Assembly (NCBI RefSeq): GCF_014202345.1
Contig: NZ_JACHGO010000005.1
Coordinates: 186,001-250,000 of the forward strand
Origin: Desulfovibrio intestinalis
GTDB taxonomy: Bacteria; Desulfobacterota; Desulfovibrionia; Desulfovibrionales; Desulfovibrionaceae
Direction: 5' to 3'
Length of the DNA stretch: 64,000 nucleotides
A program made the position numbers and the translations under genes. The notes below the pieces were generated by a model. It searched no databases and had not been told where the DNA came from. It saw only the letters and a program-made list of their open reading frames with translations. Positions 1 through 64,000 of this stretch are shown piece after piece. How positions within the stretch are numbered: the stretch's first letter is position 1; each line of letters begins with the position of its first letter.

Positions 1-506
1 TCAAGAAGAGGATGATGCACCTTGGCTGTCAGAAGGGCAGTACCTTCGCTGGAAGTTTGCAAGCTGAGGGTGTTGACAATCTGAGCAATGAAATCTTGCG
101 GTAAAGCGTACAGGGGGGTTCTTAGCCGTGTTTTCAGATCATGTTCTTCTTTTGCGGGCTCCTGCTTGGTACGAACCTGTTTGAGCAAAGATGTCTGTAT
201 CATATCGCGCAATTGCCGTTCTTGATCTGGGCCCGCTTTGAGAAAAGGGTAACTCTGCATCAAGTTCTTGCTCAAATTAGCTGAAAACGTATTGAAATCG
301 ACAAGCTCGGCAATACTTTCAGCATCACCTGTTTTCAAGGCGTCGCGTAAAGTCTCATAGGTATACTGGCTCGACTGGCGGTACTGAAAATAGCGCCAAC
401 CGCTGACCCCCATAACAACGACAATAATAACAAGAACAGCCGCTGCCAGCACAAGCGTATGTTTTTTTGCAAAAGCTACGACCGTAGAAAGAAAAGGGAG
501 GTTCAT
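1..506 (-). CDS. Membrane-anchored protein, C-terminus cut by the window edge (DUF2939-like)
   Basis: The open frame starts at the ATG at 506 and runs off the left edge, giving 168 visible codons. The N-terminus begins MNLPFLSTVVAFAKKH and is followed by one strongly hydrophobic segment at about residues 17-37, so this is a membrane anchor or uncleaved signal with the rest probably outside the cytoplasm. The following part (TYETLRDALKTGDAESIAEL) resembles the start of DUF2939-type proteins, where a small repeat-like helical region follows a membrane segment; that family match is from memory and is weak. It lies 22 nt downstream of the methyltransferase gene on the same strand and may be cotranscribed with it. 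Function unknown. Confidence 0.7.
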   Translation of the reverse strand, partial: MNLPFLSTVVAFAKKHTLVLAAAVLVIIVVVMGVSGWRYFQYRQSSQYTYETLRDALKTGDAESIAELVDFNTFSANLSKNLMQSYPFLKAGPDQERQLRDMIQTSLLKQVRTKQEPAKEEHDLKTRLRTPLYALPQDFIAQIVNTLSLQTSSEGTALLTAKVHHPLL

Positions 507-528
507 GATGTACCTGTGGCAAGAACTT

Positions 529-1278
529 CTATGAAGAATTCAAAGAGTTTTTTGAACCGCACTCCATTGCCGGTTGTGGGCTGCTCAAGCGTGGCCTCTT
601 GATTTTAAGAGGCATAGGAGTGACCGGACGTGCCGATTCCAAATCAAGGCGTATGACGCCCCAAGCCCCAAAGGGCAAGCGCAACACGCGAGTGCAACAA
701 CTTAATGGGCAGATACCATCCCAAAAACTTCGAGGACCTGCAAGCGTGCTTGTTCCACAAAGTCGCCCAATTTTTGTGTTCTTAAGCACTCGCCAGACTT
801 GCCACCAATTATGCACCGGACCTGGCCAGGAACTTCTGCTTCCCTTGCTTCCCTGGATGCGGTGCAGGGCGTAGGCTAAAGAAGCACTGTTCCAAAAAGT
901 AACCGCAAGACCACTCGAGGCAACGCGCAAGGCTTCTCGCACCGCAGCGTCAATTCCTTTTTTGTCCGTAGCGGCAAGGTGCAATACCACGCTGTCGAAA
1001 AAATTATCATCAAAAGGCAGGTAATCTTCGGAGGCGGCCAATATCTCGGCCCGCCCACCCATAAGGGCGGCAACCTGCGACCGTAGTTCAGGGCGTAATT
1101 CCGTGACGGTCAAATCGAAACCGCATTCCCACAGTAAAGGAGAAAACATCCCTTGACTGCAGTTGATTTCCAGCAGTGTTTTTCCTCTGCGCGGCCATAC
1201 AGCCAAACACTGCTGCAACAAATTTTGCTGCTTGCTGAGGGCTGAATCCCTTTTAATGTTCCAATTCAACCATTTCAT
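529..1278 (-). CDS. Class I SAM-dependent methyltransferase
   Basis: A 249-residue cytoplasmic protein with a class I methyltransferase core. Motif I is LLEINCSQGMFSPLL (about residues 35-49), a less canonical form of the glycine-rich SAM loop. An acidic motif II follows around LTVTELRPE, and FDDNFFDSVVLHLAA matches the Methyltransf_11 motif IV region. The substrate cannot be read from the sequence. The C-terminal third is rich in Trp and basic residues and has no recognised domain. It is followed 22 nt later by the membrane-anchored protein gene on the same strand. The start at 1278 begins MKWLNWNIKR, with a purine-rich stretch upstream. Confidence 0.8.
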   Translation of the reverse strand: MKWLNWNIKRDSALSKQQNLLQQCLAVWPRRGKTLLEINCSQGMFSPLLWECGFDLTVTELRPELRSQVAALMGGRAEILAASEDYLPFDDNFFDSVVLHLAATDKKGIDAAVREALRVASSGLAVTFWNSASLAYALHRIQGSKGSRSSWPGPVHNWWQVWRVLKNTKIGRLCGTSTLAGPRSFWDGICPLSCCTRVLRLPFGAWGVIRLDLESARPVTPMPLKIKRPRLSSPQPAMECGSKNSLNSS

Positions 1279-1475
1279 ATAGTCTGCCTTTTTTATGGCC
1301 GCCAGCTATTTCTTACACCACTATTTTGCAAAGCAGCCAAAATGGCAAGGAAAAACTGTCACATCAAAATTGGGCGTATGTAAAGCACAATAAGGCGCTT
1401 TTTGCATACGGCAAGACAGAAAAAGAGGCGGGGCTGAAATGGCATACCCCGCCTCTTCTTGATTGTTACCCTGCT

Positions 1476-1856
1476 TTAGCAAGCTGCAATGGCTTCAATT
1501 TCTATTTTGGCGCCCAAGGGAAGCGCGCTCACCTCAACGCAGGACCGCGCAGGGCAAGGCGCTGTGAAATACTGCTTGTATACTTCGTTTACAGAGCCGA
1601 ACGTGCTAATGTCAGTAATAAAGACAGTGACCTTCACCAGATTCTCGGCTGTAAGTCCTTGGGACTCAAGAATAGCCAGAACATTTTTGCAGCTTTGGGC
1701 GGCCTGGGTTGCAGCGTCGCCTTCAACCAGTTTGCCTGTGGCCGGATCAATAGGCACCTGACCGGAAAGAAACATGAGGTTTCCTGTTTTGATAGCCTGG
1801 CTGTAGGGGCCAACAGCGGCAGGGGCTTTATCCGTGCTAACGACTTGCTTGTTCAT
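1476..1856 (-). CDS. ridA: RidA family enamine/imine deaminase
   Basis: A 126-residue protein of the RidA/YjgF/UK114 family, which hydrolyses reactive enamine/imine intermediates such as 2-aminoacrylate formed by PLP enzymes. Family hallmarks visible are GPYSQAIKTGNLMFLSGQ, the central KVTVFITDI block, and the catalytic arginine in CPARSCVEVSALP. A longer open frame exists upstream, but I chose the ATG at 1856 because AGAGGAGCG lies just before it and MNKQVVSTDKAPAA is the normal family N-terminus. It is the third gene of an operon, 14 nt after the aromatic amino acid permease gene, which suggests detoxification tied to amino acid uptake and breakdown. Confidence 0.95.
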   Translation of the reverse strand: MNKQVVSTDKAPAAVGPYSQAIKTGNLMFLSGQVPIDPATGKLVEGDAATQAAQSCKNVLAILESQGLTAENLVKVTVFITDISTFGSVNEVYKQYFTAPCPARSCVEVSALPLGAKIEIEAIAAC

Positions 1857-1870
1857 GTTTCGCTCCTCTA

Positions 1871-3100
1871 TCAGTGGTACATGGGTAAAAGATTGAAAAC
1901 AAAAAGTGTATGACAGATGGCCACAAAGCAACCATAAAACAACAGCATGGGGATGGTAAGACGGCCCCCCGGCGTCACATAACCAGTTTTTCCAAACTGG
2001 TTACGCGCTGCTGCTAACAGCAGCGCGGGTATAATGACAGCCCAAAATGCTGAAGCCAAACCGGCCCAGCCAATAGCAGGCAAAAAGCCGTCTGGCCAGA
2101 TAATGCCGCCCAAAATGGGCGGGGCAAAAGTGACCAGCAGTGTTTTGGTTCGGCCCCAATTGGTGTCATCAAATTTGCACAGGTCGGCTATATAGTCAAA
2201 AAGACCAAGCCCTGCTCCAAGAAAGGACGTTGCTACTGCCAGCAAAGAAAAGCTTTCCAGCATGCGCAGGATGAGAAAACTGCCAAGGTTATTGCCTGTA
2301 GCGGCCATAAGGTCGCCAACATTGCCGCCAGCCGCAATGACAGCTTTGAAATCTTCACGGGAAATATTGCCATCGGCTACCGTTAACCACGACATATAAC
2401 AAACAAGGGCCACAACTGTTCCATAGCGCAAGCTTGCGTTAATTGTGCGCGGCTCCTTGCCCATATATTTGACCAGACTGGGCACCGATGCGTGAAAGCA
2501 GAATGACGTCAGGTAGGTTGATACTGCTCCCCACAGGAAGATCATTTCCCCGCCGTTGCCATTGCTATCCATCAGGGTGTCAATACGGAGGTGAGTTGCC
2601 ATACCGCTGATGGAAAAGAGGTAGGTTATAACCATGCCGCCAACAAGCAGAATGGAAAACCTGTCCACTGCCTTTGAACTCCACCAGATAAAAGTTGTAA
2701 GCAGCAGCGCAAAAACAAGACTGGCGAGCAGCCTTGGCGGCGCATTTCCGGTTATTGAAGTTATGCTTTGTTCAATGATTGAGCCGCCACCGCTGACATA
2801 GGCGTAGATAAGAGTGTAAAGCACAAAGGTTACAGCGCAGCCGTTGGCGAAACTCCACTTTGGACCAAGTAAGTCGCGCACCATCGTGTGGAAGCTGTGC
2901 CCAGGTTCAAAGTGCAGACTCACTTCCAGCAAGGCCTGGCTTGAGCGCAGCATGACAAACCACGACACAAGCATAAGTGCAGTGGACCAGTAAAACCACA
3001 TTCCTGCCGAAGCCATAGGTAAAGCCAGCATACCAGCGCCAATGGCGGTTCCGGCCACAAGGGTCGTGCCGCCAAGTACAGGGGGGAGACGAAAATTCAT
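1871..3100 (-). CDS. Aromatic amino acid permease (HAAAP family, TyrP/Mtr-like)
   Basis: A 409-residue polytopic inner-membrane protein with about eleven hydrophobic segments. The first helix carries GTAIGAGMLALPMA, the signature of the hydroxy/aromatic amino acid permease family (TyrP, Mtr, TnaB), which imports tyrosine or tryptophan with protons. Length matches the family (about 400). Which aromatic amino acid is carried cannot be decided. Its ATG at 3100 overlaps the TAA of the upstream BASS transporter gene by one base (TAATG), so the two are translationally coupled, and ridA follows after 14 nt. Confidence 0.88.
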   Translation of the reverse strand: MNFRLPPVLGGTTLVAGTAIGAGMLALPMASAGMWFYWSTALMLVSWFVMLRSSQALLEVSLHFEPGHSFHTMVRDLLGPKWSFANGCAVTFVLYTLIYAYVSGGGSIIEQSITSITGNAPPRLLASLVFALLLTTFIWWSSKAVDRFSILLVGGMVITYLFSISGMATHLRIDTLMDSNGNGGEMIFLWGAVSTYLTSFCFHASVPSLVKYMGKEPRTINASLRYGTVVALVCYMSWLTVADGNISREDFKAVIAAGGNVGDLMAATGNNLGSFLILRMLESFSLLAVATSFLGAGLGLFDYIADLCKFDDTNWGRTKTLLVTFAPPILGGIIWPDGFLPAIGWAGLASAFWAVIIPALLLAAARNQFGKTGYVTPGGRLTIPMLLFYGCFVAICHTLFVFNLLPMYH

Positions 3101-4053
3101 TATCTATCCTTGGTTGGGGGGGATTTTTGCTGGCGGGTATGAAAAAAATTGGAAAGCAGCGCACCAGAAATATTTTGCCAGACGCTGTAAAGAGCACCTG
3201 CAATGGCTGCTGACGGAGAAAAGTGCGCCAGGGCCAGCGCGGTGGCAAGACCAGAATTTTTGGTTCCTACTGAAAGACAAAAGGCACGCGCTGTACTTGT
3301 GTCAAAGCGCATGAAACGGGCAAGAAGGCTGCCAAGCCCCAGCCCTGAAATATTGAGGCACACAACAGCCACCAGAATATCGAGTCCGGCCTTCAGGATA
3401 TTTCCAGCGTTGATCGCCAGAATGCCCGCCACAACAAGCGTGATGGTCAGAGCCGAAAGCAGGGGAAGAAAGGGCAGGGCGTTTTTGGTAAAACCGCTAA
3501 AAAAGCGGTGTGCCACAAGGCCCAACAAGACGGGAACGACAACAATTTTACTGATGGAAAACATCAAGCCCCAAACATCCACCGGAATCCACACGCCGCC
3601 AAGAAGCCAGGTAAACAAGGGCATGAGAAAAAGCGAAAGAAAGGTTCCCACAGAAGTAAGGGTTACGGCATACGGCACATTACCCTTGGCAATGTAAGCC
3701 AGAACATTTGCCGCTGTGCCTCCTGGCGCAGCGCCAACAAGGATAAGTCCCATAGCTATGTCAGGCGGCAAGGCGCAAATATGGCAGAGGACAAAGGCCA
3801 GCAAACTCATAATGACAAACTGGGCAGCTATTCCCAGTAAAATACGCGCAGGGTTGGCCAACACATGGCTGAAATCACCCACGCGCAGGGTCATGCCCAT
3901 ACCGAACATGATGAGGCCCAACAAAATTGTGATATATGGGGCCACCCACAAAAAAAGCTCTGGCTTCCAGAGAGCCAGAACCGAACAGGCAATAACCACT
4001 ATGCCCATATAGCGTGTGATAGCGGCGCTGATTTTAATTGCAAGGCGCAGCAA
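3100..4053 (-). CDS. Bile acid:sodium symporter (BASS) family transporter
   Basis: A 317-residue inner-membrane protein with about nine to ten hydrophobic segments and the BASS-family motif GAAPGGTAANVLAYIAKGN, which corresponds to the conserved crossing region that binds sodium and substrate. Bacterial members carry organic anions such as pantothenate precursors, keto acids or bile acids; the substrate here is not determined. AGGCGGAGGAA precedes the ATG at 4053. First gene of an operon with the aromatic permease and ridA. A linked job in handling amino acids and the corresponding 2-oxoacids is an inference from this context. Confidence 0.87.
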   Translation of the reverse strand: MLRLAIKISAAITRYMGIVVIACSVLALWKPELFLWVAPYITILLGLIMFGMGMTLRVGDFSHVLANPARILLGIAAQFVIMSLLAFVLCHICALPPDIAMGLILVGAAPGGTAANVLAYIAKGNVPYAVTLTSVGTFLSLFLMPLFTWLLGGVWIPVDVWGLMFSISKIVVVPVLLGLVAHRFFSGFTKNALPFLPLLSALTITLVVAGILAINAGNILKAGLDILVAVVCLNISGLGLGSLLARFMRFDTSTARAFCLSVGTKNSGLATALALAHFSPSAAIAGALYSVWQNISGALLSNFFHTRQQKSPPTKDR

Positions 4054-4247
4054 GACAATTCCTCCGCCTGAGGCGTTACAAGATTATGTAGGGCATACTG
4101 GCAGAGTGACGTTGGCTTGGCAATAGGCGAGATAAAAAGTTACTGAGAATAGTGGGTTGGAGAAAACTGGCAATATGCCTCAGCTGCCTGTCGGCATGAA
4201 CGTCACTTGAAAAAGCTTTCCCAAGCAGGTAGTCTAGAACTTTAGGA

Positions 4248-4300
4248 GCGCGCCCATTTGGCGCGCGTTTTCGCACCGCACTTTGCACGAGGCGAAAACG
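4248..4300 (+). promoter_or_regulatory. Hairpin leader upstream of ettA
   Basis: Two back-to-back inverted repeats lie in the leader. GCGCGCC (4248-4254) pairs with GGCGCGC (4260-4266). CGTTTTCGC (4266-4274) pairs perfectly with GCGAAAACG (4292-4300). The first arm of the second hairpin starts on the last base of the first. The Shine-Dalgarno and ATG follow within 25 nt. No T-run follows either stem, so a plain terminator is unlikely. A role in translational or attenuation control is inference. Confidence 0.4.
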
Positions 4301-4322
4301 TCACCAAATTTTGAGGAGCATC

Positions 4323-6005
4323 ATGAGCAACGAACCGGACAAGATTATTTATTCAATGATCCGTGTGACCAAGCGCCACGGCCAGAAGGAAGTGCTGAAA
4401 GACATTTCCCTCTCCTATTTCTATGGGGCCAAAATTGGCGTGCTTGGATTAAACGGCGCAGGTAAATCCAGCCTGTTGAGAATTCTGGCTGGTGTGGATC
4501 AATCATTTGAAGGCAAAACCGTCCTGGCACCCGGCCACACCATTGGCTATCTTGAACAGGAACCACTTGCCAACGAAACACGTACTGTGCGTGAAGTTGT
4601 TGAAGACGGGGTCAGTGAGCTTACTGCCATTGCCCGCCAGTTTGAAGAAATCAATGCCAAATTCTCTGAACCTATGGAACCAGAGGAAATGGACGCGCTT
4701 ATCACGCGGCAGGCTGAAGTACAGGAACTCATGGACGCCAAGAACATCTGGGATCTTGATTCCCGGCTTGAGATGGCGATGGATGCGTTGCGTTGCCCTC
4801 CTGGCGACATGCCTGTTCCGCAGATTTCCGGTGGTGAACGCCGACGGGTAGCCCTGTGCCGCCTCCTGCTTCAGGATCCTGACATTCTGCTGCTTGACGA
4901 ACCTACCAACCACCTGGATGCCGAATCCGTGGCATGGCTTGAGCGCTACCTGTCCACGTTCCCGGGTACCGTCATCGCAGTTACGCATGACCGCTACTTC
5001 CTCGACAATGTGGCGGGGTGGATTCTTGAGCTCGATCGTGGCCGGGGCATACCCTGGAAGGGCAATTACTCTTCCTGGCTTGAGCAAAAGCAGAAGCGGC
5101 TGGCTCACGAAGAAAAAAGTGAAGCCGAACGGCAGAAGACACTGCAACGCGAACTCGAATGGGTTCGTATGTCCCCCAAGGGGCGTCATGCCAAAGGCAA
5201 GGCGCGCCTCAATGCGTATGAGGCCATGCTTTCTCACGAGAGTGAAAAGCGGGCCCCGGACCTGGAAATTTATATTCCGCCGGGACAGCGCCTGGGCAAA
5301 AGTGTTATTGAAATTGACGGTCTCAGTAAGGCTGTGGGTGACCGCATGCTGATGGATGGAGCAAGCGGGATTATTCCGCCTGGAGCCATTGTTGGTATTG
5401 TTGGCCCCAACGGTGCTGGTAAAACGACTCTTTTCAAAATGCTGGTTGGGCAGGAACAGCCTGATTCCGGCACGCTGAAAATCGGAGAAACCGTACAATT
5501 TGCTCATGTTGATCAGGGACGTGAATCCCTTACACCGGGCAAAACGGTATATGAACTCATCAGTGATGGGGCAGAAACAATCAAACTTGGCAACCGTGAA
5601 GTCAATGCGCGTGCTTACTGCACCCGCTTCAATTTTCACGGAGCAGACCAGCAGAAAAAAGCCGATGTGCTTTCTGGTGGTGAACGTAATCGGCTTCATT
5701 TGGCTCGCATGCTTAAATCAGGGGCCAACGTGTTGCTGCTTGACGAACCTACCAACGATATAGACGTCAACACCATGCGCGCTCTTGAGGACGCACTGGA
5801 CAACTTTGCTGGCTGCGTACTGGTTATCAGCCATGACCGTTGGTTCCTGGACAGGGTAGCCACGCACATCATGGCTTTTGAAGACGATGCCAACGTAATT
5901 TTTATTGAAGGCAACTATTCGGACTATGATGAGGACCGTAAAAAAAGGCTCGGCAAGGATGCCGATACGCCGCACCGCCTCAAATTCCGTAAACTGACAC
6001 GATAA
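4323..6005 (+). CDS. ettA: EttA-type ABC-F ATPase (energy-dependent translational throttle)
   Basis: A 560-residue soluble ABC-F protein with two ATPase cassettes and no membrane segments. Cassette 1 has Walker A GLNGAGKSS, signature SGGERRRVAL and Walker B ILLLDEPTNHLD. Cassette 2 has GPNGAGKTT, SGGERNRLHLARML and VLLLDEPTNDIDV. Between them is the charged P-site tRNA-interaction motif and arm (KSEAERQKTLQRELEWVR, then KGRHAKGKARL), as in EttA. EttA binds the ribosomal E site and gates the first elongation step according to ATP/ADP level. Length matches E. coli EttA (555). I chose the ATG at 4323 because GAGGAG precedes it. The gene has its own hairpin leader and a hairpin downstream. Confidence 0.93.
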   Translation: MSNEPDKIIYSMIRVTKRHGQKEVLKDISLSYFYGAKIGVLGLNGAGKSSLLRILAGVDQSFEGKTVLAPGHTIGYLEQEPLANETRTVREVVEDGVSELTAIARQFEEINAKFSEPMEPEEMDALITRQAEVQELMDAKNIWDLDSRLEMAMDALRCPPGDMPVPQISGGERRRVALCRLLLQDPDILLLDEPTNHLDAESVAWLERYLSTFPGTVIAVTHDRYFLDNVAGWILELDRGRGIPWKGNYSSWLEQKQKRLAHEEKSEAERQKTLQRELEWVRMSPKGRHAKGKARLNAYEAMLSHESEKRAPDLEIYIPPGQRLGKSVIEIDGLSKAVGDRMLMDGASGIIPPGAIVGIVGPNGAGKTTLFKMLVGQEQPDSGTLKIGETVQFAHVDQGRESLTPGKTVYELISDGAETIKLGNREVNARAYCTRFNFHGADQQKKADVLSGGERNRLHLARMLKSGANVLLLDEPTNDIDVNTMRALEDALDNFAGCVLVISHDRWFLDRVATHIMAFEDDANVIFIEGNYSDYDEDRKKRLGKDADTPHRLKFRKLTR

Positions 6006-6010
6006 GCGCC

Positions 6011-6044
6011 GTTCCCCCGCGGCAGGCAACTGACGCGGGGGAAC
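6011..6044 (+). terminator. Hairpin after ettA
   Basis: GTTCCCCCGC (6011-6020) pairs perfectly with GCGGGGGAAC (6035-6044) around a 14-nt loop, six bases after the ettA stop. There is no T-run, so termination may be inefficient or factor-assisted. Confidence 0.5.
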
Positions 6045-6062
6045 AGGTCCTTGGGAGGGCAG

Positions 6063-7655
6063 ATGCGTACAGGGAAAACTTCACAGAACCGCGTTCGCAT
6101 CGGCAAGATTTCCGATTGCGTGAAGGTTCTGTTTCTCGTTTTGTTAGTAGGCCTTATGGCAACCGATGGCGCATGGGCTGCTGCGGAAAAAACTGTTGCA
6201 ACAGCGCCAACAAGCCCTATTTCCGCAATTCTTTCACCATCCGGCGGGCAGGTACAGGTTGAAGAAACTTTGCCTGTTGTCATGAATGATGACTTGGGAA
6301 TTTTGAGTTTTGTCTTGCCTGGCGGAGCTGAAAACTTACAAATCAGTGTGCCGGGGCATGTCATCGCTCGCTGGACTTCTACCCCGCAAGCCCTTGAGCG
6401 CAAAGGTCATCTTGCTGCCATTCGCGAAGGCTTGACTGCAGAAATAAATCAAATTAACGGCAAACTGGCCGCAATCAAAGCACAGCTGGCTCTTTGGCAA
6501 AGCCCGCCAACCAGCAGCACCTTTCAGGATCTCACCCAAAGAGAAAAAAGGCAGAGCGGCGCCATTCCTGAACTGATAGTGGAGCAGGCGAACCTCGAAA
6601 GCCACTTGTCAGTACTGCGCCAGCAACTGGACCAAATGCCCCTGAGTCCTGAAATGGGACAGCGCGTCACAATTGCTCTGCGTAAACCGGTCACAGCGAA
6701 AAGTCTGCAGGTGACCTACAGCTACCAACTGCGTAATTGTGGCTGGCGGCCAGTTTATACTTTTGATGCCAAAACCGGTAACGGCAAAAGCAATGAAACC
6801 TCTGTTCGCCTGATGGCAGAAATCTGGCAACTTTCGGGCATTGACTGGCAAAATGCCCAAATTACACTTATCTCAAGGGGGGAAGGCCCACGCGAGCCTT
6901 CGCCATTGAACAAGTGGGTTGTTGATTCTCAGGCCGCACCTGCGCCACAGCCTGCCCCCATGGCCCGCAAGGCCTCGGGCCGCGTCATGATGATGGCAGC
7001 AGAGGCTGATACTGCTTCTATTGAACCCCCTGTGGTGCATGACAACAGTGCTGTTTTTGCCCGTTGGAACCTGGCTGTACGCGGTCTGCCTGAAGGACGC
7101 TCCCGTTTGCTCATCGTTGAGGACATGTGGAAAACTTCTCTTCAGTGGTTGACTCGTCCTATGGTGGGTGATAGCCGCGTGTGGCTTATGGGCAAATACA
7201 CCCTTCCTTCAGAGCAGTCTTGGCCAGATGGTTCCGCAGAATTCTGTGTTGACGGCCAGGGTGTTGGCCAGGGCTTCTTCACGCCGCGTGGTGGCGAAGC
7301 TACACTGTATTTCGGGCCGGACCCGCGTGTACATGTTAATGTTATTGTTAACAGCAGAAGGCGCGGCGAAAGCGGTTTTATTGAAAAAAGCCGCACCTGG
7401 ACTTGGGCATGGACGTATGTGCTGACCAATACCCACAAGTCTCCTGTTAATGTCCGCCTTGAGCGGCCAATGCCGATGATTGTCGATCAGGGTGTGACAG
7501 CTACCTATAATGATACGCCGCCCGCGCAACACGTGACAGACGAACAGATGTTGTTGTGGAATATTGAGGTGCCTGGCGACGGAAAGGCTGAAGTTAAGCA
7601 CTCCGTAACTATTACCTCATCCAAAGAAATGCCGATGCTGAGTGATATTCCTTAG
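6063..7655 (+). CDS. Exported DUF4139 (MuiA-like) protein
   Basis: A 530-residue protein with an N-terminal signal peptide: basic start, hydrophobic core VLFLVLLVGLMAT and a likely AWA cleavage site at about residues 38-40. It is therefore predicted periplasmic or surface-located. A coiled-coil-like stretch rich in Q, L and E lies at about residues 110-190, as in mucoidy-inhibitor A relatives. It is followed by the DUF4139 beta-rich domain (TVTYSYQLRNCGWRPVYTF-type block). A proline/alanine-rich linker (AAPAPQPAPMARKASG) interrupts the middle. The molecular function of the family is not established. I placed the start at the ATG at 6063 after GGGAGGGC; an in-frame TTG lies 12 nt earlier. It stands alone, closed by the terminator at 7687. 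Confidence 0.8.
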   Translation: MRTGKTSQNRVRIGKISDCVKVLFLVLLVGLMATDGAWAAAEKTVATAPTSPISAILSPSGGQVQVEETLPVVMNDDLGILSFVLPGGAENLQISVPGHVIARWTSTPQALERKGHLAAIREGLTAEINQINGKLAAIKAQLALWQSPPTSSTFQDLTQREKRQSGAIPELIVEQANLESHLSVLRQQLDQMPLSPEMGQRVTIALRKPVTAKSLQVTYSYQLRNCGWRPVYTFDAKTGNGKSNETSVRLMAEIWQLSGIDWQNAQITLISRGEGPREPSPLNKWVVDSQAAPAPQPAPMARKASGRVMMMAAEADTASIEPPVVHDNSAVFARWNLAVRGLPEGRSRLLIVEDMWKTSLQWLTRPMVGDSRVWLMGKYTLPSEQSWPDGSAEFCVDGQGVGQGFFTPRGGEATLYFGPDPRVHVNVIVNSRRRGESGFIEKSRTWTWAWTYVLTNTHKSPVNVRLERPMPMIVDQGVTATYNDTPPAQHVTDEQMLLWNIEVPGDGKAEVKHSVTITSSKEMPMLSDIP

Positions 7656-7686
7656 CAAAATCATGTACTTAAAGAATATCATTAAA

Positions 7687-7715
7687 GCCGCCCTGTCAGT
7701 ACGGGGCGGCTTTTA
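7687..7715 (+). terminator. Rho-independent terminator
   Basis: GCCGCCC (7687-7693) pairs with GGGCGGC (7704-7710), followed by TTTTA. It lies 31 nt after the DUF4139 gene. Confidence 0.85.
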
Positions 7716-7750
7716 TACCCATAGGGCAACCCTACATGGAGTAAAATAGC

Positions 7751-8401
7751 GTGAAGTTCAATCCCATATTTTTTGATCTGGATGGCACCATTACTGATTC
7801 AGAACAGGGAATCATCAAATCCGTGCAATACGCGCTGGAATATTTTGACATCTCTGTTGAGCAAGAAAAATTGATTCCCTTCATTGGACCACCGTTGCGG
7901 GATTCTTTTGCTCAATTTTTTCCTGACGATCAAAACAAAATTCAAGAAGCGATCAATAAATACAGAGAGTACTACGCCGAACGTGGCATCTTTGAAAACC
8001 GCCTTTATGAAGGCGCTCGTGAGTTGCTGCAACATCTGGCAGAAAGTGGACAAACGCTTGCATTGGCTACTTCAAAGCCTGAGCCGTTTGCTGTGCGTAT
8101 TGTCGAACACTTTGACATTGCAGGTTATTTTTCTTGTGTGGCCGGGGCACAATTGAATGGGCCGCGCAACAGCAAACCCGCTGTGCTGCGTTATGCATGC
8201 CAGAGGCTTGAAGTTTCGCCGTCGTCCGGCTGCATTATGGTTGGTGACCGCAAATACGATGTGCTTGGAGCACATGAGGTGGGCATGCCCTGTGCCGCAG
8301 TATTATACGGCTATGGCCCAGAATCAGAGTTGATACAGGCCGAGGCGGATTGGATATGCCGCGACATGGAAGCGCTACGCAAGTTGCTGACAGATCAGTA
8401 A
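7751..8401 (+). CDS. HAD-family phosphatase (phosphoglycolate phosphatase-like)
   Basis: A 216-residue soluble haloacid dehalogenase-superfamily hydrolase with subclass I helical cap. Motif I is FFDLDGTITDS with the nucleophilic aspartate and the acid/base aspartate two residues on, motif II is ALATSKP, and motif III/IV is MVGDRKYDVLGA. This arrangement fits Gph/PpaX/5'-nucleotidase-like enzymes that hydrolyse small phosphomonoesters; the true substrate is unknown. The start is GTG at 7751, after GGAG about 11 nt upstream. It stands alone between the terminator at 7687 and a convergent HD-GYP gene. Confidence 0.88.
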   Translation: MKFNPIFFDLDGTITDSEQGIIKSVQYALEYFDISVEQEKLIPFIGPPLRDSFAQFFPDDQNKIQEAINKYREYYAERGIFENRLYEGARELLQHLAESGQTLALATSKPEPFAVRIVEHFDIAGYFSCVAGAQLNGPRNSKPAVLRYACQRLEVSPSSGCIMVGDRKYDVLGAHEVGMPCAAVLYGYGPESELIQAEADWICRDMEALRKLLTDQ

Positions 8402-8407
8402 GGCTCT

Positions 8408-8432
8408 AAAGCATTCTATCTTGAAATGCTCT
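8408..8432. repeat. Short hairpin of the AGAGYATTT type
   Basis: AAAGCATT (8408-8415) and AATGCTCT (8425-8432) form an 8-bp stem with one mismatch just after the HAD gene. It resembles the hairpins at 57650 and 61992 and may be a weak bidirectional terminator or a dispersed short repeat. Confidence 0.35.
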
Positions 8433-8548
8433 GACGCCTACGTGAGCAAATCCTCTGCCGAGGCGTAAATACTATATATTTTCACTACTAAACGCCGTAA
8501 TGAGCCTGTTTTAAACTTTGGCGTGTATATTCGTAAAATTCTTCTGCG

Positions 8549-9742
8549 TTAATGATCGCATTTAGACAGGAGCAGGGTGATATCCATATCTTCAGCTTCA
8601 TTGCCTGACAGAGATCGCTCAATCTCAAGCCCTGGTTGCTTGCTCAAATCCAGGGCGCAGGGCTTCACGGGTCTTCCTGCCGGGTCAAAGGCAACCATAA
8701 TGCAAGGCTGAGCGGGGAAGCTGGGGTTTGAGCGGCAAACAATACCACGTTCGCCGCTGGAAAGCTGCACGGGGGTACCGACAGGATAAATTCCCATCAT
8801 CTTTATGAACCGCTCAACATAGCCGGGCGCCCAGGCTTGACCGCGCATTTTGTACATAACAGCCAGTGCCACATTTGCGGGCATTGGCGTTTTGTACACT
8901 CTTTTAGCTGAAAGAGCGTCATAATTGTCGCTCACTGAAAGAATACGGCCATAAATTCCAATTTTCTTTCCGGCCAAACGGTATGGATAGCCTGTGCCAT
9001 TGTGCTTTTCATGATGTTGCACAACGCCCTGCAAAACCTCCGGATGCATGTTTTCCACTTTTTTGAGCTGATTGTAGCCAAGCAGCACATGGGATTGCAT
9101 GATTTCCTGTTCTTGGGGCGTCAGTTGCCGAGGGGCATTAAGAATTTCTTGCGGAACGAACGCCTTACCAAAATCATGAAACAAACCAGCCATGCCCACA
9201 AGATGCAACTTGTCCTCTGACAGGCCAAGGTAGTGGGCATATGCCACGGCAAAAATGGTCACATTAACCGAATGTGTGTAGGTATATTCGTCTGAACTTT
9301 TGAGTTTGGATAAAGATATGAGGGCGTCAACATTTCGATTGAGGCTGTTGACAATGGATTCAACGTAGGGCTGGGATGCTGCAACGTCTACCGCGCCACC
9401 TTGAGCTGCCTGCATCAAGCTTTTTACATGCTCAAAGGAATCGGCGTAGACTGCCCTGGCTTGCAGTATTTCTTCATCTAAAGAGACCTGAGGGCCGCGC
9501 GGTGCTGGCCAAATGGGAGAGTTTGCATCCGGGTCTTCAGCAAACTCCTCCATACGGCGAAAGCGGGCAGGGTCATGATAGGCCTCTGCGTAGCCCTGCT
9601 TGACAATATAGTCAATTTCTTCGGACGAAGTTATCAGCCCCTCTTGCATATACAGGAGAGGCGCCTTTATCCAAGAAATCCCAGGATTAACTATAAACAT
9701 TCCTGGTTTTATTTCGGTAACGGTTATTTTTACTAGCGCCAT
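8549..9742 (-). CDS. HD-GYP domain protein, likely cyclic-di-GMP phosphodiesterase
   Basis: A 397-residue soluble protein. The N-terminal ~130 residues resemble the DUF3391 domain that often precedes HD-GYP. The HD-GYP core follows with the metal-binding HD in LFHDFGK, the HHEKHNGTGYP motif, and VSDNYDALSAKR. All expected metal ligands look present (the D of DGxGYP is N), so hydrolysis of cyclic di-GMP is plausible. This contrasts with the degenerate HD-GYP protein at 31266. I chose the ATG at 9742 (MALVKITVTEIKPGMF, the usual DUF3391 start); an in-frame ATG at 9775 would add 11 residues overlapping a hairpin. It lies downstream of lysC on the same strand. Confidence 0.88.
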   Translation of the reverse strand: MALVKITVTEIKPGMFIVNPGISWIKAPLLYMQEGLITSSEEIDYIVKQGYAEAYHDPARFRRMEEFAEDPDANSPIWPAPRGPQVSLDEEILQARAVYADSFEHVKSLMQAAQGGAVDVAASQPYVESIVNSLNRNVDALISLSKLKSSDEYTYTHSVNVTIFAVAYAHYLGLSEDKLHLVGMAGLFHDFGKAFVPQEILNAPRQLTPQEQEIMQSHVLLGYNQLKKVENMHPEVLQGVVQHHEKHNGTGYPYRLAGKKIGIYGRILSVSDNYDALSAKRVYKTPMPANVALAVMYKMRGQAWAPGYVERFIKMMGIYPVGTPVQLSSGERGIVCRSNPSFPAQPCIMVAFDPAGRPVKPCALDLSKQPGLEIERSLSGNEAEDMDITLLLSKCDH

Positions 9743-9768
9743 AGACAAAAAAACCGCCTCTGATCGTC

Positions 9769-9796
9769 TGGCCACGACATGGATTTGCCGTGGCCA
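9769..9796 (-). terminator. Hairpin between lysC and the HD-GYP gene
   Basis: TGGCCACG (9769-9776) pairs perfectly with CGTGGCCA (9789-9796). Read on the minus strand it follows the lysC stop by about 28 nt, and a T7 run comes some 15 nt after the stem. It may be a partial terminator or a leader hairpin of the HD-GYP gene. Confidence 0.4.
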
Positions 9797-9823
9797 AGAC
9801 TATCAAGATGTGGAAAAAGCTGG

Positions 9824-11059
9824 CTAACCTATGTCCCAATCAAGGCCGAAAGTGTCGTGCAATATACGCACGGCCAATTCGACGTATTTTTCTTGGATCA
9901 AGATGGTAATCTTGATTTCAGAGGTGCTGATCATCAAAATATTGATGCCTTCCTGCGTAAGGGCAGCAAACGTGCGTGCAGCAACGCCAGAATGGTTGCG
10001 CATACCCACGCCGATGGCCGAGACCTTGGCCACGCTTACATCGTGCAGAACTTCAGAAGCACCCGTTTTTTCGGCCACTTCTTTCATGACTTGCAACGTC
10101 AGTTGCAAATCCTTGCGGGAAATAGTGAAGGTAATATCTGTATGACCGTCCAGACTGGTGTTCTGAACAATCATGTCTACCAGGATGCCTTTTTCAGATA
10201 AGGGGCCGAATACCGCAGCAGCCATTCCCGGCACATCGGGCAAGTCACGGATAGTTACACGGGCTTGATCTTTGTCGTAAGCAATGCCGGAAACAAGAAC
10301 GGCTTCCATGCTGGAATCCTCCTGAGTAACAAGAGTGCCGGGATCACTGCTGAATGTGGAGCGCACCCGCACGGGAACTTTGTATTTTTTTGCAAACTCC
10401 ACAGAGCGTATGTGCAGAACCTTAGCCCCCATGCTGGCCATTTCCAGCATTTCTTCGTAGGCAACACGGTCCATTTTACGCGCTGTAGAGCAGATGTTGG
10501 GGTCGGTGGTATAAACACCGTCAACATCTGTGTAAATTTCACATTCAACTGATCCTAGCGCAGCAGCCAAAGCCACAGCCGAGGTGTCTGAGCCACCACG
10601 ACCAAGCGTTGTGATGCGTCCGTCCTCAGTACAGCCCTGAAAACCTGCAACTACAAGTACATCGTAGTCTTCAAGGAATCCATGCAAGGCTTTGCTGTTG
10701 ATGGACAGAATACGCGCGCGGCCAAAATCATTGTCTGTGGTAATAGGGATTTGCCATCCCAACAAGGAACGGGCGCGAATGCCTGCGTCCCTAAGCAGCA
10801 TGGTGAACAAGCTGATTGAAACCTGTTCGCCTGTTGCCACCAGAGCGTCACATTCGGCCTTGTCTGGCGTGCTTGACCATTCGTCAGCCAGAGCTAAAAG
10901 ATTGTTGGTTTCGCCAGACCTGGCAGACAGTACCGCTATAACCTTATTGCCTTGAGCAAGGCCGTGCAGAACTTTTTCCCGCACCTGCTTCATGCACTCA
11001 AGTCTGGCTACTGAAGTACCGCCGAACTTTTGCACCAAAATTTTCATGCCTGTATCCAT
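9824..11059 (-). CDS. lysC: Aspartate kinase
   Basis: A 411-residue monofunctional aspartokinase, which phosphorylates L-aspartate at the first step of the lysine/threonine/methionine/diaminopimelate pathway. The kinase domain carries KFGGTSVA, VSARSGETNNLL-type substrate residues and GRGGSDTSAVALA. The C-terminus has two ACT domains (start near SGIAYDKDQARVTIRD), expected to bind lysine and/or threonine as feedback inhibitors. AAGGA precedes the ATG at 11059; MKILVQKFGGTS at 11047 is the alternative. It lies 30 nt after tsaE and is the last core gene of the acpS-nnr-tsaE-lysC cluster. It works in the same pathway as dapF and dapL elsewhere in this window. Confidence 0.95.
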   Translation of the reverse strand: MDTGMKILVQKFGGTSVARLECMKQVREKVLHGLAQGNKVIAVLSARSGETNNLLALADEWSSTPDKAECDALVATGEQVSISLFTMLLRDAGIRARSLLGWQIPITTDNDFGRARILSINSKALHGFLEDYDVLVVAGFQGCTEDGRITTLGRGGSDTSAVALAAALGSVECEIYTDVDGVYTTDPNICSTARKMDRVAYEEMLEMASMGAKVLHIRSVEFAKKYKVPVRVRSTFSSDPGTLVTQEDSSMEAVLVSGIAYDKDQARVTIRDLPDVPGMAAAVFGPLSEKGILVDMIVQNTSLDGHTDITFTISRKDLQLTLQVMKEVAEKTGASEVLHDVSVAKVSAIGVGMRNHSGVAARTFAALTQEGINILMISTSEIKITILIQEKYVELAVRILHDTFGLDWDIG

Positions 11060-11089
11060 TGCCCACTATCCTTAACAGAGTACAACAGG

Positions 11090-11605
11090 CTAGCTGTGTG
11101 GAACAGCCGGGCCCTCAGCATCGGCTTTGCGCATGGGCCATTGACCGCGCAAATGACGCAGCAAAGCTTCAGCACAAGGGCCATAGGCTTGCAGTGTCAG
11201 TAAGCGACCTTCTTCGCATGCCTTCAAGGCGATGTCCAGATATTCTTCGGGTCTATCTTGCTTTGACAGAAATGTAGACCATTCGATTATATTCAAAAAT
11301 TTAGGGTTATCAAGTGCTTCAAAAAGCTCTTCGGGTGCAGCCCCAGCGCATCGGTAGAGATCACAATGCAGAATCGGCGGCTCTGTAGGATAGTGATTGC
11401 ATAAAGTAAAAGAAGGGCTTGCCACTTCAGACTCAGATCCGCCGGGTAACGACAGGACCATATAGCGCGTCAGTGTAGTTTTGCCACTTCCCAGGTCGCC
11501 ATTCAGCAAAAGAGTTTTTACTTTCGGATGAAGGCTCAAAGTTTCTGTGAGCAATCGAGCAAAACAGTCAGTATCGTCAAGGCTTGAAAGTATTATCTGG
11601 ACCAT
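11090..11605 (-). CDS. tsaE: tRNA threonylcarbamoyladenosine biosynthesis ATPase TsaE
   Basis: A 171-residue P-loop protein of the TsaE/YjeE family. It works with TsaB and TsaD to form t6A37 in ANN-decoding tRNAs. Walker A is NGDLGSGKTTLTRYM and the downstream SPSFTLCNHYPT and HCDLYR blocks are typical. The ATG at 11605 gives the family N-terminus; the longer frame upstream is the nnr overlap. The start lies 13 nt inside the 3' end of nnr, so the two are coupled, an arrangement common in bacteria (nnr-tsaE). Confidence 0.93.
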   Translation of the reverse strand: MVQIILSSLDDTDCFARLLTETLSLHPKVKTLLLNGDLGSGKTTLTRYMVLSLPGGSESEVASPSFTLCNHYPTEPPILHCDLYRCAGAAPEELFEALDNPKFLNIIEWSTFLSKQDRPEEYLDIALKACEEGRLLTLQAYGPCAEALLRHLRGQWPMRKADAEGPAVPHS

Positions 11606-13263
11606 GAAAGAATATCTTCCTGATTTTCGCCGATTCTTTGAAGCACCCTTGGCAGGGCGTCTGCGGTTTCGGTAGAGGTATTTCCGCGTAAAGGCCATTG
11701 CTGGGCAAGGCTGCGTCCGGCAAGAGCGTGCAGTGCCACTCCCATGCCCGCAGCGAGCAGGGAAGGGTGACAGCCCCAGGTCAAATCCGAACTGCATTTT
11801 CGTACAGTTTCACCCCGCGATGCAAGCAAGCCGCCAAGGCAGCCTGCCAGAACATCTCCAGAACCGCCCACAGCCAACTGTGGGATATCATAGGGGCAAA
11901 TCAATATTGGGCTGGTCGATTGTTGCACCATTGTACCTGCCCCTTTAAGAATATTCACTCCGGGGCTACGGGTACACAAAGCTTCCAGAGCCGCCCACCT
12001 GTCAGCCTGAACTTCTTGCGCAGTTTGCCCAAGAAGCATGCCAGCCTCGCCTGGGTGCGGCGTCAAAATATCTTCTTCGCGAACCCGGGAGAATAGTTTG
12101 GGTTCGTAAGACAGCAGAGCCAGAGCATCCGCATCGAAAACTGTTGGAGGACGGTGAGGCAGTGCCAGCAAGGCACGCAGAAACTCGGCCCCGTCTTGTC
12201 CTCGCCCCATGCCAGGGCCAACGACCAAGCTGCTGCAAGACGCTATTAAAGATTTGAGCCTTGGTGAGATGCTAGACGGCCAAAGTTGCTCTGTATCCTC
12301 AAGAGCCAATGTCATAATCTCGGGCCAGCCACATTTAATGTCGGTAACAGCTGCGGCAGGCGCTGCCGCAGTTACCAGACCTGCCCCTGCACGAAGAGCA
12401 GCACGGGCGGCAAGATGAGCAGCGCCACCATAACCCGGTGCACCGCCTAAAATAAAAACATGCCCGAACGTATTCTTGAAGCTGTTTTCAGGCAGAGTCG
12501 AACGACGCGTAAGTGGCGCAAGACATTGGGCGTCCAACAGATATGCTGAGCAGGGCTCTTTGGTGCGTATTACAGCGGGTATGCCAATATCACACACGCG
12601 CACTGCCCCCGTCCACTCCTTGGCGCACGGCAGAACAATGCCCGGTTTGGCTGCGGCAAAGCTGACTGTAAGGTCTGCGCGTATCGCAGAGGGCATGGGT
12701 TTGCCCGAGCAGGCGTCCAAACCGGAGGGAATATCAAGAGCCACAACCATTCGCCCCGGCGCAAAGCTGTTCAGAGCTTCAACGAGAGCCAGAACATCAG
12801 CACGAAGGGGGCCGCTAAATCCAGTACCCAGCAAACCATCTATAATAATGTGTGGCAGACCATTCTCTGGCAGATTCCAGCCGCTTCGCTGATAACGCAG
12901 GCGATAAAATGGAACTCCCGAGGCCTTTGCAACTCTTGCATGCTGTCCACTGGCTCCTTTGAGGTGCCCCAAGGCCTTGGTATGTAAAACGAGCGGCCTT
13001 GCACCCGCGTCAAGAAGGTAGCGGGCCAGACAGGCTGCATCACCGCCGTTATTGCCGCTTCCCATAATTAACCAGACACTGTTGCCAACAATATCTGGGC
13101 ACTGCTGGCGTATAACGTCAAACGCAGCTTTGGCGGCATTTTCCATCAACAGCATCTCAGGCAGACCAAACGCTTCAGCACTTTGATCCCATGCGCGAAT
13201 TTCCTGGGGAAAGGGCAGGGGAGGCAGTTGAAACTGTGACATAAATTGGGAGGAGTCGATCAT
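11593..13263 (-). CDS. nnr: Bifunctional NAD(P)H-hydrate epimerase / ADP-dependent dehydratase
   Basis: A 556-residue two-domain repair enzyme for hydrated NADH and NADPH. The N-terminal YjeF_N epimerase domain (about residues 15-230) has GSGNNGGDAACLARYL and the VALDIPSGLDA motif. The C-terminal YjeF_C/carbohydrate-kinase-like dehydratase (about 245-545) has GGAPGYGGAAHLAARAAL, the HPGEAGMLL motif and GGSGDVLAG with the catalytic aspartate. Both active sites look intact. The ATG at 13263 overlaps the acpS stop by one base (TAATG); M8 is an alternative start. The 3' end overlaps tsaE by 13 nt. Confidence 0.94.
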   Translation of the reverse strand: MIDSSQFMSQFQLPPLPFPQEIRAWDQSAEAFGLPEMLLMENAAKAAFDVIRQQCPDIVGNSVWLIMGSGNNGGDAACLARYLLDAGARPLVLHTKALGHLKGASGQHARVAKASGVPFYRLRYQRSGWNLPENGLPHIIIDGLLGTGFSGPLRADVLALVEALNSFAPGRMVVALDIPSGLDACSGKPMPSAIRADLTVSFAAAKPGIVLPCAKEWTGAVRVCDIGIPAVIRTKEPCSAYLLDAQCLAPLTRRSTLPENSFKNTFGHVFILGGAPGYGGAAHLAARAALRAGAGLVTAAAPAAAVTDIKCGWPEIMTLALEDTEQLWPSSISPRLKSLIASCSSLVVGPGMGRGQDGAEFLRALLALPHRPPTVFDADALALLSYEPKLFSRVREEDILTPHPGEAGMLLGQTAQEVQADRWAALEALCTRSPGVNILKGAGTMVQQSTSPILICPYDIPQLAVGGSGDVLAGCLGGLLASRGETVRKCSSDLTWGCHPSLLAAGMGVALHALAGRSLAQQWPLRGNTSTETADALPRVLQRIGENQEDILSWSR

Positions 13264-13637
13264 TAAGCCTCCAAGATCACCACAGCCACAGCCGAAGCTC
13301 GGTCATGACTGATAGATACGTGGTAGCGAGTGACACCCATGCTATTGGCTTGTTGCAGAGCAGCACCGTGCAACACCAATTGCGGTTTCCCACCAGGGCC
13401 AGAAATCGCTTCAATCTGATCCGGCCCTATGCCCTGGCTAAATCCTGTTCCCAAGGCCTTGACCGCGGCTTCTTTAACAGCAAAGCGCCCGGCCACATAG
13501 TTTACAGGCTGACCGGGGATGTGCGCCAATTCTTCAGCACCAAGAATTTTTTGCATAAAACGCAGCCCAAAACGAGAAATGCATTTATCTATGCGTGCAA
13601 GGTCAACAATGTCTATCCCTAACCCGACTATCATCAT
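13263..13637 (-). CDS. acpS: Holo-[acyl-carrier-protein] synthase
   Basis: A 124-residue AcpS-type phosphopantetheinyl transferase that moves 4'-phosphopantetheine from CoA to apo-ACP. The N-terminal IVGLGIDIVDLARID carries the Mg-binding aspartate, GRFAVKEAAVKALGTGF the second conserved block with E and K, and VSISHDRASAVA closes the fold. GGTGG lies 8 nt before the ATG at 13637; a second ATG follows at 13634 and one in frame at 13655 is less likely. First gene of the cluster with nnr, tsaE and lysC. Confidence 0.94.
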   Translation of the reverse strand: MMIVGLGIDIVDLARIDKCISRFGLRFMQKILGAEELAHIPGQPVNYVAGRFAVKEAAVKALGTGFSQGIGPDQIEAISGPGGKPQLVLHGAALQQANSMGVTRYHVSISHDRASAVAVVILEA

Positions 13638-13694
13638 TATTACCACCGCGCGCAAAGGTACGCATGACGGAGAGTTTCACTCAGTAAGAGCTGG

Positions 13695-13723
13695 TTGCCC
13701 AATGAAAAAAAATATCGTATAGG
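13695..13723 (+). promoter_or_regulatory. Candidate sigma70 promoter for ugd
   Basis: TTGCCC (13695-13700), a 17-nt A-rich spacer and TATAGG (13718-13723), about 80 nt before the ugd start. Each box matches consensus at four of six positions. Confidence 0.4.
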
Positions 13724-13805
13724 CTGCCATTCGATGAACTATTTTGACCCGTTCATGGCCGTAACGTCAAGGGTGCGGCCCGCTTTGAACATTGGGAGAT
13801 TACAT

Positions 13806-15140
13806 ATGAAACTTTGCATTATCGGCACCGGCTACGTGGGCCTGGTCAGCGCCGCCTGCTTTGCAGAAATGGGCAATACAGTTACCTGCGTTGATGTGAA
13901 CCCTGCCGTTGTGGAAAAACTGAATGCTGGTTCTGTCCATATTTTTGAGCCTGGTCTTGAGCCTATGGTGCGACATAGCCGCGCCGATGGTCGACTGACT
14001 TTTACAACCAAGCTTGAAGATGGCATCGCGCAGGCCGATTGTGCATTTATTTGCGTTGGTACGCCGCCCCAGCCTGACGGCTCATGCGATTTGAGTTTTG
14101 TTCGTCAGGTCGCGAGCGAGATCGGCCAATACATGCAGAAGGACATGGTTGTGGTGGACAAGTCCACCGTGCCTGTGGGAACGGCTGATGAAGTGCGTGG
14201 CCTTATTGAAAAAGAACTGACCAAGCGTGGCGTAAACTTGCACGTTGACGTTGTTTCAAATCCTGAGTTCCTCAAAGAGGGAGACGCCATTTCCGACTTC
14301 ATGAAGCCTGACCGCGTGGTTATCGGCACGGATTCGGAAAAGGCCGCCACTGTCATGCGCGAGCTCTACGCCCCCTTTGCCCGCAACCGTGATAAAATCA
14401 TAGTTATGGGTGTGCGCAGCGCAGAGATGACCAAGTACGCCGCCAACTGCATGCTGGCTACCAAAATTTCTTTCATTAATGAAATTGCCACTATTTGCGA
14501 ACGCGTGGGTGCAGACGTGCGTGATGTGCGCACGGGTATCGGTTCTGATTCCCGCATCGGCTACCAGTTCATCTACCCTGGGGTGGGTTATGGCGGATCG
14601 TGCTTCCCCAAGGATGTAAAAGCGCTTATTCGCACTGCTGAAAATGCTGGCGTGCGGCCTGAACTGCTCAATGCGGTGGAAGCTGTAAACGCCCGGCAGA
14701 AAAAACATATGGCGAGCCGCGTTGAAGAATACTTTGCACCGCAGGGTGGTGTGGCTGGTAAAACCCTGGCCATGTGGGGCTTGGCTTTCAAGGCCAACAC
14801 CGACGACATGCGCGAAGCCGCGGCCATTACCATTATCAATGAGCTGACCTCCAAAGGAATGAAGATACGGGCATTTGACCCTGTTGCCGCTGACAATGCA
14901 CGCTCAATTTTTGCGGATAACAAGCTGGTTGAAATCGTTGAAGATCAGTATGATACCTGCCAAGGGGCTCAAGGGCTGATGGTTGTGACTGAATGGAACC
15001 AGTTCCGTAATCCCGACTTTGCACGAGTGCGCAGTCTTCTGACAGCGCCATTGCTCTTTGACGGACGAAACCTGTATTCCCCTTCCTCTATGGCTGATCA
15101 CGGTTTTGCCTATTTTTGCATTGGCAGGGCAAACGCCTAG
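13806..15140 (+). CDS. ugd: UDP-glucose 6-dehydrogenase
   Basis: A 444-residue enzyme that oxidises UDP-glucose to UDP-glucuronate with two NAD+, supplying uronic acid for surface polysaccharide. The N-terminal Rossmann motif is IGTGYVGLVSAACFAEMG, the middle domain has NPEFLKEGDAI, and the catalytic cysteine sits in YGGSCFPKDVKAL; GLAFKANTDDMREA marks the C-terminal NAD-binding part. The ATG at 13806 begins MKLCIIGTGYVG and follows GGGAG; the frame is open further upstream but without homology. It stands alone with its own promoter candidate and a strong terminator. Confidence 0.95.
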   Translation: MKLCIIGTGYVGLVSAACFAEMGNTVTCVDVNPAVVEKLNAGSVHIFEPGLEPMVRHSRADGRLTFTTKLEDGIAQADCAFICVGTPPQPDGSCDLSFVRQVASEIGQYMQKDMVVVDKSTVPVGTADEVRGLIEKELTKRGVNLHVDVVSNPEFLKEGDAISDFMKPDRVVIGTDSEKAATVMRELYAPFARNRDKIIVMGVRSAEMTKYAANCMLATKISFINEIATICERVGADVRDVRTGIGSDSRIGYQFIYPGVGYGGSCFPKDVKALIRTAENAGVRPELLNAVEAVNARQKKHMASRVEEYFAPQGGVAGKTLAMWGLAFKANTDDMREAAAITIINELTSKGMKIRAFDPVAADNARSIFADNKLVEIVEDQYDTCQGAQGLMVVTEWNQFRNPDFARVRSLLTAPLLFDGRNLYSPSSMADHGFAYFCIGRANA

Positions 15141-15180
15141 TCTGGCAAATTATGTCTACTCGGAATATAGAGTAACTGAA

Positions 15181-15210
15181 AGGGCTGAACCGTAGAGTTC
15201 AGCCCTTTTT
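15181..15210 (+). terminator. Rho-independent terminator of ugd
   Basis: AGGGCTGAAC (15181-15190), 6-nt loop, GTTCAGCCCT (15197-15206) and a T-run. Perfect 10-bp stem, 40 nt after ugd. Confidence 0.92.
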
Positions 15211-15309
15211 ATGATACTTTCCATAGGGTTCACCCTGGCCGTAGCAGACCAGCTCCCGGCCCATCCCTGTCGGATTGCACCCCAGGCATTGCTGGAGTAT
15301 ATTGGGAAC

Positions 15310-16911
15310 ATGCGCAAGACCACCATCCCCCCCACTGAAAACGGCCAGCACACAGGTGTTTTATCCAATACCGCGGGCGATCATCAAGAACAGCAACTCA
15401 AGCTGCTTTTTGAACTTGCCCAGATCATGAATACCACCACTGACCTTGCGCAGGCATTGAACAAGGCTCTTTCGCTTATGGCGGATCAGCTTCATATGAT
15501 GCGCGGCGCCATCACTCTGATTTCACCGCATACCGGAGAAATCAGAACAGAGGCCGCCTATGGGCTCAAGCCTGCGGAACTCAGGCGGGGCCGCTATGTG
15601 CGCGGTGAAGGCATCACGGGGGGAGTTATCGAAAGCGGCCGCCCCATGTACATATCCAACGTGTCTGAAGATCCATTGTTCCTCAACCGCACGAGATCAC
15701 GCGATCTGGGTAAAGAGGACATTTCCTTTATCTGTGTTCCCATTCGCCTTAACGATCAGGTAGTGGGAGCGCTTTCAGTGGACCACTTGTTGGTGGATAA
15801 CGCCACGCTTGAAGATGAAATGCGGCTTCTCACGATAGTTTCCACACTGTTGGGTCATGCAGCCCTTGAAACACAGGGGCGTATGGATGAAGACACCTCT
15901 TCGCCCCTGCGGCCAAGAGGTTTTGTGGGCAACTCTGAAGGCATGCAAAAAGTTTACGCCCAGATTGCCCAGGTTGCCCCGTCAGCCACAACAGTTTTTT
16001 TGCAGGGTGAATCCGGTACAGGTAAGGAACTGGCAGCTCGCGCCATACATACTGGCAGCTCTAGAGCAAGTAAGCCATTCATTTCACTGAACTGTGCCGC
16101 ATTACCGGAAAATCTTATTGAAAGTGAGTTATTTGGTCATGAGCGTGGCGCATTTACCGGAGCCAACGCAACACGCAAGGGACGCTTTGAACTAGCCAAC
16201 GGCGGCACGCTCTTTTTGGATGAAGTCGGCGAGCTTTCACTCATGACTCAGGCCAAACTTCTACGCGTTTTGCAAGAAAGAGCTTTTGAACGCCTGGGCG
16301 GTATGGAAACGCACTATGTTGATGTGCGTTTTATCACTGCTACCAACCGTAACCTTGAACACATGGTCAATCAGGAAAGCTTTCGGCGCGATCTTTTCTA
16401 CCGCCTCAATGTCTTTCCCATATATCTTCCGCCGCTGCGTGGCCGCCCAGAAGATATTCTTCCGCTTGCCAACCATTTCATAAAAAAATTCGCGCAGACG
16501 AATGGACGTGAAAACGTACGCCTTTCTCTGGCCGTTATGGATATGCTGCAACGCTATGCGTGGCCGGGCAACATTCGCGAACTCGAAAATGTTATGGAGA
16601 GGGCAGTCTTGCTTCTGGGCCGGGAAGGCCTTGTCCTGCCGCAGCACCTGCCCCCAGCCTTGCACGGCATTCACTGCACCAATGTGAATGGTGAAAACGT
16701 CTGCACACTAAGGCCCGGATTTTCTGGCAGCTTACAGGATCAACTGGATGAACTGGAACGAGCTTCCATTGTTGAGGCTCTTGAATTCAGCCAGGGGCAA
16801 ATGGGAAAGGCTGCCGCCAGCCTTGGTCTGACTGAAAGAATAATGGCGTTACGAATGAAAAAATATGGCATCAGTTACAAAGATTTTCGCCTCAGGCGTG
16901 AACGGATATAG
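15310..16911 (+). CDS. Sigma54-dependent activator with GAF domain (NifA-like)
   Basis: A 533-residue enhancer-binding protein. An N-terminal GAF sensor domain (about residues 25-175) has the LLFELAQIMNTTTDL start typical of NifA/FhlA relatives. The AAA+ domain (about 205-440) has Walker A GESGTGKE, the sigma54-contact loop GAFTGAN and Walker B GGTLFLDEVGEL. The C-terminal Fis-type helix-turn-helix is near GKAAASLGLTERIMALRMKKYG. It should open sigma54 promoters, and the nearest one is the excellent match at 17482 before amtB. No nif genes are visible, so the role may be general nitrogen control rather than fixation. The frame is open from 15211, but that part starts right after the ugd terminator; I prefer the ATG at 15310. 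Confidence 0.9.
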   Translation: MRKTTIPPTENGQHTGVLSNTAGDHQEQQLKLLFELAQIMNTTTDLAQALNKALSLMADQLHMMRGAITLISPHTGEIRTEAAYGLKPAELRRGRYVRGEGITGGVIESGRPMYISNVSEDPLFLNRTRSRDLGKEDISFICVPIRLNDQVVGALSVDHLLVDNATLEDEMRLLTIVSTLLGHAALETQGRMDEDTSSPLRPRGFVGNSEGMQKVYAQIAQVAPSATTVFLQGESGTGKELAARAIHTGSSRASKPFISLNCAALPENLIESELFGHERGAFTGANATRKGRFELANGGTLFLDEVGELSLMTQAKLLRVLQERAFERLGGMETHYVDVRFITATNRNLEHMVNQESFRRDLFYRLNVFPIYLPPLRGRPEDILPLANHFIKKFAQTNGRENVRLSLAVMDMLQRYAWPGNIRELENVMERAVLLLGREGLVLPQHLPPALHGIHCTNVNGENVCTLRPGFSGSLQDQLDELERASIVEALEFSQGQMGKAAASLGLTERIMALRMKKYGISYKDFRLRRERI

Positions 16912-17481
16912 ATGCCTTCTCGCGCGCTCAATGACGAGCCTTTTTCGCCGCTGTATCAACAAGTTTACGGCCTGGCCTCATTGCCGGCTATCGGTGGAAA
17001 GAGGACAGGCTTTTTCTTCTCAATCTTCACACATGCCCACAGCGACTCGAACTGCAGCTTAGCTCAATTCCAGTAGCACCCCCCGCCGCGCATCTTATTT
17101 TGCCCCCTGACAACATCTAAAAACATAAATCTACATTTCAGTAGATATTTTAAACATCCAGACGTTATCAGATATTTCGCCTGAAGCAGCCTGCTGTTTC
17201 AGGTTTTTTAGTTTTTGGAGCAGACAAAACATCTCTGGTTAAAAAGAATCTACAAAATGGTATATTTTAATAAAATAAGCATAACATACTAAATTTATTT
17301 AATTTTATAAGTTTAATCAAAAAAGTCATTTTTAATATGTTGATGGGTAAAAAATCTTTCGACTAAAATGTAATAAAATATCATTCACAAATAAATTTCT
17401 TCTTTCAGTCAAACTGGGGACATATGAAAAAATATTAAAATTTAAGCATGTTATAAAATCATCAACAGTTTTCTTCAACTT
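16912..17481. other. Intergenic region, A+T-rich in its second half
   Basis: Between the activator gene and the sigma54 promoter. The first 165 nt hold a 54-codon open frame without ribosome-binding site that I do not accept as a gene. A terminator-like hairpin lies at 17180. From about 17100 the DNA becomes markedly A+T-rich, as expected for a bendable region between an enhancer and a sigma54 promoter. No clear NifA site (TGT-N10-ACA) was found; TGTTGAT at 17338-17344 and ATCAACA at 17461 form a distant inverted pair. Confidence 0.5.
17180..17209 (+). terminator. Terminator-like hairpin downstream of the sigma54 activator gene
   Basis: CCTGAAGCAG (17180-17189) pairs with CTGTTTCAGG (17194-17203) with one unpaired base per side, followed by six T. 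It is 270 nt after the gene it would close. Confidence 0.65.
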
Positions 17482-17497
17482 TGGCACAAATAATGCC
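17482..17497 (+). promoter_or_regulatory. Sigma54 (RpoN) promoter for amtB-glnK-glnN
   Basis: TTGGCACAAATAATGC matches the RpoN consensus TGGCAC-N5-TTGC: GG at 17483-17484 (-24) and GC at 17495-17496 (-12) are separated by exactly ten bases. Transcription should begin near 17508, some 140 nt before amtB. The gene for a sigma54 activator lies directly upstream. Confidence 0.82.
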
Positions 17498-17515
17498 TGA
17501 GAGGGGTTGTACTGG

Positions 17516-17558
17516 CAACGACGCTGTGTCGTTGTAGCGGGTCTGGCGCCGACCCGCT
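17516..17558 (+). promoter_or_regulatory. Tandem hairpins in the amtB leader
   Basis: CAACGAC (17516-17522) pairs with GTCGTTG (17528-17534), and AGCGGGTC (17536-17543) pairs with GACCCGCT (17551-17558). Both are perfect and begin about 8 nt after the predicted start of the sigma54 transcript. No T-run follows. They may stabilise the mRNA 5' end or take part in control; this is inference. Between them and amtB is a 16-codon open frame at 17610-17660 that overlaps the amtB start. Confidence 0.5.
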
Positions 17559-17646
17559 GAAGAGGTTCAGTCAACACGACACACTGTTGCTTCATAAGTG
17601 GACACGCTCATGACGCAAGGTGGCCGTAAAGATCAAGGATGCCCGT

Positions 17647-18852
17647 ATGAACGCCTCTGATACCGCATTTATTATTATCTGCGCCACAATGGTCATGCTT
17701 ATGACCCCGGCCCTGGCCCTTTTTTATGGTGGTCTAGTTCGCGCACGAAACGTGCTTTCAACCCACATGCACAGCTACGCCTGTTTGGGACTCATTTCAG
17801 TTCTTTGGGCCTTTGTTGGGTACACCTTGGCTTTTGGCGGTGACGTGGGTGGCCTTATTGGCAACTTCGACTTCCTTTTCCTGAAAGGTGTCGGCGGAGA
17901 ATCCGCGCCAATGGCTCCCCAACTTCCCCACACCGTATTTATGGGCTTTCAATGCATGTTTGCGGTGCTCACCGTAGCGCTGATCTCAGGCGCTTACGCT
18001 GAACGAATCCGTTTTTCAGCCATGCTGCTTTTTTCCGGACTTTGGCTGATATGCGTCTACTCGCCCATGGCCCATTGGGTGTGGGGCGGCGGCTGGATGG
18101 GACAAATGGGCGCGCTTGATTTCGCAGGCGGAGCGGTGGTGCATATGTCTTCCGGTGCAGCGGCTTTGGCCTGCGCCCAAGCCCTTGGTCCGCGGATTTC
18201 CACTGGTTCGCAACATTCTCCTCATAGTTTGCCCTTGACCCTGCTTGGCGGCGGCATCCTCTGGTTTGGCTGGTTTGGTTTCAACGCGGGTAGCGCACTG
18301 GCTTCTGGCTCTCTTGCCGGTCAAGCGCTGGTAACAACCCATATGGCTTCTGCCTGCGGCATTCTCGGCTGGCTGCTTATCGAATGGAAGCACACTGGCA
18401 AGCCTACAAGCCTTGGCGCAATTTCTGGTGCGCTGGCAGGCCTGGTGGCCATCACTCCCGGAGCTGGTTTTGTTGAAATTTTGCCTGCCATGCTCATCGG
18501 ATTTATTGGTGGCCTTGTATGCTACGGCGGCGTGTTCATGAAGGGCAAGCTTGGATACGATGATGCGCTTGATGTGGTTGGTATTCACGGTCTTGGCGGC
18601 ACCTGGGGCGCGCTTGCTACTGGCCTTTTCGCCAGCGCGGCCATCAACAATGTGGACGGTCTCTTTTACGGCAACCCAGGGCAAGTGTGGATCCAACTGG
18701 TTTCCATCGTCGGCACATGGGTCTTTGTATATATCGCGACACGCATCATCCTTTATGTAGTAAACGCCATCGTTGGCCTGCGCGTCGCGCCTGAAGAAGA
18801 ATTTACAGGCCTTGATCTTGGTGAACATAACGAACGTGGCTACAACCTGTAA
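17647..18852 (+). CDS. amtB: Ammonium transporter
   Basis: A 401-residue Amt/Rh channel with about eleven membrane helices. Conserved parts include ALALFYGGLVRARNVLS, the selectivity-site aspartate and first pore histidine in LDFAGGAVVHMSSG, the phenylalanine-gate regions GFQCMFAVL and WFGWFGFNAGS, and the second pore histidine in VVGIHGLGGTWG. The mature topology would lack a clear extra signal peptide. I chose the ATG at 17647, with AAGGA seven bases before it, rather than the GTG at 17620. The C-terminal tail EEFTGLDLGEHNERGY is the usual PII contact region. First gene of the sigma54-driven operon with the PII gene. Confidence 0.95.
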   Translation: MNASDTAFIIICATMVMLMTPALALFYGGLVRARNVLSTHMHSYACLGLISVLWAFVGYTLAFGGDVGGLIGNFDFLFLKGVGGESAPMAPQLPHTVFMGFQCMFAVLTVALISGAYAERIRFSAMLLFSGLWLICVYSPMAHWVWGGGWMGQMGALDFAGGAVVHMSSGAAALACAQALGPRISTGSQHSPHSLPLTLLGGGILWFGWFGFNAGSALASGSLAGQALVTTHMASACGILGWLLIEWKHTGKPTSLGAISGALAGLVAITPGAGFVEILPAMLIGFIGGLVCYGGVFMKGKLGYDDALDVVGIHGLGGTWGALATGLFASAAINNVDGLFYGNPGQVWIQLVSIVGTWVFVYIATRIILYVVNAIVGLRVAPEEEFTGLDLGEHNERGYNL

Positions 18853-18881
18853 ACCTTGCCGCAAGGAAAAGGAACAGCAGT

Positions 18882-19220
18882 ATGAAGAAGCTCGAAATTA
18901 TCATCCGGCCCGGCTTGTTTGAAAAGGTCAGGGATATGCTTTCAGAAAAGGGAATTCACGGCCTCAACTATACTGAAATAAAAGGATTTGGCCGCCAGCG
19001 TGGGCACACTGAAGTGTACAGGGGCAATATCATGCAGGTGGACTGCCTTCCAAAGGTAAAAATTGAAATAGTACTGCATAACGACATGATAGAATCTGTA
19101 ATCAATGCAGTAGTGGCTACAGCCCGTACGGGGCAGGTTGGGGATGGAAAGATTTTCATCAGTGATGTGGAGGATGCCATTCGCATCCGCACAGGCGAAC
19201 GTGGCGATGCAGCTCTGTAA
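18882..19220 (+). CDS. glnK: PII nitrogen regulatory protein (GlnK/GlnB-like) lacking Tyr51
   Basis: A 112-residue PII protein, 29 nt after amtB and presumably the plug that closes the channel when nitrogen is plentiful. The PII signatures are clear: KGFGRQRGHTEVYRG, KVKIEIV and the nucleotide-binding TGQVGDGKIFI with RIRTGE. Aligned without gaps to E. coli GlnB, the T-loop reads YRGNIMQVD: tyrosine 46 is kept but position 51, the uridylylated tyrosine of proteobacteria, is methionine. Classical GlnD modification at that site is therefore impossible. AMP/ATP/2-oxoglutarate binding remains possible from the other motifs. The symbol follows the amtB linkage. Confidence 0.93.
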   Translation: MKKLEIIIRPGLFEKVRDMLSEKGIHGLNYTEIKGFGRQRGHTEVYRGNIMQVDCLPKVKIEIVLHNDMIESVINAVVATARTGQVGDGKIFISDVEDAIRIRTGERGDAAL

Positions 19221-19274
19221 GAGCGCTTCCTCCGATGGCAGCAACTCTTGTTTAAAGGATAAAGGAGAAGAAGT

Positions 19275-21467
19275 ATGAGTTCCCCCCGTAAAAAGGCGTT
19301 GTTCAAGGCAATTAATACCTCTCCCGTGATGCCCACCAGCAAAGAAGATACAGGGTGCGGCGTGGAAGAAGGTTTTGGCCGTCATGTATTTGGCCTAGCT
19401 ACCATGCGCAAACGCCTGCCCAAGGATGTGTACCGCAAGCTGGCCAAGACCATTCGTGATGGTGAACGCCTGAACCCCGAAATTGCCGATGTGGTGGCCA
19501 ATGCCATGAAAGATTGGGCCATTGAAAACGGCGCAACCCACTACACCCACTGGTTTCATCCCATGACTGGCCTGACGGCTGAAAAGCATGATGCTTTCTT
19601 GTCGCCCACTGCAGACGGCCAGGTTATCAGTGAGTTTTCGGGCAAAATGCTTATCAGCGGTGAACCCGATGCTTCCTCTTTTCCTTCCGGCGGCATCCGT
19701 TCAACCTTTGAAGCACGCGGCTATACAGCGTGGGATCCTTCTGTTCCCGTGTTTATAATTCCCGCTCCTTACGGGGCAACGCTGCATATCCCCACGTACT
19801 TCTATTCTTACTCCGGCGAGGCGCTGGACCGCAAAATTCCCTTGTTGCGCTCCATTTCAGCCTTGTCCAGGCAGGCCCTGCGCATACTGCGTCTCTTCGG
19901 CAACGACTCAGCCGCCTATGTGCGCGCCATGGTTGGACCGGAGCAAGAGTATTTTCTGGTAGATAAAAACCTTGCGGCGCTGCGTCCTGACCTGCTGCTG
20001 GCAGGCCGCACGCTGCTGGGTGCTCCTTCTCCTAAAGGCCAGGAAATGGAAGATCACTACTTCGGCGCAATTCCAGGCCGTGTAATGAGCTTCATGCAGG
20101 ACGTGGAAAAGGAACTGCTGGCTCTGGGTATTCCCGCCAAAACCAGACATAACGAAGTGGCTCCTGGTCAGTTCGAGCTGGCCCCTGTTTACGAAGAAGC
20201 AAACATTGCCTGCGACCACAACATGCTCGCAATGAACATGATGCGTCATTTGGCAGGCAGGCACGGCTTTGTATGCCTGCTGCACGAAAAACCCTTTGCT
20301 GGTGTGAACGGAAGCGGCAAGCACAACAACTGGTCCATGGGTGACTCCGATGGCCAGAACCTGCTCAATCCTGGCACCACACCGCAGGACAACGCTCAAT
20401 TCCTGGTCTTTTTGGCCGCGGTTCTGCGTGCGGTACACAAGCACAGTACGGCGCTGCGCCTTGGCACTGTGGGCGCTGGCAATGACCATCGTCTTGGCGC
20501 CAACGAAGCGCCCCCGGCCATTTTGTCTGTCTATCTTGGCGAACAGCTTACCGACGTGCTGGAAGGCATCAACAATGGCCGTGGTTCCAAAAACAAAAAA
20601 AGTGGCTTCATGGAAGTAGGGGTCTCGACCCTGCCGCCTCTGCCTGTTGACCTTGCTGACCGCAACCGGACGAGTCCCTTTGCTTTCACGGGCAACAAGT
20701 TTGAATTCCGTGCGGTGGGTTCTTCGCAGTCGGTGGCTCCGGTGAACATAGTGCTCAATGCCGCTGTGGCCTGCGCCCTGGACGACATTGCCACTGAACT
20801 TGAGGCGTCCATTTCTGCAGGTACGGATTTGAATTCCGCCTTGCAGGAACTGCTTCCCCGTCTGTTCAAGGAGCACATGCCCGTGGTCTTCAACGGCAAC
20901 GGCTATGCGGAATCCTGGGCTGAAGAAGCCGCTCGTCGCGGCTTGCCTAACCATAACAACACAGTAACCGCGCTGGAGCACTACAGTGACCCAGAAGTCA
21001 TGAACGTCTTCCTGCGCCACGGCATCCTTACCGAACGCGAAATCATTTCGCGCCAGGAAATATTGCTGGAAAGTTACTGCAAAACCATATGCATTGAAGG
21101 CAATCTTATGCTCGACATGCTGCGTACGTCCGTACTGCCCCAGTGCATTGAAGCACAGGCTCGCGCCGCCGATGCGGTCATTAAAACCAGAGCCGTGCTG
21201 GGTGAAAAGGGTGCAGATGCGGAAGAAGTGTACTTCAATACTCTGCGCGGTCATGTTGTAGCTTTGCAAAAGGGCGTAGCCGAGTTGGACAAGGCTATTG
21301 CCAAAGCCCACAGCACCGCAGGTGCTCTTGAAGAGGCCAAAGTGGCACGCGATTGCATTCTTTCAGCCATGAACCAATGCCGTGAACACGCCGATGCCCT
21401 TGAAAGCATTGTGGACGACACCCTGTGGGTGCTGCCCAAGTACGCAGAGCTGTTGTGGGTGCATTAG
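19275..21467 (+). CDS. glnN: Type III glutamine synthetase
   Basis: A 730-residue glutamine synthetase of the GSIII class, which forms glutamine from glutamate, ammonia and ATP. The length (about 725-730) and N-terminal block GFGRHVFGLATMRKRLPKDV are typical of GSIII; catalytic-core motifs are MVGPEQEYFLVD, VNGSGKHNNWSMG and ANEAPPAILS. GSI adenylylation control is not expected in this class. AAAGGAGAAG precedes the ATG at 19275. It lies 54 nt after the PII gene, so amtB, PII and GSIII probably form one nitrogen-controlled operon. The structured RNA candidate at 21549 follows it. Confidence 0.95.
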   Translation: MSSPRKKALFKAINTSPVMPTSKEDTGCGVEEGFGRHVFGLATMRKRLPKDVYRKLAKTIRDGERLNPEIADVVANAMKDWAIENGATHYTHWFHPMTGLTAEKHDAFLSPTADGQVISEFSGKMLISGEPDASSFPSGGIRSTFEARGYTAWDPSVPVFIIPAPYGATLHIPTYFYSYSGEALDRKIPLLRSISALSRQALRILRLFGNDSAAYVRAMVGPEQEYFLVDKNLAALRPDLLLAGRTLLGAPSPKGQEMEDHYFGAIPGRVMSFMQDVEKELLALGIPAKTRHNEVAPGQFELAPVYEEANIACDHNMLAMNMMRHLAGRHGFVCLLHEKPFAGVNGSGKHNNWSMGDSDGQNLLNPGTTPQDNAQFLVFLAAVLRAVHKHSTALRLGTVGAGNDHRLGANEAPPAILSVYLGEQLTDVLEGINNGRGSKNKKSGFMEVGVSTLPPLPVDLADRNRTSPFAFTGNKFEFRAVGSSQSVAPVNIVLNAAVACALDDIATELEASISAGTDLNSALQELLPRLFKEHMPVVFNGNGYAESWAEEAARRGLPNHNNTVTALEHYSDPEVMNVFLRHGILTEREIISRQEILLESYCKTICIEGNLMLDMLRTSVLPQCIEAQARAADAVIKTRAVLGEKGADAEEVYFNTLRGHVVALQKGVAELDKAIAKAHSTAGALEEAKVARDCILSAMNQCREHADALESIVDDTLWVLPKYAELLWVH

Positions 21468-21548
21468 GCTTTATGTTGATAGTTATTGAATAATGTACGG
21501 TTACAACCTCGTGGAGGTCAGTCATACGTAACGTACTCTAAAAAAGTT

Positions 21549-21704
21549 GATAGCAGGAGTCTCATCCCGGGGGGGAAGGTGGTCTCCCAGCTATCAGCCC
21601 CTGCGGTAAAACCGCAGGGAGCCACGGGCCTCGCCGTTCGCCGCAACGGACGGCGAAGGCCGGTGGCCACAAGGCGGAGAGTCTGGCGGCTCTTCGCCTT
21701 TTTT
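21549..21704 (+). ncRNA. Structured RNA element, copy A (undescribed family)
   Basis: No protein fits this 156-nt stretch, but it folds into four consecutive hairpins. H1: GATAGC (21549-21554) with GCTATC, enclosing GGAG/CTCC and a loop rich in G (GGGGGGGAAGGTGG). H2: CCCTGCGGT-AAA-ACCGCAGGG. H3: GCCAC and GGCCT pair with AGGCC and GTGGC, with an apical stem CCGTT-CGCCGC-AACGG. H4: AGGCGGAGAG with CTCTTCGCCT followed by T6, a Rho-independent terminator. The same architecture occurs at 46526-46746 on the other strand with an identical 19-nt block. It lies 82 nt after glnN on the same strand, so it could be an independent small RNA or the end of the glnN transcript. I do not recognise it as a known RNA family. 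Confidence 0.6.
21675..21704 (+). terminator. Terminator hairpin ending RNA element A
   Basis: AGGCG-G-AGAG pairs with CTCT-T-CGCCT through a G-T wobble, followed by six T. It can also end the glnN operon transcript. Confidence 0.8.
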
Positions 21705-21827
21705 GATTTTGCGCGCCAGTCTTCATGTTTACTTTTATCTTGAATCAGAATAGGTTGTTTATTCATTATATAATCAATGATGTTTAATAGGGGCGTTGTA
21801 CGCCTTTGATGAATAAAGGAGAACTAT

Positions 21828-22691
21828 ATGGCTGCGACATTGCGCTTTACGAAGATGCAGGGCATCGGCAATGACTATGTCTATGTCAATGGCTTTGAAG
21901 AGCGCGTTGACAGCCCCAGTGAACTCGCCAAAAAAATAAGTGACCGCCATTTTGGTGTCGGCTCTGACGGACTTGTGCTCATTTTGCCTTCAGCTTCAGC
22001 CGATGTGCGTATGCGCATGTTCAATGCAGACGGCTCTGAAGCTGAAATGTGCGGCAACGCGGTACGGTGCGTGGGCAAATATGTGTACGACCACGGCATC
22101 CAGGTTAAGGATGTAATCACTGTTGAAACGGGAGCAGGCGTAAAAGTTGTGCGCCTGTTATTTGAAGCGGGCGAAGTTTGTGGCGCTACAGTCGATATGG
22201 GAGAACCCGAGCTGACCCCCGCAAGAATTCCCGTGCTTACAGAAGCCTCAACAGACGGTGGGCAGCAGCGCTTTGTGGCCCATCCCGTAGATGTGGATGG
22301 CCAGCTGTACGAAATTACTGCCGTTTCTATGGGAAATCCGCACGCTGTCATTTTCATGAAGGGTATTGACGAACTGGATCTGCCTCGCATCGGCCCGAAT
22401 TTCGAACACCACCCCTTGTTCCCCAAACGCACCAATACGGAATTTGTTGAGGTCATCTCTTCCAACAAAGTACGGATGCGCGTATGGGAGCGCGGTGCAG
22501 GAGAAACTCTTGCCTGCGGAACTGGCGCATGCGCCGTCGCAGTTGCCTGCGTTCTCAATGGCTACACTGGTCGCGATGTGGATGTTGAACTTAAGGGCGG
22601 CACCCTGCAAATTCATTGGGACGAAAGCAGTAACCATGTGTACATGACCGGCGGCGCTGTAACCGTGTTTGCCGGCGAATATCATATCTGA
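21828..22691 (+). CDS. dapF: Diaminopimelate epimerase
   Basis: A 287-residue cofactor-independent epimerase converting LL- to meso-diaminopimelate for lysine and peptidoglycan. The two catalytic cysteines sit in [14 protein letters not shown] and [15 protein letters not shown]. The N-terminal block [15 protein letters not shown] is typical. AAGGAGAAC precedes the ATG at 21828, and a perfect TATAAT box at 21769-21774 (without a good -35) lies 54 nt upstream. The dapL gene follows after 16 nt, so consecutive enzymes of the DapL route are encoded together. Confidence 0.95.
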
Positions 22692-22707
22692 ATCGCAGAG
22701 GACTGAC

Positions 22708-23934
22708 ATGACTACCGTAAACACCAATTTTCTCAAGCTGCAAAGTAATTACCTTTTTGCCGATATTGCCCGCAAGGTGTCCACCTTCAAGGAAGCCAAC
22801 CCGGACAAGCGCGTCATCAGCCTGGGCATCGGCGACGTTACGCGCCCCCTTGTGCCTGCCGTTGTCAACGCTTTGCATAAGGCAGTGGACGAAATGGGCG
22901 ATGCCGCTCACTTCCACGGCTACGGTCCAGAGCAGGGCTATGCCTTTTTGCGCGATATCATTGTGCAATATGACTACAAAGCGCGCGGCGTGAACCTCAG
23001 TGCAGACGAAGTGTTTGTCAGTGATGGAGCCAAGCCCGACGTTGGCAATTTTCAGGAGCTTTTTGCTCAGGACAGCATTGTTGCGGTAACCGATCCGGTG
23101 TACCCTGTATATGTTGATTCCAATGTTATGGCCGGACGTTCCGGTGAAATGACAGGCAAGCAGTGGAGCAGCATTGTTTACCTGCCCTGCGTGAAGGAAA
23201 ATGATTTCGTGCCTGATTTTCCCAAAACCCGGCCCGATATGATCTACCTTTGCTATCCCAACAACCCCACAGGAACGGTACTTTCGCGAGCCGCGCTGCA
23301 GGGTTGGGTCGATTATGCCAGGCGTGAAGGCTGCGTCATTCTATACGACTCTGCTTATGAGGCTTTTATTACCGATGCCGACATCCCCCACACCATCTAT
23401 GAACTTGATGGCGCGGAAGAAGTGGCTGTAGAATTTCGCAGCTTCTCAAAAACCGCCGGATTCACTGGCTTGCGTTGCGCCTATACTGTCGTGCCCAAGG
23501 CATTGCAAATCAGCGATGGCAAGGGCGGCAAGATAGGCCTGAACGGGCTGTGGAATCGCCGTCAGTGCACCAAGTACAATGGCTGCCCCTACATCGTACA
23601 GCGCGCGGCTGAAGCCGTGTACAGCGAACAGGGCCGGAAGGAAATTATGGGGGTTATTGCTGGCTACCAGCGTAATGCTACCATGTTGCGCTCTGCTGTA
23701 AGCGAGATGGGACTTTCTGTGTACGGTGGCGTAAATGCTCCCTATATCTGGGTGCGCGTGCCAAGCGATACAGACTCTTGGGGATTCTTTGACAAACTGT
23801 TGCAACAGGCCGCCCTTGTTTGCACCCCTGGCGCGGGCTTTGGCGCTTCCGGCGAAGGCTATGTGCGCCTGACGGCCTTTGGGTCGCCCGAAGATACTGA
23901 AGAAGCCATCAAGCGCCTGCGCAGTTTGTGCTGA
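22708..23934 (+). CDS. dapL: LL-diaminopimelate aminotransferase
   Basis: A 408-residue class I PLP aminotransferase that makes LL-diaminopimelate directly from tetrahydrodipicolinate, bypassing acyl intermediates. Motifs: [11 protein letters not shown] near the N-terminus, [26 protein letters not shown], and the PLP lysine in [17 protein letters not shown]. The N-terminal FADIARKV segment is typical of DapL. I chose the ATG at 22708 after GCAGAGGAC; the upstream frame overlaps dapF. It pairs with dapF and is closed by a very strong hairpin at 23962. Confidence 0.94.
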
Positions 23935-23961
23935 CACTTGTTTTGCTGAGATAACTCTCTG

Positions 23962-24014
23962 CAAGCCAAATAAAAAACCACCCGCTTTAAGCGGGTGGTT
24001 TTTTATTTGGCTTG
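23962..24014. terminator. 26-bp perfect hairpin, bidirectional terminator
   Basis: CAAGCCAAAT through CGCTT (23962-23987) and its exact complement (23989-24014) flank a single central base. The stem contains A6 and T6 tracts placed so that either strand ends in a GC core followed by T6. It closes dapL and could also stop transcripts coming from the right. The rest of the gap to 24215 is A+T-rich and shows nothing else. Confidence 0.92.
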
Positions 24015-24214
24015 TGTCGTGAAAGCATACAACACAACTGCCGTTATTTGCGCCAAACTGTATCCATCAATAAAGATATGAGCCGCCCACTGCACTCAAT
24101 TTTCAAATATTTTAGCATGTTAATTTAAAAAAACTATATGCTCTACGCTACACAAGCAGCGCCGTGCACCGTAATACCGTCTAGATTCGACTGAAAGCTG
24201 TATTTGCAGGCAGA

Positions 24215-25192
24215 TCATCTTTTAAATATGGACCATTTCAAAGTTAATCTACTCGAACAGGAATATTTTTTTCTTATACACTTTAGGGGATTATATTTCA
24301 AAAAGTGCTTTGGCACGCATGGATATACGATGCCGGTAAGAACAAAAAACAGGCCAATCCAGTGTGCCTGAGTGATTTCTTCACCAAGAATCAACCTGGA
24401 AAAGAACACGCTGCTCAGGGGTACAAACCCAGTGAACAAGCCTGCTATTCCAGCGGGCACGCTGGCAACGCCTTTGAACCAAAATACATACGAAAGAAAG
24501 GAAACAAAAAAACCGTAGTAAGCCAGACACAGTAATGACGGGGTTGTTATCTGTGCAAAATCATAATGGCATGCATCATACAACGCCAATGGTAACAAGC
24601 AGAGAAATGCATAAAGAGAAACGATGGCCGCCCGAAGCAGGGCAGACATGGGCTGGCAGCGTGACTTGCTCATAACGGAAAATAAAGCTTCGCAAAAAAC
24701 TGCAATCATTACCAGACTGTTACCCATAAAGGCGTTGGCGGCCTCTGTTGAATCATCAAGAAATGGAAGAATATTCATGACTGATATGCCAATCGAAACG
24801 CATAATGCGCCAACAATGCGTGGCACAGACAACTTTTCACAGAGAACAAAAACAGCCAAAATAACTATAAGAACAGGAGCTGTGCTGCCAACAAGCCCTG
24901 CCGCAGTTGCCGATGTATACTTCAATCCCCAGAACATGAATATCCGGTAAAGCACAACACCAAAAACTGCTTGCGCCAAAAGAATCATGTGTGTCCTGCT
25001 GTCAGATGGCCACATGCTTTTGCCTTGGCGCAACGCAGGAAAAAACAAAAATGGAAGACTGAAAAGAATTCCCAACTCTGCAGCAAGAAAAATGGGCACA
25101 TCTGAAATAATAAGCTTGCCAGCCACAACAGCACTTCCAGCAATGGACATGGCCATGACGAGAAAGGAATACGCCTTTAATTGTTTATTCAT
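24215..25192 (-). CDS. EamA/DMT-family transporter
   Basis: A 325-residue membrane protein with ten hydrophobic segments in two EamA repeats, each ending in the usual GxxLxxxGI-type block (GALCVSIGISVMNIL, and IGLFFVLTGIVYPC). Such proteins mostly export amino acids or other metabolites. The C-terminal tail is unusually basic and rich in serine and cysteine. I chose the ATG at 25192, preceded by AAGGAC; the frame is open to 25306. It is transcribed divergently from a MocR-type regulator at 25369, which probably controls it. Confidence 0.86.
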   Translation of the reverse strand: MNKQLKAYSFLVMAMSIAGSAVVAGKLIISDVPIFLAAELGILFSLPFLFFPALRQGKSMWPSDSRTHMILLAQAVFGVVLYRIFMFWGLKYTSATAAGLVGSTAPVLIVILAVFVLCEKLSVPRIVGALCVSIGISVMNILPFLDDSTEAANAFMGNSLVMIAVFCEALFSVMSKSRCQPMSALLRAAIVSLYAFLCLLPLALYDACHYDFAQITTPSLLCLAYYGFFVSFLSYVFWFKGVASVPAGIAGLFTGFVPLSSVFFSRLILGEEITQAHWIGLFFVLTGIVYPCVPKHFLKYNPLKCIRKKYSCSSRLTLKWSIFKR

Positions 25193-25368
25193 TTTACCAA
25201 GTCCTTTTTCATCGTGGTTGTGCCACTTATTTTCCTGAATTTTGCAGTGCTGCTGACATGCGGAGAAATTCTTGTCCTTACTTGAGCCCTTATGTATAAA
25301 GATCAAATGGTATTAAAAAGATCCATTTTACATAAAATATTACCAGACCACTTTACCGTGAGGCAGAT

Positions 25369-26805
25369 ATGTGGTTTACCCCGGACAAAAAAAATGAGCT
25401 GCCGATTTTCCGGCAGCTCTATGAAAAAATAAAGTTTCTCATTCATTCTGGCATATTAAAGGAAAATGAAAAACTGCCTTCAAGCCGCTTTCTCAGTAAA
25501 GATCTGGGTATTGCGCGTAGTACCGTTTTGGAGGCCTACGATCAGCTGATTGCCGAGGGCTACCTGGAAACCCGCCAGGGTTCAGGAACCAGAGTTGTGC
25601 CAGGTCTGGTTGCGCTGCCACCGCCTGCTTTTGATGACAGCAAGGCACTCAGCGCATTTGGAGGCTGCCGTATAGATGAGGTACAGAGCGAGAATATTAT
25701 AAATTTTCGCTCAGGCATTCCTGACCTTGAGGCTTTTTCGCAAAAAGAGTGGGGGAAGATTTACGCACGCGTATGTGGAGCACTGCCCTCATCTTCTTTT
25801 CGCTATTGTGGGCCAGAAGGAGTGTGGGCACTGCGAGAGGCTATTTCCGCGTATCTTTTCAGAATGCGCGGACTTAAAGTATCACCTCACCGCGTGATGA
25901 TAACATCTGGCTCAACGCAAGGCTTGGCAATGATTTCCCGGCTTTTGCGTAAAACGGGTGAATACATATTTGCGGAGGATCCGGCACATATAGGAATGGT
26001 GGAGGTTGTCAGTCGCGCAGGGTTGCATGTGCAAGGTGTTCCAGTGGACGAGAAGGGAATGGACGTATCAGCCCTGCAACGTTCGCATGCGCAGCAATCC
26101 AGCTCAAACCTGGCCTTTGTTTATACCACGCCTTCGCACCAATACCCTTTAGGGGCAATCTTGCCCGTTCAGCGTCGCCAAAGTCTTGTGCGCTTTGCCC
26201 GTGAAAAGCAGTGCTATATTATAGAAGATGACTACGACAGCGAATTCCGCCACGAGGGAGCCCCCACAAGCGCGCTCTATGAACTTGCTCCAGAAGTGGT
26301 GATCTACCTGGGTTCCTTTAGCAAAATCCTTGCGCCTGCCTTACGTCTTGGCTTCGCTATTATCCCCGAACACATGATTTGCGACTGGAAAGCAGAAAAG
26401 ATGTACACTGATGTGCATACCGAAGCCCTTACACAACACACGCTTGCAGAGTTTCTTAACAGTGGAGGCCTTGAACGGCATACTTGGAAGATGAAAAAAC
26501 TATATGCACGTAAAAGAAATCATGCATTAGCTTGCTTAAAAAAGGTTTTTGGCGGTGCTGTATCTGTCAGTGGGCAGGCGAATGGCCTTCACTTTGTTGC
26601 AGCTTTTCCTGGTCTCGTTTTTACTGATGACCTAGTAAATAATCTCTACGAGCACGGGGTAAAGGTAATTCCTGTTGATAAATACTCTCTGAGTCGCAGC
26701 AGCAAGCATGCCCATAAAATTATCTTGGGATATTCACATCTGCCCCATGAAGAAATATCAAAAGGCCTTGAAACTATTAAAAAGATAACCGGGTATGCAT
26801 GCTGA
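25369..26805 (+). CDS. MocR/PdxR-type regulator (GntR helix-turn-helix fused to aminotransferase fold)
   Basis: A 478-residue fusion. The N-terminal winged helix (about residues 10-80) has LPSSRFLSKDLGIARSTV and GYLETRQGSGTRV. The class I aminotransferase-like domain (about 110-470) has TSGSTQGLAMISRLL, IEDDYDSEFRH and the PLP lysine in YLGSFSKILAPALRLG. MocR proteins sense PLP or amino compounds and commonly control a divergent gene, here the EamA transporter. The 176-nt shared upstream region contains TGGTA at 25306 and TACCA near 25342 as possible half-sites. The bidirectional terminator at 26876 separates it from gdhA. Confidence 0.92.
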   Translation: MWFTPDKKNELPIFRQLYEKIKFLIHSGILKENEKLPSSRFLSKDLGIARSTVLEAYDQLIAEGYLETRQGSGTRVVPGLVALPPPAFDDSKALSAFGGCRIDEVQSENIINFRSGIPDLEAFSQKEWGKIYARVCGALPSSSFRYCGPEGVWALREAISAYLFRMRGLKVSPHRVMITSGSTQGLAMISRLLRKTGEYIFAEDPAHIGMVEVVSRAGLHVQGVPVDEKGMDVSALQRSHAQQSSSNLAFVYTTPSHQYPLGAILPVQRRQSLVRFAREKQCYIIEDDYDSEFRHEGAPTSALYELAPEVVIYLGSFSKILAPALRLGFAIIPEHMICDWKAEKMYTDVHTEALTQHTLAEFLNSGGLERHTWKMKKLYARKRNHALACLKKVFGGAVSVSGQANGLHFVAAFPGLVFTDDLVNNLYEHGVKVIPVDKYSLSRSSKHAHKIILGYSHLPHEEISKGLETIKKITGYAC

Positions 26806-26875
26806 TTATGCAGCATTGCCGAACAAGGCGGCAATCAGAATCAAATTTGAATATGTTCGTCGACTCTACACGCCG

Positions 26876-26911
26876 AAAAGGCCGGAAACTCCGCGGAGCT
26901 TCCGGCCTTTT
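26876..26911. terminator. Bidirectional terminator between mocR and gdhA
   Basis: AAAAGGCCGGAA (26876-26887) pairs with TTCCGGCCTTTT (26900-26911) around an inner palindrome CTCCGCGGAG. It has A and T runs on both sides and serves the two convergent genes. Confidence 0.9.
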
Positions 26912-26934
26912 CTGTTATATCGACCGTATAAAAA

Positions 26935-28320
<1,386 letters not shown>

Positions 28321-28356
28321 CTATAAAAACCATTCTGATTTTTGTGCGGGGGAATT

Positions 28357-28385
28357 ATTTAATCCAACATCATTGCGTCTGACAA
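28357..28385 (-). promoter_or_regulatory. Candidate sigma70 promoter for gdhA
   Basis: Read on the minus strand: TTGTCA (28385-28380), 17-nt spacer, TTAAAT (28362-28357). About 70 nt before the gdhA ATG. Confidence 0.45.
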
Positions 28386-28435
28386 GAGTTTTCAGCCGCC
28401 TTAAATGGCCAGAAACAAAAAATGTCTGGGTGCTG

Positions 28436-28475
28436 CGCCCCGCTGAAGACATACCATTCTTCAGAAATACGGGGC
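28436..28475 (-). terminator. Compound hairpin downstream of the flavoprotein gene
   Basis: Outer arms GCCCCG/CGGGGC and inner arms CTGAAGA/TCTTCAG form one extended stem on the strand of the gene ending at 28507. Further on, a T6 run lies inside CCAGA/TCTGG. It is probably the transcript end before the gdhA promoter. Confidence 0.5.
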
Positions 28476-28506
28476 ACAACGCCACAGATATTTTAAGCAT
28501 ATGATA

Positions 28507-29880
28507 TCAGCCGATCTTTTTTGGCGGCGCCTCAAGAGCAGTGTGCAAAATTTCATCCAACGTTGGATGCGCGAACATGAAATGGTGCAGACGCTCTCCA
28601 CAATACTGACCAAGCAGTAAAAGCTGGGCTACTGTCACAAGATGCGAAACACCGTGACCTAAAGCTGCAATGCCAGCAACTTTGCCGTTTTGCCATACCA
28701 CTTTTACAAAGCCGCAGGCATCGCCACCAGCCTGAGCAATGGCATTCGTCATCAACTGAGCACTTGAAACACCAATTTCTCCACCCTCTGCCAATGCCTG
28801 ACGCTCAGTTATTCCCACGCGCATGATTTCAAGGCTGCCATACACGCATGACGGGACAGGGCCAGAATTATAAGGAGCCTGTTCCATCTCGAGAATGTGT
28901 CTCGCAACATATGTTCCTTGATGTTCGGCAGCGTGGGCCAAAAGAGTCTGCCCGTTAACGTCGCCTATGGCGTAAACCGTTGGCGAAGCCATAAGGTATT
29001 CATTTACGCTCACGAACCCGCGCGGATTCAAGCCGCAGTCCGCTTTTTCAGCGCCAAGGTTTTCAGTATTGGGAACACGGCCAACGGCCACAAGGGCCTT
29101 TTCTGCAAACAACTCACGTCCGTCTTCCAGAGTGAGAACCGCTTGATCGCCGCGAGTGAGCAATGAAGCTGCTTTAACACCGCTTATGCAGGTAATGCCT
29201 TTCTTGCCAAAAAGTTTTTGCATCTCTGCAGCAATATCTGCATCCTCAGTGGGCGCAATGTGTGGTGCAGCTTCCACAACAGTAACCTTGGTACCCATCG
29301 CGTTAAAAAAGTCAGCCATTTCAAGGCCAATAGCTCCTGCTCCAACAACGATGAGGCTTGCAGGCACTGCGGGTATGGCAAGCAGGGCGGTGCTGTCCAG
29401 TATGGCGTCATTATCGGGGCGAAGACCGGGAAAAGCGGCAGACCGGGAGCCGGCAGCCAAAATGATGCGCCGAGCCTCAAGGGTGGCGCTTACCGTGCCA
29501 TCATCAGCGAGTACTTCAACATGATGCGCTCCAGTGCAGCGAGCATGTCCATTGAATAAGGCAACTCCTGCCTGTTCAAGCCCCTTGGTCAAGGCCTGAG
29601 CTGAACCTCGGGTAAATCTTTGGATACGTTTTTGAAGGGCATCGTAGTCTACCTCAATCGTACCTTTTGCAACACGCTGGCGTTCAAGACCGTGCAGCAA
29701 CCCTTGCGGTGCGGTGGCTCCAAGCAGCATCTTGGTGGGAATACAACCACAATTCAGGCACACGCCGCCCCAGTGGGCGCTTTCTACGATGGCTACGCTT
29801 GCGCCTCCATCAGCCAAAACGCGGGCAGCCTTGGCCCCGCCTGGACCACCACCAATAATAACCACATCAAATTTGCTCAT
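28507..29880 (-). CDS. lpd: Dihydrolipoamide dehydrogenase-like flavoprotein disulfide reductase
   Basis: A 457-residue class I pyridine nucleotide-disulfide oxidoreductase. The FAD motif is VIIGGGPGGAKAARVL, the redox pair lies in GGVCLNCGCIPTKM, NAD binding is VVGAGAIGLEMADFF, and the C-terminal FAHPTLDEILH provides the active-site histidine typical of Lpd. An extra cysteine stands between the usual two catalytic cysteines. No 2-oxoacid dehydrogenase or glycine-cleavage gene is nearby, so the partner complex is unknown and the symbol is tentative. I chose the ATG at 29880, preceded by GGAGAG; the frame is open to 30027. It lies divergent to the LapG-like gene. Confidence 0.83.
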   Translation of the reverse strand: MSKFDVVIIGGGPGGAKAARVLADGGASVAIVESAHWGGVCLNCGCIPTKMLLGATAPQGLLHGLERQRVAKGTIEVDYDALQKRIQRFTRGSAQALTKGLEQAGVALFNGHARCTGAHHVEVLADDGTVSATLEARRIILAAGSRSAAFPGLRPDNDAILDSTALLAIPAVPASLIVVGAGAIGLEMADFFNAMGTKVTVVEAAPHIAPTEDADIAAEMQKLFGKKGITCISGVKAASLLTRGDQAVLTLEDGRELFAEKALVAVGRVPNTENLGAEKADCGLNPRGFVSVNEYLMASPTVYAIGDVNGQTLLAHAAEHQGTYVARHILEMEQAPYNSGPVPSCVYGSLEIMRVGITERQALAEGGEIGVSSAQLMTNAIAQAGGDACGFVKVVWQNGKVAGIAALGHGVSHLVTVAQLLLLGQYCGERLHHFMFAHPTLDEILHTALEAPPKKIG

Positions 29881-30147
29881 GTACGCTCTCCACCACAGTA
29901 TCAGTTGGTTATGCCTAGGTCTGGATCTGACCCGTATACAAGGCACACAGTCTGCCAAACCTACACTACAGAATAGGCAAAGGTCCAATGTAAAGATGCC
30001 ACCCTTTGCCCCAGAAGAGGCGTACAAGCTTGGCTTTCTTCCATAAACAAATGCTCGGCTTTTGCATCTGGACGCGACTGCCTATTAAATATATTATTTG
30101 ACAAAGCATGCCCCAAGTACCCCGCAACAATCCCGCAAACTCCATTC

Positions 30148-31257
30148 ATGAAAACTAACCGACTGCTGCGTTTTTCACTGATAACAGCACTGCCTTTGGC
30201 TGTGGTGTTCTTGCTGGTGGCTTTAACGGCACGGTATTTTCTTCCTCTTCCGGCAACGGCAGCACAAAACACTGCCTCAGGAATTGTTGCTGGCGGGCTT
30301 GTTGGCGACGATTATGCGCCCGAGCGTCCTATTTCGACCACTTTGGACAAGGTTGATCAAATTCAGCCTTCTTCGCTCGAGGGTTTTACCCGGCAGCCTC
30401 CAGCCCCAGCATCAAACAAGCAACAAACGCCTCGCCCAGGAAAAAAGAATGCCCCTAGCAATCAGGAGGGCGTCGGGCAGCCGAATGAAAGCCGTGATGC
30501 GCTGCAAGACAGTGAGAACACAGCCCGTCAGGATGACGGCAAAGCGTCGCCTCAGGACCAGGGAAATGCCGCTCCTGAAGATGAAGGCGATGACGTTGTT
30601 CCCGCTTCTCATGATAAAGTTGACGTTCCAACAGCCGATTCAGCTTCCGCCACAAGTTCAAGTGATTTCTCAAAGGAGCAGGTCGGCACTTCTGGCAATA
30701 AGGTTCAGCTTTTTGGAACCGTAGAATTTAAAAGACCTCTTTCATCGCTGCCCGGTTGGCTTACTCTGCTGAAACGTAATGCAAAAGATCCTATTTTTAT
30801 TCCCGGAAAATATTTTAAAAAAAGTGTCACCTGGGACAATTTCAAAGAAAAAGCCAAGGGTAAAAGCCCTATGGATCTACTCCGTTACGTTAACTCTTTC
30901 TGGAATACCTGGCCCTATAAAGAGGATATCGTAAACTGGGGAGTAGAGGACTACTGGGCAATACCAGCAGAGTTCCTGAAAAAATCTGGTGACTGCGAAG
31001 ATTATGCTATAGTTAAGTATTTTACCCTTAAAGAATTGGGCATTCCAGCCGAAAATATGCGTATCGTGGTCGTGCGCGATACCGTGCGCAACCTGGCGCA
31101 TGCCGTTCTGGCGGTATACTTGAATGGCGACGCCTATATACTTGATAACCTCAGTAATGCCGTCTTGTCACACAGCCGGATCAGGCAGTACAGCCCACAG
31201 TATTCGGTCAATGAAGTAGGCCGTTGGGCGCACCTTAAAGGTCGCAAGGTAAAGTAG
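30148..31257 (+). CDS. LapG-like periplasmic transglutaminase-fold cysteine protease
   Basis: A 369-residue protein with a signal peptide or N-terminal anchor (hydrophobic residues about 10-30, ATAA near 39). A long disordered linker of about 100 residues follows (about 80-180), rich in D, E, Q, S and P. The C-terminal bacterial transglutaminase-like cysteine proteinase domain is about residues 215-365. The catalytic triad is visible: Cys283 in SGDCEDYA, His318 in NLAHAVLA, Asp333 in ILDNLS. LapG proteases cut large surface adhesins to release biofilm when cyclic di-GMP is low. The start has no strong ribosome-binding site. The next gene, 8 nt away, encodes the likely controlling receptor. 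The adhesin and its type I exporter are not in this window. Confidence 0.88.
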   Translation: MKTNRLLRFSLITALPLAVVFLLVALTARYFLPLPATAAQNTASGIVAGGLVGDDYAPERPISTTLDKVDQIQPSSLEGFTRQPPAPASNKQQTPRPGKKNAPSNQEGVGQPNESRDALQDSENTARQDDGKASPQDQGNAAPEDEGDDVVPASHDKVDVPTADSASATSSSDFSKEQVGTSGNKVQLFGTVEFKRPLSSLPGWLTLLKRNAKDPIFIPGKYFKKSVTWDNFKEKAKGKSPMDLLRYVNSFWNTWPYKEDIVNWGVEDYWAIPAEFLKKSGDCEDYAIVKYFTLKELGIPAENMRIVVVRDTVRNLAHAVLAVYLNGDAYILDNLSNAVLSHSRIRQYSPQYSVNEVGRWAHLKGRKVK

Positions 31258-31265
31258 GTAATACT

Positions 31266-33380
31266 ATGAAGATGCAAGAAATGGATGCCCAAAGTGTAGC
31301 CAGTAAATACCGCCTTAAGAAAGCTGCCGTGGCGGCTGTCAGTCTGGCGCTTTTTGCCGTAGCGGCTGCAGTGGCCTACGTGCTATGCACACTCCAGATA
31401 AAAAACGTGACGCAGGAAGTTTTGAACAGCCAGCGTGACATGGAGCAGGTCTGGATGGAAAAATCGCTGGATGCCATTCATACATGGCGCAGCGGTCTTA
31501 CCGAGCAGGCCCGCTTTATCAGCTCCGCTGAAATGTTTCGGCTTTACGCTGTAGACGTGCTTAACCTTGGAGCTGACGGCGCAGTACGGCTTGCATCTCC
31601 AGACGCGGAATCAAGCAGCGATGAAGCCCTGCGCTCTCTGGCAGAGCAGCGGCCCTATATGCAGGACCTTTTGCAGGATTTTGTACGCAGCAGACAATGG
31701 GTTGCGGCTCGCATCGTCACACCTGACGGCCAGCCACTTGTCATGCAGGACCAGAGTGCTCCTCTTGGCGAACCGCAGATGACGTTGGTACATGAGGCCA
31801 TGACCGGAAAAACCTTAACTTTCGGTCCTGTTCGCGTTCTTGGGCAAAATCTTGTTATAGACTTGGTTGACCCGCTTTACGAGGTGCTGGGACAAGGCAA
31901 TACCAAACCTGTGGCCGCGCTACTGGCCACAGTTCCGATAGACAGAGCCCTGGCCTCCTTCTTGGCGCTGAGCCAGGAACAGCACAGAGAAATTCAACCT
32001 TGCATCGTTCAGCGTAATGACAACAACATGCAAGCCATCAGTCTGCGTGGCGGCAGGGCAGAGTTGGCCCCTTCTTTAGTACAAATGAGCGAGGGAAGCC
32101 TCATTTTCAAGCGCAGACCGGGCATTGCTGAAAAAGGTGAAACCTACTCGCTGGGAAGCTATATCAGTGTACTTAAATGGTGGATTGTGCTGGAAGTGCC
32201 TGCCAGCGTAGTTGACTCTGTACTGGAAAGACAGGCTAATCAGATTTATGGACTGGGCATTCTTGGCAGCCTGGGCACCGCCTTGCTGGTTGCCTTGGTA
32301 TGGGCCAGCATTGCTGGACGCGCTTACCGCACGACAGCCATGCATTTTCAACGCCTTTATGCCCTCATACGACAACAAAAACTGATGTTGGACAGCGTAA
32401 ACGCTTCTCTTCAGGCTGGCCTGCTGCTTGTTGACAGTCAGGGGCAGGTGCAGATGTGCAACCCGGCTTTTAACAGTATTGCCGGAAAAGCAGACGTAGA
32501 TCTGATCGACAAAAACCTTACTGCCATATTGCCCGCTGCGGCTGCAACAGCCTTGCAGAAAGGCATGGCTATGGTTACGGACAGCAAAACTGAAGGCAGC
32601 ATTGAGGTATTGCTCGACCAGCCCCAAGGGGAGCGTCTGTACCGGGTAACGCTCTTTCCCTTTGAGGACAAATTGCAGATGGAATCGCCTGTTTCAGGCG
32701 GGTGTGTTGGTATTTTTCAGGATATCACGGAATTCCGACGCAGGGCAGAGGCCGCTCGTGAACGTCAGGCCAGCAGCACCGCCGCCTTGGTGCGTGCCAT
32801 CGAAAGTGTGGATAGAAACCTCATTGGTCATTCGCAAAAAATGGCGCAAGTGGTGGATCTTCTGCTCACGACCATGAATATTTCCGATAAAGACAAAGAC
32901 ACGCTGCGCCTGGCGGCTCGGCTTTCTCAGGTGGGTAAAATCTTTGTTCCCCGTCACTTGCTGACCAAGACTGAAAAGCTCACGCCAGAAGAGCAGAGCG
33001 AAGTCATGCGCGCACCGGAATACGCCTACAGGGTTCTGCATGACCTGCAGTTCGACCTGCCAGTGCCCGATGCTGTTTATCAGATGGGAGAACGGCTGGA
33101 CGGAACAGGTCAGCCGCGTAACCTCAGCGGCGAAGACATTATACCTAATGCGCGTGTTTTGGCAGTGGTTAACGCTTTTTGCGCCATGGTCAGCTCTCGC
33201 TCTTACCGGGCCGGAATGACGCCGCAGGAAGCCATTGCGCTGCTTGAACGTGATCAGGGTTTCGATCAGGATGTTGTGGCAAAGCTGGCGTCCCTGTCTG
33301 CTGACAGCCTGAAAGAGGCAATTGACGCCAGGGCTGAGAATTCTTCGAATTCTGCCATCGGTGAAAACACACTGCAATGA
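31266..33380 (+). CDS. Membrane sensor with PAS and degenerate HD-GYP domain (LapD-like role)
   Basis: A 704-residue inner-membrane protein. Order: transmembrane helix at about 20-45, periplasmic dCache-like region to about 325, second helix at about 330-350, PAS domain about 375-490, HD-GYP-derived domain about 510-680. In the latter the metal ligands are gone: the HD pair is replaced in RLSQVGKIFVP, HHE is replaced in YQMGERLDGTGQP, and the YDAL region reads NAFCAM. Hydrolysis is therefore unlikely, but ligand binding may remain. Its place 8 nt after the LapG-like protease gene suggests it sequesters that protease in response to cyclic di-GMP, as LapD does with a different (GGDEF-EAL) domain. 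A related protease/HD-GYP pair has been described in Desulfovibrio vulgaris to my knowledge (Dvh system). Confidence 0.85.
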   Translation: MKMQEMDAQSVASKYRLKKAAVAAVSLALFAVAAAVAYVLCTLQIKNVTQEVLNSQRDMEQVWMEKSLDAIHTWRSGLTEQARFISSAEMFRLYAVDVLNLGADGAVRLASPDAESSSDEALRSLAEQRPYMQDLLQDFVRSRQWVAARIVTPDGQPLVMQDQSAPLGEPQMTLVHEAMTGKTLTFGPVRVLGQNLVIDLVDPLYEVLGQGNTKPVAALLATVPIDRALASFLALSQEQHREIQPCIVQRNDNNMQAISLRGGRAELAPSLVQMSEGSLIFKRRPGIAEKGETYSLGSYISVLKWWIVLEVPASVVDSVLERQANQIYGLGILGSLGTALLVALVWASIAGRAYRTTAMHFQRLYALIRQQKLMLDSVNASLQAGLLLVDSQGQVQMCNPAFNSIAGKADVDLIDKNLTAILPAAAATALQKGMAMVTDSKTEGSIEVLLDQPQGERLYRVTLFPFEDKLQMESPVSGGCVGIFQDITEFRRRAEAARERQASSTAALVRAIESVDRNLIGHSQKMAQVVDLLLTTMNISDKDKDTLRLAARLSQVGKIFVPRHLLTKTEKLTPEEQSEVMRAPEYAYRVLHDLQFDLPVPDAVYQMGERLDGTGQPRNLSGEDIIPNARVLAVVNAFCAMVSSRSYRAGMTPQEAIALLERDQGFDQDVVAKLASLSADSLKEAIDARAENSSNSAIGENTLQ

Positions 33381-33412
33381 CAAAGAAGTTTTAAATAATC
33401 TCATCCGTAGAC

Positions 33413-33449
33413 ACGCCGGAGTCCTCTTTGAGGGCTCCGGCGTACTTTT
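33413..33449 (+). terminator. Rho-independent terminator of the lapG-like operon
   Basis: ACGCCGGAG (33413-33421) pairs with CTCCGGCGT (33435-33443), followed by ACTTTTA. Confidence 0.85.
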
Positions 33450-33526
33450 ATAGCGGCAAACCTCCTGCCGAACGGGTTGGTCGGCTCCATGTATCAGCAG
33501 TGTTTAGTGAGGGGCAGGGTTTATTA

Positions 33527-34417
33527 TTACCCTCTTTTAATGGTCATAAGAAGAACTGCTGCCATAACAAGGCTACAGCCAGCCCAGCCCATTGGCGTAA
33601 AATTTTCACCAAAAAACGCCCATACCCAGAGTGTGGCAAACAGAGGTTCTATATTACCAACAACAGCTGCCTGTATCTGACTTATCCGCCTCAAGCTTGC
33701 AGCAAGGGCAACATATGCAACATAGTTTGTCAGAAATCCCAAGGCAAACAAAACTGCCCATATGTACCATGTTTTGTCCGGTGTATAGGATACAAAGGGC
33801 AGTAGGAAAATGGTGCCACCAAGCAGCATGTAGGTATAAATTATTCCCGTTGAGTAGCGGAGCCCCCAACATGCGTAAAAAGGAAAATGTGAGGCATAGG
33901 CGATACCCGCTAATAATCCGCAAATAATGCCGAGCGGTGAATAAACTGCCGACAAGCTGCCACCTGCAAAGCAAATCAAGGCCACACCCGCCAGAGCAGT
34001 TCCAATAGCGAACGTTTTTTGTAATGAAATAGCTTCACGAAAAAATATACGTGAAGAAAGGGCCACCCAAGCTGGCGCAGTATAAAGAAGAACCATAGCT
34101 GTAGCGGCTCCGCTCAGTTGAATGGAAACTTGCAGTGCTCCGAACAGCAAGCCAACGCCCAACCAGCCGAATAAAAAGAAAGTGGAAGTATGCCGCAATG
34201 AAACACGCAAACCTCCAGAAAAGGCGGCTTGTGCGGAAAAACAAACGCACCCGATAAATGCTCGCCAAAAGGCTGTTTCCAGCGGAGAGATTCCATAGTT
34301 TAATGCTTCTTTGGATAAAGGGCCTATAAAGGACCAAAGAATTGCCGCGAATGCCGCGAGTGAAAATCCCATAATATTTTGCTGTTCATTGGAAAAAACT
34401 GAAAAGTTATTTTTCAT
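33527..34417 (-). CDS. EamA/DMT-family transporter
   Basis: A 296-residue membrane protein with ten hydrophobic segments in two EamA repeats (GVALICFAGGSLSAVYSPLG, and the final GWAGCSLVMAAVLLM). Probably a metabolite or amino acid exporter; the substrate is unknown. The ATG at 34417 lies 2 nt after the TGA of the B3/B4 gene, so the two are coupled; the TTG at 34423 is an alternative start. Last gene of a three-gene minus-strand set with the B3/B4 protein and an AraC regulator. Confidence 0.85.
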   Translation of the reverse strand: MKNNFSVFSNEQQNIMGFSLAAFAAILWSFIGPLSKEALNYGISPLETAFWRAFIGCVCFSAQAAFSGGLRVSLRHTSTFFLFGWLGVGLLFGALQVSIQLSGAATAMVLLYTAPAWVALSSRIFFREAISLQKTFAIGTALAGVALICFAGGSLSAVYSPLGIICGLLAGIAYASHFPFYACWGLRYSTGIIYTYMLLGGTIFLLPFVSYTPDKTWYIWAVLFALGFLTNYVAYVALAASLRRISQIQAAVVGNIEPLFATLWVWAFFGENFTPMGWAGCSLVMAAVLLMTIKRG

Positions 34418-34419
34418 GA

Positions 34420-35088
34420 TCAAATAACGGCTATACTCAAGTCAACAACAGCGGCATATTGTTCAAAATAGCGCTGTGTAATGCTCAGGCTGCCCTCAAG
34501 CGCATCCAGCCCGGAAAAAGAATAGATAATTGTCATAGCCTCTTTGGTGTTGCCAGTGATCATCGCTCTTGTGGAGTCGCTGGTGGGACTGCCAAAGGGG
34601 CCAGCGGCATCCGCAAAAACCGGCATATTCTCAAGAGTCATGCCAGTCTTGCCAATACCCTCATAACTCTCGCCCTGTAGGCCCAGACGGAACTCCACTT
34701 CCGGGCCAATGTGCGAGATATCGTATGAGCCCAAAGAAAAACCTGTTTCAAGCGATGCAAGGTTATTGGCATCAACCAGAGAGTTAATCTGGTAAAGGAC
34801 TTTTCCCTGACGCACACGCCGATACAGAGCTTCGGATGAAATACGGTGCCTACCGGGATCAATCCCAAAGGATTTATAGGCAGCCCGGGCCATGCCTATA
34901 TTAGGCATATCCGGCAAATTTGTTGTGGTCAGTTTTTGCTCAAGGGATGGTGCAAATTCGTTTTTATAATAATCCCAAAGATCTTGATTTTTGGAGTACA
35001 CATCAACGGTGTAGTATAGGCAGGCAATATGGGTTGCAGGCCAGGCAGCTTTTAAATTTTCATCAACGCGAATAATTGGGAGTGCCAT
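34420..35088 (-). CDS. B3/B4 tRNA-editing-like domain protein
   Basis: A 222-residue soluble protein consisting of a B3/B4 domain, the fold found in the beta subunit of phenylalanyl-tRNA synthetase where it hydrolyses mischarged Tyr-tRNA. Family parts visible are NIGMARAAYKSFGIDPGRHRIS near residues 80-100 and INSLVDANNLASLETGFSLGS. Free-standing members have unproven function; removal of an amino acid analogue from tRNA, or sensing, is inference. I chose the ATG at 35088 because AAGGA precedes it. The EamA transporter gene follows after 2 nt. Confidence 0.82.
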   Translation of the reverse strand: MALPIIRVDENLKAAWPATHIACLYYTVDVYSKNQDLWDYYKNEFAPSLEQKLTTTNLPDMPNIGMARAAYKSFGIDPGRHRISSEALYRRVRQGKVLYQINSLVDANNLASLETGFSLGSYDISHIGPEVEFRLGLQGESYEGIGKTGMTLENMPVFADAAGPFGSPTSDSTRAMITGNTKEAMTIIYSFSGLDALEGSLSITQRYFEQYAAVVDLSIAVI

Positions 35089-35230
35089 GCGGTATCCTTG
35101 CTGCAAGCAGATATTAAGTAGCAGTGTATTTTCTGCCAAAGTGAAAAAACGTGACTATGGCTGCGTGTTGCTTCTCTTTGGCAAAACATCTTCTGAGATA
35201 TGGTAGCGCTCGCAGTATTCGCTGTCTTGT

Positions 35231-35980
35231 TTATTGCTCTTGTTTTTTTGGCCAGAATTCCTGCTGTTGCCGTCTATAGGCTGCTGGGGTCAGACCTGTA
35301 GTGCGCCGCATGACCCGCGTCAGAACGCTTTGATCTGAGTAGCCCACTCTCAACGCCAAGTCCGCAATTGGCAAATCGGTTAATGCCAGCCAGCGTTGGG
35401 CTTTTTTAATGCGTAGGCCTGTAAGCCATTCTTGAGGTGTTTTTTTGAATCTTTTTTGAAAAACCGCATAAAATCTGCTTTGGCTCAGTCCAACCTGTTC
35501 CGCCATCATTCTAACTGACCACGGTTGATCCAACGAATTTTCCACACGGTTTACCATATTAGAAAAGACGGCCCAAGGCATTGAAAGGGCAGAAGGGGAA
35601 AGCGAAGCGAGCAGCAACTGTACCCAATGCTCAGAAATTTTTTCCAAAGGAATATGTTCATGTTGAGCAGTTGCTGCAAAGTCCAGAAGTTGCCTTGTCG
35701 CCAAGGCAGTAGACAAAAAAATACGCTCGGTCAGATGATCTACAATCGAATGACAAAGCTCACTTTCATTGCAGTTGACGACAAGAAATTTATTTTGCTT
35801 GTCAACCTGCTGAGAATGGATGACTCCTGAAGGTACAAAGGCGCAATGGTCGACATCAAGTTTGGCATTTATGCCACCGACCTCAATCTCCATTTCGCCT
35901 TCCAGTGCGAGTACAATTTGCGCATGGGTATGAGTCTCATCAGGGAGTCTTCCAGTATAACTGATGAAATCAAGTTGCAT
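35231..35980 (-). CDS. AraC-family transcriptional regulator
   Basis: A 249-residue regulator with an N-terminal cupin-type sensing domain (HTHAQIVLALEGEMEI, then the FVPSGVIHSQQV block) and a C-terminal double helix-turn-helix (about residues 150-245) with MAEQVGLSQSRFYAVFQKRF and ALRVGYSDQSVLTRVMRRTTG. The effector is unknown. It lies 142 nt upstream of the B3/B4 and EamA genes on the same strand and is the likely regulator of those genes. Confidence 0.9.
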   Translation of the reverse strand: MQLDFISYTGRLPDETHTHAQIVLALEGEMEIEVGGINAKLDVDHCAFVPSGVIHSQQVDKQNKFLVVNCNESELCHSIVDHLTERIFLSTALATRQLLDFAATAQHEHIPLEKISEHWVQLLLASLSPSALSMPWAVFSNMVNRVENSLDQPWSVRMMAEQVGLSQSRFYAVFQKRFKKTPQEWLTGLRIKKAQRWLALTDLPIADLALRVGYSDQSVLTRVMRRTTGLTPAAYRRQQQEFWPKKQEQ

Positions 35981-36255
35981 TTTTGTATACCTTTTTGTGT
36001 GCTATTTTTCTAATGATCGCCCATCCTCGTACCGCGAGTTTACAGGAAAGTATAGGAAGTAATGGCAAAGCACCTACTGGCATTGTTATGGGCGTCCTAC
36101 TGACATTATCCCTCACCCAAGTGAACCTGTAGATGCAACTGTGCTCCACGCAATCAGGAAAAGATCATGTTTATGTCATGGCCCCTGTTTGTAGGAGCAA
36201 AGAATTTTTTTTAAATTTCTCCCCCGTAAGCACTTGCTTATCATTGCCGTTTGTA
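35981..36255. other. Intergenic region between the araC-type gene and the glt leader
   Basis: Divergent upstream region holding the promoters of the AraC gene (minus) and the glutamate synthase operon (plus). I see no gene, and no sigma54-type promoter with correct spacing. Confidence 0.5.
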
Positions 36256-36480
36256 GGAAGGTCAACTTCCCCCCTGTGAAAGTGACCGAAATTGCCCGCC
36301 AGCGCGGTTTCGACAGTCCGACAGGACTGCCCGGCCACAAGGCCCCAGAAACCGACTTTCGTTCACAGCTCTTTTGTTGCGCCTTGGTGCCCAATGGAGC
36401 TTTCAATTGGCACCTCCCCCATTGCGGGTACATCAGTGTTGCGGTTGCCGCGTATTGCGGACCGGTCTTTCCGTGACGCT
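36256..36480 (+). promoter_or_regulatory. Folded 5' leader of the glutamate synthase operon
   Basis: About 225 nt before the first glt gene hold nested complementary arms. GGAAG/CTTCC is at 36256-36270. CTGTGAA (36274-36280) pairs with TTCACAG (36362-36368). Inside them GGTTTC (36306-36311) pairs with GAAACC (36348-36353), and within that AGTCC/GGACT and GGCC/GGCC hairpins form a multibranch fold. A second strong hairpin pairs GGTGCCCAAT (36386-36395) with ATTGGCACC (36406-36414). This looks like a structured regulatory leader. I do not recognise a known riboswitch class. Confidence 0.45.
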
Positions 36481-36499
36481 TTTTACCGAGGTTACAGAT

Positions 36500-37606
36500 A
36501 TGTGCAGAATTGGCTCTATCAAGAGCAAGACGCCAGTGCCCCCCTCAGTGGCGCTCAATCTTATGTTGCCACAGCAGGAAGGCCACGATAACTCCGGATT
36601 CGCCATGGTCATGCAAGACCTTGAGGGCGTATTCAGTCATTACAAAGACAAGCCGCTGCTTTCATTGGCCTGTACCCCTCAGGGTGTACAGCTTGTGAAC
36701 GACTTCATGGAAGAAAAGGGTTTCGTACAGGTGGCACAATGGGTGCCGGAAGTAGACAAGAAACCTGGATTGAAAATTGAAGCCATGCCGCGCTATGTCT
36801 TCCGCAACTACGATTACCCTGAAATTTACCGCTACCGTCGCCAGGATGAACGCGAAGATCTTCTGCTCGACACGCGCCTTGAGTTACGCGCCTTGCTGGA
36901 AAAAGATAACAACGGCTTTGTCTATTCTTTCTGGCCTGACGTGTTGACCCTGAAAGAGATCGGCGACCCCGCCGATATCGCGACATATTTTCGCCTTTGG
37001 AACGACGACGGACGCCTCACTGCGCGAAATATTGTTACGCAGTGCCGGCAAAACACCAACTACGCCATCGTGCGCTATGCGGCCCACCCGTTTTTTCTGC
37101 AAGGCTATACCCTCTGCGCCAACGGCGAAAATACCTTTTTCACCAAGAACAAGGAATTTCAAAAAGCGCTGCACAGAGGCTACATCGGCTTTGAATCCGA
37201 CTCGCAGAACTTCCTTTACACGCTGCACTATGTACTGCATGAGCTTGAATGGCCCATCCGGTACTACAAGCATGTTATCACGCCACTGCCTTTTGTTGAG
37301 GCAGAGCAGCGTGCCGACAGTAAAGTGCTTGGTCTCATCCGCGAATCATTGGCCCACCTTGAAATAAATGGTCCTAACACCATAATTGCCCTTTTGCCTG
37401 ATGGCAGGATGATGACCTGTTGCGATTCGAAAAAACTGCGTCCCGTGGTTGTCGGTCGTTACAAGGACATGGTGGCAATTGCATCAGAAGTATGTGGTCT
37501 CAATGCCATCATGCCCGATCGAAATGTGGCGGAAGATATATACCCCCACGAAAGGGAAATGCTGGTTATTGACAACGATCTGGCGGTGGAAAGATGGAAT
37601 CAGTAA
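36500..37606 (+). CDS. Glutamate synthase glutaminase-domain protein (class II amidotransferase)
   Basis: A 368-residue protein with cysteine directly after the initiator methionine (MCRIGSI), the N-terminal nucleophile of class II glutamine amidotransferases, followed by QQEGHDNSGFAM. It corresponds to the glutaminase part of GltB, which frees ammonia from glutamine; here it is a separate subunit, as in archaeal-type and anaerobe glutamate synthases. GAGG lies about 9 nt before the ATG at 36500; the longer upstream frame would bury the catalytic cysteine and is rejected. The 3' end overlaps the FMN-domain gene by 13 nt. Confidence 0.9.
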   Translation: MCRIGSIKSKTPVPPSVALNLMLPQQEGHDNSGFAMVMQDLEGVFSHYKDKPLLSLACTPQGVQLVNDFMEEKGFVQVAQWVPEVDKKPGLKIEAMPRYVFRNYDYPEIYRYRRQDEREDLLLDTRLELRALLEKDNNGFVYSFWPDVLTLKEIGDPADIATYFRLWNDDGRLTARNIVTQCRQNTNYAIVRYAAHPFFLQGYTLCANGENTFFTKNKEFQKALHRGYIGFESDSQNFLYTLHYVLHELEWPIRYYKHVITPLPFVEAEQRADSKVLGLIRESLAHLEINGPNTIIALLPDGRMMTCCDSKKLRPVVVGRYKDMVAIASEVCGLNAIMPDRNVAEDIYPHEREMLVIDNDLAVERWNQ

Positions 37607-39225
37607 AAACTCAGGATGTCAGCGTCAATGATCTGCGCTGGAAGATAGATTACCGCCTGGACCTGTGTACCATGTGCGGCTCTTGTGTGGCCGCCTGTAC
37701 ATTCAACGCCATTGAAGTGAGCATGATGCGCCGCAGCGTGACGCTTTCGCGCAAGGCATTTCCTGATCCTTCACAAGAACATATGGCCCGGCCCGTCATT
37801 TCACAAAAACCCAGCATTGAACACGCTTGCGTGGGTTGCGGCATGTGCGAAAAAATATGCCCCAACGCGGCTATTCGCCCTGTACGCAATGTAGACCAGC
37901 GTTTTCCCATGCTGGCACGGGGGCACGGCCCGATCAAACGTGGTGGACGCAGCAACCTTGCCATGCCGCGCACGCTTGATTCCATCGTTGTGGGCCGTAT
38001 CAGCCAGATGACTGACCCGGCTCTGGACTCGGAAAGGCATACCTTTGATATCCGCTCGCCTTTGGGCCGTGTCATGCTGGCTCAAGAACTGCCTCTGCGA
38101 GTGGAAGGATCAAATCTTATTCTTACTGACCGCACGCCTACAGTGAACTGGGTTTACCCGGCCATATTCAGCGATATGAGCATCGGCGCGCTGTCTACCC
38201 GGGCCTGGGAAGCCATTGCTGTTGCCACGGCGTATCTGAACGAAAAATGCGGCCTACCTGTGCGCATGTGTTCCGGCGAAGGCGGTATGCCAAGTAAATT
38301 GCTGGAATCTGAGCAACTGAAATACATGATCCTGCAAATTGCCTCCGGCCATTTTGGCTGGAACCGCATTATCAGGGCCATGCCACGCATGAAGGTGGAT
38401 CCCGCGGGTGTGCTTATAAAGATCGGGCAGGGCGCCAAGCCCGGCGACGGCGGCCTACTGCCCGCAGCCAAAGTCGCTCCGCACATTCAGGCCATTCGTG
38501 GCGTACCCAGGGCGACCCTGCATTCGCCGCCGAACCACCAGGGCCTGTACTCCATTGAAGAATCCGTGCAGAAAATGCACCTTTCGCTCAATGCGGCTTT
38601 TGGTTTTCGTGTACCGGTGGCCATCAAGTGCGCGGCTTCGGCCACATCAGTTTCGGTGTACAACAACCTGCTGCGCGATCCTTACAAGATTTGCGGTGGT
38701 TTCTTCATCGACGGCATACAAGGCGGCACCGGCGCAGCCAACGAAGTTTCGCTGGAGCACACTGGCCACCCCATCGTATCGAAGTTGCGCGACTGCTATC
38801 AGGCTGCTGTAGCTCAAGGGCTGCAAGGGCAGATTCCTTTGTGGGCAGGCGGCGGTATAGGCCTTTCAGGCAATGCAGCAGCCGATGCTTTCAAGATGAT
38901 CTGCCTTGGAGCCAATGGCGTTATTATCGGCAAAATACTCATCCAGCTGCTCGGGTGTGTGGGCAACGAAAAAGGCCGTTGCAACGCCTGCAATACTGGC
39001 AAATGTCCCACAGGCATCTGCACTCAGGACCCGCGTCTTGTTAAACGACTTGATGTGGACAGGGGTGCACAGAATATTGTGGACTACATGCTGGCCTTTG
39101 ACTCCGAACTGCGCAAGCTGCTGGCCCCTGTGGGCAACAGCTCCATGCCAGTTGGGCGTTCAGATGCGCTGGTAGCCACAGACAGGGCCGTGGCCGACAA
39201 ACTTGGCATTCAGTATGCCTGCTAG
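37594..39225 (+). CDS. gltB: Glutamate synthase FMN-domain subunit with N-terminal ferredoxin
   Basis: A 543-residue synthase subunit that makes glutamate from 2-oxoglutarate and ammonia. At the N-terminus two [4Fe-4S] motifs (CTMCGSCVAACT and CVGCGMCEKICP) form a built-in ferredoxin. The glutamate synthase alpha/beta barrel follows, with FMN-binding and catalytic blocks (SPPNHQGLYSIEE, DGIQGGTGAA, AGGGIGLSGNAAADAF) and the cysteine cluster CNACNTGKCPTG for the iron-sulfur centre. It overlaps the glutaminase gene by 13 nt and is followed by the GXGXG/reductase gene after 22 nt. The built-in ferredoxin suggests electrons enter through low-potential carriers or through the third subunit. Confidence 0.93.
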   Translation: MESVKTQDVSVNDLRWKIDYRLDLCTMCGSCVAACTFNAIEVSMMRRSVTLSRKAFPDPSQEHMARPVISQKPSIEHACVGCGMCEKICPNAAIRPVRNVDQRFPMLARGHGPIKRGGRSNLAMPRTLDSIVVGRISQMTDPALDSERHTFDIRSPLGRVMLAQELPLRVEGSNLILTDRTPTVNWVYPAIFSDMSIGALSTRAWEAIAVATAYLNEKCGLPVRMCSGEGGMPSKLLESEQLKYMILQIASGHFGWNRIIRAMPRMKVDPAGVLIKIGQGAKPGDGGLLPAAKVAPHIQAIRGVPRATLHSPPNHQGLYSIEESVQKMHLSLNAAFGFRVPVAIKCAASATSVSVYNNLLRDPYKICGGFFIDGIQGGTGAANEVSLEHTGHPIVSKLRDCYQAAVAQGLQGQIPLWAGGGIGLSGNAAADAFKMICLGANGVIIGKILIQLLGCVGNEKGRCNACNTGKCPTGICTQDPRLVKRLDVDRGAQNIVDYMLAFDSELRKLLAPVGNSSMPVGRSDALVATDRAVADKLGIQYAC

Positions 39226-39247
39226 CACTTTGCACGAGGATGACAGT

Positions 39248-41542
39248 ATGTTGCGCGTAAATACACTGCAAAATCATGAGCGCATGTCTACCCAGGATCT
39301 GCTGCTGGCTATTGAGGCCGCGGTGGAGAAGGGCGAGACAGATTTTTATATTGAAGCATCAGGGCAGCACGACATCGGTGGCCCGCTTTGGAACAAGGAT
39401 GGCAAAAAGCTCACGTTCACTGTGAGCAATCCTGGCCAACGGGTTGGCTCAATGTGCCTGCCCGACACTGAAGTTCTGGTTGAAGGTTCCGCACCTGCTG
39501 ACGTGGGTTGGCTCAATGCGGGCGGCAGCATTACCGTGCGCGGCGATGCTGGCGACACAGCTGCACACTGCGCCGCAGCTGGCACCGTGTATATCGGTGG
39601 GCGTGCGGGGACACGCTCCGGCTCACTGATGAAGCATGACCCTATGTTCTCGGCTCCCGAGCTGTGGGTGCTCAAAAGTGTGGGCAGCTTTTCGTTTGAG
39701 TTTATGGGTGGCGGCAAAGCTGTAATTTGCGGCCATGAGAGCCAGACCCTGCCGTCTATCCTGGGCGAACGCCCCTGTGTTGGCATGGTGGGCGGCGCAG
39801 TCTACTTCAGGGGACCAGTAGGCAATTTGTCTCAAGACGTGCGTGTCAGCCCGGTCGATGCAACAGATATTGCATGGCTTGAAACCGGACTGGACAGCTT
39901 TCTGAATGCTATCAATAAGCCACAGCTGCGCAAAGAACTTTCTGTCTGGAAGCATTGGAGAAAAATTACTCCTTTGCCCTATCAGGAAAGAGAGCATGAA
40001 GAAACGCCCAGCCTTGCGCAGTTTCGCACCAAGGAGTGGGTTATTGATGGTATCTTTAGCGATGTTGCACCAGACGACTTTGCCGTCACCGGGCTTGTAG
40101 CACGAGGGGATTACCGTCAGCGTGTGCCCCTGTGGGAAAATGCCCGCTATGCCGCCCCTTGCGAGTTCAACTGCCCGGCTTCCATTCCTAGTCAGGTGCG
40201 CTTCAATCTGCTGCGCGAGGGCAAAGTAGATGAGGCGTATCGGCTGGTGCTGGATTATACGCCCTTTCCCGGGTCCGTCTGTGGCAGTGTGTGTCCCAAT
40301 CCCTGCATGCAGAGCTGCACGCGCAACGAGCTGGACAGCCCCGTGCAAATTGGCGGGCTTGGCTCCTGCTCGGCTGACATAAAAATCCCCAAGGCCAAAA
40401 AGCGTACGGGCAAGCACATTGGCGTTATTGGTGGTGGTGTTGGCGGTCTTACCGCAGCATGGCAGCTGGCCCGCATGGGTCATGACGTCACAGTGTATGA
40501 GGCCGACGCGGTTATGGGGGGCAAGCTTGAACAGGTCATCCCCCGCGCCCGGTTGAACCACGACCTGCTGCAAAAAGAACTCAAGCGTATTGAAGACCTG
40601 GGCGTTAACTTTGTGAATAACTGCAAGGTAGACGCCAAAAAATTCAGCGAGCTTCGCAAAAAGCACACGGCACTTGTTGTGGCCACTGGTGGTCATGTTG
40701 CCCGTATATTCCCCTGGCCGGGGCATGAAAGAATCGTTGCGGGCATTGATTTTCTTAAAGCGGTAAATAAGGGGCAGCCCCCCAAGGTGCCCGAAAACGT
40801 TATCGTTATTGGGTGCGGAAACGCTGGTATGGACGCAGCCGCCGGAGCATACGCCTCGGGTGCCAAGCTGGTTACCTGCATCGACTTGCAAAAGCCTGCC
40901 GCTTTTGAACATGAAATCAAGCAGATTGAAGCTCTGGGCGGCAAACTTGTGTGGCCTGTCCAAACCAAGGAAATCACAGACAAGGGTATTGTTACCCAGG
41001 AAGGCAGGCTTATTCCCGGCGAGATGGTCATTATCACTGTTGGTGAATCGCCGGATCTTTCTTTTCTGCCTGAAGGGCTTGAGAAGTTTCGCGAATGGAT
41101 TGTTCCCAAACCTGATCTGAGTATTATGGACGGCGTTTTTGCCGTTGGTGATATTATCAAGCCCGGCTTGCTGGTACATGCCATTGGCACTGGCCGCGAG
41201 GCAGCACTTTCCGCAGACGCCTGGATGCGTGGCGAAAGCTACACGCCAACGGAAAAACGTCTTGTCCCGTCGACGCGGCTGCACACAGCCTACTTCGCCA
41301 AGTGTCATGACAATGACCTTCCCAGCCCCCAGGATGAACACAGCCGCTGCATCAGTTGCGGCTCTTGCCGTGACTGCAAAATGTGCCTCAAATCCTGCCC
41401 GGAAAAAGCCATTGACCGTAAGCAGGATGAAAACGGTTTTGAGTATGTGTCTGACCCTGCCCGCTGCATTGGCTGCGGCATCTGCGAAGGCATATGCCCT
41501 TGTGGCATTTGGACTATGTATCCAAACTGGGATATGAGCTAA
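39248..41542 (+). CDS. Glutamate synthase GXGXG domain fused to GltD-like reductase and C-terminal ferredoxin
   Basis: A 764-residue fusion. The GXGXG beta-helix domain occupies about residues 20-240 (GGSITVRGDAGDTAAH, VYFRGPVGN). Next comes a GltD-like small subunit: cysteine-rich N-terminal motifs CEFNCPA and CGSVCPNPCMQSC, FAD motif IGVIGGGVGGLTAAWQLA, NAD(P) motif VIGCGNAGMDAA and FAVGDIIKPG. It ends in two more [4Fe-4S] motifs (CISCGSCRDCKMC and CIGCGICEGICP). In most bacteria these parts are separate or differently joined. I chose the ATG at 39248, with GAGGA upstream. Last gene of the operon, closed by the terminator at 41624. Confidence 0.92.
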   Translation: MLRVNTLQNHERMSTQDLLLAIEAAVEKGETDFYIEASGQHDIGGPLWNKDGKKLTFTVSNPGQRVGSMCLPDTEVLVEGSAPADVGWLNAGGSITVRGDAGDTAAHCAAAGTVYIGGRAGTRSGSLMKHDPMFSAPELWVLKSVGSFSFEFMGGGKAVICGHESQTLPSILGERPCVGMVGGAVYFRGPVGNLSQDVRVSPVDATDIAWLETGLDSFLNAINKPQLRKELSVWKHWRKITPLPYQEREHEETPSLAQFRTKEWVIDGIFSDVAPDDFAVTGLVARGDYRQRVPLWENARYAAPCEFNCPASIPSQVRFNLLREGKVDEAYRLVLDYTPFPGSVCGSVCPNPCMQSCTRNELDSPVQIGGLGSCSADIKIPKAKKRTGKHIGVIGGGVGGLTAAWQLARMGHDVTVYEADAVMGGKLEQVIPRARLNHDLLQKELKRIEDLGVNFVNNCKVDAKKFSELRKKHTALVVATGGHVARIFPWPGHERIVAGIDFLKAVNKGQPPKVPENVIVIGCGNAGMDAAAGAYASGAKLVTCIDLQKPAAFEHEIKQIEALGGKLVWPVQTKEITDKGIVTQEGRLIPGEMVIITVGESPDLSFLPEGLEKFREWIVPKPDLSIMDGVFAVGDIIKPGLLVHAIGTGREAALSADAWMRGESYTPTEKRLVPSTRLHTAYFAKCHDNDLPSPQDEHSRCISCGSCRDCKMCLKSCPEKAIDRKQDENGFEYVSDPARCIGCGICEGICPCGIWTMYPNWDMS

Positions 41543-41623
41543 CCGTTCAAATGCGGCAGAGCAGATGATAAGGCCGTACCTGCCCACTGACCTGCCATTT
41601 TGAGTGTAAACAGCCAAACAACT

Positions 41624-41662
41624 CCGCGCGCCGCTGGAAATACCTCCACGGCGCGCGGTTTT
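41624..41662 (+). terminator. Rho-independent terminator of the glt operon
   Basis: CCGCGCGCCG (41624-41633) pairs with CGGCGCGCGG (41649-41658), followed by TTTT. Perfect 10-bp GC stem. Confidence 0.9.
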
Positions 41663-41738
41663 GTCATATGCTTTTCCTTTTATGCAATATGGTGCATATT
41701 TTTCCTGCCCGTCAGTTATTTTTCAGGAGAATACAATC

Positions 41739-42248
41739 ATGGACGTTTTTGAAGCTATTTTTACACGCCGCAGTATCCGTGAGTTCACATCTGAGGACGT
41801 GAGTGACGCTGATTTGGAAACAATACTGCGCGCGGCTATGTCTGCCCCCAGCGCGCATAATCGTCAGCCCTGGCATTTTGTTGCTGTGCGTGACAAAGAC
41901 TTGCTCGCCCAAATCGCCGAGGCACATCCTTATGCCAAAATGGCTTCCAAGGCACCTTTGGCTATAATTGTTTGCGCCAATCCCGCTGAAGCCAAAGAGC
42001 CTCGTTACTGGCAGCAAGACTGCACTGCAGCCCTGCAAAACATACTGTTGGCGGCGCGTGGCAAAAATCTGGGCACAGTATGGTGCGGCATGCATCCGCT
42101 TGAAGACAGGGTGGAGCCCATTCGCCATTTGCTGAAAATTCCGGCGGATATTAATATTCTGGCTCTTGTAGTTGTTGGTCATCCGGCTCAACCCTTTAGT
42201 GAGGCTGACCGTTTTAAAGCTGAAAAAATCCATCATAACGGCTGGTAA
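41739..42248 (+). CDS. Nitroreductase-family flavoprotein
   Basis: A 169-residue compact FMN reductase of the nitroreductase superfamily. FMN-binding parts are RRSIREF near the N-terminus, SAPSAHNRQPWHFV, and the GLGTVWCG-type segment (NLGTVWCGMHPLED). The short length suits the single-domain clade common in anaerobes, whose real substrates are usually unknown. CAGGAGA precedes the ATG at 41739. It stands alone; a repeat element and a bidirectional terminator follow. Confidence 0.88.
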   Translation: MDVFEAIFTRRSIREFTSEDVSDADLETILRAAMSAPSAHNRQPWHFVAVRDKDLLAQIAEAHPYAKMASKAPLAIIVCANPAEAKEPRYWQQDCTAALQNILLAARGKNLGTVWCGMHPLEDRVEPIRHLLKIPADINILALVVVGHPAQPFSEADRFKAEKIHHNGW

Positions 42249-42250
42249 CG

Positions 42251-42316
42251 AGAGCAGATTGCCTTTAAGAAAAGACATTTTCAAAGCTTAAAGCACGCTT
42301 GCTGCGGCCTCTAACC
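42251..42316 (+). repeat. AGAGCAGATT dispersed repeat, copy 1
   Basis: Starts with AGAGCAGATT three bases after the nitroreductase stop and ends with TTAAAGCACGCTTGCTGCGG-CCTCTAACC. A related copy at 57527-57595 begins with the same ten bases right at the mreB stop and ends TTAAGACACGCTCGCTACG-TCGCTCAACC. It is non-coding. Confidence 0.5.
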
Positions 42317-42350
42317 GGACAAAGCTCATTTTAGAATAATTAATCAATAA

Positions 42351-42394
42351 AGAGGCCGAACCAGGAGTTTTATTCTTGGTTCGGCCTCTTTTTG
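42351..42394. terminator. Bidirectional terminator
   Basis: AGAGGCCGAACCA (42351-42363) pairs perfectly with TGGTTCGGCCTCT (42377-42389), with T5 on the right and an A-rich left flank. It serves the nitroreductase and alkA-like genes. Confidence 0.9.
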
Positions 42395-42439
42395 CTTTTT
42401 CGTCTGCATCACAAATGCAGGCGTTGGCATTGAAAATGT

Positions 42440-43132
42440 TTAGGCGCTCGAGGATGGCTGCTTTATTATTTGCTTTTTAGGCTTGGATTTTCCTGGTGCT
42501 GGGTCTGTAAGGTCAGCGCAGGCTCCTCCCGCAATAGCCCAAAGATACAGGCTGGCAATGGAAGAGTAGGGGGTATAACGCTTTTTATATTTGGCAAAAA
42601 GCGTTGGGGTCATTTTACGGTGCCTGTACAGCATGCGCAGCCCACGCTGAATGGCCAGATCGTCCCAACTCAGGATATTGGGGCGCTGCATCGAAAAGAT
42701 CATAAGCATTTCAGCTGTCCAGAGGCCGATACCCTTTAGCTGAACAAGCTGGGCGCTTATTTCAGTATCTGTCATGGCTGGCAGTAGTTTCAGGTTCAGG
42801 CTGCCATCCAGTACTGCATCCGTGATGCTTTTGATGTACAAGGCTTTGCGCATGGATATGCCGCATGCCTGCAAGATTTCTGCATCCAGATTGCCAAAAT
42901 TTTCTGGCGAGATGGGAGCAAGGCGCTCTTGCATCCGCTTCCAGATGGTCACTTGAGCCTTGGTAGATATTTGCTGACCAACAATGGAGTTTATGAGCGC
43001 CTTGAATAAATCGGGTTGTACCTCACGATGAATGTGCCCGATTTTATCCATTGCATCGGCGAGCAAGGAATCGCGCGACCTGAGCCACTGCTTTTCCGCT
43101 TCGCCGTACTCAAAATAATTTGTGCTGGTCAT
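42440..43132 (-). CDS. DNA-3-methyladenine glycosylase (AlkA-like, HhH-GPD)
   Basis: A 230-residue HhH-GPD base-excision glycosylase that removes alkylated purines. The helix-hairpin-helix reads LKGIGLWTAEMLMIF, and the catalytic aspartate is in NILSWDDLAIQRGL. The N-terminal NSIVGQQISTKAQVTIWKRM block is family-typical. I prefer the ATG at 43132 (MTSTNYFEYG); the frame is open to 43171. It overlaps the 3' end of the methyltransferase gene by 23 nt, so it belongs to one alkylation-repair operon with ogt and the Ada-type regulator. The basic C-terminal tail (GKSKPKKQIIKQPSSS) is extra. Confidence 0.9.
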   Translation of the reverse strand: MTSTNYFEYGEAEKQWLRSRDSLLADAMDKIGHIHREVQPDLFKALINSIVGQQISTKAQVTIWKRMQERLAPISPENFGNLDAEILQACGISMRKALYIKSITDAVLDGSLNLKLLPAMTDTEISAQLVQLKGIGLWTAEMLMIFSMQRPNILSWDDLAIQRGLRMLYRHRKMTPTLFAKYKKRYTPYSSIASLYLWAIAGGACADLTDPAPGKSKPKKQIIKQPSSSA

Positions 43133-43619
43133 GATTTTTTTCCGGCAGAGCAGGACGCCAAATTTTTTCAAGGTTTAGCAGGTACTGTTTGATGGAAAGG
43201 CCTCCTGCGTAGCCTGTCAGGCTTCCATCCTGCCCGATGACTCGATGGCAGGGCACAATAACGGCCACCGGGTTACGGTTGTTGGCCATCCCCACGGCCC
43301 GGCTACCACCGGGATTGCCAACCAAGATGGCTATGTCTTTGTAGCTGCGCGTTTCACCAGCGGGAATAGTGAGCAAGGCCTGCCACACTGCTTTTTGAAA
43401 CGTGGTACCTTCAAGTTTCAAAGGCAGATCGAAGTTTTTTCGCTTGCCATCAAAATATTCTGCAAGTTGCTCTGATGCCTTCTTGATAACAGGAGTTTCT
43501 GTCAGCTCAAAACCTTCAGGTGATTCTTCAGTGCTGAAGAAAACCTGACATATACTTTCGTCATCAGCAGCGATGCCAACTTTACCTATGGGGAAGTTAT
43601 AAAACCATATATTCTTCAT
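43110..43619 (-). CDS. ogt: Methylated-DNA-protein-cysteine methyltransferase
   Basis: A 169-residue suicide O6-methylguanine methyltransferase. The acceptor cysteine is in VIVPCHRVIG. The DNA-binding helix is TFQKAVWQALLTIPAGETRSY, which contains the arginine finger region, and GMANNRNP and YAGGLSIKQYLLNLE are conserved. It corresponds to the AdaB-type partner of the Ada-like regulator at 43703. The 3' end overlaps the AlkA-like gene by 23 nt. Confidence 0.93.
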   Translation of the reverse strand: MKNIWFYNFPIGKVGIAADDESICQVFFSTEESPEGFELTETPVIKKASEQLAEYFDGKRKNFDLPLKLEGTTFQKAVWQALLTIPAGETRSYKDIAILVGNPGGSRAVGMANNRNPVAVIVPCHRVIGQDGSLTGYAGGLSIKQYLLNLEKIWRPALPEKNHDQHKLF

Positions 43620-43702
43620 AAATAGCCTCTATCCAGTTATCGCATCAATGGATTTTCCGCTTTCATTGAAACTGTGCCGGGACATTGCTTAATGGCCTGT
43701 AT

Positions 43703-44269
43703 TCATTGGCTGATGTTTTTTGAGCTGATGCGGAACTTTTTAGGGGTCGTGCCTGTCTGCTTTTTAAAAAAGCTGTAAAAAGCTGGCAAGCTGCTAAAAC
43801 CAATATCAGCGGCAATATCAATGATGGGCATAGCAGTTTCAGCCAACATTTTTTTAGCTTGCTGTTCTCTTTTGCAGCCAAGGTACTGCGCAGGAGCCAT
43901 ACCATAATACTGCCGAAAAACGACGGCCAAATGACTTTGTGTAACCCCCAGCTTCTGCATTTCAGCAACCAGCAGAGGGCGATTGTCGAAATGATTTTCA
44001 AAAAGTTGTCTGGCTTGCTCAGCAAGCTTTGCAACGGGATCATGCATGGCCAGTTCTGGCCGGCAGCGCTTACAGGGGCGAAAACCTGCGTCTTTAGCCT
44101 CTTTCTCAGTCATAAAGAATAGCGTGTTTTTTCGCAGGGGAGTTCGCGATCTGCATGAAGGACGACAATACACCCCAACGGTTTTCACTCCATAAAGAAA
44201 TAATCCGTCGTACATTGAATCACAGGCAACTACGGCCTGCCACATTGTCTCTTCTGTAAGATTGATCAT
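43703..44269 (-). CDS. Ada-type methyl-phosphotriester sensor and AraC-like regulator (AdaA-like)
   Basis: A 188-residue protein with an N-terminal Ada zinc domain (about residues 1-80) whose four cysteines lie in GVYCRPSCRSR and RPCKRCRP. The first of these is the expected methyl acceptor from phosphotriesters. An AraC-type helix-turn-helix domain (about 85-185) follows, with QKLGVTQSHLAVVFRQYYG and AADIGFSSLPAFYSFFKKQTG. It lacks the C-terminal methyltransferase domain of E. coli Ada, which is supplied by the separate ogt gene, as in Bacillus AdaA/AdaB. It should activate its own operon (this gene, ogt, alkA-like) after methylation damage. Confidence 0.92.
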   Translation of the reverse strand: MINLTEETMWQAVVACDSMYDGLFLYGVKTVGVYCRPSCRSRTPLRKNTLFFMTEKEAKDAGFRPCKRCRPELAMHDPVAKLAEQARQLFENHFDNRPLLVAEMQKLGVTQSHLAVVFRQYYGMAPAQYLGCKREQQAKKMLAETAMPIIDIAADIGFSSLPAFYSFFKKQTGTTPKKFRISSKNISQ

Positions 44270-44364
44270 AAGAACCTCACCCTGTTACAGCTGCACTGTA
44301 GCACCTCTGCGCTCGAAGGTCTTACTCATTTCCAAGATCCAATTCGTACTGGTAACAGGCAGGC

Positions 44365-45789
44365 TCAACACCACGCAGCTTTCAGCATTTTTAATGCGCT
44401 TACAATATCTGATTCGGACAGCATGCCATACCCCATAAAGAGGCAGTTTTTTGGGCACCTGGCCTTATCACTCCAGAGGAGTGAGGCCGGATGCACCTTG
44501 ATTTTTGCCATAGCAGCTTTGCTTACAAGCTCTTCTTCACTTGGGCCGCCAGTAAATTCAAGAAGAAGGTGCAACCCGGCATTATGACCGTGAATAGTGG
44601 CGCGCTCGCCCCACAGCTGGTTGACAGTATTTACAAACAAGTCGTGTTTTTTCTTTTTTTGCTGGCATATCTTCCTAAGATGCCTCTCCCAATGACCTTC
44701 AGCCATGAACCGTGTCAGCACTGCCTGTTCGAGCCAAGGAACTGTACATTGAAAATTGGAAAAAATCTCGCGGAATCGCTGATAAAGCTGCGGCGGCAGC
44801 ACCATATAGGACATTCGCAGTCCTGGGGAGAGCACTTTTGAGAGGGTACCCAAGTAAATAACGCGCCCATTTGTATCAATTGATTGCATTGATGGAATAG
44901 GACGCCCACTGTAACGCAGTTCGCTGTCATAATCATCTTCAATAATAAAGGACTCGTTTTCCATAGCCCAATTCATGATCTCCATACGCTTGCTGATGGG
45001 CATAATAACACCCGTGGGAAACTGATGAGAAGGAGCAATATGCGCCACTCTGGCAGACGATTTGGCCAGCACGGCAAGGTCCAGCCCGTCCTCCTTTACA
45101 GGAACAGCGATGGTGCTGATGTTAAAACATTCATAAACGGCTCTGGCCCCATGATAGCCTGGCTCTTCAAGAGCAACTAAGCTGCATTCTCCTTGAAGCA
45201 GGCGCAAAATGGACATAATTGAGGGCTGCAATCCGCTGCATATGATCACCTGTTCGGCAACGCATCTAACCCCGCGGCTGCGATAGAGATATGACGCCAG
45301 CTGATGACGCAGCGGCAAATAGCCCGCAGCACCACTATACGAATGCATTTCAGTGGAATAGCCCGAAGCGGCGTCATCATCAGCCAAAATTTGAGATGTC
45401 AGTTTTCGCCAGATGGCATTGGGAAAGGTTGAGCCATCAGAATTTTCATAGCTGAAATTGTAGCGGTAATGTTGATTAATCTTCTGTGCATAATCATTGC
45501 CCGCAGGGGAAAGTGGTGCAGGCGGGCTGGATTCCATCTGGTGCAAAAGCCCATAAATGGGATTTACCTTGTATCCGCTGCCTGGCGTGGCTGCTATATA
45601 GCCTTCAAGGGCAAGCTGGGCATACGCGCTTTCAACTGTATTTTTTCCAATTTGCATCTCTTTGCACATGGCTCGAAGAGACGGCAGCCTTGTTCCTTCA
45701 GCTCTTGCCCCAGACAGTATATCCGCCCGAATCTGACAATATATTTGCTGAAAAAGCGGCATGGCACTGGTGGCATCCAACTTTAGCAT
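44365..45789 (-). CDS. MocR/PdxR-type regulator (GntR helix-turn-helix fused to aminotransferase fold)
   Basis: A 474-residue fusion. The winged helix (about residues 10-75) has LPSLRAMCKEMQIGKNTVESA and GYIAATPGSGYKV. The aminotransferase-like domain has ICSGLQPSIMSILRLL, IEDDYDSELRYSG and the PLP lysine in YLGTLSKVLSPGLRMSY. I chose the ATG at 45789, preceded by GTGGAGGGGAC; the longer frame to 45921 would cover the shared promoter. It is divergent from an FMN split-barrel (pyridoxamine-phosphate-oxidase-like) gene at 45936, which it probably controls. This is reminiscent of PdxR controlling vitamin B6 genes. Confidence 0.91.
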   Translation of the reverse strand: MLKLDATSAMPLFQQIYCQIRADILSGARAEGTRLPSLRAMCKEMQIGKNTVESAYAQLALEGYIAATPGSGYKVNPIYGLLHQMESSPPAPLSPAGNDYAQKINQHYRYNFSYENSDGSTFPNAIWRKLTSQILADDDAASGYSTEMHSYSGAAGYLPLRHQLASYLYRSRGVRCVAEQVIICSGLQPSIMSILRLLQGECSLVALEEPGYHGARAVYECFNISTIAVPVKEDGLDLAVLAKSSARVAHIAPSHQFPTGVIMPISKRMEIMNWAMENESFIIEDDYDSELRYSGRPIPSMQSIDTNGRVIYLGTLSKVLSPGLRMSYMVLPPQLYQRFREIFSNFQCTVPWLEQAVLTRFMAEGHWERHLRKICQQKKKKHDLFVNTVNQLWGERATIHGHNAGLHLLLEFTGGPSEEELVSKAAMAKIKVHPASLLWSDKARCPKNCLFMGYGMLSESDIVSALKMLKAAWC

Positions 45790-45935
45790 GTCCCCTCCAC
45801 AGGGGGAAAAGGAATTTCTTGAGCCACAAACGGCAAATATGTCGGGTGTCAGGTTAAAAAAAGTAAAACTGTCCCTGTTCATTTGAGCAAAAACATTGCT
45901 ATGATCAGGCCACACAAACATATACGAGGGGTATT

Positions 45936-46457
45936 ATGCAGGCAAGAATGAAAAAATATCCACTGGCGCAGGAAAAAATAGTTGAACTGCTGACCTCAGA
46001 ACAAATTGGCCGCCTGGCAACCACTGGCCCGGATGGATTTCCCTATATAACGCCCGTGCATTTTGTTTTTATGTCAGACAAAATTTTTATTCATGGGCTG
46101 GCTGCAGGAGAAAAGCTTGCCAATATAAAAAATGACGGTCTTGTTGGCTTTGAAATTGATAAAATGCACGGATTTGTTCAAGATGAATTGCCTTGTGATA
46201 CAAACACAAGCTATGAAAGCGTGATTATCAGGGGACATGCCGCTCTGGTCACGGATATTGACACCAAGATCGCGGTGTTAAACGCGCTTGTTGATAAATA
46301 CATACCGCAGCATTCGGGTAAATCTTACCCTGATGCGATGTTGAAAATGACTGGAATTGTTGAAATATCTATTCAGTCTTGCACGGGAAAACACTATCCA
46401 GCCTGGGCGCAAAAAGAGCTTTTTCAAACATTCGCACATTGGCGAATTTTCGGGTAG
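45936..46457 (+). CDS. Pyridoxamine 5'-phosphate oxidase-like FMN-binding split-barrel protein
   Basis: A 173-residue protein of the flavin-reductase/PNPOx-like beta-barrel superfamily, with IGRLATTGPDGFPYITPVHF as the typical N-terminal flavin-binding strand block and VGFEIDKMHGF in the barrel. It belongs to the short clade that includes 5-nitroimidazole reductase (NimA)-like proteins rather than true PdxH, judging by length. GAGGGG precedes the ATG at 45936. The divergent MocR-type gene suggests control by a B6 vitamer or amino compound. Confidence 0.85.
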   Translation: MQARMKKYPLAQEKIVELLTSEQIGRLATTGPDGFPYITPVHFVFMSDKIFIHGLAAGEKLANIKNDGLVGFEIDKMHGFVQDELPCDTNTSYESVIIRGHAALVTDIDTKIAVLNALVDKYIPQHSGKSYPDAMLKMTGIVEISIQSCTGKHYPAWAQKELFQTFAHWRIFG

Positions 46458-46525
46458 TGTTGGCATGAATCTATACATGGCAACACTACCTGTAGAACAG
46501 GCAATATGCTTTTGTATGCAAATTG

Positions 46526-46746
46526 AAAAAGGCGGAGAATTGCCGATTTCTCCGCCCGGTGGTCACGGCCTGCACTGTCCGTTGCGGCGAACGGCCAGGC
46601 TTGCAAAGGATTAATATCGGTCCCTTCGCTTGTGCCACCAGCCCAAGGCGCCCGTTGTGTGACTACTACTTGGGCGTTCCCTGCGGGGTTGACGCAGGGC
46701 TGATGGGAAAAGCACCTCTCCCCCCTTGATGTGCTCTTGCCATCAG
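46526..46746 (-). ncRNA. Structured RNA element, copy B (undescribed family)
   Basis: Read on the minus strand, it repeats the architecture of the element at 21549. H1: CTGATGG pairs with CCATCAG, with inner AGCAC/GTGCT and a GGGGGGAGAGG loop. H2: CCCTGCG pairs with CGCAGGG. Two extra hairpins (GCCCAAG/CTTGGGC; GCGAAGG/CCTTTGC) form an insertion absent from copy A. H3: GGTGG/CCACC and GCCTG/CAGGC enclose CCGTT-CGCCGC-AACGG. H4: GGCGGAGAA/TTCTCCGCC plus T5 ends it. The block GCCGTTCGCCGCAACGGAC (46577-46595) is identical to copy A. It lies downstream of the DUF302 gene on the same strand. Confidence 0.6.
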
Positions 46747-46753
46747 TATCAAT

Positions 46754-46873
46754 ATGCTAGGCGTCTCAGCGACTCGTGAGCAAGTAGGCAGACCAGATAC
46801 AACAGTCATCGCGCTGATTGCCCAAGCTCTGGATATTGTGAGCATGGTCATCTGCTATTTGAAACCGCAGTAA
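46754..46873 (+). pseudogene. Possible remnant of an XRE-type helix-turn-helix gene
   Basis: An open frame of about 48 codons between a TGA at 46727 and a TAA at 46871 encodes ATREQVGRPDTTVIALIAQA followed by LDIVSMVICYL. This resembles the end of an XRE DNA-binding domain (ErG-x-PD-x-x-T-L-x-x-L-A-x-A-L-D). The beginning of such a domain is missing, and no full gene can be rebuilt. It is speculative. Confidence 0.2.
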
Positions 46874-46898
46874 TAGAAATTTCCGTGTAGCCAATTTT

Positions 46899-47288
46899 TT
46901 ATTCTACAACTGCTATCAATTCATTCAGAAGGTTTTGCATTTTGCCAACAGCAGGCAAATTCGACAAACGATACTGTTGGGCCAGCGAAACCATATTGGG
47001 CATTGCAAGGCATGTGGTGCCGCCTTCATCTTCCCACACCAAAATTCGTAATGGCAGTTCAAACGCGACGAGAGGATTTTTTTGCATTAAAAGTGTCCCC
47101 TCCATTGGCGATCCAAACACCAGTACCGTCATTTTTCGCAGTGACAGGTTGACCTCCTGAGCATTTTTATGGTGGTCAAATTTTGCAAAAATGGTAATTC
47201 CTCTGCGTTCCAATTCACTTTCAATAGCAGCCAGAGCCGTCACGACATCGCTTTTACGGCGTACAATCTGAATGCTGCAAGTTGCCAT
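46899..47288 (-). CDS. DUF302 domain protein
   Basis: A 129-residue soluble protein that is nearly all DUF302: ELERRGITIFAKFDHHKNAQ, then VLVFGSPMEGTLLMQKNP and LPLRILVWEDEGGTTCLAM. The family has a compact fold of unknown function and is often linked to stress or heavy-metal operons. The ATG at 47288 follows a TGA directly; the nearest purine-rich sequence (GGGGGAAGAA) is about 15 nt upstream, so the ribosome-binding site is weak or distant. RNA element B lies downstream and could form the end of its transcript. Confidence 0.82.
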   Translation of the reverse strand: MATCSIQIVRRKSDVVTALAAIESELERRGITIFAKFDHHKNAQEVNLSLRKMTVLVFGSPMEGTLLMQKNPLVAFELPLRILVWEDEGGTTCLAMPNMVSLAQQYRLSNLPAVGKMQNLLNELIAVVE

Positions 47289-47880
47289 TCATGCTACTCA
47301 TTCTTCCCCCGCTTCATGCCTGCAATAACTTCTGTCAGGCCGTGCGCCTGCTGCGCAGTTTGCCTGAAGCCCCATCATATCTACTTCCTCAGCGATGCTG
47401 TCTGTCAGAATGGCGACTCATCTCACTGGGCACAATCTGTTCAACTTTACTGTATGCCATACTCGTTTTATTATTAAAATAGTTTGTTCAATTTGAACTA
47501 TTTTTTGCTCTTATAACATAATTAAATAAATTATTAACTATTATTTAGATAACATGTCAATAATTTAAGATTATATTCAACACAATTATGTACTTAAAAA
47601 ATAAATCTATCAATGGTAAATTACATTTACCTGTCGCAGTTATTTTTAATTCATTATAAGAATAAAACAAAAAATAAGTTTAAATCCTAAAATTAAAATA
47701 CATAATGAAAATTTAAAATATTAACCAGATAAAGATTCAACGTGCTTCCAATTAGAACAAAGCCTCATTTGGCATGAGATGGGCCTCAAAAGTCAACCTG
47801 AGCAGCACAAAAAGTCTCTTGTAACTTATTGTAATTAATGAAACTGATACTTTCATTTTTGTAGCATACCCTTGTTATCT
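47289..47880. other. Long non-coding stretch, very A+T-rich
   Basis: Nearly 600 nt with no credible gene on either strand. From about 47460 to 47750 it is mostly A and T with many short poly-A/T tracts, quite unlike the flanking genes. It holds the promoter region of the DUF302 gene at its left end and leads into the cupin promoter at its right end. Confidence 0.6.
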
Positions 47881-47886
47881 ATCAAT

Positions 47887-47914
47887 TTGACAGAGGAATG
47901 TTGTGATATATTAT
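47887..47914 (+). promoter_or_regulatory. Candidate sigma70 promoter for the cupin gene
   Basis: TTGACA (47887-47892), 16-nt spacer, TATTAT (47909-47914). A perfect -35 and a five-of-six -10, about 130 nt before the gene. Confidence 0.55.
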
Positions 47915-47945
47915 ATTTGCAAGACAAAATAAAATTCATACACAA

Positions 47946-47963
47946 TTGTGAGCATCATCACAG
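47946..47963 (+). promoter_or_regulatory. CRP/FNR-type palindrome, HcpR-like operator
   Basis: TTGTGAGCATCATCACAG matches the palindrome TTGTGA-N6-TCACAA with one mismatch in the last base. HcpR, the CRP-family regulator of nitrosative-stress genes in Desulfovibrio, recognises this pattern. The downstream cupin and hemerythrin/DUF438 genes suit that regulon. The site sits 32 nt after the -10 at 47914, so activation would need a different start near 47996, or the site represses. Confidence 0.6.
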
Positions 47964-48042
47964 AAAATAAATCAGCTCATTTCTACGGTAACACTAACGG
48001 TGCCAATTCCAAAAAATCGCCATACGCGGCAAAGGGAATATC

Positions 48043-48363
48043 ATGAAAATACTGCAGCTTGAATCCACACGCGAATTTTCGGCAAATGCCATGAAGCGGT
48101 TTTTTCTTGTTGAGGATTCTCCCAACTTCAAGATCATAAACTTCAACCTTGATGCTGGCGTGACTTTTCCCGTTCATTCGCATGATTTGGACGGTGAACT
48201 CTCGATACAGATACTTGAAGGTGAGGGGTTCTTCCTTGGGGCGGATGGTGCCAAGCTTCCTGCCGCTGCCGGAGACATACTGATTTCTGAAATTCGTGAG
48301 CCGCACGGTGTGGAAGCAACTACACGCATGCGCCTGCTGGTGACCATAACCCCGCCCATCTAG
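48043..48363 (+). CDS. Small cupin-domain protein
   Basis: A 106-residue single-domain cupin. The first metal motif is FPVHSHDLDGELSIQILEGE, with two histidines and a glutamate; the second is GDILISEIREPHGVEA with one histidine. It is likely a metal-binding protein of unknown reaction or a small sensor. It lies downstream of the HcpR-like palindrome and 59 nt upstream of the hemerythrin/DUF438 gene, so both probably share a promoter and respond to nitric oxide or oxidative stress (inference). Confidence 0.85.
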   Translation: MKILQLESTREFSANAMKRFFLVEDSPNFKIINFNLDAGVTFPVHSHDLDGELSIQILEGEGFFLGADGAKLPAAAGDILISEIREPHGVEATTRMRLLVTITPPI

Positions 48364-48422
48364 CCAACCGTTGCTTCGGATCGCTCAGACCCGAATATGC
48401 TGTATAACAAGCAGAGGTAGCC

Positions 48423-49889
48423 ATGTTGCTGACCAAGGACACCAGTATTTACACCCTCACCAAAGACTATCCTTTTCTCATTGACTCGCTGGCAACGCAT
48501 AACAAGAGTTTTGAAAAGTTAAAAAATCCTCTGATGCGCCAGACAGTGGGGCGAGTTGCGTCTGTAGAAAAAGCTGCTGGTATGGGTAATGAGAGTGCGC
48601 TTTCACTGCTCTTGTTTATTGCTGGCGAAATAATGATCAATACCGGCGAAGCTGTTGAAATTGCGCCTCCTGCCAGTATGAATACGCAGTCGGGTGACAG
48701 AAAGTTGCCTCAGAAAGAGCGCATGGCCGCGCTCAAGGAAATAATTAAAGATCTTCACGACGGCGTGGAGTTCAGCAAACTGCAGGACAAATTCAATCAA
48801 ACCGTTGGTGATATTTCGCCACAGGAAATTGCCGCGCTTGAGCAAACCCTCGTGAACGAAGGATTGCCAGAGGCGGAAATAAAAAGAATGTGTCACCTGC
48901 ATGCAGCCCTGTTCCAGAATGCGCTGGAAGAACAGCAAATGCCTCCGGTTTCGCCGGGACACCCAGTTCACACGTATTTGAAGGAAAATTCTCAGGTAAA
49001 AAAGCTTGTTGCTGAAATAAGAGAAGTTCTGGGCACGTCCAAGGAGCCTGCTGAATCTGAATGGCCTTTTATGATTGGCCGCCTCAGCTTTCTAACTCAG
49101 GAGCTGGCAGGCATTCAAACCCACTATGTTCGCAAAGAAAATCAGCTGTTCCCGCTGCTTGAAAAGCATGATCTGAGCGCTCCCGGCAAAGTTATGTGGG
49201 AAGTGCACGATGACATCAGAAACAAATTCCGCCGTACGCAGGAGCTTTTAGCTGAAAAAAGCAGAGTGGACGGGGCCGCAGCCTTGCATGACCTGGTTGA
49301 TGAAGTTGATGAGATGGTAAGGAAAGAAGAAAATATTCTTCTGCCCATGTGCCTGCAACTGCTCACCGAGGAAGACTGGAGCCGCTGCCGCCTGGGTGAC
49401 GATGAAATTGGCTACTCATTCGGTATAATGCCCGAAGGTGAATGGACTCCGGTAAAACCAGCGGAAACGACAAGCCGCCCAGACCTTGTAGATCTTTCTA
49501 CAGGACAGCTGCCGCAAGAAATTGTGGATGCCATTTTGTGTAATCTGCCAGTGGATGTCAGCTTTGTTGGCCCAGACGACAGGGTTGCCTACTATTCTGA
49601 CAGCGTGCATCGTATTTTCCCAAGAAGCGCCGCTGTTATTGGACGAGAGGTAAAAAACTGCCATCCCTCCAAGTCTGTTCATATGGTCACTGAGATACTG
49701 GAAGCCTTTAAAAGAGGAGAGCGCGACAAAGCTGAATTCTGGCTGGAACTTGGCGGCAAGTTCATCCATATTCAATACTTGGCGCTCAAAAACAAACAGG
49801 GAACATATCTGGGCTGCCTTGAAGTAGGGCAAGACGCCACACACTTGCGGTCTTTGACCGGGCAAAAGCGCTTGCTTGAATGGGAATGA
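48423..49889 (+). CDS. DUF438 / hemerythrin / PAS protein
   Basis: A 488-residue soluble multidomain protein. A short DUF1858-like segment (about residues 1-70) has PFLIDSLATHNKSFEKLKNP. DUF438 (about 95-170) has MAALKEIIKDLHDGVEFSKL. A hemerythrin-type four-helix bundle (about 178-325) supplies diiron ligands in HPVHTYLKEN, THYVRKENQLFPLLEKH, VHDDIRNKF and VRKEENILLPM. A C-terminal PAS domain (about 370-480) has VDVSFVGPDDRVAYYSDS. Related proteins bind or respond to nitric oxide or oxygen and repair or protect iron centres. The HcpR-like palindrome upstream supports a nitrosative-stress role. It is closed by a terminator. Confidence 0.9.
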   Translation: MLLTKDTSIYTLTKDYPFLIDSLATHNKSFEKLKNPLMRQTVGRVASVEKAAGMGNESALSLLLFIAGEIMINTGEAVEIAPPASMNTQSGDRKLPQKERMAALKEIIKDLHDGVEFSKLQDKFNQTVGDISPQEIAALEQTLVNEGLPEAEIKRMCHLHAALFQNALEEQQMPPVSPGHPVHTYLKENSQVKKLVAEIREVLGTSKEPAESEWPFMIGRLSFLTQELAGIQTHYVRKENQLFPLLEKHDLSAPGKVMWEVHDDIRNKFRRTQELLAEKSRVDGAAALHDLVDEVDEMVRKEENILLPMCLQLLTEEDWSRCRLGDDEIGYSFGIMPEGEWTPVKPAETTSRPDLVDLSTGQLPQEIVDAILCNLPVDVSFVGPDDRVAYYSDSVHRIFPRSAAVIGREVKNCHPSKSVHMVTEILEAFKRGERDKAEFWLELGGKFIHIQYLALKNKQGTYLGCLEVGQDATHLRSLTGQKRLLEWE

Positions 49890-49921
49890 CCGGGCAATAG
49901 CGGTCAGGTATTTACAAAAAG

Positions 49922-49950
49922 GGCAAGGAGTATACAACTCCTTGCCTTTT
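49922..49950 (+). terminator. Rho-independent terminator
   Basis: GGCAAGGAGT (49922-49931) pairs with ACTCCTTGCC (49937-49946), followed by TTTT. It closes the cupin/hemerythrin pair. Confidence 0.92.
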
Positions 49951-50076
49951 CTAACGTATTTTTTCTCAGTTCTCACTATTGTAAATACTAGCGAAAAACT
50001 TCGTTCTGTGCGAAACTCAACTGCTTCTAAAAACAGGGCGAAGGCCTTATTAACGTTCGCGTGCGGAAGGAAATGT

Positions 50077-50358
50077 ATGGAAAAACAGCTGCGAAAAGCC
50101 AAGGACAGATGCTTTCTGTATGCCATTGGCGTTTTTTTTCTGGCATGCTGGGTAATTTTGAAACTGCATGGTTATCTTAGCGGACTGGGCTATGAAGACC
50201 GCTCAACCCCCATGCTGTTCATTGATTCAATGCTGTATTTTATGCTCTTTTTTGCGGTAATGACAGTACGGCCAGTCTCCAGCTATCTTTTTTCACTGTA
50301 TTGCAAAAGACTTCAAAAGAAAACGGAAACAACAGAATCCGCTGCGCAAGGTGGCTAG
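50077..50358 (+). CDS. Small membrane protein of unknown function
   Basis: A 93-residue protein with two hydrophobic segments (about residues 13-32, CFLYAIGVFFLACWVILKL, and about 50-66, MLYFMLFFAVMTV), basic residues before the first and after the second, and a polar C-terminal tail. GGAAGG precedes the ATG at 50077; an in-frame extension upstream to 49876 runs through the terminator and is rejected. I do not recognise a family. It has its own downstream hairpin and no evident partner. Confidence 0.65.
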   Translation: MEKQLRKAKDRCFLYAIGVFFLACWVILKLHGYLSGLGYEDRSTPMLFIDSMLYFMLFFAVMTVRPVSSYLFSLYCKRLQKKTETTESAAQGG

Positions 50359-50418
50359 TCCTTCCCGGTCGGTATTCGCTGTGCATGCGAACCTAGCCAG
50401 TTTAAACTGAAATTTTAA

Positions 50419-50451
50419 AACGCCCCACCGACATATCATCGGCGGGGCGTT
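50419..50451 (+). terminator. Hairpin after the small membrane protein gene
   Basis: AACGCCCC-A-CCGA (50419-50431) pairs with TCGG-C-GGGGCGTT (50439-50451) with one mismatch; the T-rich tail is weak. Nothing else is seen in the gap to 50648. Confidence 0.6.
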
Positions 50452-50648
50452 GCGTTATTCTGTCATGAGATTTTTGAATTTAGCTATGCGCGCTCAGCAA
50501 ATAGACACCTAAAGAGTAAAAATCTTAAAATATTTCTGCTCGTTGCCCAATCAGATGAGCCGATTTGCCATCGCAACTGTCATTGTTTGGGGCTGATTCG
50601 CCATACTCGCGCTTAATAGTTTCCTGCAACGAACATGTTTCTGCGCCT

Positions 50649-51485
50649 TTAACTGGGCACCGTGGCGTTAATTCCATCATGTTGCTGCCAGCCTTCAAGG
50701 TAGCACGCGATGTGCTGACAGATAGCCGCGTGCTCTTCTTTGCCTTGCCCCTGAATATACATAGGTTTGGCGAAAGAGTAGCGCACAGGCATGCCTGGCT
50801 TTACAGGCCCCAGTTCTTTTATCTTTCGGCCCTGTCCCCATGCGTCTGTTTTCAGGGCAATAGGAACCACTGGCACCCCTGCCTTACGGGCAAGCTTGAC
50901 ACCAATGGAGTTGAAGTGACTCTGGTCAAAGACCAGCGACCGCGTACTTTGGGGAAAAACAATGATGGATATCCCTTTTTTGAGTCGCTCAAGGCCACCC
51001 TCAAGAACAGCAGTCAAATCTTCTCGAGGATTGGTACGCCCCACAACTATGGGGTCACGCGAACACATGACAGGTCCAAAAAGAGGCATGGTCGTTAAGC
51101 TTTTTTTAACAACAAAGGTTACGGGCCTCCTTGGCCGTATCATGCCCGGCAACATAAATGTTTCCAGCGTGCTCATATGGTTGGCCACAAAGAGGCAAGG
51201 TCCATCCACCTCATTGATGGCATCCATACCCTGTACTTCAATAGGGCAGCCAATGCGCTCCATCAACTCAGAAACCCACACACTGGCGTGTACCCAGGCA
51301 GCGTCATCACATTGCCCCTTGGCAGCTTTGGAGCACAACCAGCGCAAAGGCCCACCAAACAGGCGGCTATAAAAACTGATGGAAGGGAATAGGCGGGTGA
51401 ATAAGCCCACGCGCGCGTCATGGCTCGCATAGGTGTTACCCGTAAGAAATTTTTGCGCAAAAGCGCCTTCAACAAAACGATGCAT
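50649..51485 (-). CDS. 1-acyl-glycerol-3-phosphate acyltransferase (PlsC-like)
   Basis: A 278-residue membrane-associated acyltransferase for phosphatidic acid synthesis. The catalytic motif I is NHMSTLETF, a variant of NHxSxxD with glutamate in place of aspartate. Motif III reads VFPQSTRSLVF instead of FPEGTRS. The middle has GRTNPREDL. The two departures from consensus suggest a lineage-specific subfamily. The N-terminal ~70 residues are extra relative to minimal PlsC. It is the last gene of a minus-strand run, 2 nt after rarA. Confidence 0.85.
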   Translation of the reverse strand: MHRFVEGAFAQKFLTGNTYASHDARVGLFTRLFPSISFYSRLFGGPLRWLCSKAAKGQCDDAAWVHASVWVSELMERIGCPIEVQGMDAINEVDGPCLFVANHMSTLETFMLPGMIRPRRPVTFVVKKSLTTMPLFGPVMCSRDPIVVGRTNPREDLTAVLEGGLERLKKGISIIVFPQSTRSLVFDQSHFNSIGVKLARKAGVPVVPIALKTDAWGQGRKIKELGPVKPGMPVRYSFAKPMYIQGQGKEEHAAICQHIACYLEGWQQHDGINATVPS

Positions 51486-51487
51486 GC

Positions 51488-52711
51488 CTAGTCTTCCGTT
51501 TTTTTGATTTTATGCAATTTGCGCCACCACTGAGAAAGGCGAGGCTCTTCACCGTTGTCGCGGGGCTGATAGAAGCGGCGTCCTTCCAGCTCTGGCGGCA
51601 AATAAGACTGTTCGATCCAAGAATCTGGATAGTTGTGGGGATACTTGTATTCTTTGCCGTATCCCCATTCTTTTTGCAGTTGTGTTGAAGGATTGCGCAG
51701 GTGCAAGGGCACAGGGCGTGGCCCGTTTAGTTTGATTTCTCGTTGAGCGTTGAGATACGCCGCATACGACGCGTTACTTTTGCGGGCCATTGCAAGATAC
51801 GTCACGGTTTCTGCCAAGGGAATAAAGCCCTCCGGCATGCCCACGAACTCCACGGCCTGCTGGCACGAAACGGCCAGGGGCAGCGCATTGGGGTCGGCCA
51901 AACCAATATCTTCCGAAGCCGAAAGAATAAGACGCCGGCAGATAAAACGAGGATCTTCACCGCCCTCAAGCAGGCAGGCAAGGTAGTAAAGGGCGGCGTC
52001 AACGTCGCTGCCACGAATGGACTTAATAAGAGCTGACGCCAGTTCGTAGTGATTGTCGCCATCCTTGTCATGACGTACCAGCACTTCCGGCAGGGCAGCC
52101 TTAATATGCTCAAGCTCACGCAAATCCGCGGGCAAGGCGGCAACGTATTCCACAAGATTCAGCAAAGTGCGGGCATCGCCGTGAGCAACGCCAGCGAGCA
52201 AATCTGCCAGTTCCTCGGACATTTCTGTCTGCAAATCTGCAGCGCCACGTTTTGCCAGTTCAAGAAGTTCCGCACGCCCCAGAGGCCGCAACCGCAATAC
52301 ATGAAGCCGTGAAAGCAGCTGCCGTGTGACACTGAAAGAAGGGTTCTCCGTAGTCGTTGCCAGCAGGGTCAATTCGCCTGATTCGACAAGGGGCAGAAAA
52401 AAATCCTGTTGCGCCTTGGAAAAGCGGTGCAATTCATCCAGCACTAGAATGTCTACGCCAGAAAGTGAACGGCGCAGGTGTTGCAAGCCAGCTTCAGGGG
52501 CGCTGAGACGTAAAAAATTTTTGCCAGTTGATTTCGCCAGCAATAAGGCAAGAGTGGACTTGCCACAGCCAGGAGGGCCAAAAAAAAGAAGACTCGGCAA
52601 ACGCTGCGCTTGCATGAGTGAACGCAGCCGCCCACCCAGATGGGTTTGGCCTAGAAAGAGAGCCAAATCATCCGGGCGCATACGCTCGGGCAGGGGCTTG
52701 TTCACCGTCAT
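51488..52711 (-). CDS. rarA: Replication-associated recombination protein A (MgsA/RarA AAA+ ATPase)
   Basis: A 407-residue clamp-loader-like AAA+ ATPase acting at stalled replication forks. N-terminal LPERMRPDDLALFLGQTHL, Walker A GPPGCGKST, Walker B DILVLDELHRFSKAQQDFF and sensor 1 LLATTTENPSF are visible. The C-terminal tetramerisation part has SDVDAALYYLACLLEGGEDPRFI. I chose the ATG at 52711; it overlaps the TGA of rsmE by four bases (ATGA), and the longer frame lies inside rsmE. Confidence 0.94.
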   Translation of the reverse strand: MTVNKPLPERMRPDDLALFLGQTHLGGRLRSLMQAQRLPSLLFFGPPGCGKSTLALLLAKSTGKNFLRLSAPEAGLQHLRRSLSGVDILVLDELHRFSKAQQDFFLPLVESGELTLLATTTENPSFSVTRQLLSRLHVLRLRPLGRAELLELAKRGAADLQTEMSEELADLLAGVAHGDARTLLNLVEYVAALPADLRELEHIKAALPEVLVRHDKDGDNHYELASALIKSIRGSDVDAALYYLACLLEGGEDPRFICRRLILSASEDIGLADPNALPLAVSCQQAVEFVGMPEGFIPLAETVTYLAMARKSNASYAAYLNAQREIKLNGPRPVPLHLRNPSTQLQKEWGYGKEYKYPHNYPDSWIEQSYLPPELEGRRFYQPRDNGEEPRLSQWWRKLHKIKKTED

Positions 52712-53463
52712 GAACGCTCCGTCCCGGGAAGAGAAGCCTTTGGCAACTGTGACGCCCACCAGTGAATGCCAAGACAAAGGGTTGCCGCTGTTTCACAGCG
52801 CAACACACGAGTCCCCAGGCTCACAGCAGAAAAACCTGACACTCTGAGAGTATCCAGTTCACGAGCAGAAAAGCCGCCTTCGGGGCCGATAACATATACG
52901 GTCAGGCCGGGTTGTCCTGCCATATTGGGTGAAAGCATGGGTACATTGTCCTGGGCTTCCCACGGCAAGATGCGATAGTCTGCATTGGCTGCATACTTGG
53001 CGAGATCGTCCACTCCGCCTTTAAGTATCTTCACCTCAGGCAACCAGGGGTTGCCACACTGCTTGGCTCCGGCAATGAGCTGCCCGAGACAGGCCTCCTG
53101 CACAGAGGCGGAAAGGCTGCCCTGACTGTGATCGCCTTGCCACAACCATATGCCGGAGGCTCCCAGTTCCACAGCTTTTTCCATAAAAAAGCCCCGTCGC
53201 ACGGCCTTGCTGAAAGCAAGAGCCACTATCGCGCGGGCTTCGGGCTGAGACTGAAAATTTTCGTCCACACGTTCTAGGTCGACATTTTTTTTGCCAACCT
53301 TACGCACAACAAAACGGCCCTGCCGCCCCTGACCATCCAGAAGTCCCACTTCGCTGCCAGGGGCAATCCGCAAAACCTGACTCAGGTGACGGGCTTCCTG
53401 ACCTTCAAGCCGCACCTCATGTCCCCACAGTTCAGGGGGAAGATAAAATAAAGCCAAACTCAT
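52708..53463 (-). CDS. rsmE: 16S rRNA (uracil1498-N3)-methyltransferase
   Basis: A 251-residue SPOUT-class methyltransferase that methylates U1498 of 16S rRNA. An N-terminal PUA-like part has EARHLSQVLRIAPGSEV. The SAM-binding trefoil knot has VIGPEGGFSARELD and SLGTRVLRCETAATLCL, all near-consensus. It overlaps the upstream gene by four bases and rarA by four bases (ATGA both), so three genes are translationally coupled. Confidence 0.95.
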   Translation of the reverse strand: MSLALFYLPPELWGHEVRLEGQEARHLSQVLRIAPGSEVGLLDGQGRQGRFVVRKVGKKNVDLERVDENFQSQPEARAIVALAFSKAVRRGFFMEKAVELGASGIWLWQGDHSQGSLSASVQEACLGQLIAGAKQCGNPWLPEVKILKGGVDDLAKYAANADYRILPWEAQDNVPMLSPNMAGQPGLTVYVIGPEGGFSARELDTLRVSGFSAVSLGTRVLRCETAATLCLGIHWWASQLPKASLPGTERS

Positions 53464-55178
53464 GCTAAAATGCTTTCCTTACCCACCCGCGCCTTGCGCA
53501 CAGCTTTAAAGCCATCTTGCAAGGAAACGAGGCGTCCATAATTTTTTCGAATCTCAATCCCGGCAGGAGTCAGACTGTCCTCCGGGGGGTCAAGGTACTG
53601 GCGCTGGAGATAGCGATCACGCAGCATCTTTTCAACGCAGTCAATGATACTGTCCACCAGTACCGGAAAGAAATTGACAACTTCAAATTTCAGTTCATTG
53701 AGCAGCGCCACGGCCTCGCTAAGCATCTGCCTGTAGGTGATGTGAACGCCCTTGCAGCTACGCGTGCACAAATCCTCAAGAATGCGAACTCGCCGAGCCT
53801 GTTGAATATAGCTGAACCGAGTGCACACTTCCTGATAGAGGTCACGCAAGCTTTCAAAAGCTTCGTCATTGTCAGGAGAATAAAGATAGTTACACAACAC
53901 CTTGCTGACATTAGAAAAAAACTCGTCGCTATAGCTTATCATGCGGCGCTGATGTTTGGTCAGCCAGCTATACAGAAATTTGAGCCTTTTTTCATGCGTA
54001 TCGGTGTTTTCCACCACTTCAGTACGCTTGAAGGTAATACGTCCTGTGAATTCACCGCGCACAATATCGTTGAGGCGCAGGAACATATTGGAAGTATCTT
54101 TAATCAGGTTCAGTCCAGTAAGCGGTTCCCCTGTAAGCGGGTGCAGTACTTCCTGGGCCACTACTGAAAGGGCGCGGTCTTGGCGTACGTTGCTAGAATC
54201 AAAAGTATGCTGGCGATATTTAACGCGCAGAATCACCACACGCCGAGGCTTATCAAGAAAAAAACCATCGCGGTCTATAATTTCAAGAGCTTCGTCATGG
54301 TCGGCATCTACAGCCACCAGAGCAATTTTTTCCAGCATGGGATACCGCTGGTTACCACCTGTAGATATATAGGTGGTCAAGGTGCGGTCAGTTTGCCCAA
54401 GAACCCGCAAAAGAAAATGCTCGCCCATTTTGTGCAGTTTACGCGTAAAAAGCGCACTGGAAGTACGCCGTTCCGACACAATAGGAAAGCCATAAAGCTC
54501 CATAAGATACTGATATACAAACATGCGGTTTCGTTCATAAATTTCGCTATCACCATAAACAAACTTGCCTATGCGAATGCCGAACCGCTTGAGTTCACTG
54601 TCAATATCAGAGGGAAAAGAAGCAAAAACGCCAGCCAGGTGAAATTGGTTATCCGCATCCCAGGCCAATACCTGAGCCCTGTCCATATTGAGAAGGTAGG
54701 GCATAAGGGCAGGATAACTTTCAAGCTGTACGGTATCTGTAGAACGAAACTGCTGGCGAAAAACATCCTGATGAATACGCGGCAGGCGTGAGGCAAGGGT
54801 TTGCAGGTTCTGACCCATTACCTGATTTTCCAGTGGGCAACTCGCGCCTTCACCTTCAGTAATGACCGGGTGCAGCCTGTCAAATTGAAAAATTTCAGAA
54901 AAATAATCCAGCTGGCGTGCAAAGGCCACCATAGCAAAGCCCGGCAGCTCTCTGTACTCAAACATGTCGTTGTCAAAGGAGGGCAGAAGTTCACGTCCCT
55001 CCACAACTGGATAGTTCTTGTTTTCCTGGTAGGGCTTCACCAGGCAAAATCGCACATGCACAGCATCAAGAAAATTTTTGAGAGGTTCGAGGTCGCTGAT
55101 GGCAACAGGGGCGGACAAGCACGTTGCATCCCGCCAAGGTTGACCATTCTTGCTGAAAACCTCTTGCCACTTAATCAT
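53460..55178 (-). CDS. Large soluble protein of unknown function
   Basis: A 572-residue protein with no signal peptide, membrane helix or motif that I recognise. It is rich in aromatic and charged residues, with helical stretches near residues 420-530, and has no obvious Walker, metal-binding cysteine or catalytic motif. It begins MIKWQEVFSKNGQPWRDA and ends in a basic tail. The start at 55178 follows about 280 nt of A+T-rich upstream DNA that probably holds the operon promoter. Its 3' end overlaps rsmE by four bases, so a stable functional link with rsmE and rarA is likely. The sequence alone does not tell its role. Confidence 0.75.
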   Translation of the reverse strand: MIKWQEVFSKNGQPWRDATCLSAPVAISDLEPLKNFLDAVHVRFCLVKPYQENKNYPVVEGRELLPSFDNDMFEYRELPGFAMVAFARQLDYFSEIFQFDRLHPVITEGEGASCPLENQVMGQNLQTLASRLPRIHQDVFRQQFRSTDTVQLESYPALMPYLLNMDRAQVLAWDADNQFHLAGVFASFPSDIDSELKRFGIRIGKFVYGDSEIYERNRMFVYQYLMELYGFPIVSERRTSSALFTRKLHKMGEHFLLRVLGQTDRTLTTYISTGGNQRYPMLEKIALVAVDADHDEALEIIDRDGFFLDKPRRVVILRVKYRQHTFDSSNVRQDRALSVVAQEVLHPLTGEPLTGLNLIKDTSNMFLRLNDIVRGEFTGRITFKRTEVVENTDTHEKRLKFLYSWLTKHQRRMISYSDEFFSNVSKVLCNYLYSPDNDEAFESLRDLYQEVCTRFSYIQQARRVRILEDLCTRSCKGVHITYRQMLSEAVALLNELKFEVVNFFPVLVDSIIDCVEKMLRDRYLQRQYLDPPEDSLTPAGIEIRKNYGRLVSLQDGFKAVRKARVGKESILA

Positions 55179-55462
55179 TTGTACACCTGCATATCAGTCT
55201 TTCACAATTTTTTATACTTATTTTAAAAATAATTCCAGTAGTCATACTTGATAAATAAATATTTCTCACAAGAGTCAAGCCCTTACAGGTATCAATATTC
55301 CATTTTTGTGATTTTTCCGTTTACTTTTTTTGACTGCTCAACTTGGCCTGCCGCCTTAAGTGTAAAAGAGCAGTTGCGGGGGGCGATACGCTTTGCTACA
55401 AGAGATGAGCTTATTTAATATATTGGGCGGCCAGTCCGCATCACCATAAAATCGACAGAACC

Positions 55463-56500
55463 ATGACTGAAAATCCATTGGAAAAGCATATACTCAGTAT
55501 TGTTTGCAGCGTTTTTGACGCATACTCGGTTGTTTTATTTTTGCCTGACGAAGAAGGCGAAGGGCACCACCTCGCTGCTTCCTTCAGCCTTGGCGACAAG
55601 GTTGGAGCCAACGCTACCATATTGCCTGGCAAAGGCTTGGTGGGCTGGATCATACGCAACAGACAGCCGCTTCTTGTGCCCAATTTCGATCAACGGCAGA
55701 GCAATCTCGGCTATTACTCCGGTGGCGAAGAGGCCAGCATCAAGGCCTTTATGGGGTGCCCCGTACCAACCGGGGGCGCGTTGTGTGTTGACAGCAAAAG
55801 GCAGTATTCTTTTTCAGACAAAGATCACAAAATATTGCAGATGTTTGCCGAGTTGATAGCGCGGCAGCAGGGCAGCAGGGGCCGTCAGGATATGGCTGGC
55901 AACATTCCACGTTATTTTGTGGAGTTGGGCGTCATACAGGATTTGCGCTTCCGCTATAAGCGCTGGCCACAATTCTTGCAGAACTATCTGCGCATAATGG
56001 TTGAAGCTACTGGCTTTGACTACTGCGCATTTGCCTCAGTGGACACTCCTGGCGAAACATATTGTGTTGAGGCAGAATCGGCACGCCTTCTTCTTGAAGG
56101 GCCGGAGCCTCTCATCCTGCCAATGGGCAGCGGCATAACCGGCTGGGTTTTTCATAACGACCAGCCCGTTGTTGCAGAAGGTGTAGAGGGAGCCCCCTCA
56201 GCCGTACTGTTTGGCAAGCTGCCCGATATGCCCGATTTTCAGGCGGCAATCTGCATGCCCGTTATGGTCAACAAAAGTACTCGTGGGGTGTTGTGCTTGG
56301 CGCACACCCAACCCCGCCAGATTGACGAATCGATGCGCAGCTTTGTGCGCCAGGCAGTCGACCACCTCGCCCTTTTTCTGGAAAACCTATACCTCAAAGT
56401 ACGTTTGCGTACCATGCTGCCCAGAGCTCGTGTGCACAGCGACGGCCCTCAGGCATATGACCCTGACAGCGCCCCCATGCCACCTCAAAAAGAATACTAG
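55463..56500 (+). CDS. Tandem GAF-domain protein linked to mreB
   Basis: A 345-residue soluble protein with two GAF-like domains. The first is at about residues 10-135 (VLFLPDEEGEGHHLAAS, GKGLVGWIIRNRQPLLVPNF, GGALCVDSKRQYSFSD). The second is at about 165-320 (GSGITGWVFHNDQPVVAEG, ICMPVMVNKSTRGVLCLAH). There is no effector domain, so it may act by binding another protein. No strong ribosome-binding site precedes the ATG. It ends two bases before the mreB-type gene, which suggests that it senses a small ligand for a cell-shape or cytoskeletal process (inference). Confidence 0.85.
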   Translation: MTENPLEKHILSIVCSVFDAYSVVLFLPDEEGEGHHLAASFSLGDKVGANATILPGKGLVGWIIRNRQPLLVPNFDQRQSNLGYYSGGEEASIKAFMGCPVPTGGALCVDSKRQYSFSDKDHKILQMFAELIARQQGSRGRQDMAGNIPRYFVELGVIQDLRFRYKRWPQFLQNYLRIMVEATGFDYCAFASVDTPGETYCVEAESARLLLEGPEPLILPMGSGITGWVFHNDQPVVAEGVEGAPSAVLFGKLPDMPDFQAAICMPVMVNKSTRGVLCLAHTQPRQIDESMRSFVRQAVDHLALFLENLYLKVRLRTMLPRARVHSDGPQAYDPDSAPMPPQKEY

Positions 56501-56502
56501 CT

Positions 56503-57528
56503 ATGTTTCTGCGGCGCTTTTTCCGTTTTTTGTCGAAAGACATAGCCATGGATCTTGGCACCGCCAACACCCTGCTTTACACCAGGGCGCATGGCATTGT
56601 CGTCAATGAGCCGTCAGTTGTGGCCCTTGACGCCCAAACGGGCAAAGTCCTGTCTGTTGGAACAGCAGCCAAAGAATATATTGGCCGAACGCCACAGCGC
56701 ATCCGTGCAGTACGGCCAATGAAAGATGGCGTTATTGCGGACTTTGACGTCACTCGAGCCATGATTTCCTACTTTGTGCGCAAGACCATCACAGGCCTTC
56801 GCCTGGTCCGGCCTTCCATGTCCATCTGTATACCCACAGGTATCACCCAGGTTGAAAAAAGAGCAGTTATTGATGCGGCCATGCTGGCTGGCGCTGTTGA
56901 TATTTCTATGATTGAAGAGCCGATGGCCGCGGCCATTGGAGCGGATTTGCCCATTCACGAACCCTTGGGCAACCTGGTTCTGGACATCGGGGGCGGTACG
57001 AGTGAAGTGGCAGTTATTACATTGTCCGGCGTTGCCAACACCCAATCTGTGCGTGTGGCTGGAGATGCGATGAACGTAGCTGTACAGCGCTTTATGCGTG
57101 ATGCTTTTCGTATGGAAATTGGCGACAATACGGCTGAAAATGTAAAAAAAATCATCGGCTCAGCCATACCCATTCCCAATGCTCCCATCCTGGAAGTCTC
57201 AGGCAAGGATATGGTACGCGGCGCCCCGCGAGTGGTTAAAGTAACAGAAGCCCATATTCGTGAAGCCTTACGCGAACCAGTTCAAGCCATTCTTGAAGTT
57301 GTTTTGCGCGCCCTGGAAAAAACACCTCCTGAATTGGCCGCTGATATTTACCGCAACGGCATGCTCATGGCTGGCGGCGGTTCGCTGCTCAAGGGGCTCG
57401 ACCAGTATATTGCCCGTGAAACTCGACTCAAGGTCTTTGTGGACAAAGATCCCCTTACCACAGTGCTTCGTGGCACGGCTAAAGCGATGCTTGACCGTGA
57501 AACTTACCGGTCCGTCTTTATCAACTAG
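56503..57528 (+). CDS. mreB: MreB-type actin-like protein
   Basis: A 341-residue bacterial actin homologue that forms membrane-bound filaments and guides the cell-wall elongation machinery. The N-terminus (FLRRFFRFLSKD) looks like a membrane-binding amphipathic helix. Phosphate and adenosine motifs are MDLGTANTLLY, LDIGGGTSEVAVITL and MLMAGGGSLLKGLD, and EEPMAAAIGADLP is conserved. Length fits MreB. No mreC, mreD, pbp2 or rodA follows, so this may be a second or relocated mreB/mbl copy. It begins 2 nt after the tandem-GAF gene. Confidence 0.93.
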   Translation: MFLRRFFRFLSKDIAMDLGTANTLLYTRAHGIVVNEPSVVALDAQTGKVLSVGTAAKEYIGRTPQRIRAVRPMKDGVIADFDVTRAMISYFVRKTITGLRLVRPSMSICIPTGITQVEKRAVIDAAMLAGAVDISMIEEPMAAAIGADLPIHEPLGNLVLDIGGGTSEVAVITLSGVANTQSVRVAGDAMNVAVQRFMRDAFRMEIGDNTAENVKKIIGSAIPIPNAPILEVSGKDMVRGAPRVVKVTEAHIREALREPVQAILEVVLRALEKTPPELAADIYRNGMLMAGGGSLLKGLDQYIARETRLKVFVDKDPLTTVLRGTAKAMLDRETYRSVFIN

Positions 57529-57595
57529 AGCAGATTAATTTTGAGAATATAATATATTCTCGAAGGTTAAGACACGCTCGCTACGTCGCTCAACC
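57527..57595 (+). repeat. AGAGCAGATT dispersed repeat, copy 2
   Basis: Begins at the mreB stop codon with AGAGCAGATT, has an internal GAGAATAT/ATATTCTC hairpin, and ends TTAAGACACGCTCGCTACG-TCGCTCAACC. It is similar to copy 1 at 42251. Confidence 0.5.
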
Positions 57596-57649
57596 TAGAA
57601 AACTATTTGCAGTTACGCCTTCACGACGGGCGTCTGCTCGCGCAGCCGC

Positions 57650-57675
57650 AGAGTATTTCAAAGTTAAAATACTCT
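57650..57675. repeat. AGAGTATTT hairpin
   Basis: AGAGTATTT (57650-57658) pairs perfectly with AAATACTCT (57667-57675) around the loop CAAAGTTA. Similar hairpins lie at 8408 and 61992. The rest of the gap between mreB and suhB shows no gene. Confidence 0.45.
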
Positions 57676-57801
57676 AATCGTCACCCAAATGCCATGAGCG
57701 TTTAAGCAGAAGCGTAGAAAATAAATTGAAAACTTGTTTTACTTGTGTCTGATTAAAGTGATGGCAAGCACGCCCTCGCTATCTTGAAATAAGGATTTCT
57801 T

Positions 57802-58587
57802 ATGATTGATGCTCATTCAATTCTCAAAAACTGTGTGGACATTGTACTGCAAAGCGGAGAAATCATACGCGAACACTGGGCACTACCCAGCAATGTACGG
57901 CATAAGGGCAGCATTGATCTTGTCACTCAGACCGATTTGGCCGTAGAGGCCTTTTTGAAGGAAAAACTGGTGGATCTGGTGCCAGGAGCATGCTTCTTGG
58001 CAGAAGAAAGCAGCGAAGACGATGAAGCGCCTGCTGATCTTTGCTGGATTATTGACCCCGTTGACGGCACAACCAACTTTGTACACCGCATCCCTCAAGT
58101 AGGAACTTCTGTAGCCTTGTGGCACAAGGGGCGCGTTGAGCTTGGCATTGTCAATGTACCCATGTTGCATCGCTGCTACTGGGCAGTACGGGGGCAAGGG
58201 GCTTTTTGCAATGGCGAACCCATTTCCGTAAGTGGAGTGGACAGCCTTAACGACGCTCTGGTAGGCACAGGGTTTCCCTATGACATCGCCAAACGGCTGC
58301 CGGAAGTAATGGAGCGGCTTGCTCTGGTATTGCCCATAGCTCAAGGCGTACGACGCATTGGCGCGGCATCGATAGATCTGGCCTATGTTGCCAGCGGGAA
58401 ACTGGATATTTTTTACGAAGCAGGGCTCAAGCCTTGGGACTTCGCAGCAGGTATCCTGCTTGTGGAAGAAGCGGGAGGACGCATCAGCAACCTTACTGGC
58501 GCACCTTTGCGCTTTGGCGACCCGCTTCTTGCCAGCAACGGTCGTTTGCATGCTTTGGCTGTTGATTTGTTGAGCCCAACAACATAG
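57802..58587 (+). CDS. suhB: Inositol monophosphatase family protein (SuhB-like)
   Basis: A 261-residue Mg-dependent sugar/inositol phosphatase. The metal site is built from EESSEDDE, WIIDPVDGTTNFVH and the C-terminal GLKPWDFAAGILLVEEAGG, all complete. In bacteria, SuhB-type proteins dephosphorylate inositol or related phosphates and can also bind the transcription machinery; which role applies here is unknown. The start is at the ATG at 57802 (MIDAHSILKNCVD), preceded by AAGGA. It is convergent with the Nudix-like gene, with only 37 nt between stops. Confidence 0.9.
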   Translation: MIDAHSILKNCVDIVLQSGEIIREHWALPSNVRHKGSIDLVTQTDLAVEAFLKEKLVDLVPGACFLAEESSEDDEAPADLCWIIDPVDGTTNFVHRIPQVGTSVALWHKGRVELGIVNVPMLHRCYWAVRGQGAFCNGEPISVSGVDSLNDALVGTGFPYDIAKRLPEVMERLALVLPIAQGVRRIGAASIDLAYVASGKLDIFYEAGLKPWDFAAGILLVEEAGGRISNLTGAPLRFGDPLLASNGRLHALAVDLLSPTT

Positions 58588-58624
58588 CCACAGAAATTTA
58601 CAGGCCAGAATCTGCTGCTAGCCA

Positions 58625-59137
58625 TCAACGAAAAAGATACCCGCCCCCGATGGCAGCGCGCATAATGGGAGAGAGCAGGTCGCCGAAGTGCGCCTCCAGC
58701 CCCTGTAGTTCATCCTGATCTACCAACAGATGTCTATCGCGTGCGGCAGCTCTTGAGGTAACAATAGAGCGCGACAGACAGGCTGTGTACAAATGCAGAA
58801 AAGTCTGACCGTTTTCTTCTGAAGGCGGCATGAGGCCCAAACAGGCAAGTCGACCACTTTCTTGGCCCCATTCTTGAAGCAGAAGTTCTTGAACACAGCT
58901 TTCACACGCCATGCCTGCTGGAACATGTCCGTATGACGAAAAACTCCAACCCTGCTCAGACAGGGTTAACAGTGATCGCCCGGTTCTGTCTCGAACAAGC
59001 AGCACGATTGTGCGGTGCGGCAAATGCTGACGCAAAACATCTTCTTTTGCCATGACACACAGCGGGATATTGTTGCAATCAACCACTTCTAGAGATTGAG
59101 CAGGGTTTTTAAGACCTCTATAAGGAATAGCTTTCAT
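58625..59137 (-). CDS. Nudix-like protein with degenerate Nudix box
   Basis: A 170-residue protein similar to IPP-isomerase-type Nudix proteins (VDCNNIPLCVMAKEDVLRQH at the start, HRTIVLLVRD next). The Nudix box region reads GHVPAGMACESCVQELLLQEWG. Compared with GX5EX7REUXEEXGU, the REXXEE core becomes QELLLQE, so at least one metal ligand is lost and catalysis is doubtful. The ATG at 59137 shares the bases CATG with the ATG of the divergent rimI gene at 59136, and no strong ribosome-binding site supports it. The true start may differ. Confidence 0.7.
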   Translation of the reverse strand: MKAIPYRGLKNPAQSLEVVDCNNIPLCVMAKEDVLRQHLPHRTIVLLVRDRTGRSLLTLSEQGWSFSSYGHVPAGMACESCVQELLLQEWGQESGRLACLGLMPPSEENGQTFLHLYTACLSRSIVTSRAAARDRHLLVDQDELQGLEAHFGDLLSPIMRAAIGGGYLFR

Positions 59138-59609
59138 GAATTTGTCCGCAGGGCAGGCGTGTCGCATGCAGCAACTTGAAGCATCCGATGCCGAAAAAAT
59201 GTCCGCAATTGAGCGGGAGTGTTTTACATTGCCTTGGTCTGAGGAGCAGTGTCGCGCCGCCTTTACGCAAAAAGCTTTTGCTGCTTTTGGCCTTTTTTGC
59301 GGCGCAGATCTCGTAGGCTACATCTCCATCTATCATACAGGAGATGAACTGGAAATACTCAACCTGGCAGTGAGGCCGCATATCCGGCGTCTTGGGCACG
59401 GAAAACGCATTCTGCGCACGACCTTGCGCCTGGCCCGCAAAATGGATATTCATAGAGTCTTGCTTGAAGTACGAAAAGGAAACAAGGCTGCCATTTCATT
59501 ATACGAAGGCTGTGACTTTCAACATGTAGGGCAGCGCCGCAACTATTATGCCGATACAGGGGAAGACGCCCTTATCTACCTATGTGAGCTGAACTCCTGT
59601 CAGTCTTAA
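59136..59609 (+). CDS. rimI: Ribosomal protein S18 alanine N-acetyltransferase
   Basis: A 157-residue GNAT acetyltransferase. The acetyl-CoA loop is RRLGHGKRILRTTLRLA after EILNLAVRPHIR, and VLLEVRKGNKAAISLYEGCDF is the RimI-type C-terminal block. RimI acetylates the N-terminal alanine of S18. AAGGA eight bases upstream supports the ATG at 59136. It is 16 nt upstream of tpiA, so rimI, tpiA and secG may be cotranscribed. Confidence 0.9.
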   Translation: MNLSAGQACRMQQLEASDAEKMSAIERECFTLPWSEEQCRAAFTQKAFAAFGLFCGADLVGYISIYHTGDELEILNLAVRPHIRRLGHGKRILRTTLRLARKMDIHRVLLEVRKGNKAAISLYEGCDFQHVGQRRNYYADTGEDALIYLCELNSCQS

Positions 59610-59625
59610 CGTGCAAGAGGTATAT

Positions 59626-60393
59626 ATGCATAAAATTATCGCCGCCAACTGGAAAATGTACAAGGATCGAACTGAAGCCGCCACTACTGCAGGTGAGATT
59701 GCTGCGGCTTTGCCTGACGTTCTGCCCAAAGAACGCCAGGTCGTAATCTTTCCGCCTGTCACTTCCATTGAATGTGTTGCTCAGGCTTTTCGTGGGCACA
59801 AATCACTGGCCGTGGGTGCGCAAAATTTCTATCCCGCGCCTGAAGGCGCATTTACGGGTGAAGTTTCTGTTGGCATGTTGCGTGATGTTGGTGCTGAATG
59901 GGTGCTTGCTGGACATTCCGAACGCAGGCATATCTTTGGCGAAACAGATGAAATGGTTGCCCGCAAGGCCATATTCTCACTTAGCCACGGCCTGAAAACC
60001 ATGCTGTGCATTGGTGAAACTCTTGATGAGCGTGAGCAGGGAAACCTCTATGCTGTTCTTGAACGGCAGCTGACAGCTTTTTTTGCGGCCAGGCCAGAAG
60101 GAATGACTGGCGACGCCCTGGTAGGGCGCTTGGCCATTGCCTATGAGCCCGTATGGGCTATTGGCACGGGCAAGGTTGCGGGCCCAGGTGAAGTGCGTGA
60201 AGCGCATGGCGTTACCAAGGCACTGCTTGAAAAATTTATTGGCAAAACTGGCAAGAAATTGCCTGTTCTGTATGGCGGCAGCGTCAAGCCAGACAACGCC
60301 GGAGCTCTTATTGCCCTTGACAACGTGGACGGTCTTTTGGTAGGAGGAGCCTCTTTAGAGGCGCAAAGCTTCCTACAAATTATCGGGGCCTGA
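59626..60393 (+). CDS. tpiA: Triosephosphate isomerase
   Basis: A 255-residue glycolytic TIM barrel that interconverts dihydroxyacetone phosphate and glyceraldehyde 3-phosphate. Active-site residues are all present: Lys in AANWKMYKD, His in LAGHSERRHIFGE, Glu in AYEPVWAIGTGKVA and the phosphate loop YGGSVKPDN. I chose the ATG at 59626 (MHKIIAANWKM), preceded by AAGAGG; the frame is open 15 nt further up. It is followed by secG after 55 nt, a common bacterial pair. Confidence 0.96.
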   Translation: MHKIIAANWKMYKDRTEAATTAGEIAAALPDVLPKERQVVIFPPVTSIECVAQAFRGHKSLAVGAQNFYPAPEGAFTGEVSVGMLRDVGAEWVLAGHSERRHIFGETDEMVARKAIFSLSHGLKTMLCIGETLDEREQGNLYAVLERQLTAFFAARPEGMTGDALVGRLAIAYEPVWAIGTGKVAGPGEVREAHGVTKALLEKFIGKTGKKLPVLYGGSVKPDNAGALIALDNVDGLLVGGASLEAQSFLQIIGA

Positions 60394-60448
60394 TGCCCAA
60401 CTCTTCTGGCGCGCCATCGGGCAGTAGCCGGACGGCGAGGAGGAATAC

Positions 60449-60814
60449 GTGCAGACTCTCATTCTTACACTGCATATCATTGTATGCGTGTTACTCATTA
60501 TCCTTGTACTTTTGCAATCTGGCAAGGAAGGCATGGGTGTCATATTTGGCGGAGGCAACACTTCTGTTTTCGGCAGCGGTGGTGCTGGCGGCATTCTTGC
60601 CAAGCTTACCACGCTCATGGCGGTGATCTTTGTTATCACCTCGTTGAGCTACACCTATGTTACCAGTTCGCGCCCCAGCAGCGAGTCCACCATTCTTAAT
60701 GTAAAAATTGAAGAGCCTGCTGCGCCCAGAACCACTTCGGTTCCCCCTGTTACTCCTGCAGCACCTGCTGAAACACAGGGCGCTCCGACCAGTACGGTGC
60801 CTGCGGGGCAATAG
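60449..60814 (+). CDS. secG: Preprotein translocase subunit SecG
   Basis: A 121-residue small inner-membrane subunit of SecYEG. Two hydrophobic helices (about residues 3-21 and 50-69) flank the conserved QSGKEGMGVIFGGGNTSVFG loop. The C-terminal tail of about 45 residues is rich in P, A and T and is longer than in E. coli. The start is GTG at 60449 with a strong GGAGGAA before it. It is closed by the terminator at 60839. Confidence 0.95.
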   Translation: MQTLILTLHIIVCVLLIILVLLQSGKEGMGVIFGGGNTSVFGSGGAGGILAKLTTLMAVIFVITSLSYTYVTSSRPSSESTILNVKIEEPAAPRTTSVPPVTPAAPAETQGAPTSTVPAGQ

Positions 60815-60838
60815 CACATCCTGTCATAAACAAAAAAA

Positions 60839-60864
60839 GCCGCGGCACGCCGCGGCTTTTTTTT
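60839..60864 (+). terminator. Rho-independent terminator of the tpiA-secG unit
   Basis: GCCGCGG (60839-60845), loop CACG, CCGCGGC (60850-60856) and T8; an A7 run lies on the other side. Confidence 0.95.
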
Positions 60865-60892
60865 CAAGCTAAATTTAATCGTGGGGTTGACC

Positions 60893-61993
60893 ATGTCCGA
60901 CTCCTTTGGCGAAAATCCTTTCAAGTCCCTTAATATTAGTACGCTTTCAGAGAAAAAGGCAGCAAAATCCGCCAGCCATCCTGTCGCTACAAACAAGAAA
61001 AATAAACGCACAAATCGCGGACTCATTGAAGATGATACACCCCACTGCGACGATGAAGAGCGGGCTCTTTTCTTGCGCTCTGTGGGGCAGGTGCTAGCAA
61101 CAGAAGCGAAGCAAAGCCGGGGCAAGGCTGATATGCACCATGGCTCTGGCGCTTTTTTGCTTGAGGAGCATGGCGTTTTGCCCGCATCAAAAGAATTGAA
61201 AAAAAAGCATACAAAATCTGGCTCTACCATAAAAAAATCGAACCCAACAAGTACTGGAACGCAATATGGAGACCAGAAAGATAAAACGACATATAAGGAA
61301 AAACCACTTGCTGACCCCCAAAAATTGGGGACACACAAAAGCCTAGGCGCGCACGGAGCGTCCAAGCCCCCAGCGCAAGGGCAAGACACTGCTTCCGATT
61401 CTTGGAATTCGCCAGAGTCCAGCGAAGAAGATTCCATATTCATGCAAGCCGTGGGAGGAGTCATCCCCCTTCAAGGGCGTGGCCGTGATGTGGTTCCTGT
61501 TCCAGAAGCGAGCACGCCTCCGCCCAACGGGCAGATCAGCCTTCAGGACTTTATGGAAGGCAAACTGGAGTTTGCCCTGTCCTTTACTGAAGAATATATT
61601 GAAGGACATGTTGTTGGTCTGGACCAGATGACCATAAACAAGCTACGCGCAGGTTCTTTCAGCCCCGAAGCGCATTTGGATTTGCACGGGTTAAATGCCG
61701 TGCAGGCATTTGAAGCCTTACGCGGATTTCTTCGTGGCAGCTGGTACAAAGGATTACGCACAATACTGGTAGTGCCCGGCCGAGGGCGCAACTCACCTGA
61801 TGGGGTGGGCATTTTGCGGGAAAAATTGCAAAGCTGGCTAACTCAGGATCCCTTTAAGAGGGTGGTGCTTGCCTTTTGTACAGCACAGCCGCACGACGGC
61901 GGAGCGGGAAGTGTTTATGTTCTCTTGCGTAAATACAAGAAAAAAGGACATATTTATTGGGAGCGCACGCCCGCAGATTCCGATCTTTATTAG
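60893..61993 (+). CDS. Smr-domain protein with long disordered N-terminus
   Basis: A 366-residue protein ending in a Smr (small MutS-related) nuclease-type domain at about residues 255-350: LDLHGLNAVQAFEALRGFLRG and VVPGRGRNSPDGVGILREKL are the conserved blocks. The N-terminal ~200 residues are low-complexity and rich in K, S, T, P and G. A motif appears twice, EERALFLRSVGQVLA near residue 57 and EEDSIFMQAVGGVIP near residue 182, suggesting a duplicated interaction segment. Smr domains cut or bind nucleic acids in ribosome quality control or recombination; the exact role is unknown. Start at the ATG at 60893 (weak ribosome-binding site). Confidence 0.88.
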   Translation: MSDSFGENPFKSLNISTLSEKKAAKSASHPVATNKKNKRTNRGLIEDDTPHCDDEERALFLRSVGQVLATEAKQSRGKADMHHGSGAFLLEEHGVLPASKELKKKHTKSGSTIKKSNPTSTGTQYGDQKDKTTYKEKPLADPQKLGTHKSLGAHGASKPPAQGQDTASDSWNSPESSEEDSIFMQAVGGVIPLQGRGRDVVPVPEASTPPPNGQISLQDFMEGKLEFALSFTEEYIEGHVVGLDQMTINKLRAGSFSPEAHLDLHGLNAVQAFEALRGFLRGSWYKGLRTILVVPGRGRNSPDGVGILREKLQSWLTQDPFKRVVLAFCTAQPHDGGAGSVYVLLRKYKKKGHIYWERTPADSDLY

Positions 61994-62026
61994 AGTATTT
62001 TAACTTAAAGAAAGTTTAAATGCTCT
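61992..62026. repeat. AGAGTATTT hairpin overlapping the Smr gene stop
   Basis: AGAGTATTT (61992-62000) pairs with AAATGCTCT (62018-62026) through one G-T pair, spanning the stop codon of the Smr gene. It is probably a transcription end or dispersed repeat. Confidence 0.45.
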
Positions 62027-62062
62027 AACGTTGCACAAAAGAGCAGTGCGCCATGACGCGGC

Positions 62063-62137
62063 ATGAAATTTGATGAAATTTGATGAAAATTGTACTATTG
62101 GACAAAATAACAACTTTGAAATAAAAATATTTCAAAG
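62063..62137. repeat. Short direct repeats and an inverted repeat
   Basis: ATGAAATTTG occurs twice in tandem, with a third partial copy, at about 62063-62091. CTTTGAAATA (62114-62123) and TATTTCAAAG (62128-62137) form a perfect hairpin. They lie between the convergent Smr and DUF1992 genes. Confidence 0.45.
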
Positions 62138-62230
62138 CAAATCCGCCTTAAAGCAATCTCATTTGCGATGTTAATGCCATCTGAATGGCTCTTGTCGCAG
62201 GACTTTTAAGGCACGCAAAAGGTGCAAACC

Positions 62231-62644
62231 TCATGCGGACCCTGTTTTTTCATTGACGGTAGCAGACAGTTTGTCCAGCAATCTATCGTAATAAGGATCA
62301 TCCTGTTCAAGCTGCAAATGACGCTGATAACGCATTTTGGCGCGAACTACCATAAAGCGCAGCTTTTGCATTTGCTGTACGCGTTCCTGTTCATCCTTGC
62401 AGGAGTCCAGCAGATCCACAAGGCGATTCAATTCTTTGCGCTCAGCCAATTCAGGCGGCAGGCATCCAGCATTGCTTAGAATTTTGTAAGCCATGCGCAA
62501 ATCTTCGGGCACATGACTCATATCCTCTAACTGCAAGGGGCGACCACGCCCTGGCAGGTTATCAAAAATGCCTTGCGCCTGAGCTTCTTCAATGCGCCTT
62601 TCTGCAATGAACTGAATGACAGACCAGGGATTAGCTTCAGCCAC
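62231..62644 (-). CDS. DUF1992 protein (DnaJ-homologue-28-like domain)
   Basis: A 137-residue protein made of a DUF1992 domain: AERRIEEAQAQGIFDNLPGR then GRPLQLEDMSHVPEDLRMAY are the hallmark blocks, with a charged helical C-terminus. The function is unknown; eukaryotic relatives are J-domain proteins, but no J-domain is seen here. I prefer a GTG start at 62644 with GAGGAAG seven bases upstream; ATG codons at 62668 and 62665 also lie in frame. The start overlaps the 3' end of mutS by 8 nt. Confidence 0.85.
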   Translation of the reverse strand: MAEANPWSVIQFIAERRIEEAQAQGIFDNLPGRGRPLQLEDMSHVPEDLRMAYKILSNAGCLPPELAERKELNRLVDLLDSCKDEQERVQQMQKLRFMVVRAKMRYQRHLQLEQDDPYYDRLLDKLSATVNEKTGSA

Positions 62645-64000
62645 GGTTTTCTTCCTCACCAGCATCATTCTGACTGCCCGATGGTTGAGCGGAAAGGCCA
62701 GCAGAAGAACCACCCCAGAGCTTCTTCCACTCCATAAGCGTTTTTAACGCGTCAAGAGGGCTTAGTTCTTCGGGCTGCATATCACGCAGCAGTTCAACCA
62801 CTGGATGATCTGCACGCGGGGGAGCCGCCTGAAGGTAGGGCAAGTCGTCCGTTTCTTTGACCTTGGTTTCAGGCAAATCCAAACCAGGCAAGCATACTGC
62901 GGATACAACGGCCTTGCGCGCAACATCACGCCCACGTTCCAAGTTGGCAAGGATAGCTCTGGCCCGCTGTACCACAGGGCCAGGCACGCCTGCCAGTCTG
63001 GCTACCTCGACACCATAGCTCCGATCGGCAGGACCGGGCACAAGCTTGTGTAAAAAAAGGATGTCGCCACTGTACTCGCTGATGGCGATATTCATTGTAA
63101 AAACACCGTCCACGCGCCCCTCAAGGGCCGTTAGTTCGTGGTAGTGCGTGGCAAAGAGCGTGCGCAACTCAGCCTGTGCCCGTTTGGCCAAATCTTCGAC
63201 CATGGCCCAAGCAAGGGCCACACCGTCGTAGGTGCTGGTGCCTCGCCCTATTTCATCCAAAATGATGAGGCTGCGCCGCGTTGCCTGACGCAGAATGCGC
63301 GCTGTTTCCATCATTTCAACCATAAAAGTACTTTGCCCCTGGGCCAAGTTGTCAGAAGCCCCTACGCGGGAAAACAACCTGTCGACCAAGCCAAGTTTCG
63401 CCGATGTGGCCGGGACCATTGACCCCATTTGCGCCAAAAGGCAGATAATGGCCACCTGACGCAACACTGTGGACTTGCCAGCCATGTTAGGCCCTGTGAG
63501 CAAGCACAGACGGCGTTTATCTTCCAGGCGAAAATCGTTGGGCACAAAATTGGCGCGACCAAGCATGGCTTCGACCACGGGGTGACGGCCTTCGCGAATG
63601 TTCAGGTTGGCATCTGCAGTCAATTCAGGGCGGCACCAGCTATTAATACGGCCGACCTGGGCTAGGCTTTGCCAATAATCGAGATTGGCAATCAACTGGG
63701 CCATGTGGGTGATACGTTCTCGCTGCTGCGCCATATGCTGACGAAGGTCTTGAAAAAGCGAGTATTCAAGCGATTTGCGTTTGTCAGAGGCAGAAAGCAG
63801 CTCTTCTTCAAGACTTTTAAGAGCCTCAGTGGTGAATCGTTCGGCATTGGCCAGACTCTGCCGCCGAATAAAGTGGTAAGGCACGGTGCCGCTGTGCGCA
63901 GCCCGCGTTACTTCAAAATAATAACCGAAAACACGGTTGTACCCCAGCTTGAGTTTGGCAATGCCTGTTGTCGTTTGTTCTTCCGCAAGCATGGCCTGCA
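62637..64000 (-). CDS. mutS: DNA mismatch repair protein MutS (C-terminal part)
   Basis: The reading frame continues past the right edge; about 454 codons are visible, representing the lever, clamp and ATPase parts of a MutS1 protein. Visible blocks are GYNRVFGYYFEV at the start of the clamp region, Walker A TGPNMAGKSTVLRQVA, signature DNLAQGQSTFMVEM, Walker B LIILDEIGRGTSTYDG and LFATHYHELTALE. The C-terminal tail after about 20 kDa of dimerisation region ends in a glutamate-rich segment. MutS recognises mismatches and recruits MutL. It overlaps the downstream DUF1992 gene by 8 nt. Confidence 0.95.
   Translation of the reverse strand, partial: QAMLAEEQTTTGIAKLKLGYNRVFGYYFEVTRAAHSGTVPYHFIRRQSLANAERFTTEALKSLEEELLSASDKRKSLEYSLFQDLRQHMAQQRERITHMAQLIANLDYWQSLAQVGRINSWCRPELTADANLNIREGRHPVVEAMLGRANFVPNDFRLEDKRRLCLLTGPNMAGKSTVLRQVAIICLLAQMGSMVPATSAKLGLVDRLFSRVGASDNLAQGQSTFMVEMMETARILRQATRRSLIILDEIGRGTSTYDGVALAWAMVEDLAKRAQAELRTLFATHYHELTALEGRVDGVFTMNIAISEYSGDILFLHKLVPGPADRSYGVEVARLAGVPGPVVQRARAILANLERGRDVARKAVVSAVCLPGLDLPETKVKETDDLPYLQAAPPRADHPVVELLRDMQPEELSPLDALKTLMEWKKLWGGSSAGLSAQPSGSQNDAGEEENRG

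Follow-up and report, generated by a model that had tools for sequence, protein, structure and literature searches.

A LapG-type protease and a degenerate HD-GYP receptor in Desulfovibrio intestinalis as a probable adhesin-release switch of the DvhG-DvhD type

In the window (the whole 64,000-nt stretch of Desulfovibrio intestinalis DNA that was analysed), a gene for a LapG-type protease is followed after 8 nt by a gene for a membrane receptor with a degenerate HD-GYP domain. Could this pair release adhesins under the control of c-di-GMP, and would a receptor with such an altered domain still perceive the nucleotide? A preliminary description of the locus had mentioned a similar pair in D. vulgaris, and an experimental precedent does exist: structures and biochemistry of DvhG-DvhD (BfsG-BfsD, DVU1019-DVU1020) of Desulfovibrio vulgaris Hildenborough were published in April 2026 (Nat Commun, PMC13090378). 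DvhG cleaves adhesins in a calcium-dependent manner and is controlled by DvhD, which carries SQ instead of HD, binds c-di-GMP (Kd ~0.1 µM) and does not hydrolyze it; D. piger, D. desulfuricans and D. fairfieldensis were named as further hosts (PMC13090378). While the kind of system is already published, the split two-receptor layout, the altered ligand site and the set of seven adhesins come from the present locus and genome.

The protease and its receptor

The pair consists of the following features:

30148..31257, + strand: DvhG/LapG-type periplasmic cysteine protease, 369 aa (Pfam Peptidase_C93, E=1.4e-19)
30148..30267, + strand: N-terminal hydrophobic anchor or signal peptide of the protease (hydropathy, peak at residues 9-27)
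30268..30696, + strand: low-complexity linker of the protease, ~143 residues (41-183), 86% disorder-promoting
30991..30999, + strand: Asp282-Cys283-Glu284, the catalytic Cys between calcium-site acids, equivalent to DvhG D316-C317-E318 (PMC13090378)
31099..31101, + strand: catalytic His318, assigned from the sequence
31144..31146, + strand: catalytic Asp333, likewise assigned
31266..33380, + strand: DvhD1, a DvhD-type receptor, TM-dCache-TM-PAS-degenerate HD-GYP, 704 aa (domains, structure match)
31386..32258, + strand: periplasmic dCache of DvhD1, residues 41-331, between TM 22-40 and TM 332-350 (phmmer to 9rc2_A, 4.6e-19)
32406..32741, + strand: PAS domain of DvhD1, residues 381-492 (PAS_4, 8.4e-10)
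32787..33275, + strand: degenerate HD-GYP domain of DvhD1, residues 508-670 (HD_5, 3.3e-40)
33413..33443, + strand: predicted intrinsic terminator 3' of the pair (14-pair stem with 10 G-C pairs, T-rich tail)

Both open reading frames were found at these coordinates. The protease matched the LapG crystal structures 4fgo and 4u65 (1.9e-25 and 5.1e-23), and its BTLCP core contains both the C-H-D triad and the D-C-E calcium motif; the Peptidase_C93 match and the intact triad bear out the earlier identification of a LapG-type protease that keeps Cys283, His318 and Asp333. With the LapG equivalog model NF045674 it reached 108.5 bits, below the curated cut-off of 320, and by this model it is LapG-like, not a LapG equivalog. 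No second Peptidase_C93 gene was found in the genome, which leaves the window protease as the only one detected. By analogy with D. vulgaris DvhG, it would cleave its sites in a calcium-dependent manner.

The dN/dS of the catalytic core was 0.02-0.07, while the linker is the fastest-evolving part of the gene, with lengths between 126 and 195 residues across the genus. An N-terminal hydrophobic segment and a long disordered linker are shared with DvhG, which has a membrane anchor and a disordered linker of ~180 residues (PMC13090378). The linker had been described as ~100 residues long and unusual; we measured ~143, and DvhG provides a precedent for it. Many relatives have no such linker.

DvhD1 has the TM-dCache-TM-PAS-HD-GYP architecture of DvhD receptors, and the PAS and HD_5 matches together with the TM helices confirmed the proposed membrane sensor with PAS and HD-GYP-derived domains 8 nt after the protease. 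Pfam found no LapD_MoxY, GGDEF or EAL domain in DvhD1. The LapG-LapD system of Pseudomonas is alike in protease family, cleavage motif class, exporter type and regulatory logic, but the window receptor is built as dCache-PAS-HD-GYP, without HAMP-GGDEF-EAL or LapD_MoxY. The AlphaFold2 model of DvhD1 had a mean pLDDT of 83 and a pTM of 0.49, and because of this pTM the domain arrangement is uncertain. Its top structural matches were 9rc0, 9rbz and 9rc2, all three of them DvhD crystal structures; the dCache aligned with 9rc2 (Z 26.4, rmsd 2.2, 247 residues) and the HD-GYP domain with c-di-GMP-bound 9rbz (Z 25.9, rmsd 3.3, 203 residues). This ranking agrees with the earlier view that the pair is LapG/LapD-like and its receptor of HD-GYP ancestry. 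Such a receptor, which had been put forward as a convergent solution, is indeed present, but the convergence is no new finding, as it was published already (PMC13090378).

The degenerate HD-GYP domain and its nucleotide site

The motifs of the domain and their replacements are:

32925..32939, + strand: SQVGK (residue 554), replacing HDxGK; the same SQVGK occurs in D. vulgaris DvhD
33078..33092, + strand: YQMGE (residue 605), replacing xHHxE, read from the sequence
33111..33113, + strand: Gln616 at the GYP tyrosine, aligned with DvhD Y621
33171..33209, + strand: NAFCAM-VSS-RSYR (NAFCAM at 636), with Met641, Arg645, Tyr647 and Arg648 equivalent to DvhD M646, R650, Y652 and R653

The HD, HHE and DxYDAL elements of DvhD1 read SQ, QMxE and NAFCAM, and the metal ligands are absent. 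These losses had been noticed before, and SQVGK, YQMGE and NAFCAM were found again at residues 554, 605 and 636; the GYP tyrosine, a point missing from the preliminary description, is gone as well (DGTGQP), a loss special to the DvhD1 clade. DvhD1 thus lacks the signature of an active HD-GYP phosphodiesterase (HD, HHE and DxYDAL ligands, GYP). It has the fold of the phosphodiesterases PmGH (4mcw) and PA4781 (4r8z) in common (Z 20-21), but differs from both, and from an HD-GYP protein encoded at 8549-9775 (- strand) of the window, in having neither metal ligands nor the GYP tyrosine. The latter protein (DUF3391 + HD) has HD, HHE and GYP intact and, judged by these motifs, is likely an active phosphodiesterase that serves as a within-window contrast to DvhD1.

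Wherever the position was readable in DvhD-type homologues, the HD pair was absent, and its absence is therefore a family trait rather than a chance or strain-specific loss. A functionless, decaying HD-GYP phosphodiesterase would explain the missing catalytic residues, but DvhD1 is under strong purifying selection (dN/dS ~0.10 overall), its linkage to DvhG is conserved, and the same HD degeneracy occurs in the experimentally working D. vulgaris DvhD. Decay is thus extremely improbable, and the reading as a decaying pseudoenzyme was rejected because of the dN/dS. The HD-GYP domain, at 0.06-0.09, is even the slowest-evolving domain of the gene.

Ligand contacts were mapped on 9rbz, and the DvhD1 set comprised 17 sequences from this genus and close relatives. 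In DvhD, M646, R650, Y652 and R653 contact c-di-GMP, R653 was mutated, and Y621 touches the phosphodiester (PMC13090378). In DvhD numbering, the window DvhD1 keeps the contacts P567, L577, M646, R650, Y652 and R653, while K520, Y523, R569, K582, Y621 and E668 are changed, with the substitutions Y523N, K582Q, Y621Q and E668D and, at a bridging position, K520V. As these reported contacts differ, the affinity of DvhD1 for c-di-GMP may be changed or lost. Position 523 is Asn in 15/17 DvhD1 sequences (N518) and never Tyr, and position 582 is Gln in 14/17 (Q577). At position 621, Tyr was found in none of the 17, compared to 24/24 receptors of single-DvhD operons and 8/8 of DvhD2, the second receptor type of this genus. 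While position 621 is among the most variable columns in DvhD1, positions 523 and 582 have each settled on a new residue; P562, R645 and R648 are invariant, L572 is nearly so, and M641 and Y647 are each found in 15/17. The fixation of positions 523 and 582, together with the constraint on the HD-GYP domain, suggests that the nucleotide site was rebuilt and did not decay.

DvhD1 might instead have lost nucleotide binding and control DvhG via its PAS or dCache domain, or only as the heterodimer partner of a c-di-GMP-sensing DvhD2. This would fit the disappearance of both the GYP tyrosine and Tyr523 from 17/17 sequences, the high variability at 621, the rumen receptors described below, which still pair with DvhG, and a DvhD2 in the same genome that keeps Y523, Y621, R650 and Y652. 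Nevertheless, the invariant and nearly invariant contacts and the conserved N518 and Q577 look like a site reshaped, not abandoned, the domain evolves most slowly of all in the gene, and in one genome (G011) DvhD1 is the sole receptor detected. A loss of binding is therefore unlikely, although it deserves some weight, and by analogy with DvhD we infer that DvhD1 itself would bind c-di-GMP despite its altered site.

Related receptors vary in the same region. In rumen Desulfovibrio relatives (L040:10410-12260, L043:8290-10131, L044:6751-8346 and L038:1658-2902), the receptor adjacent to DvhG has lost PAS and the HHE/GYP region (QMGGKVVDDPETGAN); Tyr652 is lost, and P567, L577, R650 and R653 are kept. 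In the alphaproteobacterial Sneathiella (L052:7519-19171 and other loci), a single locus holds two LapG-DvhD pairs. The receptor of one pair has SQ and GYP, whereas that of the second has MN for HD and lacks the GYP tyrosine; at the level of sequence this is the same GYP-tyrosine asymmetry as between DvhD1 and DvhD2.

The second receptor, the adhesins and their exporter

In most relatives, ABC, MFP, DvhG and DvhD are encoded in one operon, often with TolC near. In this genus, the exporter operon carries its own receptor, DvhD2, which is 31% identical to the window DvhD1, and DvhG is found elsewhere with DvhD1. The two receptor genes are divergent neighbours in D. piger (L047), and DvhD1 stands next to DvhG in those relatives of its clade whose locus was read around both genes. 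Compared to D. vulgaris, protease plus receptor and exporter thus occupy separate loci, there are two receptors, and the protease-linked one is without Y523, K582 and Y621. The main text of the D. vulgaris study makes no mention of paralogues or of a split two-receptor layout, although its supplement may list a second receptor (PMC13090378).

A receptor tree was calculated by iqtree with SH-aLRT support; its rooting is uncertain, and the two receptors may have arisen by duplication or by transfer. The DvhD1 clade was supported at 99.7 (99.9 with wider relatives), and DvhD2 and D. vulgaris DvhD (DVU1020) formed a separate group at 99.7. With support of 99.7-99.9, the tree does not make the window receptor, over its paralogue, the orthologue of DVU1020; because DVU1020 groups with DvhD2, it is DvhD2 rather than DvhD1 that is closest by descent to the D. 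vulgaris receptor. This placement, and the presence of that receptor type in the canonical ABC-MFP-DvhG-DvhD operons, would be expected if DvhD2 were the true regulator of DvhG and DvhD1 had another purpose, standing beside DvhG by history. However, DvhD1 lies 8 nt from DvhG in a linkage kept in the loci of its clade, and G011 has DvhG, adhesin and exporter with DvhD1 as the only receptor found and no DvhD2 match; as no other receptor was detected there, DvhD1 presumably suffices by itself. We consider regulation by DvhD2 doubtful, and DvhD1 would be the receptor that holds DvhG.

Just past the exporter-DvhD2-glycosyltransferase operon, on the opposite strand, an SBP_bac_3-GGDEF-EAL protein is encoded (L089:14154-17036), a candidate for a local source or sink of c-di-GMP.

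A LapB-type exporter was found on contig C1 (TIGR03375, 887 bits; cut-off 693), with TolC and HlyD above cut-off. No adhesin of the genome scored above the cut-off of the NCBIfam model retention_LapA (NF033682), from which the retention domain of the DvhA type differs too much. When the retention domain of a relative's adhesin was used as query, eight large ORFs were retrieved from the genome. In seven of them (1,039 to ~3,880 aa), an invariant PAAGP follows the retention domain at a constant position (consensus FFxAFGPDLAPAAGP). Putative substrate adhesins with a retention domain and a [TAP]AAG site are thus present. The adhesin search that had been proposed earlier, in which a genome free of such sites would have counted against the idea, yielded both adhesins and a LapB-type exporter, but the seven site-bearing adhesins are scattered and not adjacent to the exporter, which we presume carries them; one protease appears to serve all seven, compared to two adhesins in D. 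vulgaris.

The seven adhesins (L148-L154) contrast with one or two matches in each of four congeners; the set is expanded in this species. The eighth ORF (4,684 aa, L155:2879-18313, contig C6 of the same genome) has a diverged retention domain with no PAAG there and adjoins its own HlyD and ABC genes; to judge by its sequence, the cell may thus have an adhesin that resists release. In L124, the 1217-aa ORF that lies upstream of DvhG is no adhesin according to its sequence.

Among 119 genomes of the family, retention-domain adhesins were found in 45 of the 52 that have DvhG, whereas the 67 others gave no match (Fisher p ~1e-25, a value that is only indicative and overstates the independent evidence, because the genomes are related). 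Counted by genus, adhesins occur in 18/19 with DvhG and in 0/25 others. Absences in single members of genera where the system is otherwise present point the same way: protease, receptor and adhesins are all missing together from a congener (G087), and joint absence was also seen in members of g27, g36, g40 and g42. The loci of genus g8 (L122:348-14866, L123, L188) encode a DvhD-like receptor that retains the GYP tyrosine, together with a giant adhesin, ABC, MFP and a MotB/OmpA-like protein; no Peptidase_C93 protease was found in the g8 genomes.

One periplasmic residue of the receptor is nearly invariant:

31485..31487, + strand: Trp74 of DvhD1, shortly before helix alpha1' (residues 89-99)

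Trp74 is present in 100% of DvhD1, DvhD2 and both alphaproteobacterial groups and in 88% of single-DvhD operons, D. vulgaris included, while all three g8 receptors have Gln or Arg at this position and a different alpha1' motif. An AF3 model puts helix alpha1' at the interface with DvhG, which is modelled and unproven, and the study reports no obvious LapD-like tryptophan in DvhD (PMC13090378). Trp74 may be a contact between receptor and protease, for which the three related g8 sequences are weak evidence; a purely structural role is possible too.

The proposed switch

The pair is probably an adhesin-release switch of the DvhG-DvhD type, in which adhesins would be cut loose when c-di-GMP falls. 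We base this reading on the domain, structure and residue matches to DvhD and DvhG together with the published biochemistry, on the seven PAAGP adhesins, the LapB-type exporter and the co-occurrence of DvhG and adhesins, and on a DvhD1 that adjoins DvhG, is the sole receptor detected in G011 and has an HD-GYP dN/dS of 0.06-0.09. Homology, fold, motifs, layout, cleavage sites, co-occurrence and selection were all computed here. The likeness to D. vulgaris comprises the protease family, the receptor architecture, SQVGK, NAFCAM, the [TAP]AAG sites after the retention domain and the T1SS exporter.

In the proposed mechanism, the C1 exporter would thread the large adhesins through a TolC-like pore, and their N-terminal retention domain would keep them in the outer membrane. 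DvhD1 would sense c-di-GMP by a dimer of its degenerate HD-GYP domain, with no hydrolysis. At high c-di-GMP, a signal could pass via stalk and membrane helices to the dCache, which would restrain DvhG; when c-di-GMP falls, DvhG, either anchored in the inner membrane or secreted across it, would cut PAAG just past the retention domain and free the adhesin, and the cells would detach. The genes of the system are split in this genome, with DvhD1 at the protease, DvhD2 at the exporter and the seven adhesins scattered.

More tentatively, adhesin release in Desulfovibrio proper could be under both DvhD2, with Y523 and Y621 intact, and DvhD1, with a rebuilt site in which the GYP tyrosine and Tyr523 are lost and N518 and Q577 fixed. 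The one protease that serves seven adhesins might then respond at another threshold, to another dinucleotide or through a mixed receptor dimer, with Trp74 holding the protease; this fuller scheme is conceivable, and we would not favour it as a whole. Trp74 offers a single-residue candidate for the DvhD-protease contact, and the two paralogues in one cell are a natural experiment in the retuning of a c-di-GMP receptor, as they allow one pocket to be studied side by side in two versions. In Desulfovibrio, among them D. piger and other commensals of the gut, the switch should decide between attachment and leaving.
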